From positions 1-43,910 of IMG/VR virus record IMGVR_UViG_3300009176_000042: a DNA stretch of 43,910 nt. One strand, written 5' to 3'. Of this stretch, positions 1-43,910 are shown piece after piece. Source of the DNA: a virus. The notes under the pieces are model-generated. The model searched no databases. It was given only the letters and a program-made list of their open reading frames with translations, and was not told where the DNA came from. The first letter of the stretch is position 1. The number at the start of each line of letters is the position of its first letter. The translations under genes were made by a program, and so were the position numbers.

Positions 1-17
1 GGCTGACGCCGCTGTAA
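1..17 (+). CDS. 3' end of an upstream gene (partial)
   Basis: One plus-strand frame from the left edge reads Leu-Thr-Pro-Leu and then TAA at 15-17, which overlaps the ATG at 17 as TAATG. This tight junction is the same style as the other gene junctions here, so it is probably the last codons of a gene lying outside the window. Nothing can be said about its function. Confidence 0.3.
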
Positions 18-322
18 TGCCTGACGACGAGTCTTATCAAGCGGTGCTGAAGGCGCTCGGGGACATGGGAACCGAATGGCGGATCTATCGTGATACGGTC
101 AATCGCGCAATTAACTTGCTGAATCATGAGGTGCTTGCGCTGACACTCCGTTTTGATATCGACGATGGCAACCGCACCCTGCGTCAGTCGCTGATCGACG
201 CAAAGATTGAGACGATCGTCGCCGGGCAGGAACAGATCCGGCGCTGGCAGTGGATTCGGATCAGCCTTGAAGTTGCGGCCATGCTGGTGATCGCGGCGTT
301 TGTGCTAGGTATGACCCGATGA
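17..322 (+). CDS. small C-terminally anchored membrane protein
   Basis: A 101-residue protein with a soluble N-terminal part of about 76 residues, predicted helical, and one hydrophobic segment at about residues 82-98 just before the C-terminus. An Arg-Arg-Trp-Gln-Trp cluster precedes the membrane segment. Its start overlaps an upstream stop and its stop overlaps the next ATG (ATGA at 319-322), so it is translationally coupled on both sides. I do not recognise a family. Its position at the head of three tiny membrane genes next to the packaging genes would fit a lysis or envelope-associated role, but this is inference only. An intact frame and perfect junctions support it being a real gene. 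Confidence 0.6.
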   Translation: MPDDESYQAVLKALGDMGTEWRIYRDTVNRAINLLNHEVLALTLRFDIDDGNRTLRQSLIDAKIETIVAGQEQIRRWQWIRISLEVAAMLVIAAFVLGMTR

Positions 323-420
323 GACGCTATTGGTTGGTGATCGCCGGTGTGTGCTGGGTGATCCTCTGGTGGCTCGTCGGCGCGCTGGCGTGGCTTCTAG
401 TGAAGAGGTACCTATTATGA
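319..420 (+). CDS. 33-residue single-pass membrane peptide
   Basis: A very short frame starting at the ATG inside the ATGA overlap with the previous gene and ending in another ATGA at 417-420 with the next. The product is almost wholly one Trp-rich hydrophobic helix with basic residues at both ends (Arg-Arg near the N-terminus, Lys-Arg near the C-terminus). No family is recognised. The two flanking ATGA overlaps are the main evidence that it is translated. A holin-like or lysis-accessory role is possible but unproven. Confidence 0.5.
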   Translation: MRRYWLVIAGVCWVILWWLVGALAWLLVKRYLL

Positions 421-584
421 CAATCGGCCCTGCTACGTTGCTGGCCATCATTGCAGCTGCACTCGCAACCCTGCTTTGGTGGATTGCCGTCCATTTCGCG
501 CTGCCGCAGTGGCTGTGTATGTTCCTGTTTGGCGTTGGGCTTGCCGTCGTGATTATCGCCGGCCCGTTGCTCAACCTGCCTTGA
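417..584 (+). CDS. 55-residue two-helix membrane protein, holin-like
   Basis: The start is taken at 417 because this ATG overlaps the preceding stop; the open frame extends upstream to 330 but would then overlap the 33-residue gene throughout. The product has two hydrophobic stretches, about residues 5-22 and 31-52, joined by a short loop containing His-Phe-Ala-Leu-Pro. Size and two-helix hairpin layout resemble small holins, but no motif is diagnostic. It closes a run of three ATGA-coupled small membrane genes just ahead of the terminase genes. No endolysin lies beside it. Confidence 0.5.
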   Translation: MTIGPATLLAIIAAALATLLWWIAVHFALPQWLCMFLFGVGLAVVIIAGPLLNLP

Positions 585-600
585 TCTGATTGTTAGCAAG

Positions 601-939
601 ATGACTTTTAAGCCTGGGCAATCCGGCAACCCATCCGGCCGGCCGCCGAAGCCCGTCGAAGACGCCAACCGATCGGTGCTGCTTGAGCTCTTCGACGAGG
701 CAGCCGAGCGCGCCATTGTCGAGAACATGATCGCGAATGCCAAGCGCAAAGGCGTGCAGGCTGCTGACAGCTCGATCAAGGCGTCGACTTGGCTGTGGGA
801 TCGCAAGTACGGCAAGCCGAAAGAGTTTGTCGAGCATAGCGGCGGCATCGAAGTGCGCAAGGGGTATACCATTGTCAGTCCTGACGACTGGGACGAAGCC
901 CCAGGCGACGATCCGGCACAACCCGGCGACGCTGTTTGA
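601..939 (+). CDS. DUF5681-like protein, putative terminase small subunit
   Basis: A 112-residue protein opening with a FKPGQSGNPSGRPPK motif, the hallmark of the DUF5681 N-terminal domain that often lies directly upstream of phage terminase large subunits. The middle (about residues 25-75) is helical and charged, and the tail is acidic. By position it is the best candidate for the small terminase or a packaging-associated DNA-binding protein, though that role is not established for the family. The upstream spacing from the membrane gene is only 16 bases and shows no strong ribosome binding site. Its 3' end overlaps the reading frame of the large subunit. Confidence 0.7.
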   Translation: MTFKPGQSGNPSGRPPKPVEDANRSVLLELFDEAAERAIVENMIANAKRKGVQAADSSIKASTWLWDRKYGKPKEFVEHSGGIEVRKGYTIVSPDDWDEAPGDDPAQPGDAV

Positions 940-2149
940 TCCGCTGCCCTGGCAGGTTGAGCCGTGGCGCGATAAGTCCGGGCTGATCCTGCTGACCGGC
1001 AGTGCCGGCGGCGGCAAGTCGAGGCTGGGTGCTGAGAAGCTGCACGGCTATTGCCTGAAGTATCCTGGGGCCTTTGCGCTGCTTGTGCGCAAGACTCGCG
1101 TCAGTCTCACAAAGGGCTCGCTGCTGTTTCTGAACGAAACCGTGATCGGCGACGATCCCAGGGTGCGCCAGTACGAGAGTAAAGACTTCTTCCGCTACTT
1201 CAATGGCTCGATCCTGGCCTACATGGGGCTGGAAGACAAAGAGCAACGCGAGCGCTTGAAGTCCATCGGGCCCAGGGGCGGCGTAGATATCATCTGGGGC
1301 GAAGAGGCAACTGAGCTAGAGGAAGCAGACCACAATGCCCTACGCGCCCGTATGCGCGGCCGTGCGGCACGCTGGCGGCAGATCCTGTACAGTTGCAACC
1401 CTGACGCGCCAACCCACTGGATATACAACCGGCTGATCGTCGGCGGTGAAGCGCACGTCTACTACTCGGGGCGGCTCGACAACCGACACAACCCGGCAGA
1501 CTACGACGCGACCATGCGAACGCTGACCGGCGTCGAAGATGCTCGACTGAACCGGGGCGAATGGGTGCAGGCGACTGGTGTGATCTTCGACGTTTGGAGC
1601 GAAGCCGACAACGTAACAGAGGCTGCTGAGTATGTCGAGGGCGGCGGCTCGATCCTTTGGTTTGTCGACGATGGCTATGTTGGCAAGCGCGATCCTGCTA
1701 CCGGATACTGGAGTGCTGACAGTCACCCGCGCGTGTTCCTGCTGGCCCAGCTCAGACACGACGGCACGATCAACGTCTTCTATGAAGACGACCGGGCAGG
1801 CGTGCTGAGCAACGATCATATTCAGATGATAACGCAGCTGCCGTATCCGGCGCCTGACTATGCAGTGGTAGATAAGAGCGCGGCAGAGCTCAAGGGTCGT
1901 CTGCACGTCGAGGCGATCTATACCCGCAATAGCCCGCCGGATGTCGAAGAGTCAATCAAGGAATTACGCCGGGCCATCGCGGCCGACGCCAACGGCCGGC
2001 GTCGCGTGAAGGTGCACCCCAGGTGCAAGAACCTGCGAGCCGAGATGGCAAGCTATCGGCGCGACGCCAACGGCAAGATCGTGAAGGCGTTCGATCATTC
2101 GCTCGACGCCTTGCGGTACGGCGTCTGGGCCCAGAGGTACGATGTATGA
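872..2149 (+). CDS. terL: terminase large subunit (TerL)
   Basis: The motor and nuclease that packages DNA into proheads. Counted from the TTG at 872 (425 residues), a Walker A loop lies at about 42-50 (TGSAGGGKS), a Walker B segment at about 138-146 (VDIIWGEEA), and a Cys-Asn-Pro coupling motif near 175. The C-terminal RNase H-like nuclease shows acidic residues in WFVDDGY (about 264-269), VVDKS (about 332-336) and FDHSLDALRYG (about 407-417). The exact start is uncertain: the frame is open from 737, but starting there would overlap the upstream gene by 200 bases, and there is no ATG or GTG near the stop at 939. TTG 872 or CTG 932 are the plausible starts. Function is certain, start is not. 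Confidence 0.93.
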   Translation: MSVLTTGTKPQATIRHNPATLFDPLPWQVEPWRDKSGLILLTGSAGGGKSRLGAEKLHGYCLKYPGAFALLVRKTRVSLTKGSLLFLNETVIGDDPRVRQYESKDFFRYFNGSILAYMGLEDKEQRERLKSIGPRGGVDIIWGEEATELEEADHNALRARMRGRAARWRQILYSCNPDAPTHWIYNRLIVGGEAHVYYSGRLDNRHNPADYDATMRTLTGVEDARLNRGEWVQATGVIFDVWSEADNVTEAAEYVEGGGSILWFVDDGYVGKRDPATGYWSADSHPRVFLLAQLRHDGTINVFYEDDRAGVLSNDHIQMITQLPYPAPDYAVVDKSAAELKGRLHVEAIYTRNSPPDVEESIKELRRAIAADANGRRRVKVHPRCKNLRAEMASYRRDANGKIVKAFDHSLDALRYGVWAQRYDV

Positions 2150-2232
2150 ATGCGCTTGAAGCTGCGATCCTCATGTTGCTCGTCGTGTATGCCGTGGTGA
2201 TGTGGGTTGTCGCGTATCAGGATAAGCCATGA
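2146..2232 (+). CDS. 28-residue membrane peptide between terminase and portal
   Basis: A tiny frame whose ATG overlaps the terL stop (ATGA at 2146-2149) and whose stop overlaps the portal start (ATGA at 2229-2232). The product is one hydrophobic helix (about residues 5-23) followed by a short polar tail ending Gln-Asp-Lys-Pro. Both junctions match the coupling used elsewhere in this genome, which supports translation. It could also simply relay ribosomes from terL to the portal gene. No family is recognised. Confidence 0.5.
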   Translation: MNALEAAILMLLVVYAVVMWVVAYQDKP

Positions 2233-3830
2233 GCGATATGATGTCGACCGCTGATGTCGAGCAAGCCCGCAAGCGATCCGTCACTCGGCAAGACGCGATC
2301 CCGGCGACGGCGGCGGCACCGTTTACCATTCTCATGGGCCCAGTGGGCCTGCTGAGCGGTATACCCGGCATTGCGCAGTATGGTCAATTCTCTCTGCCCC
2401 CACAAGGCAGCATCGGGCGCGATCGGCTGCTCTCTCAGACTCCCCAGTTTGAAAACATGTGGGCCGACTCTATCTTCAAGGCGATATCCAAGAAGGTTGC
2501 TCAGGGCTTCAGGATCGAGGACTCCGACGATAGCGCGCGGCGCATCAAGGCGGCCCAGCAACTGATCCTGGGATACGACGGCAGCTATGCCAGCGGGCTG
2601 CAGCGGGGCCTGCAAGATTACTTGCTCGCCGACCTGGGCATGGTTGTCGAGAAGGCCCGGCAGTCGAGCGCACGCGGGAGTAGGATCGCGGGGCTGTTTC
2701 ACCTCGACGCGCTCAGGTGCTATCCGACCGGCGATCCCAATAAGCCGATCGTCTATTGGTCATACTATGGCGGCTATCATTTGCTCGACGCCGAAGACGT
2801 GATCCGGATCACCGACATGCCCAGCCCCAGGGTCGAGATGCGCGGCTATGGGATGTGTGCAGCCTCACGATCCTGGGCGACTGTCCTGAAGCTAGCAGCC
2901 GTCGAAGTCTACTTCAGAGAGAAGATCACCGGTACGCGAAACCTGGCTATTCATTTAGTCAACGGCGTGTCAGATAAGATGCTGCGCGACGCGCTCAACA
3001 GTTCGGACGATGCGCGCGATCAGCGGGGCTTTGTGCTGTATAAGGGCTCGACCATTGTTCCAATGATCGAGATGGCGGCAACGCCGACGGTTGTTACGAT
3101 CCCATTGGCTGAAGTTCCGGACGGCTTCGACGTCAAAGAAGAGCGAACCGACGCCTATCGGCGCTATGCCCACTCGATCGGCATGAACGTCGAAGACTTT
3201 GTGCCGGCGCCGGCCGGGCTCAATACGGGGCTGTCGACCCAGATTCGCGACGAAGGCATAGCAGGGCAGGGCATGGCGGCGTTTGACAAGAACTGGGAGC
3301 TTGCCCTAACCCATACCGCGCTACCCGGCTCGACGACCTTTTATATGGGAACGAACGAAGATTGGCGCGATCAGACCATGAAGGCCCAGGCCGAGAAGGC
3401 CCGCGCGGACAAGCTGAAGGTCTATGTCGACGCCGGCGCGATCAGTCCTATGCAGATGCTCAATGCGGCGGTCGACGCGGGCGATCTCGACGAGGCGTTT
3501 CTACCTGCTGACGCGACAGAGGCGGGCAACATAAACGACAATGAGAAGCTGATCAGCGGCGAGGCCCAGGCTCGGGCCCCAGTCGTCACGCCGCTGCCGT
3601 CGAATACGCCGCAAGCGCAAGGCGGCGGCGGGGCCCCGCCGGTTGCCAAAGAATACAAGTTCAAAGAGTGCAGGCACTGCGGCGATCATTCGCCCGCGAG
3701 CGCGCTGTATTGTTCCTTCTGTGATCAGCCGTTTGGCGTGGTCAAGGATGTCGACACAACTCCAGACTTGATCAATCAGGAATGGCGCGCGGCGCTCGAC
3801 TGGGCCCGTAAGGCGCGCGGCGATGGCTGA
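2229..3830 (+). CDS. portal protein with C-terminal zinc-ribbon-like tail
   Basis: A 533-residue protein directly after terL, of the size and position of a siphovirus portal. It forms the dodecameric ring at the packaging vertex. Portal-like features include the segment around DALRCYPTGDPNKPIVYW (about residues 155-172), a predicted helical stem region, and a MuF-like gene immediately downstream with an 8-base overlap. Unusually, the C-terminal region (about residues 477-500) holds two Cys-x2-Cys pairs, CRHCG and CSFCD, separated by about 13 residues, which look like a zinc ribbon, preceded by a Gly/Pro/Gln-rich linker. The family assignment rests on synteny and general sequence character. 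Confidence 0.8.
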   Translation: MSDMMSTADVEQARKRSVTRQDAIPATAAAPFTILMGPVGLLSGIPGIAQYGQFSLPPQGSIGRDRLLSQTPQFENMWADSIFKAISKKVAQGFRIEDSDDSARRIKAAQQLILGYDGSYASGLQRGLQDYLLADLGMVVEKARQSSARGSRIAGLFHLDALRCYPTGDPNKPIVYWSYYGGYHLLDAEDVIRITDMPSPRVEMRGYGMCAASRSWATVLKLAAVEVYFREKITGTRNLAIHLVNGVSDKMLRDALNSSDDARDQRGFVLYKGSTIVPMIEMAATPTVVTIPLAEVPDGFDVKEERTDAYRRYAHSIGMNVEDFVPAPAGLNTGLSTQIRDEGIAGQGMAAFDKNWELALTHTALPGSTTFYMGTNEDWRDQTMKAQAEKARADKLKVYVDAGAISPMQMLNAAVDAGDLDEAFLPADATEAGNINDNEKLISGEAQARAPVVTPLPSNTPQAQGGGGAPPVAKEYKFKECRHCGDHSPASALYCSFCDQPFGVVKDVDTTPDLINQEWRAALDWARKARGDG

Positions 3831-4365
3831 CACGCCGACCAACCTACACGCCTTAACGCTCGACGCGATTCAGGCGCTGGACTTCAGTAAGCCCGGCTGG
3901 GCCAAACAGATGGACGCGATCATCGCGCGGGGGCATACGGCGGCCGCGCTGGCAGCGACAGCCGATCGGGCTGGGGTGCCGCTTGATCCGAAGCTGTTTC
4001 GGGGGCTGTCGAGGGCTGAGCGTAAAGACATCGATCAGCTCGTACGTGTGCAGCGGCAGTACCTGAAGGACTTCGTAGCGGCGGCCGAGGGGCTGAGCGA
4101 AGCCCAGATCGCAGCTCGGGCGGGCCTCTACGCTGGGGCTGTGCGGCAGACGTACTATAGCCAGCGCTGGGGCGACTGGATTATACCACCGGACTTGTTG
4201 CCGGGCAATCAGACCTGCATTACGAACTGCAAGTGTCGGATCAGCGTACGCGACAACAACGACGGCACCGGCGAATTGACTCGCGAGATGGGCGGCACTG
4301 AGGATCATTGCGACGAATGCCCCGCGCTCGTCGGCACCTATCCGGTAAAGCGGCAAAAGGCATGA
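3823..4365 (+). CDS. MuF-like minor head protein
   Basis: A 180-residue protein whose C-terminal part contains a CITNCKCRISVRDN segment and a following HCDECPALVGTYP segment, typical of the Cys-rich C-terminus of phage Mu gpF-like minor head proteins. The N-terminal two thirds are helical. It is shorter than full MuF proteins and lacks a fused effector domain. It overlaps the portal gene by 8 bases and couples to the next gene by ATGA, the usual portal-MuF-neck order. Minor head proteins of this type sit inside the capsid at the portal and help morphogenesis. Confidence 0.7.
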   Translation: MADTPTNLHALTLDAIQALDFSKPGWAKQMDAIIARGHTAAALAATADRAGVPLDPKLFRGLSRAERKDIDQLVRVQRQYLKDFVAAAEGLSEAQIAARAGLYAGAVRQTYYSQRWGDWIIPPDLLPGNQTCITNCKCRISVRDNNDGTGELTREMGGTEDHCDECPALVGTYPVKRQKA

Positions 4366-4835
4366 TCAAGATCGTTCCAAAGATCCCGAAGCGCAACCGG
4401 CTCGACCCTAAGCGCATGATGGCGGCGATCGATCGCGGGCTCGACGACGCGGCGGCCGGGGCGCTGATCGACTTTGAGAGTACCAGCGCGACATGGGATC
4501 ATCAGCCAACCTATACGGTCAAGGCCCAGAAGGATGGGCGGCTCGTCGGCACCAAAGACGAAGTATGGCTGATGCTCAATGCCGGCACGCGGGCCCACGA
4601 CATCTACCCGCGCAACGCAAAGATGCTGCGGTTCCAAGGCGGGCCCTATACGGCAAAGAGTCGACCTGGCTTCATTGGCTCGCAGTCGGGCGGCGCATCG
4701 GGCGCGATCATCTTCCGTCGATTCGTCCATCACCCCGGCACAAAGCCCCGAGGATGGTCGACGATCATAGCCAAAAAGTGGCGATCGAGGTGCGCGGTAC
4801 TGATTCAACGCCAGATTAATAGAGAGTTGAGTTAG
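4362..4835 (+). CDS. HK97 gp10-like neck / minor virion protein
   Basis: Start chosen at the ATG overlapping the previous stop; this gives 157 residues. The segment LNAGTRAHDIYPRNAKMLRF followed by a downstream VHHPGTKP motif is characteristic of the HK97 gp10-like family, head-tail connector or tail-terminator proteins that act at the neck. The C-terminal helix ends in RQINRELS. Its location here, ahead of the capsid gene rather than just before the tail tube, is somewhat unusual. A promoter-like sequence follows the stop, so this gene may end the first transcriptional segment. Confidence 0.7.
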   Translation: MIKIVPKIPKRNRLDPKRMMAAIDRGLDDAAAGALIDFESTSATWDHQPTYTVKAQKDGRLVGTKDEVWLMLNAGTRAHDIYPRNAKMLRFQGGPYTAKSRPGFIGSQSGGASGAIIFRRFVHHPGTKPRGWSTIIAKKWRSRCAVLIQRQINRELS

Positions 4836-4839
4836 GCGC

Positions 4840-4870
4840 TTGACATATAAGCTATGATTATAGATATACT
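4840..4870 (+). promoter_or_regulatory. sigma70-type promoter candidate
   Basis: A perfect TTGACA (4840-4845) is followed by TATACT (4865-4870) with a 19-base spacer; a poorer hexamer, GATATA, lies at 17-base spacing. The interval 4836-4880 is unusually AT-rich for this genome. It sits in the only sizeable gap in the early head region and precedes the 945-residue protein gene at 4894. The long spacer lowers confidence. Confidence 0.45.
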
Positions 4871-4893
4871 GTAAACGTATAAGCGATCACCCC

Positions 4894-7727
<2,834 letters not shown>

Positions 7728-7731
<4 letters not shown>

Positions 7732-9044
7732 CGCCATTACCACCTGTGCGCAAACGCAAAAACTATAGCGATGTGAGCCCGAAGGATCTGACGTTCGCGC
7801 TGTTCCATGATCGGATCGCGCCGCACGATGCCATGCGGGCCTCGACCGAAGACGCGATCGACCTGGGCCTGCGACAAAAGGGCTTTACGATCTACAAAGA
7901 TGATAGCGGCCGGGATCGCTGGCTTGCGATAACTACCACGGCGTATGAAGACAAGGATCGCGAGATCATCAGCCGCAACGCGATCAAAGAAGCTGTTGCG
8001 CTCGGGGACAAGACTAAGGAGCGCGGCCCGCTGCTGTTCTGGCATGTGCCGGGGTTGGTTATGGGTGCATGCGACTTTCAGGCGCAAGGCGGCCCGGGCG
8101 ATCGGTTCCTGATCGAAGGCGGCACGTTTCGCAACAAGGCCATGGCGAGCCTGGGCCAGAAGCTGAGCGACGCCGGATATCAGATGAGTCCTGGCTTCAT
8201 TCATACGGACGATCAGCCCAATCAAGGGGTATACGATCATATACTGATTTATGAGCGATCGGCGGTGCCGCAGAATCGCGCGGCTAATTACTTTACGCGG
8301 TATGCAACCGCAAAGGAGGATAAGGTGCTAGCACCTGAAAAGATCGCGGAGTATCGCGAGAAGGCGGCCGGCAACGCTGAAGCATTGGCCATGCTCGACA
8401 GTTTGCTTGCGACAGCCCAGAAGGACGATGACACGGCCCAGGCGCGCAACGTCGTGTACAAAGAAGCACCAGAAGAGATTACGCTTAACGGCGTAACCTA
8501 TACGGTCAAGGCGTTCCCACCGGCAGCGGCAGCGGTCGAGGGCTCGCCCGAAGAGGAAGCGGCCGAGCCTGAAGAAGAAGCCATGGCCGAAGGCGACATG
8601 GAAGCCGATCAGGCTGACGACGGCATGGGCGATGGCATGGACGATGCGGCCTTTGCTCAGCTTATCGCAAAGGCGGTTGTCGAGGCCCTGACGCCGCTGC
8701 TCGACATCGAAAAGAAGATGGCCGGCCACATGGGCGAATTGAAAACAGCCCTGAGCGGATTCAGCGCGCAGAAAGACGACGCGGCCCAGGCCCAGACTGC
8801 TGCTGCTCAGTCCCAGGCCGATCAGATCGCCGCGCTCGATGCGAAAGTGAAAGAGCTCACCGGCGATCTTCCGACGAGCGTCATGAACGGGGCGCGCAAC
8901 TACTATCGCGCAAGCGAGTCGATCGCAACGCAGTTGACGCCGCAGGCAGCTGCGACGATTAAAGAGGCGATCAGCAACATTCCGACGGGCCTAACCGATC
9001 CGGCAGAGATCGCGGCGTATAAGTTAATTTTTGCCAACGGCTAA
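7728..9044 (+). CDS. prohead protease fused to scaffold domain
   Basis: A 438-residue protein combining two capsid-assembly roles. Residues about 45-190 form an HK97/XkdF-type prohead serine protease: His106 in FWHVPGLVMG and Ser154 in QMSPGF fit the catalytic His and Ser, followed by the conserved YERSAVP at about 175-181. Residues about 230-300 are a very acidic Glu/Ala/Asp-rich linker, and residues about 300-400 are coiled-coil-like, as expected of an internal scaffold. Protease-scaffold fusions directly before the capsid gene are common. The ATG overlaps the previous stop (ATGA at 7728-7731) and the stop is 19 bases before the capsid start. Its substrates probably include its own scaffold and the capsid N-terminus. 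Confidence 0.8.
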
Positions 9045-9050
9045 CAGAAC

Positions 9051-9057
9051 AAAGGAG
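9051..9057 (+). promoter_or_regulatory. strong ribosome binding site of the capsid gene
   Basis: AAAGGAG lies six bases upstream of the ATG at 9064. It is among the best Shine-Dalgarno matches in the window, whereas most genes here rely on ATGA coupling. It fixes the capsid start and fits high expression. Confidence 0.8.
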
Positions 9058-9063
9058 TAGACC

Positions 9064-10518
9064 ATGGAAGTCAGCGAAGCGCAGCTCAATGCGCTCATCC
9101 AACAGCAGGTGAATGCGGCGGTTGCGTTATCGCTGCGAGAGAAGGACAGCGGCACGTCTGGCCTGGCCATCGCGCCGCACGGCTACAACGCGCTGTTTAA
9201 CAACTTTGGGATCGAGCCGGGCGTGCCAACGACCTACATCGGCCCGAAGGGCTTAGAGCAGGCGTTGGTTGCCATGGGCCATGTGCAAAAGTCGCAACTG
9301 CTCAACCCAGTCTTCGAGATCCTGACTGGGCAAACGGCGTCGAGCGGCACCGAACCGACAACCCCATGCACCGAAGAGGTGCCAACGCCGGGCGATCTCA
9401 AGGTGTGCAATCAAACATGGCCGTTTGGCGAGTTCACGATGAAGACGAAGCCGATCCGCGTCGATAACGCGGGGGAGCTGATCAACCGTAGTGAGATCCT
9501 TGATCTTCGGTTGCTCAATAACCCGTTTGGCGATGCGAACAACATCGTCCCAACCGGCACCAACAACCTGTTTCGCAACAAGCTGACGAAGGCCGTTGTC
9601 GAGCTCACCAACGACTTCAGCCGGCGCTATGCGCGGGGCTTCTGGACATTCAGCCCGGTCAACACGGTGGCGAGCTCGGGCGGATACCTGGAATACAACG
9701 GCATGGAGCGGATTGTCAACGACAGCTATCAGGATGTCTTTACTGGGATCGCGTGCTCAGCTGCCAACAGCCTGATCGTTTCGTTTCCGGCCGGCGTTAT
9801 GCAGAATAACGCCGGTAGCTACGTCACGAAGATGGTTGAGACGTACCGCGCGCAAGCATACCTGGCTGAGCAACTGATGGTCAGCGATGTCCAGTTTGCG
9901 TTTGTGATGCGCTATCAGGCGTTCTTGTCGCTGACTCAAATCTGGCCATGCGCGTACGAAACGTATCGCTGTTTCAACGCAAGCCCGAGCGGGTCGAGCA
10001 TCGTGATCGACACATCGGCGGCCGATCAGAACGCGATGCGCAACGACATGCGCGGCGGGCACTTCCTGTTGATCGACGGCGACAAGGTGCCGGTGATCAT
10101 TGATAACACGATGGCTGAAGCCAACATCGGCGGCGGCAACTTTCAGTCAGATATTTACCTTGTGCCGCTGAAGTCGGCGACGCTGGGCGGGCAGTTGCTG
10201 TACATGGACTACTTCGACTATCGCGGCCCGTTTGGTATGCAGGATATCATCAATCAGCTCGGGCCCCAGGACGAGTATCGCGTCAGCCCCGATGGCCGGT
10301 ACGCGATTCACTTCCTGGGCGGCACTTCATTCTGTAAGCAAGTCGAGATCCGCACGCGCAAGCGCATCATACTCCGCGCGCCGTTCCTAGCGGCTCGACT
10401 AGAAGACGCAACGTACGCTGTGTACCAGCATGAGCGCGAATGGGAGCCGGGCACATCCTTCTATGAGAACGGCGGCGCGACATCGTTCGCAGGCCCGTCG
10501 TACGAATCGCCGGTCTAA
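9064..10518 (+). CDS. major capsid protein
   Basis: A 484-residue protein directly after the protease-scaffold gene and behind a strong ribosome binding site, the standard place for the HK97-fold major capsid protein. No Walker, nuclease or membrane motif is present. The C-terminal section (about residues 395-460), with FLGGTSFCKQVEIRTRKRI and following beta-rich text, suits an HK97-type P- or A-domain. Residues 26-46 (EKDSGTSGLAIAPHGYNALFN) match a segment of the 945-residue internal protein, suggesting a shared cleavage or docking signal. The N-terminal 25 residues are helical and could be a short delta-like segment. Identification is by synteny, size and expression signals rather than a diagnostic motif. 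Confidence 0.8.
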   Translation: MEVSEAQLNALIQQQVNAAVALSLREKDSGTSGLAIAPHGYNALFNNFGIEPGVPTTYIGPKGLEQALVAMGHVQKSQLLNPVFEILTGQTASSGTEPTTPCTEEVPTPGDLKVCNQTWPFGEFTMKTKPIRVDNAGELINRSEILDLRLLNNPFGDANNIVPTGTNNLFRNKLTKAVVELTNDFSRRYARGFWTFSPVNTVASSGGYLEYNGMERIVNDSYQDVFTGIACSAANSLIVSFPAGVMQNNAGSYVTKMVETYRAQAYLAEQLMVSDVQFAFVMRYQAFLSLTQIWPCAYETYRCFNASPSGSSIVIDTSAADQNAMRNDMRGGHFLLIDGDKVPVIIDNTMAEANIGGGNFQSDIYLVPLKSATLGGQLLYMDYFDYRGPFGMQDIINQLGPQDEYRVSPDGRYAIHFLGGTSFCKQVEIRTRKRIILRAPFLAARLEDATYAVYQHEREWEPGTSFYENGGATSFAGPSYESPV

Positions 10519-10614
10519 TCTGGGTCGAGCGCGCGGCTAGGCTGATCACCGAAGAGCAGACAAACCCCACTGCTGCCGCGCGCTATCCCTGGGGTGATGA
10601 AAGGGGGATCATCT

Positions 10615-10887
10615 ATGTTTAGCACCTTCACAACCGACAACGGAAAATTGATCGTACGCGCGGTCGACATCAGCACACTGGAGGATACGCCGAAGGGGTG
10701 CATGCTGATCTGGGAGCCGACGCCGGGCCAACTCATGGATCGGACGATCCATGGCACAGCTGAAGAGAACATGGATCGGCTCAGGCAAGAGGAAACCGAC
10801 GCGCTGATCGCGGCTGAGCGCATGCGACAGCAGCAGCAGCGGCAGCCGATCGAGCGCGGGCGGCAGTCACTCAGGATGCGATCATGA
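10615..10887 (+). CDS. unknown virion-region protein, 91 aa
   Basis: The start at 10615 is chosen for the AAAGGGGG ribosome binding site just upstream; an in-frame ATG at 10594 is not so served. The N-terminal half looks beta-rich (FTTDNGKLIVRAVDIS), while residues about 48-91 are a charged Gln/Arg-rich helix. No family is recognised. Its strong translation signal and place right after the capsid gene suggest an abundant structural or head-decoration protein. The 96 bases between the capsid stop and this start contain no other gene. Confidence 0.6.
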   Translation: MFSTFTTDNGKLIVRAVDISTLEDTPKGCMLIWEPTPGQLMDRTIHGTAEENMDRLRQEETDALIAAERMRQQQQRQPIERGRQSLRMRS

Positions 10888-11030
10888 TTAACACGCCGTA
10901 CTATACGCCTGAAGAGCAGGCGGCCCAACTGCAGCGGCTACGTGAAGAAAATGAGCAAATGAAGCTGCGCATGGCACAGTTGATCGACCTGCTGAAGCAA
11001 ATGATCGCCATCTTGCAGAAAACGCTATGA
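10884..11030 (+). CDS. 48-residue coiled-coil peptide
   Basis: Begins at an ATG overlapping the previous stop (ATGA at 10884-10887) and ends in ATGA at 11027-11030. After a short Pro/Tyr-containing start, residues about 9-47 form one amphipathic helix with leucines in heptad-like spacing (for example LQRLREENEQMKLRM). It may pair with another coiled-coil protein of the virion or simply oligomerise. No family is recognised. Confidence 0.55.
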   Translation: MINTPYYTPEEQAAQLQRLREENEQMKLRMAQLIDLLKQMIAILQKTL

Positions 11031-12259
11031 CTGGCCGGCCGATGACATTCGATGGCGAGGTATGGCGCTATGAGGATGACGGCTCGATCGTCGGTGCGCT
11101 CGACGCGGGCCCTACAAGGCCAACAGCAGCCACGCTGCCGCTGCTTGCCAGTGTGGTCATCCCAGTGGGCCCTCAGCACCGTAAGGAAGCCGCGCAAGCG
11201 GTCGCGTCAGTGCTCTGGCAGACGTATCCGGGCGTCGAGGCGATCGTAGTGAATGATACCGGCAGCCCGATTATATCGCCTGCGCATCCAAAGGTGCGGA
11301 TCGTCGACGCGCCGGCACCGGTCGAGGGCAAACGGCGTGCAAGCGTCGCGCGCAACGCGGGGCTGGCAGTGGCCCAGGGGATGTTTACGGTGTTTCTCGA
11401 CGCTGATGACTACTTGCTGCCGAGTGCGATGCAGACGTTTGTCAGGGGGCATGCGCTCCATGATCGAGCGTATAGCTACGGCCATCACTACGCGGTGAAC
11501 CGTAACGGGGAGTGGGCCATGTATCGCCCGCCGGAATACAATCGGGAGAAGCGCGCGAGTCCCATGTCGCACTCGACCGCACCTCCCGATCCGCAACCGA
11601 CGTTGCAGGGCTGTAATTTGCACCCGATCAGCGCGTTTGTACCAACGTGGTGTTTGCGGCAGGTTGGCGGCTTCGACGAGGATGCGCCGGGCTTCGAAGA
11701 TTGGACGCCATGGATCAGGATGGCCCAGGCTGGGTATTGTGGCGAGCGGATCTACGGCCCGGTGTTTGTCTACCGTCACGATCTGGGGCACCTGCACTTC
11801 CCTGACGCAAAGGGCGGGCAAAAACTCATGGACGCCGTAACGGCTCCATACCGAAATAGTAAAGGGGATATAGACATGGCCGGATGCGGATGCGGCGGTG
11901 GTGCAAAGACTGCCAAAGACATGGCGCGCGTGCTGGCGTCGACGTTTGGAGGTGCCGAGTTGACAGATAGTGGCATGGTCATGCTTGAGTATACCGGCAA
12001 GGGTAGCGGCAAGCAGTCGCTGCGCCATCCGGCGACACATCGCACGATTGAGTTTAGCGCGCGGCCCAGCCATCGATATCTTGCGGTGCCGCCGGAAGAG
12101 GTCGATCATTGGCTGGGCCTGGGTTTCTTCCGGCGACAGGTGCCGCCGGCCCCGTTTGTGCCGCCGCCATTGGTTGAGCCCGAAACGGTCGAGCAGCCCG
12201 CGTTTAAGCAGGTCGAGCCGGATCGAGCGCGGCCCAGGCGCGACAAGGTGCCAGCGTGA
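11027..12259 (+). CDS. family 2 glycosyltransferase fused to a Cys/Gly-rich C-terminal domain
   Basis: A 410-residue protein. Residues about 40-280 form a GT-A fold family 2 glycosyltransferase: SVVIPVGP at the start of the fold, VVNDTGSP, the nucleotide-sugar and metal site LDADDYLLP (about 126-134), and the acceptor-side GGFDEDAPGFEDW. From Met284 a separate domain begins with MAGCGCGGGAK and continues into a beta-rich segment (VMLEYTGKGSGKQSL), then a Pro-rich tail. The Cys/Gly-rich domain has its own ribosome binding site and is treated separately. It is the first gene of a glycosylation cassette and probably transfers sugar to a virion protein. Confidence 0.8.
   Translation: MTGRPMTFDGEVWRYEDDGSIVGALDAGPTRPTAATLPLLASVVIPVGPQHRKEAAQAVASVLWQTYPGVEAIVVNDTGSPIISPAHPKVRIVDAPAPVEGKRRASVARNAGLAVAQGMFTVFLDADDYLLPSAMQTFVRGHALHDRAYSYGHHYAVNRNGEWAMYRPPEYNREKRASPMSHSTAPPDPQPTLQGCNLHPISAFVPTWCLRQVGGFDEDAPGFEDWTPWIRMAQAGYCGERIYGPVFVYRHDLGHLHFPDAKGGQKLMDAVTAPYRNSKGDIDMAGCGCGGGAKTAKDMARVLASTFGGAELTDSGMVMLEYTGKGSGKQSLRHPATHRTIEFSARPSHRYLAVPPEEVDHWLGLGFFRRQVPPAPFVPPPLVEPETVEQPAFKQVEPDRARPRRDKVPA
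11861..11878 (+). promoter_or_regulatory. internal ribosome binding site and start inside the glycosyltransferase fusion
   Basis: AAAGGGG (11861-11867) lies eight bases before an in-frame ATG at 11876. Spacing and strength are like those of the capsid gene, which is unexpected in the middle of a reading frame. Confidence 0.55.
11876..12259 (+). CDS. possible separate product: Cys/Gly-rich phage protein (127 aa)
   Basis: The same frame as the C-terminal part of the fused glycosyltransferase, but starting at Met284 behind a strong ribosome binding site. It opens with MAGCGCGGGAK and has a short beta-rich core ending in a DHWLGLGFF segment, then a Pro/Glu-rich tail. Small stand-alone phage proteins starting with a similar Met-x-Gly-Cys-Gly-Cys motif are familiar from virion gene clusters, although I know of no assigned function. 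I infer that two products are made: the long fusion and this short form, perhaps as an abundant virion component. Confidence 0.45.
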   Translation: MAGCGCGGGAKTAKDMARVLASTFGGAELTDSGMVMLEYTGKGSGKQSLRHPATHRTIEFSARPSHRYLAVPPEEVDHWLGLGFFRRQVPPAPFVPPPLVEPETVEQPAFKQVEPDRARPRRDKVPA

Positions 12260-12597
12260 CGACGCACATACTTGATCTGCAATACGCGCTCGATGATATG
12301 GAGAAGTCGAAAGACGCTGCATACAAGGAGCGGGATCAGTGTCTTGTGCTCATGGCGCTTATGGCGCAACGACTAGGGCTAAAGACAGGAATCGGCTTGC
12401 ATCGTGATGGGCCTGGGGAGGAATGGTATTCGGAATGGCGCAACATTCTGTTTATTGATTTGCCTTCCGGTCAAGTCTCATGGCACATTCACGACAGTGA
12501 GACATCATGGTTTTACTTCGTCGGTGCGTATGATGGCGAGTGGGATGGTCACACGACCGAAGAAAAGTATCAGCGCGTTATGGAGCCAGGGCTGTGA
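12256..12597 (+). CDS. conserved phage protein with a C-terminal WDGHTTEEKY motif
   Basis: A 113-residue protein starting at GTG in a GTGA overlap. The N-terminus is a charged helix; the C-terminal half has SWHIHDSETSWF, then YDGEWDGHTTEEKYQRV. This ending is familiar from hypothetical proteins of many phages, but its function is unknown to me. His, Trp and Asp conservation hints at an enzyme or a ligand-binding role. It sits inside the glycosylation cassette, coupled to genes on both sides, so a role there is possible. Confidence 0.65.
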   Translation: MTTHILDLQYALDDMEKSKDAAYKERDQCLVLMALMAQRLGLKTGIGLHRDGPGEEWYSEWRNILFIDLPSGQVSWHIHDSETSWFYFVGAYDGEWDGHTTEEKYQRVMEPGL

Positions 12598-13232
12598 TCG
12601 CGGCGATCATGCCAGTCAGGGGCCGACTCGAGCAGACCATGCGCAACGTGGCACGGCTGATCGCGACAGCGGGCCCGATCGAGTGGCGATTGACGTGCAT
12701 CGGCGGCGAAGAAGAAGCTGACGTGTTGCAAGCGTGCATGGAAGCGGGCGCAAAGGTGCGGCACATCCTGAAGCCAAAGCTAACCTACTGGGAAGCGATG
12801 GACGAAGAAACCAAGTTGACCGATCAGCCGTTCATCGTCAATCTCGCCAACGATCTGCTACCCGGGCGGCACTGGCTGTCGCGGGCCTTCGCTGAGTATC
12901 GGTGCTGCTTTGGCTCGGGCGATGGACTGCTCGGCTTTAACGATGGCATACACGACGAGGGGCTGTCGCCGCACTTCTTGATCAGCCGCAACCTGCTGAC
13001 GCGGCTCGGCGGCTGGCCGGTCTGGTATCAGCATGAGTATGGCGACGCTGAGCTATGCGCAAGGGCCCAGGCGCTGGGGGCCTACAGCAAGGCGCCATGG
13101 GCAACCCTGTACCATGACCATCCGATCAACGGGGCCGAGACTGATCCGGTCTATGCTGAAGGGCAGGCGACGCGGGCGCGCGATGGTCGGCTATTCAACG
13201 AGCGGAGGGCCCAGCGATGGCCGCGCGTTTGA
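12594..13232 (+). CDS. glycosyltransferase, family 2-like
   Basis: Starts at GTG in a GTGA overlap (the first ATG is five codons later); 212 residues. The start AIMPVRGRLEQT matches the first strand of family 2 enzymes; VNLANDLLPG occupies the usual DXD region as an Asn-Asp variant, and GWPVWYQHEYGDAELCARA fits the later acceptor and acidic motif. The degenerate DXD region means activity is not certain. Its C-terminus overlaps the next glycosyltransferase by 16 bases. Confidence 0.7.
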   Translation: MIAAIMPVRGRLEQTMRNVARLIATAGPIEWRLTCIGGEEEADVLQACMEAGAKVRHILKPKLTYWEAMDEETKLTDQPFIVNLANDLLPGRHWLSRAFAEYRCCFGSGDGLLGFNDGIHDEGLSPHFLISRNLLTRLGGWPVWYQHEYGDAELCARAQALGAYSKAPWATLYHDHPINGAETDPVYAEGQATRARDGRLFNERRAQRWPRV

Positions 13233-13789
13233 GTATCATCGTACCAACGCACGACGGCGACGGGCTCGATCGCCTCTTCGTAAGCGTCGAGGATCAGCTA
13301 CAGCCGGGCGATGAGGTGCTGATTGTTGGCGACATCCATGACGGGCCGTTGTCGGATGAGGTAATGCAAACGATCCGCAGCGCAAGGCATAACTATCTGT
13401 CATTCGACGCCGGGCATCATTGCTGGGGCCATTGTCAGATCAACGAAGGAATCACATGGGCTAACGGCGATTACTTGATGTTCATTGACGACGATGACTG
13501 CGTACCGGCTGGGGCCCTCGACAGTATTCGGCGGGCCCTCGCTGAGCAAGTCGAGCCCAGGCCGCTGATGTTCAAATTCTACTCGCGTCGACACAATACC
13601 TATCTGCCGCAAGGGCACTACATACGCGAGAGCGCGATCGGCGGGCATGCCATGGTTGTCCCAAACGTACCAGAACGGCTTGGGACGTGGGCATGCCGGT
13701 ACGCTGGGGATTACGACTGGATTGTATCAACTGTCGCGCTGTGGCCTTCTGGTGTGGCCTGGTACGACGATGTGATAGCGTGTGCATGA
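13217..13789 (+). CDS. family 2 glycosyltransferase (compact, 190 aa)
   Basis: Clear GT-A motifs: LSIIVPTHDGDGLDRL at the N-terminus, GDEVLIVGD, then LMFIDDDDCVP containing the Asp-rich metal and nucleotide-sugar site at about residues 87-97. At 190 residues it is shorter than usual and lacks much of the C-terminal acceptor region, although a WACRYAGDYDWI segment may hold the catalytic acid. It overlaps the upstream glycosyltransferase by 16 bases and the next gene by ATGA. Confidence 0.8.
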   Translation: MAARLSIIVPTHDGDGLDRLFVSVEDQLQPGDEVLIVGDIHDGPLSDEVMQTIRSARHNYLSFDAGHHCWGHCQINEGITWANGDYLMFIDDDDCVPAGALDSIRRALAEQVEPRPLMFKFYSRRHNTYLPQGHYIRESAIGGHAMVVPNVPERLGTWACRYAGDYDWIVSTVALWPSGVAWYDDVIACA

Positions 13790-14217
13790 TGGATATGCGA
13801 CGAGCAACAAGTGAATGGGACGCCGAAGTCATTCGCGTGATCCGCAACAGCGGTCGACAGTGGATGACCCGCGATACACGCGAGATCACCTATGATGCGC
13901 AACAGTTATGGTGGGCCCGATTCTCGACCGAAGAAACCATGCGGATCTGGATCGCGTCAGTCGCGACAACCGACATCGGATACGGTCTACTGCGCTTCGA
14001 AGCCCGGCAGTGGTGGGCAAGCCTGGCGGTGCTGCCACGCTATCAGGGGCAGGGGTATGGAACTGATATCTACCGTTACCTGGCAGCCTCGACCGATCAA
14101 GATGTGTATGCCGAGATCCTGGCGGATAACACGCCGTCGATCAAGGCGTGTTTAGGGGCGGGCTATACAATCGCCTACGCCATGGATAAGCATGCGGTAT
14201 TGGTGCATCGAAAATGA
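13786..14217 (+). CDS. GNAT-family N-acetyltransferase
   Basis: Start at the ATG overlapping the previous stop; 143 residues. The acetyl-CoA binding loop is visible as LAVLPRYQGQGYGTDIYRYL (about residues 82-101, Q-x-x-G-x-G type), and AEILADNTPSIKACLGAGY is the usual Asn-containing C-terminal helix. Next to glycosyltransferases and a sugar aminotransferase, it probably N-acetylates an amino sugar made by the DegT-like enzyme. A protein acetyltransferase role cannot be excluded. Confidence 0.8.
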   Translation: MMDMRRATSEWDAEVIRVIRNSGRQWMTRDTREITYDAQQLWWARFSTEETMRIWIASVATTDIGYGLLRFEARQWWASLAVLPRYQGQGYGTDIYRYLAASTDQDVYAEILADNTPSIKACLGAGYTIAYAMDKHAVLVHRK

Positions 14218-14897
14218 CAACTGTCGCAACCATCCTGCTGAGCTACAATCGGCCGCGCATGCTGTGCGAGGCGCTGTCGACCTGCCTTGATTGTGATCAA
14301 CTGATCGTGACGGACGACGGATCAGACTTCGATGCGCGGGCGATGGTCAAGGGCTGCCGGGCCGATGCGCAGATGGTAACAGCACCGCGCATGCCAGTCG
14401 AGCAACGACTGAAGGCGGCGCGACTGGGCAAGCTGATCAATTCGGCGCTGGGGCTTGTGCGGTGCGATGTGGTTACATACCTGTGCGACGACGATCTGTT
14501 TCATCCGCAGTGGCTGCCGACGGTTCGGGCATGGTTCGATCACTATCCGGATCAGCATTGGATGCGCGGGGCATGGATGGCCTTCGACGAGAGTGATCCC
14601 AGTCGCACGCCGGCACCATGCAAGCTCGACGGGAGGCAGCTCACAACCGGTAATTTCGCACACCGGATCGCGTGTGTCACAGAAGAGCTGATCGGCTGGG
14701 ATGAAACGACCATCGCAAGCCATGATAACGCCTTCTTGTGGAATGCCAGCCGAGTACACGACATGCGCCTGATCCCCTTCGGCGGGGTGGTAGCAGGATG
14801 GCGGCGACTGCACAAGCATAACGCGCTGGCGTACGCTGAGCGCGACGGCTATTCGAAGGATGGCGCGCAACTGTTCGCAGGGGGCATGCTGGAATGA
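14214..14897 (+). CDS. family 2 glycosyltransferase
   Basis: A 227-residue GT-A protein: VATILLSYNRPRML at the start, LIVTDDGSDFDA as the second acidic motif, and VTYLCDDDLFHPQW as the DXD region at about residues 86-99. The C-terminal region has ELIGWDETTIASHDNAFLW, fitting the catalytic or acceptor part. ATGA overlaps join it to the acetyltransferase upstream and the aminotransferase downstream, so the three are probably made together and act in one pathway. Confidence 0.85.
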   Translation: MTTVATILLSYNRPRMLCEALSTCLDCDQLIVTDDGSDFDARAMVKGCRADAQMVTAPRMPVEQRLKAARLGKLINSALGLVRCDVVTYLCDDDLFHPQWLPTVRAWFDHYPDQHWMRGAWMAFDESDPSRTPAPCKLDGRQLTTGNFAHRIACVTEELIGWDETTIASHDNAFLWNASRVHDMRLIPFGGVVAGWRRLHKHNALAYAERDGYSKDGAQLFAGGMLE

Positions 14898-15928
14898 TCC
14901 CACTGTTCAAAGTCGCCATGAGTCCCGAAGCCCCAGCGATCGTTGCTCGGGTGCTTCAGTCTGGGTATATCGGGCAGGGCGATCATGTCGATCGATTCGA
15001 AAGCGCGCTACAAACGTTGCTCAATACGCCGTACGCGCCGATCACAACCAACAGCTGCACATCGGCGATTGATCTGGCCTTACACCTGATCGGCATTGGC
15101 CCAGGCGACGAGGTGATCACAACGCCAGTGACCTGCACGGCAACCAACAGCCCGATCGTTAATCGCGGCGCACGGCCGGTCTGGGCCGATGTCGACCCGT
15201 ATACCGGACTGATCAACCCGCTCGACGTTGCGCGCCGGATTACGAAACGAACGAAGGCGATCATGGCCGTCGACTGGGGCGGTGCGCTGTGCGATTACGA
15301 CCGGTTGCGCGAATTCGACTTGCCGGTGATTCAGGATGCGGCGCATCATATGACATCGCCCAGCGGCGACTATGCGTGCTACAGCTTCCAGGCGATCAAG
15401 TTCCTGACCTGTGGCGATGGCGGGGCGCTGCACTGCCCAGCGCATCAGGTCGAGCGCGCTCGGCTGCTCAGGTGGTACGGGCTCGATCGGCGATCGAAGG
15501 CCGATTTCCGGTGTGAACAGAACATCACGGAAGTCGGCTACAAGTATCATATGAACGACATCGCAGCGGCGATCGGGCTGGCCAATATCGGCAGCGTGTC
15601 AGACCGGATCGGTCGACATCGGGCGAATGCCGCATCCTACGCGCGCTACCTCGACCAACCGGCGACGTTCGATCTCGATTCGGCATGGTGGCTGTATACA
15701 ATCTTGGTCGAGGATCGGCCTGGGTTCATTAACTACATGGCCGACAAGGGGATCGCGTGCAGCCCAGTACACGCGCGGAACGATACGCATGATGGATTCT
15801 GTTATCCCAATGGCCCGTTGCCGGGGGTCGATCATTTCGCGTCGCGCAACGTGGCGATCCCGGTCGGATGGTGGCTGACTGACAACGACCGGCGCCAGAT
15901 CGTCGAGGCGGTGATCGCATGGCGCTGA
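14894..15928 (+). CDS. DegT/DnrJ/EryC1-type sugar aminotransferase
   Basis: A 344-residue PLP enzyme of the DegT/ArnB fold. The N-terminal AIDLALHLIGIGPGDEVITT is typical. Asp148 in VIQDAAHH should contact the pyridine nitrogen, and Lys169 in YSFQAIKFLTCGDGG is the Schiff-base lysine. Members convert keto-sugar nucleotides to amino sugars using glutamate. The GNAT enzyme two genes upstream would complete an acetamido sugar. The nucleotide-sugar dehydratase expected before it is not in the window and is probably host-supplied. Slightly shorter than usual family members (360-400), with the C-terminal small domain compact. Confidence 0.9.
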   Translation: MIPLFKVAMSPEAPAIVARVLQSGYIGQGDHVDRFESALQTLLNTPYAPITTNSCTSAIDLALHLIGIGPGDEVITTPVTCTATNSPIVNRGARPVWADVDPYTGLINPLDVARRITKRTKAIMAVDWGGALCDYDRLREFDLPVIQDAAHHMTSPSGDYACYSFQAIKFLTCGDGGALHCPAHQVERARLLRWYGLDRRSKADFRCEQNITEVGYKYHMNDIAAAIGLANIGSVSDRIGRHRANAASYARYLDQPATFDLDSAWWLYTILVEDRPGFINYMADKGIACSPVHARNDTHDGFCYPNGPLPGVDHFASRNVAIPVGWWLTDNDRRQIVEAVIAWR

Positions 15929-16209
15929 TGCTGATCATGCCGCTCTTAGCGGCGCTGGCAGTCTACCGCGTCGCGACTGATCTCGCCTGGGAGTATGGCC
16001 CGTTTGGATTATTCGCACGCATGCGCGGCTGGGCCATGACGAATACGCCGCATTGGGTTGCCGAAGGCGTCACATGTCCGATCTGTTGGTCATTCTGGCT
16101 GTCGCTGCCGGCGGGGCTGCTGATCAGTCCAGACGCCATGGGGCTCGTCTATTGGCTTGCTATCGCGGGGGCTGTTGCATTGGCAGTGAGGGCAACCACA
16201 AGTGAGTGA
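15919..16209 (+). CDS. DUF1360-like membrane protein
   Basis: A 96-residue integral membrane protein with hydrophobic segments at about residues 2-16, 55-70 and 75-92. The pattern YRVATDLAWEYGPFGLFARM, followed by CPICWSFW, matches the DUF1360 family, which has a conserved Cys-x2-Cys-x-x-x-Trp after an Arg/Asp/Gly-Pro motif. Family members are frequent in phages near virion genes; function is unknown. It overlaps the genes on both sides, so it belongs to the same operon as the glycosylation cassette. Confidence 0.7.
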   Translation: MALMLIMPLLAALAVYRVATDLAWEYGPFGLFARMRGWAMTNTPHWVAEGVTCPICWSFWLSLPAGLLISPDAMGLVYWLAIAGAVALAVRATTSE

Positions 16210-16447
16210 AGGCGGATCGGCACAACCCATGGCCATTAGCTCGACCGCTATTCAGCAGGGCGGCGCGGCGCTGCCGGTGATCGTCGTGAGCGGGCAACCG
16301 ACGATCGGCGGCGCTGCGCAGCCGGTCTATGTTGTGACATCGGGCCCAGTCCAGGGCGGCGGCCCCATGCGCGTGGTAGCGGCGGCAGTCGGCGCGGTCG
16401 TCGAGGGCGGGCCCGCGATCCCAGTGTATGTTATCTCGGGCAGTCTC
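16202..16447 (+). repeat. copy A of duplicated anchor module
   Basis: Codes for about 82 residues of Gly-Gly-x-Ala-x-Pro-Val-x-Val-x-Ser repeats. The same module, with most residues conserved in the same order, starts the protein at 19929. Confidence 0.75.
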
Positions 16448-17773
16448 AACCCTGATCCGAACCTGAGCGGCCCGGCATTCGCTGCGCAGAATACACCGTA
16501 TACCAACGACATGGGGCCGGATGGCTACAGTTGGGCTCAGGCGGGGCCATTCGGCCCGTTGACGGTCGACCAATACGGCAAGCTGATCACGATCAGCGAG
16601 AATAGCGGCGGAGATCATGCGATCACGTATTCAAACGACAGCGGCTCGACATGGGCAGATGCGCTCAGCTTGGATTTTTTAACGCGCGGATCGGCAGCCT
16701 ATAACAGTGCTGACGATGTACTAGAAGTTATCTGGAATGCCCAGGTTGCAACCGACGGCATTCTGTACCGGCGCTACAGCCCAACGCGCGATGGCAGCAA
16801 TAACATTACAGCATGGACGGCGCTTAACGCGGGCTATGCAGTGATCGACGCGCAGACGACCGGCACCATGGTCTATGAGCATCCGTGTATCCTGTGGTTA
16901 AACGATGCAGCCTACGGGGCGCATGGCGCGGTGGTATTAGCCTGGGCCGCGCGCAATACCGGCGTCGGCGGCGTGGGAAACGAGATCCGCGCGGTGATGC
17001 GAGCGCTGACGAATACGGCGGCCGATGGCGTCGCGCTCAACTGGACACATATCGGGATCGCAAGCGTTACGACGATCGGCAACGCGCCCGGCAGCGCAAG
17101 CTATACCGCACTCGTCGCCAATGCGACAACTGGCACACCGCATCCGGCGCTGCTGCGGCTGGCCAACAGCGATCTATTTCTCGGCTATCACAATGGCACA
17201 GTGACGGCTGGGCGCATGGCTGGGGCATGGCTGGGGCGGCGCGCAACATGGGCGGCTGGTAGCAACAACTGGACTGCTCTTGCGGCCCCCGTCACGATCA
17301 GTAATCTTGTGCGGGCCGGCAGCGATACGGGATCGGCACAGAAGGGCGAACTGCTCAGCAAGCCCAGGCAGGATGCGGCTGGCAACATTTATCTGGGCAT
17401 CGCCACATGGAAGAGCAACGCCGACGGCGACACATGGGGCTATGCACAGATTACGCCAGGCGATGTGGTAACGCTCGTAGACGTATATTCCGCGCTCGGG
17501 GCCCACAGCTACGCGCCGGATGGCGATATCGACTACGACACGACAACCGATCGGCTGATCGTCAGCTACATCACAACGGTCGATCAGGATGCCTATGTGC
17601 AACTCTTCAACGGGACCGACGAGGCACACGATCCGCTGCTTGCCTTCGACGCGGCGCCGGTCGACATTCCGCTGATCCATACCCGAGCGGTGCCGGGCAA
17701 GCTGGCCATGCTCTTTCGCGACACAAGCGCGCCATTTGCGGGCTACTTTGGTACATTGGAGTGGGCATTGTGA
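16202..17773 (+). CDS. virion adhesin with repeat anchor and BNR/sialidase-like beta-propeller
   Basis: Starts at GTG, overlapping the previous gene by 8 bases; 523 residues. Residues 1-82 hold Gly-Gly-x-Ala-x-Pro-Val repeats (GGAAQPVYVVTSG, GGPAIPVYVISG) closely related to the N-terminus of the gene at 19929. The rest is beta-rich with an Asp-box (SNDSGSTW, about residue 144), typical of BNR/sialidase-fold propellers, and phrases such as VLWLNDAAY-like strands at blade spacing. It could bind or trim host surface glycans. Catalytic sialidase residues cannot be assigned with confidence. Confidence 0.65.
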   Translation: MSEGGSAQPMAISSTAIQQGGAALPVIVVSGQPTIGGAAQPVYVVTSGPVQGGGPMRVVAAAVGAVVEGGPAIPVYVISGSLNPDPNLSGPAFAAQNTPYTNDMGPDGYSWAQAGPFGPLTVDQYGKLITISENSGGDHAITYSNDSGSTWADALSLDFLTRGSAAYNSADDVLEVIWNAQVATDGILYRRYSPTRDGSNNITAWTALNAGYAVIDAQTTGTMVYEHPCILWLNDAAYGAHGAVVLAWAARNTGVGGVGNEIRAVMRALTNTAADGVALNWTHIGIASVTTIGNAPGSASYTALVANATTGTPHPALLRLANSDLFLGYHNGTVTAGRMAGAWLGRRATWAAGSNNWTALAAPVTISNLVRAGSDTGSAQKGELLSKPRQDAAGNIYLGIATWKSNADGDTWGYAQITPGDVVTLVDVYSALGAHSYAPDGDIDYDTTTDRLIVSYITTVDQDAYVQLFNGTDEAHDPLLAFDAAPVDIPLIHTRAVPGKLAMLFRDTSAPFAGYFGTLEWAL

Positions 17774-18492
17774 ACGGTGGCATGCAAACTCTCGACGGCA
17801 TCACGCCAAACAAACGTTTGAGCGGTGGCGGTACGCCAACCATACCAAGTGACATCGCAGGGCTACTCTTCTGGTTTAAGACGCCAATCAGCGGCGCAAC
17901 GGATAACGTTGCGATTAGCACATGGCCGGATAGCAGCAGCGCCGCACGTACGGCAACACCGAATGGCACGGGGCTGATCTACCGCACGAATATTATCAAT
18001 AGCCTCGCAATTGTCGATGTGCAGAATGATTATGCGCTGTTCTCGTCTGCGAGCCTTGGCACGTCACAAACCGCGTTCATTGTTCTACGGCCCATTGCGA
18101 GCTTTAACAACGGTGCGGTGATTGGCGGTGATGCGAACGGCAAGTACATTCCGTTCATCGATGCAACTGACATCTACTATCGCGCGGTGTCAACAGACGG
18201 TTTCGTGAGTGTGCCGCATGGGGGATTGACGACGAACACGCCATACCTGATTGAGATTATCAGGAGCGGGGTGAGCGTAGACTTTTACAAGAACGCTGTG
18301 CAGCTCAGTACGACGCAAACGCTTGGGGCCAATACTGCGTTGACGGTTGTGCAGTTGTTTGGGACGGGTGGCGCGAATTTCCCGCCAACGTTCATGCAGT
18401 TTGCGGAACTATTCGTATACGATTCGGCGCTCTCGACATCCGATCGGCAGGCGATGGAAGCCTATGTTAGCTCGCGTTATGCGTTCTTCTAA
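17770..18492 (+). CDS. LamG/concanavalin-like lectin-domain virion protein
   Basis: Starts at GTG in a GTGA overlap with the previous gene (an ATG is four codons in); 240 residues. After a Gly/Thr/Pro linker, GLLFWFKTPISG and STWPDSSSAARTATP open a LamG-like beta-sandwich that ends with FAELFVYDSALSTSDRQAM and YVSSRYAFF, the typical final strand and helix of such domains. These domains bind carbohydrates or decorate capsids and tails. An open frame continues upstream to 17407, but that part is a shadow of the previous gene. Confidence 0.7.
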   Translation: MNGGMQTLDGITPNKRLSGGGTPTIPSDIAGLLFWFKTPISGATDNVAISTWPDSSSAARTATPNGTGLIYRTNIINSLAIVDVQNDYALFSSASLGTSQTAFIVLRPIASFNNGAVIGGDANGKYIPFIDATDIYYRAVSTDGFVSVPHGGLTTNTPYLIEIIRSGVSVDFYKNAVQLSTTQTLGANTALTVVQLFGTGGANFPPTFMQFAELFVYDSALSTSDRQAMEAYVSSRYAFF

Positions 18493-18500
18493 GGATTGAC

Positions 18501-19298
18501 ATGGCTAAACTTTCATTGGTTAAGGGAACAACAAGCTACCGCGCATATATCTTTGTGCAAGATTCGTCAGTTACGACGGGCGCGGGGCTGACTGGGCTGG
18601 CATTCGGCACTGCGAATCTTGTCGCATCGTACGTGCGGCCCGGCGCAGCTCGGCAGGCGATCACGCTGATCACTCAAACCGCGACAGGGGCATACAGTAG
18701 CGGCGGCTTCGTCGAGGTCGACAGCGCAAATATGCCGGGGGTCTATCGGGTGGACATTCCGGATGCCGCGCTCGCAACCGGCGTCGACGCCGTTGTTGTG
18801 ATGCTGAAGGGTGCCGCAAACATGGTGCCGGTCGTGCTGGAAGTTGAGCTCACGGCGATCAATAATCAAGTCGCGTCCAATGGCGGGCTGACGAACCTCG
18901 ACGTCGCAGTATCAAGCCGGTCGACCTACGCGGGCGGGGCCGTGGCGAGTGTTACAGCGGCTGTTACAGTCGGCACAAACAACGATAAGACTGGTTATGC
19001 CTTGTCTGGGGCTGGTGTGAGCGCGGTACAGCTCGGGCTGTCGACGGTAACGACCGCTCAGGTCAATGCTGAAGTCGTCGACGCGCTATCAGTCGACACC
19101 TATGCAGAGCCTTCAGCGGTGCCGGTCGCAACCGCAAGCCTGGCAGCCAAGATCGGATGGCTTATGGCCCTTGCACGCAACAAGCTGACCCAGACGAGCG
19201 CAACGCAGACGCTCCGTAATAACGGCGACAGCAGCGACATCGCGACGGCGGCCGTATCTGACGACGGGACAACATTCACGCGCAACGGATGGTCATAG
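18501..19298 (+). CDS. phage structural/fibre protein
   Basis: A 265-residue protein with an AAGGATTG ribosome binding site upstream. It is rich in Ala, Val, Thr and Gly. The segment NMPGVYRVDIPDAALATG followed by VVVMLKGAANMVPV is familiar from virion proteins of many phages, often next to fibre genes. The C-terminal region (about residues 135-265) is Ala/Val/Thr-rich and possibly trimeric fibre-like. No enzymatic motif is present. Confidence 0.6.
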   Translation: MAKLSLVKGTTSYRAYIFVQDSSVTTGAGLTGLAFGTANLVASYVRPGAARQAITLITQTATGAYSSGGFVEVDSANMPGVYRVDIPDAALATGVDAVVVMLKGAANMVPVVLEVELTAINNQVASNGGLTNLDVAVSSRSTYAGGAVASVTAAVTVGTNNDKTGYALSGAGVSAVQLGLSTVTTAQVNAEVVDALSVDTYAEPSAVPVATASLAAKIGWLMALARNKLTQTSATQTLRNNGDSSDIATAAVSDDGTTFTRNGWS

Positions 19299-19299
19299 C

Positions 19300-19563
19300 A
19301 TGCCGCTCAATACAGCGAACAAGCGCGGATCGGCAGTCAGCACAGCGCGCGAATGGATATCGATCTTTCCAGTGCCGGATGGGGCGATCGATCAGGCTGA
19401 TCGGCAACAGATCACATGGGTGTATGCCGGTATCCTTGCTGGGCTGCCGTTTGATGTGCCGCTGACGGGTGCATGCGCCGATCTGAGTATAGCTGTGAAG
19501 CCGATCGCGGTGCTGACGATGCAAGCGAAACCGATCGCGACGTTAGTTGCAGAGGGCTGTTAG
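19300..19563 (+). CDS. unknown virion-region protein, 87 aa
   Basis: A short protein of mixed composition with WISIFPVPDGAID near the N-terminus and a repeated AKPIA/VKPIA pattern at the C-terminus (AVKPIAVLTMQAKPIATL). It starts one base after the preceding stop and ends immediately before the ATG at 19564, so it is tightly packed in the fibre operon. No family recognised. Confidence 0.55.
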   Translation: MPLNTANKRGSAVSTAREWISIFPVPDGAIDQADRQQITWVYAGILAGLPFDVPLTGACADLSIAVKPIAVLTMQAKPIATLVAEGC

Positions 19564-19932
19564 ATGCCAAGCTATCAAGATTTTACTTTCGATATGTGGC
19601 GAGGCGACACGCAAGTGATTGCGGGCGCGATCACGGTGTCAGCAGTGCCGGCCAATATCTCGGGCTGTTCGCTAAAGTTCACGGCCAAGCGCAGCCTGCA
19701 AGACACGGATGCGAATGCCGTCTTTCAACTGACGACGCCAACCGAGATCGTGATCACCAACGGCCCGGCCGGGCTGTGCGACATTAACATCGCAAGCGCA
19801 GATACGGCAAGCGAAACCCAGGCGATCCGTTGTTACTGCGATCTTCAGCTGGTGGATACATTCGGCAACGTCTCAACGACCGCAACCGGAACGCTGTTTA
19901 TTAAACTGGACGTGACAGAGACGAACACATGA
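19564..19932 (+). CDS. BppU-like baseplate/fibre adaptor protein
   Basis: A 122-residue beta-sandwich type protein. FDMWRGDTQVIAG near the start, CSLKFTAKRSLQDTDANA and a final GTLFIKLDVTET follow the layout of BppU or DUF2479-like N-terminal domains found in baseplate and fibre adaptor proteins. The family call is from pattern, not a decisive motif. It couples to the next adhesin by ATGA. Confidence 0.55.
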   Translation: MPSYQDFTFDMWRGDTQVIAGAITVSAVPANISGCSLKFTAKRSLQDTDANAVFQLTTPTEIVITNGPAGLCDINIASADTASETQAIRCYCDLQLVDTFGNVSTTATGTLFIKLDVTETNT

Positions 19933-20180
19933 CGCAACCGCAAGGTGGATCGGCGCAACCGGTCGCACTGTCGAGCGGCGCTCAGTCGGGGGGTGCTGCG
20001 GTGCCGGTCTACGAAGTGACCGACGGGCGCGCAACCGTCGGCGGGCCTGCACAGCCGGTGTATGTGGTCACGTCTGGCCCAATGCAGGGCGGCACACCCA
20101 TGCCGGTTGTAACGGCTGCCGCTGGGGCTGTCGTGAGCGCAGGGCCCGCGATCCCGGTCTATGTCGTGAGCGGCGTTATT
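19929..20180 (+). repeat. copy B of duplicated anchor module
   Basis: Encodes 84 residues aligned to copy A at 16202, sharing GGSAQP, AQPVYVVTSGP, the spacing of the GG motifs and AIPVYV near the end. What follows the module differs completely in the two genes. Confidence 0.75.
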
Positions 20181-21386
20181 GGCGATGTGTTGCCAGTCAA
20201 CACGGCACTGCCGGTGATTACGGGTGCGACGACGATCGGATCGCTGCTCAGCTCGACGACCGGCACATGGACGGGCCCGCCAACTGGATACGCCTACCAG
20301 TGGAAGCGCGGCGGCGTGGCCATCGGCGGCGCGACAGCCAGTACCTATACGCTGGTGAACGCTGACAACGGCACAACCATAACTGTGACGGTTACGGCAA
20401 GCAACGCGATCGGCTCGACGGCGGCGACGAGCGCCGGGACTGCGATCAGCAATCTGCCAGTTAACACGGTGCTACCGGTGATCTCGGGGGGCACTGCGGC
20501 AGCGATCAGCACGACCGACGGCACATGGACGGGCCCGCCAACGATCACGTTTACGTACCAGTGGAAGCGCAACGGGGCAAACATCGGCGGCGCGACAGCC
20601 AGCACCTACTCGATCGTAGCAGCCGACATCGGCACAACGACAACCGTTGCGGTGACGGCAACGAACGCTGCCGGGGCAGTGTCAGCGACGAGTGCGGGCT
20701 ATACGCCAACCTATACCCAGAAAGTTCTAACGCTTGCGCCGATCGCCTATTGGCCGATGGCGGAGCCGAGCGGTACGACTGCCCTCGACGCCAGCGGCAA
20801 CGGTCGCACTGGGACATATACCGGGGTAACGCTGGGGGTTACGGGCATCGGCGACGGTCGCACGGCGGCATCATTCGACGGCGCGACGAGCAAAAATAAT
20901 GTGTTTTCGGCGTCGCTTGCGGCGGCGTTTGGCTCGGCTGAAGGCTCGATCATTCTCTGGGCCAAAGTCAGCGCGGTTGGCGTATGGAGTGACGGCATTG
21001 TACGGCGCTTCATTACGCTCCAGGTTGACGCCAACAACCGGGCATACATTGAAAAGGTCGCCGGGGCGAATACCTTTGGTATTAACTACGTTGCAGGCGG
21101 CACCGCGAAAAACCGCAACCGTGTGACAACAACAGTCGCCTACTTCCATGTGACGATGACATGGAGTAAGAGCAACGATCGGGCGATCATGTACTTTAAT
21201 GGCGTGCAGGAAGGTGCGACACTAACAGCACTTGGGACATGGGTTGGTACGATTGTGAATACGAATACCAATGTTGGCGCAAACGCGACAACCCCAACGT
21301 CGGTATGGAGCGGTAGCCTAGCGCATGCGGCAGTGTTCGCACGCGAGCTAACAGCGGCTGAAGCGCTGAGTGCAGCAACGCCATGA
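19929..21386 (+). CDS. adhesin: repeat anchor, two Ig-like repeats, LamG domain
   Basis: A 485-residue modular virion protein. Residues 1-84 are the second copy of the Gly-Gly-x-Ala-x-Pro-Val anchor module. Two tandem Ig-like domains follow (about 88-175 and 176-255), each with GTWTGPP, YQWKR and GGATASTY motifs. Residues about 265-485 form a LamG-like lectin domain with PIAYWPMAEPSGTTALDASG at the start and LAHAAVFARELTAAEALS at the end. The layout implies a virion-bound stalk presenting a carbohydrate-binding head. Shared anchors suggest that this and the protein at 16202 attach to the same virion site. Confidence 0.75.
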   Translation: MTQPQGGSAQPVALSSGAQSGGAAVPVYEVTDGRATVGGPAQPVYVVTSGPMQGGTPMPVVTAAAGAVVSAGPAIPVYVVSGVIGDVLPVNTALPVITGATTIGSLLSSTTGTWTGPPTGYAYQWKRGGVAIGGATASTYTLVNADNGTTITVTVTASNAIGSTAATSAGTAISNLPVNTVLPVISGGTAAAISTTDGTWTGPPTITFTYQWKRNGANIGGATASTYSIVAADIGTTTTVAVTATNAAGAVSATSAGYTPTYTQKVLTLAPIAYWPMAEPSGTTALDASGNGRTGTYTGVTLGVTGIGDGRTAASFDGATSKNNVFSASLAAAFGSAEGSIILWAKVSAVGVWSDGIVRRFITLQVDANNRAYIEKVAGANTFGINYVAGGTAKNRNRVTTTVAYFHVTMTWSKSNDRAIMYFNGVQEGATLTALGTWVGTIVNTNTNVGANATTPTSVWSGSLAHAAVFARELTAAEALSAATP

Positions 21387-21811
21387 TAAGCATGTATCTT
21401 GGGGCAGAGAATATCGCACTCAACCAGGCCCAGCGCGACGCCTTTAGAGAGCGGCTGCGCATCATTGGCCCGGCGGAGCATCCGCAACCATCCGAGCTTA
21501 TGCACTGGCGTACGCGGCTCGACGGTGAAGCGGTGATTATGCGGGCGCAATTTCAAGACGCTGACATGACCATGGCGGGGCTGCGGCGACTGCTTGCCGA
21601 TACGCTCGGCATCCCAGTCGCGCAGGTGACATCAGCGACAGCGGCTGTCACGTACCGCACCATTCCGAGCGCGATCGTGACAATGACGGTTGCGGGGATC
21701 GATCAAATGCGATTCATTCAGTTTGCTGGTAGCCGATCGACCGTCGATCAGAGCAACATTGAGGTATTGGCCTATCTTCAGCTTAACGCAGTAGCCTGGG
21801 GGGATCAATAG
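21383..21811 (+). CDS. unknown structural-region protein, 142 aa
   Basis: Starts in an ATGA overlap with the LamG adhesin; an alternative ATG lies three codons on. The first half is helical and charged, the second (about residues 85-142) beta-rich. No motif is recognised. Position between the adhesins and the connector-like protein suggests a head-tail joining or virion role, but this is inference. The stop is directly followed by the next ATG. Confidence 0.6.
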   Translation: MISMYLGAENIALNQAQRDAFRERLRIIGPAEHPQPSELMHWRTRLDGEAVIMRAQFQDADMTMAGLRRLLADTLGIPVAQVTSATAAVTYRTIPSAIVTMTVAGIDQMRFIQFAGSRSTVDQSNIEVLAYLQLNAVAWGDQ

Positions 21812-23071
21812 ATGACCGGTCTATCACTCAATCGCTGGCTTGCGCTCATGGGCTTCAACCCATGGCATAGCTATCAGTTGGTCAACAGCCTGATCCCGCT
21901 CAACGCGCAATGCTCGACGATCATGAATGAATACGACTGGCAGTTTGCCGATCGCGCCGGTCGAGCGAACGTGCGAACGGCGATCCGACGCGCTGAAGAC
22001 TTGATGCGGCAGTATACGCTGATCAATCCAGTACCAGCCTATAGAGAAGTGACGTTGCAGTATCCGAAGTTGGGCGATACCCGATTTATGCGCCTGCTGG
22101 ACATCGGGGCCGATGGCCAATGGCTGACGGTTGCGCTACCCGAAGGCGAGATCAGATGTCTGGGCATTCCTAGCGACAGTACGCCGGATACGGTGCTGCT
22201 GATTTACAGCGACGACGATGGCGATGGGCTGTACGAAACCGCAACCACGACTGCAACCGTGCCAAGCGGCACGACGGTCGATGAAGTGATCGCGCGCTTT
22301 GTGCCAAGCGACTGCGGGCCTGTCAGCCCTCCGGAAGTCGCGCCGCGCTCAGTTACAATCAGCGGCACAACCGCAACCGTGGTATTCGACACATGGACGC
22401 TTGTGCGGCCGGTACGCTATCAAGGCGCCGCATCGGGCCCGCTCGACCCAGGCAACGGCGTAGCGCCGGGCGCGACGGTGTGCGCGCAGGCGATCAGCAT
22501 CTTTCGGCGGCACTGCGATCCGACCGGCACGACGACCGACACATGCATGGCGCTGCTGACATGGGAAACGCAGCCATGGCCGGCCTGGGGTAACTGCTGC
22601 AGCCCAGCACCGAACAACAACAGCGACCCGGCAGCGACGGCGACGGCCCTCTGTCGCGCAACGATTCGCGATGCCCAGGCTGGGATCGTGGCGTTTGGGC
22701 AGGCAGCGTACGACAGCACAACCGGCACATGGATGTCAGTCTGCAATTGGTCGAGGTGCCGGCCGCCGGATAGTGTCACGATCCGCTACCAGGCTGGGCT
22801 GCCGCTCGACGGGATCGAGATGCAACACAATGAGGCCGTGGTTGTTGCGCGCTTAGCAGCGGCAGAGCTTGCGCGGCCGATCTGTGCCTGCACATCAGCC
22901 AACAAGGAGCTCTCAGAATGGCAGTGGGACATCAGCCGCACCGGCGCAACGGATCAGCTGTATAGCGCGCCGAATGACCTCACAAACCCGCTAGGTAGTC
23001 GACGCGGGCAGATATACGCATATCGGTACATGACCCGGCAGCAACTGACTCGCGGCATCTACGCGGGCTAA
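21812..23071 (+). CDS. Cys-rich connector-region protein, 419 aa
   Basis: The N-terminal about 75 residues (FNPWHSYQLVN through RRAEDLMRQYTL) are helical and resemble head-tail adaptor or neck-type helices. The middle is beta-rich and contains a DDDGDGLYE acidic loop, probably calcium-binding. The central and C-terminal parts hold about 13 Cys, including adjacent Cys-Cys in GNCCSP and ICACTS, unusual for a cytoplasmically assembled virion protein. It ends 13 bases before the tail tube gene. A connector or adaptor role is inferred from position only. Confidence 0.55.
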   Translation: MTGLSLNRWLALMGFNPWHSYQLVNSLIPLNAQCSTIMNEYDWQFADRAGRANVRTAIRRAEDLMRQYTLINPVPAYREVTLQYPKLGDTRFMRLLDIGADGQWLTVALPEGEIRCLGIPSDSTPDTVLLIYSDDDGDGLYETATTTATVPSGTTVDEVIARFVPSDCGPVSPPEVAPRSVTISGTTATVVFDTWTLVRPVRYQGAASGPLDPGNGVAPGATVCAQAISIFRRHCDPTGTTTDTCMALLTWETQPWPAWGNCCSPAPNNNSDPAATATALCRATIRDAQAGIVAFGQAAYDSTTGTWMSVCNWSRCRPPDSVTIRYQAGLPLDGIEMQHNEAVVVARLAAAELARPICACTSANKELSEWQWDISRTGATDQLYSAPNDLTNPLGSRRGQIYAYRYMTRQQLTRGIYAG

Positions 23072-23072
23072 C

Positions 23073-23078
23073 AGGAGG
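23073..23078 (+). promoter_or_regulatory. strong ribosome binding site of the tail tube gene
   Basis: AGGAGG six bases before the ATG at 23085, a near-perfect Shine-Dalgarno. Together with the capsid site it marks the most highly translated structural genes. Confidence 0.8.
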
Positions 23079-23084
23079 ATCACC

Positions 23085-24608
23085 ATGGCAGCAGGCACCG
23101 TCTTAGACGATTCGGAACTGATCAAGCAGCTTGGCACGCGCTCATTTTATCAGCCGGCGGGCCCGGGCGGGCAACGCTATTTCTTTGGGATCAACACGGA
23201 ATACAACTTCATCGACGGCGCGGCGCTGCCGACCAACGGATCGATCGACCCGATCTATGTACCGGATCCGCGGCGGCCGGATAAGTATCGGCTCGTCAGT
23301 CGCACGCTGAGCGCGCCGGATCTGCCAACCGTGAGTCTGGTATTCTTGGAAAGCTGGGGCGGCATTCCGCGTGTCCTAACCGCACCGCTGTGCAGCTTCA
23401 ACCTGTACGAAGTGCACGGTCGATGCGCCGATCTGTCAGACTTCTATCGCGGCTGGGAAAGCTACATGCTGATTTACAGCAGCATGAAGTTTGAGGGGAC
23501 TGTTGATCTCGGCACCCGCATGGCCATGGACAGTGACGACCCGCTAAAGGATTCGGTTGACGCAAAGGGCATCGCGATCTATCCGGTTGGCGTGGTCAGC
23601 TTTGGCGACGAGGCGACAACCGATGTCGTGGTCGAGGTGATCGACGCCGTGTACGGCACGGTCAACACGTGTGGCAACTGCGGCGTGTTGAATGATGGTA
23701 CGCTGCTGCAATATGCCATCACGCGTGCCAACGTCGGCAGTCCTTCAGCGCCTGGGCAGGTTGTCTATTCCATCGACGGCGGCGCAACGTGGTCGACCTC
23801 GACGATTACGGGTATTGGCCTGACTGCTGAGCCCGCGTATATCGACATCAGCGGATCGGTGCTCTTCGTCGGCACGAACGCGACGACTCTGTTCTGGACG
23901 GCGATCAATCAGGATACTGGGGCCCCGTCGACATGGAACAGTGTGACACTTCCTGTCGCAATGACTGATGTCTATGTGCAGTCGTCGAGCGCGATCTACT
24001 TCTGTGCGAGCTCGGGCCGGATCTATCGTACGGCTGACATCGCCATCGCGCCAACGCTGATCGACAGCGGCGGCACCGACAACTTCAACCGCATCACCGG
24101 CGCGGCTGAGACGATCATGGCAGTCGGCGCCAACGGCCGGATCTATCGCTCGATCAACAACGGCTCGACCTGGGCAACCGTCACAGCCCCAGCGGCGACG
24201 AGCCTGACTGCGGTTGCGGTGCTGAGCAGTCGCGACTTTCGAGTCGGCGGGGCCAACGGCAACGTGTATCACACGGTCAACAACGGCGCGGTGTGGGCCA
24301 TTGACGGACTGCCCCGAACCGGCGGCACCGTGCAGGATATCATCTACGCGACGCGAGAGGTTGTCTGGATTGCCTACGCGCTGACAAGCGTCGCCTATCT
24401 GATCACGAGCCTCGACGGCGGCGGCACCTGGGCCGATAACGCCTCGACGGTGCGCATCGGATCATGGCCGGTGTTTGCGCGGGCCAATCGTTTGGCGTAT
24501 CCGACGGCAGCCGACATCGGGATCGCGGCGAATTACTTGTTAGTCGCTGGGCTTGCTAGCAGTCTCACGGACGGCGTGCTGCTCAGTGGAGCGCCAACGC
24601 TGCTCTAA
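23085..24608 (+). CDS. major tail tube protein with C-terminal beta-propeller
   Basis: A 507-residue protein behind the best ribosome binding site in the tail region and directly before the assembly chaperone genes, where the tail tube gene normally sits. Residues about 1-190 have tube-protein character, with TRSFYQPAGPGG near the start. From about 200 a propeller follows with repeated Asp-box-like motifs: SIDGGATWS, SINNGSTWA, TVNNGAVWA and SLDGGGTWA, about 45-90 residues apart, like BNR or YCF48 propellers. A CGNCG motif lies at the junction. Because each tube ring holds six copies, the tail would be densely decorated with propellers. Confidence 0.7.
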   Translation: MAAGTVLDDSELIKQLGTRSFYQPAGPGGQRYFFGINTEYNFIDGAALPTNGSIDPIYVPDPRRPDKYRLVSRTLSAPDLPTVSLVFLESWGGIPRVLTAPLCSFNLYEVHGRCADLSDFYRGWESYMLIYSSMKFEGTVDLGTRMAMDSDDPLKDSVDAKGIAIYPVGVVSFGDEATTDVVVEVIDAVYGTVNTCGNCGVLNDGTLLQYAITRANVGSPSAPGQVVYSIDGGATWSTSTITGIGLTAEPAYIDISGSVLFVGTNATTLFWTAINQDTGAPSTWNSVTLPVAMTDVYVQSSSAIYFCASSGRIYRTADIAIAPTLIDSGGTDNFNRITGAAETIMAVGANGRIYRSINNGSTWATVTAPAATSLTAVAVLSSRDFRVGGANGNVYHTVNNGAVWAIDGLPRTGGTVQDIIYATREVVWIAYALTSVAYLITSLDGGGTWADNASTVRIGSWPVFARANRLAYPTAADIGIAANYLLVAGLASSLTDGVLLSGAPTLL

Positions 24609-24646
24609 TCGCTACAGGGGCTTCCTAGGGGCCTTGTGGGGGACGT

Positions 24647-25207
24647 ATGACGATCACGGAAGAACTGATTAAATCGAATGGGGCCGCAAAGACTGTTGCG
24701 GCCCAGTCGATCACGCTGTCGAGCGGGATCACGGTCAAGCTCAACCGGCAGCCGGGCGATATTATGGGCAAGGCCCAGGCTGCCGCTGAACGCGATCTAG
24801 AGGCTGAGCGCCCGGCGGTGCCAACGCAAAGCATGGAGACTGAGCCCGGCGTGTTTCGCGACATACCCAACGAACACAACCCCGAATACATCGCGGCCAT
24901 GAGCGAATGGCGCGGGGCTGTCGCGTCGAAGACAAGTCAAAAGCTGTTGACGATCATGGAGCGGATCGGACTGGTGTTTGAAGTCGATCAGGCTCGGCTT
25001 GCCGACTTGCGCGAAACGTACGCGATGCTCGGGATCGAGCTACCAGAGAATGATCGATCGGCGTATCTGGGCTACGTGATCGCTCCTACGAACGAAGATC
25101 AATCGCGGCTCTTCATGGAAGTCTTCGGGCGCGGTCTACCACAGGAGGCACAGGTAGCACTCCATCGCCGTATGTTTCCAAGCAGCCTGGAAGGGAACGC
25201 CGCTTGA
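24647..25207 (+). CDS. tail assembly chaperone, first frame (gpG-like)
   Basis: A 186-residue protein between tail tube and tape measure, the invariant position of the tail assembly chaperone. A GGGGGA ribosome binding site precedes the ATG. The N-terminus is beta-like (TLSSGITVKLNRQPGD), followed by charged helices. The frame ends with EGNAA and TGA at 25205-25207. A second open frame overlaps the end, in the way of lambda gpG/gpGT. These proteins bind the tape measure during tail assembly and are absent from the virion. Confidence 0.75.
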   Translation: MTITEELIKSNGAAKTVAAQSITLSSGITVKLNRQPGDIMGKAQAAAERDLEAERPAVPTQSMETEPGVFRDIPNEHNPEYIAAMSEWRGAVASKTSQKLLTIMERIGLVFEVDQARLADLRETYAMLGIELPENDRSAYLGYVIAPTNEDQSRLFMEVFGRGLPQEAQVALHRRMFPSSLEGNAA

Positions 25208-25421
25208 TCGCTTCAAGGGCAAACGGGGTAGTCAGTCCTACGCATGGATCTATAAGCTGCGCCGGGTTGCGAAATGGCGCGGGCTAACCTGGGAATACTT
25301 TAGAGAGCTCGACGGCGACGATCAGGCGGCGTACGTTGCCGAATACGATATTGAGCATGGGTTTGAATATCAAGAAGCCCTCGACCGGCTGCGCAAGCAG
25401 CGTCGAGCTAGCAGGCGATAG
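25158..25421 (+). CDS. tail assembly chaperone, second frame (gpT-like, by frameshift)
   Basis: This frame is open from 25158 to TAG at 25419-25421 and contains no ATG, GTG or TTG, yet from 25206 it reads like a real helical, charged protein (DRFKGKRGSQSYAWIYKLRR, TWEYFRELDGDDQAAY). It fits the T extension of a gpG-gpGT pair and ends directly before the tape measure ATG. Relative to the first frame it needs a +1 (or -2) shift. Candidate slip points in the overlap are TTT-C at 25175-25178, GGG-A at 25193-25196, or the stop context GCT-TGA. The full fused product would be about 258 residues. Confidence 0.65.
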   Translation, partial: HSIAVCFQAAWKGTPLDRFKGKRGSQSYAWIYKLRRVAKWRGLTWEYFRELDGDDQAAYVAEYDIEHGFEYQEALDRLRKQRRASRR

Positions 25422-28394
25422 ATGGCCTTAGATGAAGCTGGCGTACAACTTATAGCGCAAGGCGTCGCGGCGTATGTCAGCGACATGAACAAGGCCGATC
25501 AGTCAACGACCGGCTTCTATAAGACGTTGGGCAGCAGCGACAAGTCAGCCAGTGCCTTTCAAGAGGTGATGACTGGGGCCCTGCGGCATGTGGGGGCCGC
25601 GCTGGTCGAGTTTGCGGCCCAGGGCGTGAAGGCGATCGGCGGATTCCTGAAGGATTCGGTTGGGCTTGCGGGCGAATTTGAATCCGGCATGCTCAACTTT
25701 CAGGCCGTTGCCGGCAAGGATGTCGACGCCAAAGGGCTAGAACAATTCCGCGATCTGTTTCTGGACATCGGCAAGCGGCTGCCAGTCTCAACCAGCGAAG
25801 TACAGCAGGCTGCGACTGAGATGGTCAAGGGCGGCATCGATCCGGCGATCATCGCTGCCGGGGGACTCGAGCGCAATATCCAATTTGCAGCTGCGGCGAT
25901 GGACGGCGATCTTGTCAAGGCGGCTGAGATCAGTTCTAAGGTGCTCGGGGGCTGGACTGACGCGACGGCGACGGCTGAGCAAAAGACGGCGTTCCTAACC
26001 GAAGCAACCGATCTTATGGCGAAGGCGGCGAATGCCAGCGCGACTGATGTCGAGGGGCTGTCGCGCGGTATTTTTAATGCTCAGGGCATCGCGAAAACGG
26101 CCGGCGTCGGCTTCGGTGATCTGACGACGACCCTCGCATTACTAGCACCGCGATTCGCGTCGTCTTCCGAAGCTGGCAACAGTTTAAAGAACCTGATCGC
26201 CCGACTCCAGCCGACAACGATTCCCGCGCAAGATGCCATGAAGTCGCTGGGGTTGCTCGGGGATGAAATTGGCAACGCCTTCTATGATGCGTCCGGTTCA
26301 TTTGTTGGTTTTGAGAAAGCCAGTCAGTTGTTACAGGATAGTCTTGCAGGGCTCAACGACAAGCAAAAGGCGAGCATCCTTCAGACCATCTTTGGCAACG
26401 ATGCCATGAGCGCGGCGGCGGCGCTGGCGGATGGCGGAGCCACGGCATACAACAACATGGCCAGTGCCATGGGCGAAGCCAACGGCGTCGCTGAGACGGC
26501 TGCACTCAAGCAGGCAGGTTTTGAAACCTCACTAGATAACGCAAAGGGCAGTGTCGAGGCGCTACAGATCACGATCGGATCAGCCCTGCTGCCGATCCTG
26601 GGCGATTTGCTCGACAACTACATTGCGCCGGCAGTCAACACCCTGACTGACTTTGCATCAGCCCTGTTTGGAGATGACGAGGCATTCAATAAACTGTCGC
26701 CGACGATGCAAGGCATCGCAAGCGTTATCGATGTACTTGTCGCTGATGTGCAAGAAATCATTGGAGCCTTCGACGATGCCGGCGGCAGCTCGATCGAGTT
26801 TGCCGAGGCAATCGGGGGCCTGGCTGATGACCTGGGCCTGCCGGGCGATCTGATTCAGGATGTTGTTCGGGGGATTCAGGATCTGGTTGAGTGGTTTAAT
26901 AAGGGCGGCGCGCAGTCGGCGTCGCTTGATAGCGCGATCGTCGACCTAAATGATACCTGGGAGAATGCGATCCGGGTAGTGCAAGATGTCGCCGGGGGTT
27001 ACATGGCGGTTGCCCAGGCGGTGTTGCCGGTCGTTGCGCGATTTATCGACGAGCATGGTACGCAGATTAGCGCGTTCTTTCAGACCGCATGGAACGATAT
27101 TATACAGATCGTGAATCTTGCGCTCGAGGTGTACGATTCAATTGTGCCGCCCATCCTGCATGCCATCGCCGACTTTATTAACGCGCATGGAGAAGAGATA
27201 CAAAAGATATTGACCGGCGCATGGAACATGATCACGTCGATCATTACGGGCGCGCTGGAAACCATAAAAGGCGTGCTGAAGCTGGCCCTTGACCTGATCC
27301 ATGGCGACTGGGACGCGGCATGGAAAGACGTACTCGCCATCGGCAAAGCTCAATGGGACGCAATCGGCGGGGCCTTCAAGGGTTTCCTTGATATCATCGC
27401 GGGCCTCTTCGATACGACGATCGGCGATATTATTAAAACCTGGGAGAACAACTGGAATACGATGGTCGACATCGTGCAGCGGATCGACTGGGGCGATCTG
27501 GGTAACTCGATCGTGCTAGGTATTCGCGCTGGCATCGCGGCCGCGTGGGATAGTCTTGTTGAGTGGTTCGGTAGCAAGGCCGGCGAGCTATACGACTACT
27601 TCATGGAGAAGATCAAAGGCGGCAGCCCGGCCATGGTGTTTGTGCCGATCGGCGAGTCGATCGTGCAAGGCGTGATGCTCGGTGTCAGCGGCACATGGCC
27701 CGAGATGACGAATCTTGTTGGGGGCCTGAGCGCGGATCTGGTGGATGAAATGGAGGGGATCGGCCGGGCGATGAACGATGCCATTGCGGGCGGATTCGGC
27801 GCAACGGCATCGATGGATCGCCAGATGGCGAAAAACCTCGACGACCTGAGCAAGATCGACGACGCCTTTCAGAAGAAGATCGCTACGCAGGACCTGCAGG
27901 CCCTGCTCAAAAAGTCGCAAGATTTATTCCAAGATCCCAAGGCCCAGGCCGATTACTTCAAGATGGCTAGCGCGCATGAGTTTGAATTACTCAAGATACG
28001 GCAGCAGATCGCCGAAGCGACAACCGATGAGGACAAAGATCGGCTCAATCAGCAACTGATCTTAATCAGTCGAGCCCAGGATGCTGAGCTCGATCAGTTC
28101 TACAAAAAACAGCAGGGCGCGACGAGCCCGGCGCAAGATATCGCCAATCAGATCAACGACATCATGAAGGCGCTATCTGGACTCGATCTGACTGACGATC
28201 AGATCAGGATCGTCGACTTGCTCAGCGGCATGTACAATCAGATCGCCAACCCAGCAACCGTGTCGACCCATCCGGCTTACACTGGGCAGACGAGCTACAA
28301 CCAGAGTACCACACTTAACATGCCGATCTATACCAATCAATCGCCCGGCGTGCTGAGCGACAGCATGGCGATAGCGGGGGCTGCACTCCTATGA
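25422..28394 (+). CDS. tape measure protein
   Basis: A 990-residue protein directly after the chaperones. The N-terminal part matches the phage tail tape measure core: SAFQEVMTGALRHVG, FESGMLNFQAVAG, STSEVQQAATEMVKGG, then GNSLKNLIARLQ with a LLDNYIAPAVNTL hinge. Hydrophobic helices follow at about residues 510-710, and the C-terminal region (about 800-940) is coiled-coil. At roughly 0.15 nm per residue, the family rule, the tail would be about 150 nm. The start follows the preceding stop with no gap and the end overlaps the next gene by ATGA. Confidence 0.9.
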   Translation: MALDEAGVQLIAQGVAAYVSDMNKADQSTTGFYKTLGSSDKSASAFQEVMTGALRHVGAALVEFAAQGVKAIGGFLKDSVGLAGEFESGMLNFQAVAGKDVDAKGLEQFRDLFLDIGKRLPVSTSEVQQAATEMVKGGIDPAIIAAGGLERNIQFAAAAMDGDLVKAAEISSKVLGGWTDATATAEQKTAFLTEATDLMAKAANASATDVEGLSRGIFNAQGIAKTAGVGFGDLTTTLALLAPRFASSSEAGNSLKNLIARLQPTTIPAQDAMKSLGLLGDEIGNAFYDASGSFVGFEKASQLLQDSLAGLNDKQKASILQTIFGNDAMSAAAALADGGATAYNNMASAMGEANGVAETAALKQAGFETSLDNAKGSVEALQITIGSALLPILGDLLDNYIAPAVNTLTDFASALFGDDEAFNKLSPTMQGIASVIDVLVADVQEIIGAFDDAGGSSIEFAEAIGGLADDLGLPGDLIQDVVRGIQDLVEWFNKGGAQSASLDSAIVDLNDTWENAIRVVQDVAGGYMAVAQAVLPVVARFIDEHGTQISAFFQTAWNDIIQIVNLALEVYDSIVPPILHAIADFINAHGEEIQKILTGAWNMITSIITGALETIKGVLKLALDLIHGDWDAAWKDVLAIGKAQWDAIGGAFKGFLDIIAGLFDTTIGDIIKTWENNWNTMVDIVQRIDWGDLGNSIVLGIRAGIAAAWDSLVEWFGSKAGELYDYFMEKIKGGSPAMVFVPIGESIVQGVMLGVSGTWPEMTNLVGGLSADLVDEMEGIGRAMNDAIAGGFGATASMDRQMAKNLDDLSKIDDAFQKKIATQDLQALLKKSQDLFQDPKAQADYFKMASAHEFELLKIRQQIAEATTDEDKDRLNQQLILISRAQDAELDQFYKKQQGATSPAQDIANQINDIMKALSGLDLTDDQIRIVDLLSGMYNQIANPATVSTHPAYTGQTSYNQSTTLNMPIYTNQSPGVLSDSMAIAGAALL

Positions 28395-30904
28395 TGCAAA
28401 CGCGCAATTACTTTACACTGCCGCCGATCGTCAACGGCTACCCGCTCGACGACCGGATCTCTGTTGTCGTACCAGTCGCGCGTACGAACCTTGTCATTAA
28501 TCCCAGCTTCGAAACCAACACCACATCATGGACGGCGATCGGCGGCAGTATCGCGCGCTCGACGAGCTTTCAGTATCATGGAGCCTACAGCCTGGCTGTG
28601 ACGCCAACAGCGGCGACGACCGACGGCGTGCGCTATGATACCGTGTCGCTCGTCAGCGGCACCGCATACGCCTATTCGTGCAAAGTTCTGGGCATCGCCG
28701 GCAAGTCCTACAAGATCGCGCTTGAGACGACGGCCGGCGTCGAGCTCGCCTCGATCACGTTTGTCGCCTCGGGCCGATGGCAGTGGGTCTATGGCTATTA
28801 CACTGAGAGCTCGACGACGACTCGGCGCCTGACGCTGCGCAAGGCGGGCGGTACTGAGCTATCGATCTTTTATATCGACGGGGCCCAGGTCGAGGCGCTA
28901 GCGGCAGGCGAAACCGTATCGACCTACCTCGACGGCAGTCAGCAGGGGCTGCTACCGAATCAGAATCCAGTCGCGTACTATTGGAATGGCACGCCGCACG
29001 CATCCACAAGCGTGCGCAGCGCGCTCACACGCGCGGGGGGCATGGTGGTATCATTTCGCTACTTTGGCTTCTTCCTGACTGCTCTAATCGGCCTGGGCTT
29101 GGCCCCACCGCAAAACGTCGCAACCGAATACGCGCGGATCGACGGTGGATACGACGATTATACCCGCAAGCCAACGCGACAGTTTACAATTACAGGCAAC
29201 TTCGAAAGTCGCGCCGAGTACCTATCGCTCAGGCAACAGCGCGGCGGGCTGTCGCGCTTGCTCGATCGCGATCTTGTTGCGCAGGATCAGCGACTGGTGC
29301 TGATGCGTGATGTCGTCGACGAGTGCGGCGCGATCGGCGCCTCGACCTGTCGCCTGCTGGGCAAGTACCAGGGCGGCTTAGAGGGCTCAACTGATAACCA
29401 TATTGCATCAGTCGCGCCAATTACGTTTACCCAGTATCTGGGGGTTGTGCTGAGCGATGGCGAGTCGGGCGGCGCGCTCGACGTGCAAGATAGCATCGCA
29501 AACGCTGACTACTTCATGAAGCGCAGCCCGGCCGGGGCATGGAGTGTGCCGGGCGGCGGCACTGGCGCAGTTGTCAGAATGCTGCAAGCCCCAGACGGAT
29601 CGATCTATATCGCGGGCAACTTCGCAAACTGGGGCGGCAACGCATCAGCTGATAACATCGTGAAGTATGATCCGACGACCGGGTTGTATAGCGCTTGCTC
29701 GACCGGCACGAATGGAGAGGTCGACACGCTTGCGGTGCTGCCGGACGGAAAGATTGTGTTGGGCGGCGCGTTTACCCTCGCCGGGGGCGTAGCGAATACG
29801 GCGCGGATCGCGGTCTATGATCCGGTTGCGAATACGTTCGCGGCGCTCGGCACAGGCGCAAGCACGAACAGTGTACTCGCATTAGCGGTCGACTCGACCG
29901 GCAACATCTATGCGGGCGGGTCGTTCGGGGCCATGGGCGGCGTCGCGAATACACTCCGGCTTGCGAAGTGGACTGGCGCGGCATGGACGGCGCTCTCAAC
30001 TGGGGCAGATGGCGAGGTCGACGCGATTGTGATCGGCATCGATCGCAACGTGTATATAACTGGACAGTTTACCAATCTAGGCGCGGTGGCGGCGCTTCAG
30101 ATCGGCTATTGGAATACGACATCGCTCGCATTCGTGGCCATGGGAACCGGACTCAACTCGACCGGCGGCAGGGCCCTGGCAGTCGGCCCCAACGGGCTGA
30201 TCTATGTCGGCGGTATTTTTACCAGCGCGGGCGGCGTCAGCGGTACCGGGCATGTTGCCCAGTGGAATGGTGTTACCTTTCAGGGGCTGGGCGGCGGGCT
30301 GAATGGCGACGTTGTGAGCCTGAGCGCGGGGCCAAACGGCATTCTGCTTGCGGCTGGGCAGTTTACTGGCGTAACGGGCGGCGCGACGTTTCCTGATGGC
30401 GCAGCGGCATGGAATGGCGCAGCCTGGACAACGATCGGCGTCGACACGCCAGCTATCAGCGGTCGCATTACGAGCGTGCTGCTTACGTCTGACAACTCCA
30501 TGTACATGGCCTATAACGGCACCGGCACCGCGACATCAGAAGGCGTTGTGACGATTACGAACCCAGGCACCGCGCGATCGTATCCGACGATCATTCTCAA
30601 CGGGCCCACCTCGGGCACGTCGCGTATATGGTCACTGATCAACTACACAACCAACAAGTCGATCTATCTGAATCTGACGCTCAACGCGGGCGAGGTGGCG
30701 ACACTGATCTTTACGCCGGATAACCTATCGTTTACAACGACCTTTCAGGTCAACGTGGCCAGCGCGATCCTCCCTGGCAGTAACACGGCTGAATTTTACC
30801 TGAATCCTGGGGCGAATAGCTTTGCGACGTTTGCGGCAGTGTCGACGGTCGTCGGGGCGATCTATGATCGGCCGGCGTATCTTAGTTTAGACGACGTGCC
30901 TTAG
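28391..30904 (+). CDS. distal tail (Dit-like) protein with inserted carbohydrate-binding and propeller domains
   Basis: An 837-residue protein after the tape measure, the usual Dit position. An inserted domain from about residue 35 to 190 starts TNLVINPSFETNTTSW, a carbohydrate-binding-module-like beta-sandwich often seen in tail proteins. Residues about 240-370 and the last about 110 (PTIILNGPTSG, SIYLNLTLNAGEVATL) look like the split siphovirus tail-component core. Between them (about 385-700) lies a propeller of repeats of the form DGSIYIAGNF, DGKIVLGGAF, TGNIYAGGSF, NGLIYVGGIF and NGILLAAGQF. The protein is likely the tail-tip hub and also a receptor-binding platform. Confidence 0.7.
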   Translation: MMQTRNYFTLPPIVNGYPLDDRISVVVPVARTNLVINPSFETNTTSWTAIGGSIARSTSFQYHGAYSLAVTPTAATTDGVRYDTVSLVSGTAYAYSCKVLGIAGKSYKIALETTAGVELASITFVASGRWQWVYGYYTESSTTTRRLTLRKAGGTELSIFYIDGAQVEALAAGETVSTYLDGSQQGLLPNQNPVAYYWNGTPHASTSVRSALTRAGGMVVSFRYFGFFLTALIGLGLAPPQNVATEYARIDGGYDDYTRKPTRQFTITGNFESRAEYLSLRQQRGGLSRLLDRDLVAQDQRLVLMRDVVDECGAIGASTCRLLGKYQGGLEGSTDNHIASVAPITFTQYLGVVLSDGESGGALDVQDSIANADYFMKRSPAGAWSVPGGGTGAVVRMLQAPDGSIYIAGNFANWGGNASADNIVKYDPTTGLYSACSTGTNGEVDTLAVLPDGKIVLGGAFTLAGGVANTARIAVYDPVANTFAALGTGASTNSVLALAVDSTGNIYAGGSFGAMGGVANTLRLAKWTGAAWTALSTGADGEVDAIVIGIDRNVYITGQFTNLGAVAALQIGYWNTTSLAFVAMGTGLNSTGGRALAVGPNGLIYVGGIFTSAGGVSGTGHVAQWNGVTFQGLGGGLNGDVVSLSAGPNGILLAAGQFTGVTGGATFPDGAAAWNGAAWTTIGVDTPAISGRITSVLLTSDNSMYMAYNGTGTATSEGVVTITNPGTARSYPTIILNGPTSGTSRIWSLINYTTNKSIYLNLTLNAGEVATLIFTPDNLSFTTTFQVNVASAILPGSNTAEFYLNPGANSFATFAAVSTVVGAIYDRPAYLSLDDVP

Positions 30905-32053
30905 ATGGCAGTATTTACGACCTTACGATTCGGCGATCCGTTTGGCGTGCCGCTGGTCGAGTGCGCAACCTACGGCACGCCGGGCGGCCCTGGTACTGCG
31001 ACGGTGCCGCTCGACGTGACGCTGAACTGTAGCCCCGGCGCGATCGGTGTCCTTGAGACGACGCTGCCCAGCAGCTTCAATACATCGTTTCTCGTCGAAG
31101 ATGGGCGGATCGGCGTGTGGCGCGCGATCAACGGCCGGCCGCCATACCTCGACAATGGCGCGATTTACCAGATCCGGTACATTGACTACGGGCCAACCTC
31201 GATCTTTGTGCGGGCCTACCATGCGACAAACCTACTCGACCGGCGGATCATCGCCTATGCGGCAGGCTCAACCTACACGACGAAGGCGGCGACATTCGCC
31301 GACGATCAGATCAAGGCGTTTGTCAATGAGAATATGCTGGCTGGCATCGTCGGGGCCGATCGTGATGGGGTTGAGACGTACGCCGATGTGTCAGCATACC
31401 TGACAAAGCAGGTTAACCTGGGCCTGGGGTCGAGCATCGCAAAGAGCGCGGCCCGGCGCAACCTGCTGGACGTGTGCACCGATCTGGCCCAGGCGTCGGC
31501 AACGGCCGGCGTCTACCTGACGTTTGAGATATTCGCGCCAACCGAGTCAACCTTAGAGCTTAGAACCTACGCGACACAGCGCGGCGTCGATCGGCGGGTC
31601 GGGACTGCTAACCCGGTGATCCTGTCGAGCTCGCGCGGCAACTTGACGAATGCTCATTTAGTCGTCGACTATACCGAAGCCGCTAATTTTATCGTCGCTG
31701 GAGGGCAGGGCGAAGAGGCCGATCGACTGATCGGGACTGCCTTCGATGCGACGCGCGCAAGCGTCAGCCCGTTTGGTCGGATTGAGAAATTCCGCGACGC
31801 GACGAATGTCGCTGCTCAGGCAGCGGTCGACGATGAGGCAGATAGCAGCCTGCGCGCGGCGCGGCCGCTGATCCTGTTTACGGGCGAATTGGTCGAGACG
31901 CCTGCACTTACCAGAGGCATAGACTTTGATCTAGGCGACATTGTGACAGCTGAGCAAGGCGCTATGCAGTTTGATGTCAGGCTCGACCTGATTCGCGAAA
32001 CGATCAACGGCAGCGGGCGGCGCGTGGCGTGCGGGCTCAGGAGCGTGACATGA
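30905..32053 (+). CDS. ReqiPepy6 Gp37-like tail-tip protein
   Basis: A 382-residue protein of the Siphovirus ReqiPepy6 Gp37-like family, tail-associated proteins of the Tal group. Supporting segments include RIGVWRAINGRPPYLDNG, VRAYHATNLLDRRIIAY, and a C-terminal DFDLGDIVTAEQGAMQFDVRL typical of such baseplate proteins. It directly follows the Dit-like gene and precedes the fibre genes, as expected. No peptidase motif is visible, so tail lysin activity is not supported. Confidence 0.7.
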   Translation: MAVFTTLRFGDPFGVPLVECATYGTPGGPGTATVPLDVTLNCSPGAIGVLETTLPSSFNTSFLVEDGRIGVWRAINGRPPYLDNGAIYQIRYIDYGPTSIFVRAYHATNLLDRRIIAYAAGSTYTTKAATFADDQIKAFVNENMLAGIVGADRDGVETYADVSAYLTKQVNLGLGSSIAKSAARRNLLDVCTDLAQASATAGVYLTFEIFAPTESTLELRTYATQRGVDRRVGTANPVILSSSRGNLTNAHLVVDYTEAANFIVAGGQGEEADRLIGTAFDATRASVSPFGRIEKFRDATNVAAQAAVDDEADSSLRAARPLILFTGELVETPALTRGIDFDLGDIVTAEQGAMQFDVRLDLIRETINGSGRRVACGLRSVT

Positions 32054-32571
32054 GCGATCAGAATGACATGCTCAAGCTGCTCTATGAGAACAATCAGCGG
32101 CTGAAGCAGACCGAGACTCGCGAGGTGCCGGGCAATGTGCCGGGCTTCACATCGTTTTATGATACTGGCAACTTTGTGCCGACATGGGTTGGTACAACGA
32201 TCGCCGGGACATTTACTTACACTGCGAATACAAGCGTCGTTGAGTGGTCAAGAATCGGCAACCGACTATTCTACAACGGGCGGATCGCTATCGACGCGAT
32301 CACCGTTGCACCAACAGGAAACTTGACAATCGCCGGGTGGCCCTATCCGGGCGTGTCAAACGCGACTATGTCGATTGCAGGGGGCGGGGCTATGATTGTA
32401 TGGACGCTCAATATAGCGGCAACATATACATATGTTGCATTACAGGCAACCAATGGGAGCAGTGCACTGGGTGTTGTGCGATCAGGCGATAACGTTGCAC
32501 CGGCGACGGTGCTTGGAGGTGAATTAATCGCTGGCGGATGTTGGTTCGAGGGCAACTATCGCATTGGCTAA
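32050..32571 (+). CDS. short tail fibre/spike protein
   Basis: Start chosen at the ATG overlapping the previous stop (ATGA at 32050-32053); 173 residues. A short N-terminal coiled coil (LKLLYENNQRLKQTE) may bind the tail tip. FVPTWVGTTIAGTFTYT and VEWSRIGNRLFYNGRI form a motif seen in tail fibre and neck-appendage tips of many phages. The C-terminal domain is Gly/Thr/Ala-rich beta structure. Likely a receptor-binding tip. Confidence 0.65.
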   Translation: MSDQNDMLKLLYENNQRLKQTETREVPGNVPGFTSFYDTGNFVPTWVGTTIAGTFTYTANTSVVEWSRIGNRLFYNGRIAIDAITVAPTGNLTIAGWPYPGVSNATMSIAGGGAMIVWTLNIAATYTYVALQATNGSSALGVVRSGDNVAPATVLGGELIAGGCWFEGNYRIG

Positions 32572-32587
32572 AAAGAAGGACAAGAGC

Positions 32588-32878
32588 ATGGCAGTCGATC
32601 AAGTTGAGAAGCGCCGCAAAGTAGCACGCGACGCGACAGGCTTTGCACCGAATCTTATGGAGGCATTGTACAGCCTCGACGCGCTCAGGGCTCGACGCGA
32701 CAGCGGCGGCCCAGGTGGGACTCCGCTTGCGTTCGTTGATTCAGACTTCACTGGACAAACGGGACTGACGCATGTCGACAAGGCGACGATCGACGCCATG
32801 TTTGCGGCTATACCAACGTTGCTCGCAGCCTTCAAAAATCAAGGCTTCGACAAGGTTTTTGAATCGATGAGGCCCTAG
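32588..32878 (+). CDS. unknown tail-region protein, 96 aa
   Basis: Start at 32588 is chosen for the AAGGA ribosome binding site just upstream; a TTG at 32564 in the same frame would add eight Lys-rich residues. The product is basic at the N-terminus, has a Gly-rich centre (SGGPGGTPLAFVDSDFTG) and a helical C-terminus. The FVDSDFTG.TGL.HVDK pattern is reminiscent of short structural proteins near fibre genes, but I do not recognise a function. Confidence 0.5.
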   Translation: MAVDQVEKRRKVARDATGFAPNLMEALYSLDALRARRDSGGPGGTPLAFVDSDFTGQTGLTHVDKATIDAMFAAIPTLLAAFKNQGFDKVFESMRP

Positions 32879-32880
32879 CC

Positions 32881-33573
32881 ATGGCACTATTCACCCCACT
32901 GATGAACTATGCAGGCTATGAGCATGTCCTGAATGCCATGCCGACGTTCTATCATCCCAACGGCAACATCTACGGGATCGCCATCGCAAAGAAGGGCGGC
33001 ACCTCGCAGGATCTGCAAGTGTTTCGTGTCAGGCCCGGCAGCCTGAGCAGAGAACTGGTACACACATTTCGCGGCGGCGGCGTCGACGCCGTATCTCAAA
33101 TCGCCGCCGGGGGCTGTATCATTCGGCAGGATGGCAGTCTTTGGGCCTGGGCATCAGCGGTGCCGCAACAGTCGCCGACGATTACAAAAACCGGCTTCGT
33201 CGGCGGATACTGGGAACCGCTTCCAGGCGTCGACGATCCGTGGGCGCCCGGCGGCATTACGCTGCTGCCGAGCGTTCGGACGAATCCGGCATGGGAGACT
33301 CGCAGTCTGACAGCTGGCGTCATGCTCGACATACCGGCGACGTTTGGCGTACCGGTTGCCAATTCCTATCTCGTGCGACTGACGATGAATGCGCCGATCG
33401 CCAACGTACGCGCAAGGTGCGGCACGACGGCGACGCCGTTTTTCTTCACGGTCAATTCGCAGGTTGCTGGGGTTGACAACATGGATCAGGGCTGGGTGCC
33501 GGGGCCGCTGTGCTACGTCAGTCCGGCGCAGGGGACTCCGGTGATTTGGCTTCAGATCGTGGGCTATGCTTAG
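32881..33573 (+). CDS. putative tail fibre-associated beta-rich protein
   Basis: A 230-residue protein closing the plus-strand structural operon. Composition is beta-rich with GTSQDLQVFRVRPGSL, GGCIIRQDGSLWAWASA and a C-terminal TPVIWLQIVGYA strand. It has the look of a minor fibre or receptor-binding component, but no family is recognised. Its TAG (33571-33573) overlaps the stop codon of the convergent minus-strand gene, and no plus-strand terminator is visible just after it. Confidence 0.55.
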   Translation: MALFTPLMNYAGYEHVLNAMPTFYHPNGNIYGIAIAKKGGTSQDLQVFRVRPGSLSRELVHTFRGGGVDAVSQIAAGGCIIRQDGSLWAWASAVPQQSPTITKTGFVGGYWEPLPGVDDPWAPGGITLLPSVRTNPAWETRSLTAGVMLDIPATFGVPVANSYLVRLTMNAPIANVRARCGTTATPFFFTVNSQVAGVDNMDQGWVPGPLCYVSPAQGTPVIWLQIVGYA

Positions 33574-33890
33574 GCAACCTTCCGATCTCTGATCGCCTTC
33601 TGTCGCGCGCGATCGATCTCTTCAGCCTCGGTTGCGGCGGCCCGGCCGCGCCATCCCAGCAGATAGAACCAGGCCCCGCCAAAGAACAGCATAAACAGCA
33701 GGCCCAGCGCCGCACTACCCCAGAAGCCATGCCAGTCCAGATCGAGGCTGAGCGGGGCTATGAGCGCCGTTATGCGAAAAGCTATCCCAATGCTCAGGAT
33801 AAACAGCGCCGCACGCCAGAGCGCCGCCAGTGGCTTTAGGAGCCATCTAGCGGCGATGATGCCGACGATGAATGTTATCAAGTAGAGCAT
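33570..33890 (-). CDS. small membrane protein, 106 aa
   Basis: Hydrophobic segments at about residues 2-16, 25-45 and 57-80 and a basic C-terminal tail (DRARQKAIRDRK) give a three-helix membrane protein. It is the last gene of the minus-strand operon, and its ATG is adjacent to the previous stop. Size and shape would suit a holin or a small envelope protein, but no family evidence exists. Its stop overlaps that of the last plus-strand gene. Confidence 0.55.
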   Translation of the reverse strand: MLYLITFIVGIIAARWLLKPLAALWRAALFILSIGIAFRITALIAPLSLDLDWHGFWGSAALGLLFMLFFGGAWFYLLGWRGRAAATEAEEIDRARQKAIRDRKVA

Positions 33891-34282
33891 TACGGGCCTT
33901 CCTTCAACAGTCTTTCGCGCTCAGCGTCGATCTTTGCTTGATAGTCTTTACGCAGTCGCCAACCATGGCCGGTCGACCAATAGACAAGCTGCAGGCGGCG
34001 GCGCTCCTTGACGATCAGCGCATAGTATGCGGCCCGCTTGCGTTCGGCTTGGTATTCGGGATTCGGGTAGTCTTTTTTGCGATACGATGGCACGCCGTTA
34101 TAAACGAAGATCGGCAACCGATCAGTATCGTCGACGCTGATCGTACGTCGCGCCGGATAATAGCCGCTCAGCAGGTAGGCACCTCGACACTTCGGGTTAT
34201 AGCTGGCATTGTAGGCGCGATCTTCAAGCCAGTCGCACAGCGCTTGCCAGTCGTCGAGGCGCTTCAGCGGATCAGTTTCCAT
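33890..34282 (-). CDS. unknown Tyr/Arg-rich protein, 130 aa
   Basis: The start is set at the ATG at 34282, which has GGGAG eight bases upstream on this strand; a TTG at 34297 is the alternative. The product is soluble, highly charged and rich in Tyr and Arg (DWLEDRAYNASYNPKCRG, PSYRKKDYPNPEYQAERKR). A Trp/Gly segment (STGHGWRLRKDYQAKI) follows, and the C-terminus is helical. No family recognised; it may bind nucleic acid, given its charge. Confidence 0.55.
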   Translation of the reverse strand: METDPLKRLDDWQALCDWLEDRAYNASYNPKCRGAYLLSGYYPARRTISVDDTDRLPIFVYNGVPSYRKKDYPNPEYQAERKRAAYYALIVKERRRLQLVYWSTGHGWRLRKDYQAKIDAERERLLKEGP

Positions 34283-34970
34283 CGCCGTCACTCCCAAACA
34301 TGGCCGGGTTGCGGCTGGCTTCGCTCAGGATCTTCAGTGCAGCTTGCCGACTGTCGAGGATCGCGATGGTGCCGGCGGCGCGCGGCCCTCGACCGCTGAT
34401 CACGCCTGCTCGGGCGCAAAGGTCGAGAAACCCGGCCGCGCCATCCTGAGTCATGTCGACGAGCTTAAACGCACGATGGCCAATATTCAGTTGCATCGGG
34501 CCTTTGGTTAGACGCTCGATCGACAACGACCGGGGCTGCTCTAAGATCAGCCAGAGGGCTGCCAGCGCCACATGGCGCATGTCGCGCTCAGTGTAGCTCC
34601 ATTCGCTCATTTGCTGAGCGGTGATCATACCGTCACTACTCTGGTACTTGTCGAGCTCAGCACTGTGCCACGCATAGACCATCGCATGATACTGCTTAAT
34701 AGCGTCAGGGATATCGGCTGACAGGGGCCAGAAGAAACGAGCCCCAGCTAAGACGAGCAAGCCCCCGAAGACTGCGCTGATCAGTTGCAAGCCGGTCGAC
34801 AGCGGCATGGCCCAGTAGACAAACAGCGCGCCAACGCCGATCGGCAGCAGGCTGATCATCGTCAGCCCGAAGAGCGGTGCAAGCGTTGCAAAGCTGGGCC
34901 GCAGACTGTTATAGTCGAGCGGGCCATGCGCCGGGCTGCTGATCGTTGTTGTCGTCCGTCCTGAGAACAT
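34272..34970 (-). CDS. two-helix membrane protein with cytoplasmic domain, 232 aa
   Basis: Start chosen at the ATG at 34970, two bases after the preceding stop. Two adjacent hydrophobic segments at about residues 33-54 and 61-83 are followed by a soluble domain of about 150 residues. That domain contains YTERDMRHVALAALWLI, SLSIERLTKGPMQL and a LCARAGVISGRGPRAAG segment resembling an FtsK gamma- or winged-helix-type loop. The Asp/Gly-rich end overlaps the next gene. Function is unknown; a membrane-tethered regulatory or DNA-binding role is conceivable but weakly supported. Confidence 0.5.
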   Translation of the reverse strand: MFSGRTTTTISSPAHGPLDYNSLRPSFATLAPLFGLTMISLLPIGVGALFVYWAMPLSTGLQLISAVFGGLLVLAGARFFWPLSADIPDAIKQYHAMVYAWHSAELDKYQSSDGMITAQQMSEWSYTERDMRHVALAALWLILEQPRSLSIERLTKGPMQLNIGHRAFKLVDMTQDGAAGFLDLCARAGVISGRGPRAAGTIAILDSRQAALKILSEASRNPAMFGSDGDGN

Positions 34971-34972
34971 GG

Positions 34973-35260
34973 TTAGACTCCGCGTGCCTTTGCAATAGCG
35001 GCGCGCAACTGTTCGTAGACATGCGGGGCCCCAATGCCATGCCAATCCATGGCGATGACATACTCACATGCCGCCAATAGCTCAGGAGCTGCCGCAATAA
35101 TATGCGCGTTGGCTGAGCCCGATACAATCGCAATAGGCCCAGAATGGCCCGGCCCAGGCGTTACCCATACTTCATCAGAAAGTAGGGTTGACTCGTCGCC
35201 TTTTAACACCTCCCCGGCTTTCCATGGTGCCGGCGTGTGCGTTTCGTTGATCTTCATCAT
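34973..35260 (-). CDS. widespread small phage protein (NAxxIAAAPELLxA type), 95 aa
   Basis: The C-terminal half reads SANAHIIAAAPELLAACEYV and ends LRAAIAKARGV, and the N-terminus has THTPAPWK. Both are hallmarks of a very common small phage and prophage protein of unknown function. The start is uncertain among tandem ATGs at 35260, 35257 and an upstream ATG at 35275; AAGG lies close upstream of the pair. The roughly 60 bases before the neighbouring gene show no clear promoter. Confidence 0.65.
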   Translation of the reverse strand: MMKINETHTPAPWKAGEVLKGDESTLLSDEVWVTPGPGHSGPIAIVSGSANAHIIAAAPELLAACEYVIAMDWHGIGAPHVYEQLRAAIAKARGV

Positions 35261-35320
35261 TGCCTTACACTCCATCTGCCTTGATTCTGCTACGTTGTGA
35301 ATTATGCTGCGTCGCGGCAG

Positions 35321-35911
35321 TTACCCAGCGATGCAGATCCCATGCTGCTTGTAGTGCTTTCCGTGCTGCCCCGCCATCGCCAGGCTAACCGGCTGCTGAC
35401 AGTAGCGGCACGTTATGAGACGCTGATGCACGCCGTCAGCTAATGCCGGCGGCTCGACGGTATGCATGCGGTAGCTGGTAGCGTCGCTACGACGCAGTGC
35501 GGCAACAGTGCCGGCAGAAGGTGTCAAGACTTTACGCGGCTGGGCTAGGTGCTGGGTGTAGATGAACAGTACCACAGCCTGGGCCATGAACAGTCCAGCG
35601 GCAGCTAACCCCACTTCGGCATGCACGTAGTACGCAACCATAGCGGTGAACGCTGACGCCGCAAACATCGCGGCCCATGACCAATAGCTGTCGCGCCCGA
35701 GGCGTCGACCCATTGTGACGGCGATCAGTGTTCCTTCAAGGCTGGCAGCCGCTGCGATGCCACACGCGACACGCACCCAGGGCAACATCCAAATGATAGA
35801 CAAGGGCATGTCAGCAGTCGGTACGTAAAGTATGAATACATTCAGGGCGTTGGCCAAGAACAGCGCAGCCAAAGGCCACTTTTCCCAGCCGGCCAAAGTA
35901 TCATCGTGCAT
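35321..35911 (-). CDS. four-helix membrane protein with zinc-finger-like C-terminus
   Basis: A 196-residue protein with hydrophobic segments at about residues 12-30, 37-60, 76-93 and 97-118, a Pro/Ala-rich linker, and a C-terminal CRYCQQPVSLAMAGQHGKHY motif followed by a His and Cys. The Cys-x2-Cys plus downstream His/Cys set could bind one zinc ion. The start overlaps the previous gene by 11 bases. No family recognised. Confidence 0.55.
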   Translation of the reverse strand: MHDDTLAGWEKWPLAALFLANALNVFILYVPTADMPLSIIWMLPWVRVACGIAAAASLEGTLIAVTMGRRLGRDSYWSWAAMFAASAFTAMVAYYVHAEVGLAAAGLFMAQAVVLFIYTQHLAQPRKVLTPSAGTVAALRRSDATSYRMHTVEPPALADGVHQRLITCRYCQQPVSLAMAGQHGKHYKQHGICIAG

Positions 35912-36149
35912 CTCTATTCCCCCAAGCGATCAGCAGCGTAACGACCGGCACCAGCCATGCCAGCTGATAATAGTCGTACGGCAAGAAGGCGGCTCGACCA
36001 ACCCAACCCAGTAAGAAACTTCCGGTCACCAGCAGAATCACCGCAATAGAATGCGGAGCAACGATCGGATCGGGTGCTTGCGATAGCGGTTCGGTCACCA
36101 CGCCAGAATCAAGGCGCTCAGTGATCCCAGTATATGATATAATAGCCAT
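35901..36149 (-). CDS. small two-helix membrane protein, 82 aa
   Basis: The ATG at 36149 has AGGAG seven bases upstream on the minus strand. A polar N-terminal region of about 32 residues precedes two hydrophobic segments (about 34-51 and 60-76). It is the first gene after the Cro/CI-like regulator. Its leader and ribosome binding site lie entirely opposite the possible antisense RNA at 36150-36214, so its expression may be controlled post-transcriptionally. Function unknown. Confidence 0.55.
   Translation of the reverse strand: MAIISYTGITERLDSGVVTEPLSQAPDPIVAPHSIAVILLVTGSFLLGWVGRAAFLPYDYYQLAWLVPVVTLLIAWGNRDAR
36135..36143 (+). promoter_or_regulatory. extended -10 promoter candidate
   Basis: TGA followed by a perfect TATAAT (36138-36143) on the plus strand matches an extended -10 element. 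No good -35 hexamer lies 17 bases upstream. A transcript starting about seven bases downstream would begin near 36150 and run straight into the terminator at 36168-36214. The local sequence is also the start of a minus-strand coding region, so it may be fortuitous. Confidence 0.45.
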
Positions 36150-36214
36150 GGAGACTCCTAGCTTCCGGCCCTGATCAGTAGCTTTCGCGGGCAGGCTGAT
36201 CAGGGCTCTTTTTT
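36150..36214 (+). ncRNA. candidate antisense small RNA, about 65 nt
   Basis: Bounded by the extended -10 element at 36135-36143 and the intrinsic terminator at 36168-36214. It contains no start codon with a meaningful frame. It would be fully complementary to the leader and ribosome binding site (CTCCT at 36155-36159 is the complement of AGGAG) of the membrane gene starting at 36149, and would touch the last codon of the regulator gene. The size and arrangement recall lambda OOP or P22 sar antisense RNAs. Existence is inferred, not shown. Confidence 0.35.
36168..36214 (+). terminator. intrinsic terminator, plus orientation
   Basis: A perfect 11-base inverted repeat, GCCCTGATCAG (36168-36178) and CTGATCAGGGC (36196-36206), with a 17-base loop is followed by TCTTTTTT at 36207-36214. 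The U-tract exists only in the plus direction. It could end a short antisense RNA or stop read-through antisense transcription from the plus operon, protecting the regulator gene. Confidence 0.8.
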
Positions 36215-36434
36215 ATGTCTCAACAGTTGAGTGATCCGGCGGGGCGATATTGAGCGCGGTGCAAACGGCGATCACGATACTGTACGCCGGGTGCGCTTCG
36301 CCGCGCTCGATGTCGCCGATCGTCGTCGAGCTACAGCCGGCGAGCTCGCCGAGCTGTCGCTGCGTGATCTTCTTGCGGCGGCGGCGAAGGTGAACGATTT
36401 CGCCCCAGGAAGCCCAGTCGATATTTATCATCAT
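36213..36434 (-). CDS. Cro/CI-type XRE transcriptional regulator
   Basis: A 73-residue single-domain regulator. The helix-turn-helix is clear at about residues 23-46: ITQRQLGELAGCSSTTIG then DIERGEAHP, the standard HTH_3 fold. There is no C-terminal dimerisation or autocleavage domain, so it is nearer Cro-size than CI-size. Two Met codons are in tandem at the start, and a TATAAT lies only six bases upstream, so the mRNA is probably leaderless. It separates the DNA-modification genes from the membrane-protein genes and is adjacent to the antisense RNA candidate. Confidence 0.8.
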   Translation of the reverse strand: MMINIDWASWGEIVHLRRRRKKITQRQLGELAGCSSTTIGDIERGEAHPAYSIVIAVCTALNIAPPDHSTVET

Positions 36435-36440
36435 GGCGGC

Positions 36441-36449
36441 ATTATAGCA
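36441..36449 (-). promoter_or_regulatory. extended -10 promoter of the XRE regulator
   Basis: On the minus strand TGC-TATAAT ends six bases before the ATG at 36434, placing the expected transcription start at or beside the A of the ATG. A TTGACA is present (36454-36459) but only seven bases upstream of the -10, too close to act as its -35; it might instead belong to an operator. The element overlaps the 3' end of the methyltransferase gene. Confidence 0.55.
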
Positions 36450-36455
36450 CGCCTG

Positions 36456-37343
36456 TCAACCGCTGGTATGATGCTCGACGATCAGTCGACCGATAAATTC
36501 TGCCACCTGCGGTACTACGGCGTTGCCTAGTCCTCTAAGTCTGTCCACCCGAGCGGGAATCCCATGAGCCATTCGACCCACTGCGGGTTCAGTTGCCCAC
36601 TGATACCGTCCGACTGTCGCACGAAATGTGCTAAGTCGATCTGCCGCTTTTTGCCGTCCGGTGTCATCCCGGTTAAAGACATGCCGCCCTTGGGACTGCG
36701 GCCACCATTCGGGACCGTCGGCGTCGGCCAAAGGTGCGGATACTTGCCCTGCTGTATTGCCTTGACCATTACATTTAGGCTGCTGATCGTGTTGCGCGGC
36801 CCGCCAACCATGCGGGCTTTCATCGCCATGTGTGCTTCGGGTGATTTGTTGTCGTCGTTCGCGACTGGTGTAGGCCACAATGAAGACTCGATCGCGCCGA
36901 TGCGGCGCACCAACGGCGGCCGCCGGTATGCACTGCCATTCCGCATCATACCCGATCGCGGCCAGGTCTCCGAGTACAGTTGATAATCCTCGAACAAGCA
37001 AAGCTGATACGTTTTCCACAAGCACGTATCTGGGTCGTAATTCGCGAATGATTCGGGCGTATTCGCTCCATAGTCCGGATCGAGTGCCGGTGATTCCGGC
37101 GCGTTGTCCTGCATTGCTGATGTCCTGACAGGGGAAGCCCCCGCAGATAAGGTCGACCGGCGATAGACTGTCAGCGCCAACGCTCCGCACGTCGCGAAAC
37201 TTCGGTACACTGGGCCAATGCTTTGTGAGGACTCGGGTGCTGTAGTCGTCAATTTCTACCTGCCACTTGCACACCATGCCGGCGCGCTCTAATCCAAGAT
37301 CCAGCCCGCCAATGCCAGCGAACAATGAGCCAAACGTTATCAT
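36456..37343 (-). CDS. C5-cytosine DNA methyltransferase (Dcm-like)
   Basis: A 295-residue enzyme with the ordered C5 motifs: I (FGSLFAGIGGLDLGLE, residues 4-19), IV with catalytic Cys72 in GGFPCQDIS, VI (ENV, 110-112), VIII (HRRDRVFIVA, about 148-157), a short target-recognition region, and IX-X (GRMAHGIPARVDRLRGLGNA, then VVPQVAEFIG). It methylates cytosine within a short unknown target, probably to resist host restriction. The TCAT overlap joins it to the VRR-NUC gene upstream. A second, family-like reading frame runs through most of the gene. No partner restriction enzyme is present. Confidence 0.92.
   Translation of the reverse strand: MITFGSLFAGIGGLDLGLERAGMVCKWQVEIDDYSTRVLTKHWPSVPKFRDVRSVGADSLSPVDLICGGFPCQDISNAGQRAGITGTRSGLWSEYARIIRELRPRYVLVENVSALLVRGLSTVLGDLAAIGYDAEWQCIPAAAVGAPHRRDRVFIVAYTSRERRQQITRSTHGDESPHGWRAAQHDQQPKCNGQGNTAGQVSAPLADADGPEWWPQSQGRHVFNRDDTGRQKAADRLSTFRATVGRYQWATEPAVGRMAHGIPARVDRLRGLGNAVVPQVAEFIGRLIVEHHTSG
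36527..37252 (-). CDS. overlapping +1-frame protein of the WPTP / LNPxWVEWLMG type inside dcm
   Basis: An open frame of up to 241 codons lies in the +1 frame of the methyltransferase gene. It reads like a known group of phage proteins found near methylase genes: SPVRTS, YDPDTCLWKTYQLCLF, YSETWPRSGMMRNGSAY, RRPPLVRRI, two WPTP motifs and the ending SGQLNPQWVEWLMGFPLGWT. From memory, proteins with this series also occur as stand-alone genes, but I cannot verify that here. The start is unclear: TTG at 37252 or ATG at 37114, with AGGA upstream of the latter. It may be a real second product, a decaying overprinted gene, or a compositional shadow. Confidence 0.4.
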   Translation of the reverse strand: MTTTAPESSQSIGPVYRSFATCGALALTVYRRSTLSAGASPVRTSAMQDNAPESPALDPDYGANTPESFANYDPDTCLWKTYQLCLFEDYQLYSETWPRSGMMRNGSAYRRPPLVRRIGAIESSLWPTPVANDDNKSPEAHMAMKARMVGGPRNTISSLNVMVKAIQQGKYPHLWPTPTVPNGGRSPKGGMSLTGMTPDGKKRQIDLAHFVRQSDGISGQLNPQWVEWLMGFPLGWTDLED

Positions 37344-37804
37344 TGTTTGCGCGCCTTCCCTAGCTTCTCCCAGTCGTCAACCGTCTGCGCTCCAAAGGCG
37401 TCAGCCAGGCCGCTTCTCAGCTCGTCGACGCTATGCGCAATGATGACAATGCCGTTGCGCCGCAAGATAAATTCTTTCTGCCGCAGCTGCGCGGTCGAAG
37501 GCGATCCTTTGGCGCTCTTAATTTCTATGCTCACGTATTTCCCATTAGGTGCGCAGCAGGTTCTGTCGTGCGTGCCAACGCGGCCCATGCTCATCTTGCG
37601 GCCCTCAATCTGGGCCATGCCTGCCGACGTGCGCAACACATAAAAGTCGAGCAGGGCTAGATAGTCGTCGATCGCCTTCGATACTTTGGCCTCGGGCGTC
37701 GCGCCGCGCCGGATCGGTTTGGCCTGTCGACCTGGGACATAGGTTTTCTCATAGTCGGTAATCTCGCCTGGGGGGCCATCGAAGGCCCATGGCTCGTCGA
37801 TCAT
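37340..37804 (-). CDS. VRR-NUC domain nuclease
   Basis: A 154-residue protein with a PD-(D/E)xK-type VRR-NUC core: GRVGTHDRTCC (Asp80), then SIEIKSAKGSPSTAQ, supplying Glu94, Lys96 and Gln106. These residues fit the family active site, which cuts branched DNA structures. The N-terminus carries a Pro-rich extension before the core helix (EAKVSKAIDDYL). Located between two methyltransferases, it may process replication or recombination intermediates; a restriction-like role is less likely given the family. The stop overlaps the start of the C5 methyltransferase. Confidence 0.8.
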   Translation of the reverse strand: MIDEPWAFDGPPGEITDYEKTYVPGRQAKPIRRGATPEAKVSKAIDDYLALLDFYVLRTSAGMAQIEGRKMSMGRVGTHDRTCCAPNGKYVSIEIKSAKGSPSTAQLRQKEFILRRNGIVIIAHSVDELRSGLADAFGAQTVDDWEKLGKARKQ

Positions 37805-37805
37805 G

Positions 37806-39548
37806 TTAATCCTCCATGAACATATCTAATTGGCCAGCAGGTACTGCTGCTGCGCTGACGACGGTCGGCTTGCGATCGGGATCTGATAACTCCCATGCGC
37901 GCTGTTTCCAGTAGGCCAGCCGCGCGTTGGCGATGGCGACATGCTCGGCTTCGAGCTCGACGCCGGTGATCTCTTCCCAGCCTGCCAGCATGGCCCCGAT
38001 GGCTTCGCTGCCGGCCCCAGCGAACGGGATCAGCAGTCGACGCGGGCCATAGGCGGCCGGCGGCAGTAGCAGGGTTGCCAGGTAGCGCGACAGGCTGATC
38101 GGCTTAATCGTCGGGTGAATATTGCGCCGGGTTGTTTCGCCACGCTGGTATGGGTTGTCGATCGACACGTCGCGCCCGTCGTCGACTTTGGAATCGCCGA
38201 AGTCTGCCGCATCTTCGTCGAGCAGCCGCATGAGCGCGGTCTGACGCGGGTCGAGTCCGGCCTCCCTTTCAGCAGTCGACGCCTTTGCGATATACGCAAC
38301 CGGATCGGCGGCTTCGAGCCGGTCGAGCATCCAATCAGCGGCGTAAAAGTAGCGCGACGCGGTGCCGCTGTCGTCGTGGCCGCGCGGTATTGTTGAATCT
38401 CTTTTCTCCCATTGGCCCAGCACAGTACCGCCAAATGATCCCATGTTGACCCCACCACGCATGGCCCGCTTCGCTTCACTCTCGCCACTCTGGGCCCCCA
38501 GCCGCGCGACAGGGCAGGATGGGATGCAGACGCCGTTGCACTCGGGCGCATGCGTCAGCACGAGATTCGCGGGCCATCGGCCCAGTTGATTGGGGCTGCC
38601 GACTGTGCTTTGATCGACATCCGTCGATTGATAGATAGCATCAAATTGCGGGCGCGTTCGTGTTGTATAGGTTGTCGGTTCGTTATGGCTTATCCTCCCG
38701 CCATCTATCCATAGCGCGCCTGCGCCGGTCGACGTGATGTTGTCCACTGGCGATCCGTCGTACGGCTTCTGGAAAACAATGATCGGCTCAAGCGCGGGCT
38801 TGATTGCCTGCCCGCCATACCGATGGCCGGCCCAGTCGGCTGCGCTTGCTGTCGCCGGGCCATGCACGTCGAAGGACTCGCGCTCTTTGCTGTTGAAGCC
38901 GTTGTCTTTCTCGCGATAGCCGAGCTCAGCAGCTGCAAACTTTGGCTGATGTTTCTTTGTGCGCTCGACCGGCGCAAAGCCTGCGGCAGCCTTGATCGTC
39001 TTGCGGGCCTGCTGATATGCGCGCAACGCGGCGACGCGCTCGACCTTCGGTGCTAGGCGTGCTGCCTGTCGCAACGTCTCAAGCTGATCGCGCTCTGCCG
39101 GATGCTCGTCGAGCCAGGCCCGAAACGCGCGATCGTCGATCTGGGCGCTGATGTTGGTTGCCTTTGGAAAACCCGAACCGTAACTCCAGCCAAAGATCGT
39201 CGGCTGTATGATCAGCCCGGCGTCTTCGATCGCGACAGCCAAACGATGCCAGCCGCGCGACGATGCAAACACCATGCCCCATGCGCCCGGGTAGAGGTGC
39301 TGCGCTATCGCGGCCCAGGTCGACGGGCGAAACGCGATGTCGCCGCCATCCCAGGTGGCATTCATGAATCCGCGCGACGCGCGACTAAAAGCACCATCCG
39401 TGCCAAACTGAGCCGGGGCTGATCCTGCCTTCCCGAACCGCTCAGTTATACTTGTGAGATGGTACGGCGGATCGCAAAGCAGGGCATGAAACTTCGGCCC
39501 GGTATAGGTCTGGGCCCATGTCAGGATATCGGCTTGAAGCATGGTCAT
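37806..39548 (-). CDS. DPPY-type DNA amino-methyltransferase, 580 aa
   Basis: Motif IV, DPPY, lies near the N-terminus (Asp26-Tyr29 in LLCDPPYHLTS), and the SAM-binding motif I region is near the C-terminus (LLIPFAGAGSEAIGAMLAGW), with HPTIKP shortly before it. This order is that of beta-class N6-adenine or N4-cytosine methyltransferases. A long central region (about residues 130-460) probably holds target recognition, with a Cys cluster CNGVCIPSC. The C-terminus ends QLDMFMED, resembling a sliding-clamp-binding peptide. DPPY favours adenine N6 methylation. It is larger than most phage relatives; ATG 39542 is an alternative start. Confidence 0.85.
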   Translation of the reverse strand: MTMLQADILTWAQTYTGPKFHALLCDPPYHLTSITERFGKAGSAPAQFGTDGAFSRASRGFMNATWDGGDIAFRPSTWAAIAQHLYPGAWGMVFASSRGWHRLAVAIEDAGLIIQPTIFGWSYGSGFPKATNISAQIDDRAFRAWLDEHPAERDQLETLRQAARLAPKVERVAALRAYQQARKTIKAAAGFAPVERTKKHQPKFAAAELGYREKDNGFNSKERESFDVHGPATASAADWAGHRYGGQAIKPALEPIIVFQKPYDGSPVDNITSTGAGALWIDGGRISHNEPTTYTTRTRPQFDAIYQSTDVDQSTVGSPNQLGRWPANLVLTHAPECNGVCIPSCPVARLGAQSGESEAKRAMRGGVNMGSFGGTVLGQWEKRDSTIPRGHDDSGTASRYFYAADWMLDRLEAADPVAYIAKASTAEREAGLDPRQTALMRLLDEDAADFGDSKVDDGRDVSIDNPYQRGETTRRNIHPTIKPISLSRYLATLLLPPAAYGPRRLLIPFAGAGSEAIGAMLAGWEEITGVELEAEHVAIANARLAYWKQRAWELSDPDRKPTVVSAAAVPAGQLDMFMED

Positions 39549-39567
39549 AATTGTGCCTTGTGGCTTG

Positions 39568-39604
39568 CTGAGCGCGGCTGTAAGGTGCCTCGGGCCGCGC
39601 TCAG
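39568..39604. repeat. inverted repeat in the intergenic gap
   Basis: Perfect 11-base arms CTGAGCGCGGC (39568-39578) and GCCGCGCTCAG (39594-39604) enclose a 15-base loop. It sits between the 106-residue gene and the DPPY methyltransferase. There is no T-run on either side, so it is not a standard terminator; it may stabilise the mRNA end or be a protein-binding site. Confidence 0.6.
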
Positions 39605-39626
39605 GTATATTCGTATGGTCGATCGC

Positions 39627-39947
39627 TTAAAATGGCTCCTGTGCGGTCGCGCTGTTAATCATCCGCTCCATGGGCGTCGGGTCGAGTCGCGCAAGGTGCC
39701 ACACCGATCCGAGCGCGCTTACTTTGCACTCGACGCCTTCGGATCGGTTGACTGCCGCTGCGATGTCGCCGATCGCGGTGCCGAGATCGCTGATGTCGTC
39801 AGCTTCAAGGGCGATCGAGGTGCTGACGGTTGCCTGCATCACGATCTGCATGCCGGCGTCCAGTGCGATGGCTTCAAGCGCGTCGATCAGATCGCTCAGG
39901 CTCTCTGCCTTCAGGCTGATCGTCGCCTTCGTTGTTTCTTTGGCCAT
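39627..39947 (-). CDS. unknown small protein with internal repeat, 106 aa
   Basis: An AAAAGGAG ribosome binding site, formed within the end of the upstream MazG gene, precedes the ATG by seven bases. The product contains two related halves, ISLKAESLSDLIDALEAIAL and IALEADDISDLGTAIGDIAA, suggesting duplication of a small beta-alpha unit. No family recognised. The strong translation signal suggests a needed amount of protein rather than a shadow gene. Confidence 0.6.
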   Translation of the reverse strand: MAKETTKATISLKAESLSDLIDALEAIALDAGMQIVMQATVSTSIALEADDISDLGTAIGDIAAAVNRSEGVECKVSALGSVWHLARLDPTPMERMINSATAQEPF

Positions 39948-39949
39948 GT

Positions 39950-40342
39950 CTATTCTCCTTTTACGTCAGTGCGCGCCACACTGGACGCACTCGAATACCC
40001 GTCCGGATAGCGCTCGCGTAGCTTGGCGACGTTGCGCTCCATTACTTCAGACATGTTCACGTCAAGCTTGGTACAGAGGGCTGCAATGTACCAAAGCACA
40101 TCGCCTAACTCGTCGATCAGCTGATCGCGATTGATCCCATGTTGATGAAACACGGCTTTCTTGAGTGTATCGGCGACTTCGCCAGCTTCCCCAGCCAGGC
40201 CCAGTCCACAGCGTACCAGCATGATCTCATAGTCGGTATAGACCTGATCGGGAGAGTCCGGCAGCGTGCGACTGCTCAGCCATTGATATTCGTTCGCATA
40301 GATCATCTTGATAATGGCCCTTTGTTCTGGGATGGCTAGCAT
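39950..40342 (-). CDS. MazG-like nucleotide pyrophosphohydrolase
   Basis: Start taken at the ATG at 40342, which overlaps the end of the upstream methyltransferase; the open frame further upstream is its shadow. The 130-residue product has the all-alpha NTP pyrophosphatase motifs: GLAGEAGEVADTLKKA with the Glu-x2-Glu type metal site and DELGDVLWYIAALC with the second Glu/Asp pair. MazG-like enzymes hydrolyse NTPs or (p)ppGpp-related nucleotides; in phages they may support nucleotide pools or dampen stress signalling. It lies in the replication and modification operon. Confidence 0.85.
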   Translation of the reverse strand: MLAIPEQRAIIKMIYANEYQWLSSRTLPDSPDQVYTDYEIMLVRCGLGLAGEAGEVADTLKKAVFHQHGINRDQLIDELGDVLWYIAALCTKLDVNMSEVMERNVAKLRERYPDGYSSASSVARTDVKGE

Positions 40343-41505
40343 AGCTGCATTTCCACTTGCACGCCGTTGGTGCGCTCTTCTTGGAGGTCTATGTAGGCCG
40401 GATTCAGGTCGATCAGCATGCTGTCGCGCTGATGCCGCTCCGCGACGCGGGCGACGGTGCCGGTGCCGCCGAACGGATCGAGCACGATCGAGCGCGCCGT
40501 GCCAGTGTTGGCGGGGCATGCGCAGCGCGGGGCGAAACCGCGATCGGTGTGGAATGGCACGCGCCGCATGTCGTTTTCATCATTCCGATCGCCGTTGCCA
40601 CGATTGCGCGGAACATTCGTTTTGCGGTATTCGGGATGGTCATGCGGTAATTCGTCCAGTCCTAATCGTGTCACGTCCACAACCCGCCCCCACGCTTTCC
40701 CGCACGTCTCGCACGCTTGCGCGCTGGAGCCGGCCAGGATGCACGGCGCGATCAGCGCTTCCGGCATGGTTGCGAAGTGCGCGCCGGCGTAGGGCTGAGT
40801 CGCGATCGTCCAGACCGATCGGCGGTTGCGTGTGCCGTCCGGCCGCGATCCTAATGATTGTTCTCCGCTGGGCGGTTTGTAATCATTCCGATCGGGCGCG
40901 GATGAATAGGCGTTCGTCCGATCGGTTGCCCGATCACCCCATCGCGCGATTGTGCTGGCGCTGATCGGCTCCACGATCGCGGTCGCATCGTAGAAATAGC
41001 GCTGGCGTTTGGCGAATAAGAACAGATATTCATGCGCCCGCGTCGGTCGGTCGCGGACGCTTTCGGGCATGGGATTCGGCTTCGCCCAGATAATATCGGA
41101 ACGCAGAATCCACCCGGCGTCTTGGAGCGCCAGCGCGACGCGCCATGGCATGCCCAGGAGATTCTTTTCTGGCCGATCGCCTATGCCGCCGCGATCTGTT
41201 GAGGTGAATGTGCGCGTCGCACGCTGGCCGTTTGCGCCTTGAGGCCCGCCGGGCTTACTCGCATACGAATCCCCCAAGTTAAGCCACAGCGTTCCATCGT
41301 CACGTAGCACGCGCCAGCAGTCCGCGAACACCGCGACCAGCGCAGCGACGTACGCGGCCGGCGTCGGCTCTTGTCCGATTTCGCGCGGATCGTCCGTGTA
41401 CTTTCGCAGACCGTAGTAGGGCGGCGACGTGACGATCGTTTGTACTGATTGCGCTGGCAGCGTGGCCAGCACATCACGGCAATCGCCGGCAAGCAGTGTG
41501 ATCAT
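40336..41505 (-). CDS. SPPY-type DNA methyltransferase (probable N4-cytosine)
   Basis: Start at the ATG at 41505, overlapping the previous stop; 389 residues. Motif IV is TSPPYYGLRKY (Ser27-Tyr30) and motif I, DPFGGTGTVARVA, is near the C-terminus, the beta-class order. SPPY rather than DPPY favours N4-cytosine methylation, though adenine is not excluded. WIATQPYAGAHFATMP lies before a Cys set (CETCG and CAC) that may bind zinc. The recognition site is unknown. It is one of three methyltransferases here and has no cognate nuclease, fitting anti-restriction self-modification. Confidence 0.88.
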   Translation of the reverse strand: MITLLAGDCRDVLATLPAQSVQTIVTSPPYYGLRKYTDDPREIGQEPTPAAYVAALVAVFADCWRVLRDDGTLWLNLGDSYASKPGGPQGANGQRATRTFTSTDRGGIGDRPEKNLLGMPWRVALALQDAGWILRSDIIWAKPNPMPESVRDRPTRAHEYLFLFAKRQRYFYDATAIVEPISASTIARWGDRATDRTNAYSSAPDRNDYKPPSGEQSLGSRPDGTRNRRSVWTIATQPYAGAHFATMPEALIAPCILAGSSAQACETCGKAWGRVVDVTRLGLDELPHDHPEYRKTNVPRNRGNGDRNDENDMRRVPFHTDRGFAPRCACPANTGTARSIVLDPFGGTGTVARVAERHQRDSMLIDLNPAYIDLQEERTNGVQVEMQLC

Positions 41506-41702
41506 AGCGCGCTCAGCAGGTCGAGCGCGGCGTTGGTACGCTCCGATACTGGCAGGCGCAGCAGCCAGGCGATCGACGCCTCGGGCCGCGCCTTGCACTC
41601 GTCGCATACCAGCATACTGGTACGTGTCAAGTTGCACACGATGCAGCGGCCGGCCGCCGGCACCGGGCGCAGTCGACTGACTGAGATCAGTTTGTCATTC
41701 AT
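41502..41702 (-). CDS. small zinc-ribbon protein, 66 aa
   Basis: Two Cys pairs, CIVC and CDEC, about 10 residues apart, form a probable zinc ribbon at residues 20-36, followed by a helical tail. It overlaps the primase-helicase gene at its start and joins the downstream methyltransferase by ATGA. Such small ribbon proteins are common in phage replication operons; specific function is unknown. Confidence 0.6.
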   Translation of the reverse strand: MNDKLISVSRLRPVPAAGRCIVCNLTRTSMLVCDECKARPEASIAWLLRLPVSERTNAALDLLSAL

Positions 41703-43910
41703 TGGAGACTCCTTCTACTAGCTTTTTCAGTTCGTGATAGTCCATCGGGATCGAGCGCGCGACATCGGCAAACGCCTGCCAACGACCTTGTGCGAGTGTA
41801 TAGCGGGCCTGCTCCCACTGGGCCGGCGTCAGCCCTTGCGGTACATCGGCTGCGAAGAGCTCAGGTTCAGAAATGGTATGCGGATCTACCATTTCACTTT
41901 CCTTATCAAACCGATCACGACGATCACGAAGGTCGATTGAGCCTTCCTGTTGCGTCAAAACATCGTGATCGGGGGGGATCACGATCAGCCCCAACCGATC
42001 ACGATCAGCTATAGATCGATCACTTTCTCCCTGATCGTGATCGTCGTGATCGGTGTGATCGGTGTGATCGGTGTGATCAAGGTGATCGCGTTTGGGGATT
42101 CTTGCGTATTGGCCCCGGCCTATTTTGTCGATCAATCCGTCGTTGAGTAGCTTGCGTAGAAGCTGCTTGATCGCCTCGACCGGTCGACCTAGCTCAGCGG
42201 CGATGTCCTTCGGCATTCTCGGCTCGTCGTCAGAAAGTACCTTAAGAATTGATCGACGCTCAGCACCGATCGCCACTTCAGCGGCTGGGCCCTCGATGAT
42301 ATGTTGATTCAGATAGCTGTCCCACTTCAGCGCAAGCGGGTCGTCGTTTTCCAGATCGCGGCCGCGCATCTCTAAGACTTGAATACTGCTGTCGTTGACA
42401 TCGCGCCGCAGGGCCCACATGGTATTAACAGCTGACGGCAGTCCGGTTGAGCCGGTGATACTGTCCATGATATCGTCGTGCTTGCCCTTATTGAAATGAT
42501 GCACAAGGATGATCGCCACATGGTATTTTTCTGCGAGCTCGTTGATCGGGTCGACCGTCGAGCGGTCGTAATCGTAGAATCCCTCTGACTTATCCATGGG
42601 CCTGCGGAACGATGCAAGCACATCGATCACGACCATGGCGGCGTTCGGGTGGGACATAAGCCAGTGCTCTAAGTCTTCTAGCGCCTCATCGCCTCGACGC
42701 CACTTGGTAAACACGGTGAAGTTGGCCGGCCATGTGAACTGTCGCACGCCCAGCATGGCCCGCGTGCGCTTCTGGATTCGTTGCTGCCTGCCTTCGAGGT
42801 CGAGGTATAAGACATCGCCTTGCACGACTGGCAGCCGGCCCAGGGCGATGCCGCCCATGGCCACAGCCAGGCCGACGGCTAGCACCATCCATGATTTCTT
42901 GGATTTATACTTCGCTGCGAACAACAGCGCACCTTCGGGTAGAATCCCCTCGACAATCCAGCGCTCGGGGGGGAACTCTTTGTACTGCAGGTCGGCAAGC
43001 GTGATCCCATCACTGAGATGATTGACCGTGTATTCTGTCTTTGGCCCGGGCCTCGGCTCGTCGTGTATCTCGCCGGTCGAGCGGTCGACTGACTGACGCG
43101 GGGCCGGCGTGTGCAGGGGCTTCGCTCGACCGTAGGCGATGCCGTCGGCGATCGTCCGTCTAGCGTTCTGTTCATCGTCGGCCCGCAGGGCGATCGCGCT
43201 GTATAAGGCGGCTTCAATCTCAGTGTCGCTGAGACTGGATAGCCCGCCCATCCATGTGGCCATCTTCAGCAGCACGTCATGCTTCTGTCCATCGCTCGAC
43301 GTGGCGACTTTGGCGACAGCTTGCCCCAGCAGCTTGAGATGGTGCGCGCGTTCATTATCACCGGTCGAGGGCTGCCGGGGCTGTACGGGCTTCTCAGGGG
43401 CCTTCAGCGCCTTGATTATCCACTGCGGCACATCGGCAAGCGGCACCGCATCTGGCGGTATAACCCATGTGTATGGCCCGGCGCTGTTGCGGCTGGGTGC
43501 TACCACGATATAGCCGCCATCGCCGCGCGTGTCGATCCCCTCGCCTAACTTGCCGGTGCTATTCTTCAGCCCCTCGACATACTTGAAAAGATACTGTTTA
43601 CCACCGCGCCCGGTTTGCTGGCATGGCGTCGGCGGCAGCGATCCATGTTTTTCTTCAAGATAATAGAGTGTTTCGTACCCGTCGATCCCTTTGGCCTTGT
43701 CGACATCGATGTCGAGGACAAACAGCCCAGACTCGGCCCCAGTCGCGATCCCAATCTGGGCCCCGTTCTTGAAGAACCGATCGATCGTCGCCGGATCTTT
43801 GGTGGCGTCGTTGCGGCCGTGCTTGGTTGTCGGCACCTTGTCGACGCCGACGGGGTGCACTGCCCATCCATAGTCAGTCGCATAGCTGAGCGCTGCGGTT
43901 GCGTTTGTCA
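41695..43910 (-). CDS. prim-pol / RepA-like helicase fusion, N-terminus cut by window edge
   Basis: The frame stays open to the right edge, and in-window codons before the GTG at 43860 read LSYATDYGWAVHPV, the normal start of a bifunctional primase-polymerase domain, so only a few residues are missing. The catalytic Asp pair is in FVLDIDVD. The later motif GGKQYLF has Gln where His is common. A RepA/AAA ATPase follows, with an atypical Walker A (AAKYKSKKSW) and Walker B (MVVIDVLASF), HHFNKG and a winged helix near SDDEPRMPKDIAAELGRP. Next come Asp/His-rich repeats (DHTDHTDHTDH) encoded by a GATC array. It probably initiates phage replication. Confidence 0.85.
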   Translation of the reverse strand, partial: TNATAALSYATDYGWAVHPVGVDKVPTTKHGRNDATKDPATIDRFFKNGAQIGIATGAESGLFVLDIDVDKAKGIDGYETLYYLEEKHGSLPPTPCQQTGRGGKQYLFKYVEGLKNSTGKLGEGIDTRGDGGYIVVAPSRNSAGPYTWVIPPDAVPLADVPQWIIKALKAPEKPVQPRQPSTGDNERAHHLKLLGQAVAKVATSSDGQKHDVLLKMATWMGGLSSLSDTEIEAALYSAIALRADDEQNARRTIADGIAYGRAKPLHTPAPRQSVDRSTGEIHDEPRPGPKTEYTVNHLSDGITLADLQYKEFPPERWIVEGILPEGALLFAAKYKSKKSWMVLAVGLAVAMGGIALGRLPVVQGDVLYLDLEGRQQRIQKRTRAMLGVRQFTWPANFTVFTKWRRGDEALEDLEHWLMSHPNAAMVVIDVLASFRRPMDKSEGFYDYDRSTVDPINELAEKYHVAIILVHHFNKGKHDDIMDSITGSTGLPSAVNTMWALRRDVNDSSIQVLEMRGRDLENDDPLALKWDSYLNQHIIEGPAAEVAIGAERRSILKVLSDDEPRMPKDIAAELGRPVEAIKQLLRKLLNDGLIDKIGRGQYARIPKRDHLDHTDHTDHTDHDDHDQGESDRSIADRDRLGLIVIPPDHDVLTQQEGSIDLRDRRDRFDKESEMVDPHTISEPELFAADVPQGLTPAQWEQARYTLAQGRWQAFADVARSIPMDYHELKKLVEGVSNE
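41883..42087. repeat. dense GATC cluster with six GATC at exact 9-base spacing, candidate origin
   Basis: Seventeen GATC sites occur in about 205 bases, most as GTGATC or GATCAC. The seven at 42033-42087 start at 42033, 42039, 42048, 42057, 42066, 42075 and 42084. The direct-repeat unit is GGTGTGATC. The cluster lies inside the primase-helicase gene and encodes its Asp/His-rich segment. Iterons within a replication gene and GATC clustering both recall known origins (lambda O; E. coli oriC), so an origin is a fair hypothesis. Confidence 0.5.

Follow-up and report, generated by a model that had tools for sequence, protein, structure and literature searches.

We find it reasonably probable that positions 36135–36214 constitute a plus-strand gene for a predicted cis-antisense RNA that lies over the Shine-Dalgarno sequence and start codon of a small membrane-protein gene. 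In kind, the unit is likely an antisense RNA gene resembling sar of phage P22, as predicted from its sequence. It is located in the early region of the window, the whole 43,910-base virus record that was analyzed (G+C 60%), where structural genes occupy the plus strand up to about 33573 and the minus strand carries early-type genes from 43860 down to 33570. The early-type block encodes primase/helicase, methyltransferases, a MazG-like protein, an endonuclease, and an HTH regulator. The original prediction described every gene nearby as lying on the minus strand, and this holds for all ORFs accepted as genes between 33570 and 43860, an assignment made from the ORF list and partly a matter of judgement. 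The two gene blocks converge at 33570–33573, where their stop codons appear to overlap and leave no room for a terminator between them. One early operon carries three DNA methyltransferase genes with PHROG matches (36456–37343, 37806–39548, and 40336–41637).

On one side of the unit lies the gene for a 73-aa Cro/C1-type HTH regulator (36213–36434, minus strand; PF01381, 1.7e-10; PF13560, 1.6e-10), which also matches PHROG transcriptional repressor families. To call this neighbor a switch regulator, as had been done initially, goes too far for a 73-aa protein of this type in a window where no integrase was seen among the proteins scanned. The HTH coding sequence contains a 33-nt near-perfect palindrome (36329–36361; 88% self-complementary match). 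On the other side is the presumed target, a small membrane protein of 82 aa (35901–36149, minus strand) with a single 19-residue stretch above the hydropathy cut-off and no Pfam, PHROG, or meaningful NCBIfam match. It is followed by a 196-aa multi-span membrane protein (35321–35911) that matches no family and carries a Cys-X2-Cys motif in its C-terminal part.

The proposed RNA gene opens with an extended −10 element, TGATATAAT (TGN TATAAT; 36135–36143, plus strand), which sits inside the first codons of the opposing membrane-protein gene. No −35 is recognizable, and the hexamer at 17-nt spacing reads CGCTCA by eye. After a gap of 24 nt comes a hairpin (36168–36206) with a 17-nt loop and a perfect 11-bp stem, in which GCCCTGATCAG (36168–36178) pairs with CTGATCAGGGC (36196–36206) at 11 of 11 positions; the stem arms hold the 8-bp palindrome CTGATCAG. 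The hairpin runs directly into the T-run TCTTTTTT (T C TTTTTT; 36207–36214), an intrinsic terminator tail. The extended −10, the perfect stem, and the T-run are all present on the plus strand at the coordinates first reported. Placing the start 7 nt after the −10 and the 3′ end at the T-run gives a putative antisense RNA of about 60–65 nt (36150–36214). With the regulator ORF ending at 36213 and the membrane-protein ORF starting at 36149, this RNA would span the interval from regulator stop to next-gene start together with the AGGAG Shine-Dalgarno sequence (36155–36159), as originally proposed, with its 5′ segment (36150–36167) antisense to the latter. The predicted RNA folds at −30.6 kcal/mol (z −3.73; 0 of 200 shuffles were as good) and contains no ORF with a start codon that is longer than one residue.

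Such a combination of elements occurs at no other place in the window. With a custom scan, the hairpin and T-run emerged as the strongest of 18 terminator-like sites (10 plus, 8 minus), at −27.0 kcal/mol, against −24.4 kcal/mol for the best site in 20 one-strand surrogates. Requiring a −10 that matches at 7 or more of 8 positions, followed by a perfect stem of at least 8 bp with a T-run, returned this one place and none in 25 both-strand surrogates. The element TGNTATAAT alone occurs three times on the two strands, versus a mean of 0.25 per one-strand Markov surrogate. Because the −10 in the window prompted the finding, an independent test has to come from the relatives and not from the rarity of that −10. 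A simple sigma-70/terminator scan lists neither the −10 nor the hairpin, since it requires a −35 and accepts no loop longer than 8.

Related contigs, presumably of soil origin judging by their IMG project numbers, were collected through the 196-aa downstream protein. Five were found at 47–52% identity, three of which reach the hairpin segment: L003 (IMGVR_UViG_3300025941_000389), L005 (3300014969_000327), and L006 (3300011403_000004). Searches with neighboring genes recovered these contigs again and added L004, L007, and L048, whose sequences begin downstream of the hairpin and cannot be scored for it. Duplicates were dropped before counting (L012, L019, L021, L045, and L049 are the contig of L003; L017, L018, L022, L046, and L050 that of L005; L008, L020, L023, and L047 that of L006). 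The hairpin was found in 0 of 16 other related records (14 TerL loci, L004, and L007), most of which are fragments, and in the same records the membrane protein appeared only as a 12-codon scrap and the HTH protein as one weak match. DNA methyltransferase was found in 0 of 7 TerL relatives, and primase in 4 of 10 records. A gapped palindrome pattern hit ten stretches, namely L003, L005, L006, and seven taken as chance. A loop-only pattern added one contig, L024, where the loop lies inside an HNH-like gene and was likewise taken as chance. Within genome_contigs, the exact 33-nt hairpin core had no occurrence and membrane-protein alignment yielded no confirmed match.

The 39-nt hairpin, loop included, is identical in the window and all three relatives, a count drawn from only four related sequences that are therefore not independent. 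No covariation signal is possible among these four, because the stem never varies. The plus-strand −10 is likewise kept in 4 of 4 loci, as TGNTATNNT: it reads TGATATAAT in the window, TGTTATGAT in L003 and L006, and TGGTATACT in L005, and L003 and L005 each differ from the window by two substitutions in the 9-nt motif, all of them at its three free positions. A −10 match at 7 or more of 8 positions is present in 0.6–0.9% of 35-nt segments in each of the three relatives. The −10 stands 24 nt from the stem in all but L006, where the distance is 22 nt. Comparison with related phages, proposed at the outset as a check, thus came out in favor of the prediction: stem and plus-strand −10 are both kept in the three relatives, and loss of the −10 with retention of the stem was not seen among them. 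Three of the four (window, L003, and L005) keep the T-run. It is broken in L006 (TGCGCTTT), where no other plus-strand terminator was found within 600 nt of the stem; L006 would therefore make a longer RNA or carry a non-functional unit. An antisense small RNA remains the best-supported reading on the strength of the kept −10 and stem, weakened by the loss of the T-run in one of four loci.

The boundaries of the conserved block emerge from the comparison of the window with L003. The two agree at 11/12 positions in the tail, 39/39 in the hairpin, 24/24 in the spacer, and 7/9 in the motif, and beyond the motif at 2/15, 6/15, 3/15, and 6/15 going outward. Because similarity falls to 2/15 just beyond the −10, the conserved block ends there and coincides with the predicted RNA gene. 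The 5′ segment (36150–36167) is kept at 18/18 positions in L003 and 17/18 in L005, and is rewritten, with 2 nt fewer, in L006. Between L003 and L006 the −10 agrees at 9/9 positions, yet the RBS segment between −10 and hairpin has changed, as has the start codon, from ATG to GTG. A minus-strand frame through the hairpin is open in the window by eye but is not kept; we rejected coding through the hairpin because the distance to the start differs, at 18 nt in the window versus 16 nt in L006.

The comparison can also be made at the level of the codons beneath the −10. Third positions of two successive codons (ATA, NCA) are fixed, first and second positions around them vary, and the protein reads IIS, IIT, or SIP; of the 76 third positions compared across the membrane gene, no more than 24 are the same in all four phages. 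Given the protein, the chance of the motif under all-gene codon usage is 0.009 in the window, 0.016 in L003 and L006, and 0.002 in L005. Under the usage of codons 2–10 (234 codons) the same chance rises to 0.075, 0.096, and 0.015, respectively, which makes the codon-based argument for the −10 weak when taken alone.

Extended −10 elements are apparently used before the HTH gene as well, as TGCTATAAT, TGATATAAT, and TGGTACAAT across phages; the L006 HTH promoter is weaker, with TGGTAGTAT and TTGACG 18 nt before the hexamer. These elements make the extended −10 promoter type plausible in the host. The putative element of the window, TGCTATAAT (36441–36449, minus strand), stands so close upstream of the HTH start codon that the mRNA made from it is likely leaderless or nearly so. 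When the HTH upstream regions are compared (36434–36465, minus strand, in the window, with those of L003, L005, and L006), a GTTGACA shortly before the −10 is kept in the window, L003, and L005; it is too close to be a −35 and is perhaps an operator.

The genes on either side of the hairpin are mosaic. HTH genes of the window, L003, and L005 share 89–93% DNA identity, whereas the L006 gene matches each of them at about 55%. Membrane genes are 88% identical between the window and L005, 74% between L003 and L006, and 61–68% in mixed pairs. Scored as HTH/membrane N-terminus alleles, the window and L005 are A/A, L003 is A/B, and L006 is B/B; hence L003 combines an HTH gene from one group and a membrane N-terminus from the other on the two sides of the hairpin. 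The −10 is kept in both N-terminal alleles of the membrane protein. The gene at 34272–34970 has 94% protein identity in L006. The distance among the four phages is thus not very large, and the identical hairpin of L006 is to be weighed accordingly. L006 alone has a 24-aa, very hydrophobic ORF (L006:3079–3153) between HTH gene and hairpin. Nine bases of the hairpin loop, CCTGCCCGC on the early-gene strand, have one further copy per phage on the opposite strand (window 38807, plus, inside a methyltransferase gene; L003 280, L005 2794, and L006 1379, all minus), and these second copies probably reflect coding conservation or chance.

The first competitor to the antisense gene, though an unlikely one, is a hairpin that acts in the minus-strand mRNA with no plus-strand promoter. 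As a conserved leader or intercistronic structure, it would serve in protection or processing of the HTH mRNA and in control of membrane-protein translation. Inverted repeats fold on both strands, the Shine-Dalgarno sequence is drawn into a small hairpin in the minus-strand fold of all four phages, and this reading allows for the loss of the T-run in L006. The minus-strand fold is, however, the weaker one (hairpin core −20.9 versus −25.4 kcal/mol on the plus strand), and two G–U pairs in the apical stem form on the plus strand only. Moreover, a structure of the minus-strand mRNA leaves unexplained why TGNTATNNT is kept in all four loci and the T-run in three of them.

There is a small chance that the RNA is real but works mainly in trans, its invariant loop and stem binding a host RNA or protein and its overlap with the membrane gene being secondary. 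Loop and stem are indeed identical in all four phages, even beside the HTH gene with 55% identity (118/213) and the rewritten RBS segment of L006. Yet no second site complementary to at least 10 loop bases was found in the window, L005, or L006, and L003 has a single 10-base match, at 7959; the exact core is absent from genome_contigs, as noted above. The phage RNA c4 has an Rfam family, whereas here the whole window gave no Rfam match at gathering thresholds, and positions 36050–36300, searched at E up to 5, gave only one chance match of miRNA type (E 3.4).

Slightly less credible is a plain terminator that keeps rightward transcription of the late operon from reading through as antisense to the early operon. 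Plus-strand late and minus-strand early genes do meet, with overlapping stops, and the hairpin is the best plus-strand terminator in the window. The site is nonetheless 2.6 kb past the junction of the gene blocks, and a plus-strand hairpin with a T-run lies nearer to it (33391–33439; −22.6). A terminator would also leave the identity of the loop and the kept −10 unexplained, and its T-run is lost in L006.

We are more doubtful still of a conserved joint for recombinational exchange of regulator and membrane alleles, with conservation reflecting recent exchange instead of RNA function. The HTH and membrane N-terminus alleles do reassort among the four phages, and the 94% identical neighboring gene in L006 makes descent recent there. 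But the block that L006 shares stops at the stem on one side and a single base past it on the opposite side, and the −10 persists on the far side of the changed segment; a recombination tract would not choose such ends. An operator in which the HTH protein binds two direct copies of the palindromic CTGATCAG, 25 bp apart, is very improbable, as CTGATCAG occurs 5 times in the window versus 5.1 expected, with the other copies elsewhere, and the site is identical beside an HTH protein that differs in what we take to be its recognition helix region (SSTT versus SPSL).

The antisense gene that we favor has its closest known parallel in P22 sar, the arc-ant intercistronic antisense RNA of 68/69 nt, which lies opposite the interval that separates a small regulator gene from its downstream neighbor and covers the RBS of the latter (PMC7968456; PMC12197685). 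Here, too, the predicted RNA (36150–36214) lies opposite the intercistronic segment and the downstream RBS. Sequence elements that would serve as its own promoter and intrinsic terminator are present, with the T-run lost in L006. The flanking proteins differ, as the regulator is a Cro/C1-type HTH protein and not Arc, and the downstream gene encodes a small membrane protein and not Ant. Block of ant by sar is established by experiment, whereas the present unit is a prediction, and its loop is invariant. Nothing points to descent from sar: there are no arc/ant flanks, and a megablast of window positions 35000–37500 against 50,697 phage records gave no match. Also cited in connection with the known parallels are the ant moron of epsilon34 (PMC2629481) and a table and a list in PMC5415839.

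Lambda OOP, the other parallel drawn in the original prediction, is less apt. OOP (77 nt) is also a short antisense RNA that ends at an intrinsic terminator near early regulators. According to PMC5869508, however, it has −10 and −35 promoter regions, shares an overlap of 52 bases with the C-terminal end of cII, and ends at tO, so it is antisense to the 3′ end of its target; here the RBS end of 35901–36149 is covered and no −35 is seen. The c4 RNA of P1/P7, cited as an antisense regulator of phage immunity, resembles the present case as a phage antisense RNA in an immunity-type operon (PMC12197685). By the tests run, the predicted unit appears homologous to neither P22 sar nor lambda OOP, and on the best reading its layout is nearer to that of sar. 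The sar-type layout is already known from P22, and what is new here is the predicted unit in this phage group, which is not the subject of any of the listed open-access titles and abstract openings, a result that is no proof of its being unreported.

In the mechanism we propose, host RNA polymerase would start at about 36150 from the extended −10 and make an RNA of about 60–65 nt that stops at the hairpin and T-run. The 5′ segment of this RNA would pair with the Shine-Dalgarno sequence and start of the 82-aa gene on the mRNA shared by the HTH and membrane proteins. Ribosomes would then be kept from loading, or the paired RNAs would become open to attack by RNase III. As a result the regulator would be made, and the downstream membrane protein would stay low until sense transcription exceeds antisense transcription.

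Cis-antisense action alone is no explanation for the invariant loop. Since an RNA of this kind can work without a fixed loop or a fixed stem, identity at 39 of 39 positions in four phages suggests a second constraint. More speculatively, and with low probability, the unit could be a portable antisense-RNA gene whose hairpin, loop included, has a second, sequence-specific job in binding a host RNA or protein and stays fixed while both flanking alleles exchange. The promoter would move together with the membrane-protein allele and the T-run together with that of the regulator, and recombination could switch between a short, terminated RNA and a longer form that runs into the regulator gene, as in L006.

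Phage cis-antisense RNAs have few worked examples, mostly from enteric phages. If the present reading is true, the layout of regulator, antisense RNA, and next gene arises more widely, in an uncultivated soil phage lineage. Such units would then be findable by comparing the non-coding strand, where a −10 is kept while the codons beneath it change. The invariant loop raises the question of what else the RNA binds, and it is the one feature worth specialist attention.

Follow-up and report, generated by a model that had tools for sequence, protein, structure and literature searches.

Does the C5-cytosine DNA methyltransferase gene of a viral genome encode a second protein in its +1 frame, or is the second open frame a by-product of the first? 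The question arose from a 43,910-nucleotide stretch of viral DNA (IMG/VR record IMGVR_UViG_3300009176_000042, positions 1 to 43,910; in the following called the window), for which a first-pass annotation based on the letters alone had proposed two alternatives: true dual coding by two overprinted proteins, or a second protein family that is itself an annotation shadow of methyltransferase genes. The ORF listing confirmed both frames as described there. The catalytic chain, here called alpha, is located at 36456..37343 (-) and comprises 295 aa with motifs I-VIII and X, and a +1 ORF extends over 36527-37252 (-), with position 1 of each codon falling on alpha position 2. YSETWPRSGMMRNG, two WPTP motifs and LNPQWVEWLMGFPLGWTDL are all present in the +1 frame, and identical bases are indeed read as GRMAHGIPARVDRL in the alpha frame.

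The +1 ORF ends with a stop codon at 36527 and counts 241 codons from a TTG at 37252. Among 5000 synonymous shuffles, in which the alpha protein and the codon usage were held fixed, none reached an open stretch as long as the 242 codons observed (mean 86, maximum 212), and no such excess was found in three other large ORFs of the window (p 0.18-0.75). The open length of the first-pass annotation was thus correct, but 241 aa is only the upper limit for the product. As beta-frame stops occur in relatives up to alpha codon 84 and then disappear, the likely product in the window, here called beta, starts with the ATG at 37114 and has 195 aa (36527..37114 (-)). A possible Shine-Dalgarno sequence, AGGA, is located 8 nt before this ATG (37123..37126 (-)). 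The start codon of beta varies among relatives, and a start preceded by a Shine-Dalgarno-like sequence at alpha codons 76-92 was detected in 68 of 130 loci compared to 44±5 in synonymous shuffles, which is suggestive of a dedicated beta start.

Selection on both reading frames

Relatives were collected in two ways: 80 viral loci were fetched by beta and 80 by alpha alone without any beta criterion, which left 130 distinct loci after removal of redundancy. All 80 loci selected by alpha also encode beta. In the 130 relatives, stops in the beta frame are frequent up to alpha codon 84, absent from codon 85 to about codon 257, reduced to three up to codon 266 and frequent again after codon 268. The first-pass annotation had reasoned that a meaningless frame would accumulate stops freely among close relatives. 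What we found in the tested region is a single stop compared to 419±15 expected from synonymous shuffles of the 130 loci, and the beta frame is open in 129 of them compared to 6.9 expected. The +2 frame, analyzed as a control, follows the null with 1023 stops versus 996, and the N-terminal third of alpha is also close to it (333 versus 375).

A second line of evidence comes from a beta profile, which scores hold-out bacterial loci with a median of 182 bits compared to 60 bits for their own synonymous shuffles; overall, the medians range from 182 to 209 bits for the real sequences and from 60 to 65 bits for the shuffles. The nonzero score of the shuffles indicates that part of the similarity between betas is a shadow of alpha, but this part amounts to only about a third.

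Furthermore, substitution rates at alpha codon positions 1/2/3 were determined from 34 independent close pairs. The rates are 0.088/0.057/0.317 in the N-terminal part, 0.130/0.054/0.232 in codons 88-158, 0.229/0.130/0.125 in the motif-IX region and 0.097/0.053/0.360 in the C-terminal tail, and the fastest site of the motif-IX region is alpha position 1, corresponding to the third position of the beta codons. For the TRD, the periodicity was initially obtained from pairs picked by beta similarity and was redone with pairs picked on DNA only to remove this bias. The resulting rates of 0.407/0.143/0.121 represent a pure beta-frame pattern, which means that the TRD evolves as beta and that alpha is a passive linker there. 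This is in line with the conservation of beta in parts of alpha codons 160-250, where alpha itself is not conserved.

Taken together, the constraint test suggested by the first-pass annotation revealed selection in both frames, about 180 codons are doubly coding, and dual coding at this locus is real. The shadow alternative, according to which beta would be an untranslated by-product of a conserved alpha protein and codon bias, can draw on the residual score of the shuffles and on Dcm-type monomers, which lack the nested feature and nevertheless show a mild depletion of +1 stops (185 versus 264±9). It fails as a full explanation in view of the stop depletion, the profile scores and the frame-specific substitution pattern, together with beta conservation at sites that are free to vary in alpha, and we regard it as extremely improbable.

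Probable division of the enzyme between two chains

Alpha matches Pfam PF00145 with an E-value of 9e-48, limited to residues 3-165 and to positions 2-168 of the 324-position profile. In the AF2 model, pLDDT is above 90 for most of residues 1-160 and for the last ~20 residues, and residues 163-231 and 243-269 are disordered with values below 50. The ordered part resembles the catalytic domain of M.HhaI (Foldseek E 8.6e-17; 162 aligned columns, 1.5 Å). The PF00145-type motifs I, IV (PCQ), VI (ENV), VIII and X are present: motif IV reads GGFPCQD and contains the catalytic Cys (37122..37142 (-)), with P71 and C72 invariant in alignment A3 and E110 and N111 invariant as well; the motif VIII region QCIPAAAVGAPHRRDRVF, recognized by sequence and alignment conservation, is located at 36882..36935 (-), and motif X GLGNAVVPQVAEFIGR with the invariant residues G273, N274 and V277 at 36486..36533 (-). 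No TRD and no motif IX were found within the alpha chain, and codons 160-247 show little conservation among relatives. The end of the profile match at position 168 of 324 in combination with the predicted disorder indicates that alpha carries motifs I-VIII and X without TRD or motif IX, so the earlier assignment of all canonical motifs to this frame has to be corrected.

Beta contains SETWPRSGMMRNG, WPTP units forming a TRD-like array, and a motif-IX-like segment, LNPQWVEWLMGFPLGWTD. The first of these elements (36935..36973 (-)) lies over GYDAEWQ of alpha, and both frames are conserved there (alpha codons 124-136). TRD unit 1, starting with WPTPVANDDNKSPEAHMAMKARMVGGPRNTISSLNVMVK, occupies 36731..36877 (-), a region that is an unconserved linker in the alpha frame; a near-identical unit occurs in seven further loci (L010, L049, L051, L083, L092, L101 and L172). 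Unit 2, WPTPTVPNGGRSPKGG...GKKRQIDLAHFVRQ, follows at 36593..36730 (-) and belongs to a family that is also found at other positions in L030, L049, L119 and L215. The motif-IX-like segment at 36539..36592 (-), read as GRMAHGIPARVDRL by alpha, was delineated by alignment, substitution rates and hhalign, and its spacing is as in motif IX. In the hhalign comparison with the Dcm family, LNPQWVEWLMGFP was set on RRLTPRECARLMGF of E. coli Dcm, a match that is not significant (E=0.1, 0.6% probability). Replacing the alpha linker by TRD and IX of beta in a chimera extended the PF00145 match from positions 2-168 to 2-321 and raised it from 163.8 to 169 bits. Position, pattern, this chimera and the type-2 variants with the order TRD-IX-X suggest that the segment corresponds to motif IX.

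These results make it very likely, in our opinion, that the locus encodes, by means of nested overlapping genes, a C5 methyltransferase that consists of two polypeptides and is similar in kind to M.EcoHK31I. Alpha in frame 0 would contribute motifs I-VIII and X and form the catalytic domain, which binds SAM. Beta would begin within alpha at about codon 77-86, probably via its own internal ribosome binding site, and would supply the TRD in the form of the WPTP array as well as motif IX in the +1 frame. In the proposed heterodimer, beta may fill the position at the cleft that is taken by the small domain in monomeric enzymes, and its units may set the specificity. As a phage enzyme it would most likely shield the phage DNA from host restriction. 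Thus, the idea of two overprinted proteins holds, but the second protein is not an unrelated one; very probably it represents the other half of the enzyme, which alpha does not contain.

Two further explanations of the dual coding have to be considered. A single chain could arise by two programmed frameshifts, leading from motifs I-VIII of alpha into the TRD and motif IX of the beta frame and back for motif X, which would restore the canonical motif order and is reminiscent of the halves that appear as split ORFs in some mycobacteriophage records. However, the constraint on beta sets in at about codon 98, within a part in which motifs V-VIII of alpha are constrained too, and because both readings of codons 98-158 are conserved, one shifted chain cannot explain the pattern. 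We therefore consider this route unlikely. We estimate it to be just as unlikely that beta, although truly overprinted, is a protein acting outside of methylation, for example in anti-restriction or regulation. Such a role would fit the search results for beta by itself, which has no significant match to known methyltransferases: beta alone gave no significant hit in Pfam, NCBIfam or PDB, the type-2 betas carrying IX and X gave no PF00145 match in searches against Pfam and PDB, and a Foldseek search with the poor AF2 model of beta alone (pLDDT 66) yielded nothing. But the parts apparently supplied by beta are precisely those missing from alpha, and the type-2 and fused variants link beta segments to motif X. 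Moreover, alpha and beta are never apart: none of the 251 loci contains beta without alpha. The first-pass annotation had proposed a search for stand-alone homologues of beta as a test for a real protein; this was the wrong test, since beta shows the behavior of a partner that is strictly dependent on alpha, and stand-alone copies are absent for this reason.

Exchangeable units and comparison with known enzymes

The TRD of the proposed two-chain enzyme has a modular organization. Beta proteins contain one to five [WLFY]PT[PAM] units with a median length of 38 aa, and 15 of 23 unit families were found at differing positions, the biggest family being a loose single-linkage cluster. In about half of the independent DNA matches between TRDs (34/67), the two positions differ by more than 60 nt, and the register is kept in all 213 candidate TRD matches. 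In Pseudomonas loci with flanking DNA that is 92-96% identical, the units differ in number, kind and order. Conversely, unit 1 of the window (WPTPVANDDNKSPEAHMAMKARM..GGPR) is near-identical in distant loci, in which the rest of beta is only ~40-54% identical. This exchange of units between relatives is the behavior expected of specificity cassettes, and it seems feasible that the units determine the target sequence.

Tandem exchangeable TRD units are a feature of the multispecific C5 methyltransferases of Bacillus phages (SPR, phi3T type). By description, these resemble the window gene in that one phage enzyme carries such units, but they are placed in a single chain there and in a nested second frame here. 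The closest counterpart in terms of subunit structure is M.EcoHK31I (YGGCCR), which consists of chains of ~309 and 176 aa encoded by genes overlapping in different frames; these sizes are close to the ~295 aa of alpha and ~195 aa of beta. In PMC3404938, motifs I-VIII and X are assigned to the large chain of M.EcoHK31I and only motif IX to the small chain. The window shows the same division, with IX of beta assigned by position, pattern and chimera. The differences are that the predicted TRD of M.EcoHK31I is placed in the larger chain (PMC3404938), whereas the TRD of the window evolves in the beta frame, and that the window gene is a phage gene with exchangeable WPTP units, which the part of PMC3404938 considered does not describe for M.EcoHK31I. 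An E. coli genome search yielded prophage methyltransferases only. M.AquI (CYCGRG) is likewise a split C5 methyltransferase whose two chains jointly hold all motifs, divided into I-VIII and IX-X (PMC3404938). In contrast, the window keeps motif X in the large chain, its small chain does not combine IX with X, and its beta gene lies within the alpha gene in a different frame. An M.AquI-like division into I-VIII and TRD-IX-X, with alpha ending after VIII or lacking X, is present in Firecracker gp6/gp5 and in L234, L244 and L245, and L087 also has TRD-IX-X in one beta frame.

Distribution, annotation and gene neighborhood

Of 372 beta domain hits, 354 overlap alpha, all in a single phase, and the remaining 18, which do not overlap it, come from alpha-containing loci and lie on the alpha strand. 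Beta loci occur in Pseudomonadota, Actinomycetota, Bacillota, Planctomycetota, Verrucomicrobiota, Spirochaetota and archaeal MAGs. A second, distantly related methyltransferase family of enterobacterial prophages (E. coli PT62, L171:440-1423) has a beta with LNPAHSRWLMGLPRAW and shows two beta stops compared to 235±12 expected (codons 125-295, 76 sequences). The double coding hence occurs in hundreds of phages and bacteria and spans many bacterial phyla, archaeal MAGs and two distant methyltransferase families. In prokaryotes, long nested overlaps with deep conservation are seldom found, and they tend to be discarded by annotation pipelines. It appears somewhat probable to us that these loci represent a global class of C5 methyltransferases in which the catalytic gene permanently harbors the specificity subunit in its +1 frame, that this subunit is an array of exchangeable cassettes shuffled in frame by phages and bacteria, possibly with several specificities per enzyme, and that few nested gene pairs of prokaryotes are as old or as widespread.

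Most records annotate alpha only (e.g., L002, L009, L332-L335, L337, L338 and L170/L171 of E. coli), the records of Rctr197k and Microcystis phage Mwe-JY08 contain beta only, and both chains are annotated mainly where the halves overlap partly. As one of the two subunits is thus usually missing from database records, an enzyme cloned according to its annotation could be devoid of the specificity half and appear inactive in tests. Beta has no Pfam or NCBIfam model and corresponds to phrog_1008, which was matched by 99 of 99 beta proteins and by beta of the window at 5.3e-27. This family is labeled only as 'DNA methyltransferase', phrog_26627, phrog_27243 and phrog_31772 are mostly unknown, and the overlap is not stated. 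Literature searches did not reveal any report of such an overlap in phages, and compared to the literature covered, its breadth, the evidence for selection, the shuffling of units and the gap in annotation are new. The way in which WPTP units are shuffled hints at a code of C5 methylation specificity that could be read, and the locus is a clean system for studying two proteins that evolve on one stretch of DNA.

A partly fused variant exists in some mycobacteriophages (Babsiella gp54, Geralt gp64), in which TRD-IX-X is in the alpha frame, and in Babsiella gp55 the N-terminal part of beta persists in the other frame. The loci of Geralt and Babsiella (L004, L006) contain in-frame LPTP repeats in the long methylase TRD as well as LPTP units in the other frame, so that the array looks as if it straddled a frame change. 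In Mycobacterium phage Llama (gp74/gp75, L007:1281-2040), alpha is divided into two ORFs by a shift near its codon 119, which breaks the beta frame as well; an identical two-piece match was observed in Modragons, Seabastian, OfUltron, Ochi17, AlpineSix and Jinglebell, and the broken form is common to several isolates. The E. coli PT62 prophage carries two different C5 methyltransferase genes (L171:440-1423 and 3398-4135), each with its own nested beta frame.

In the window, the region adjoining the C5 gene (37340-41637) encodes two further DNA methyltransferases of the phrog_67 type (37806-39548 and 40336-41637) as well as an endonuclease (37340-37804) and a MazG-like pyrophosphatase (39950-40519). 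One of the neighboring methyltransferases also harbors a nested +1 ORF of 173 aa (38030-38551 (-)), the length of which is within chance (p 0.19).
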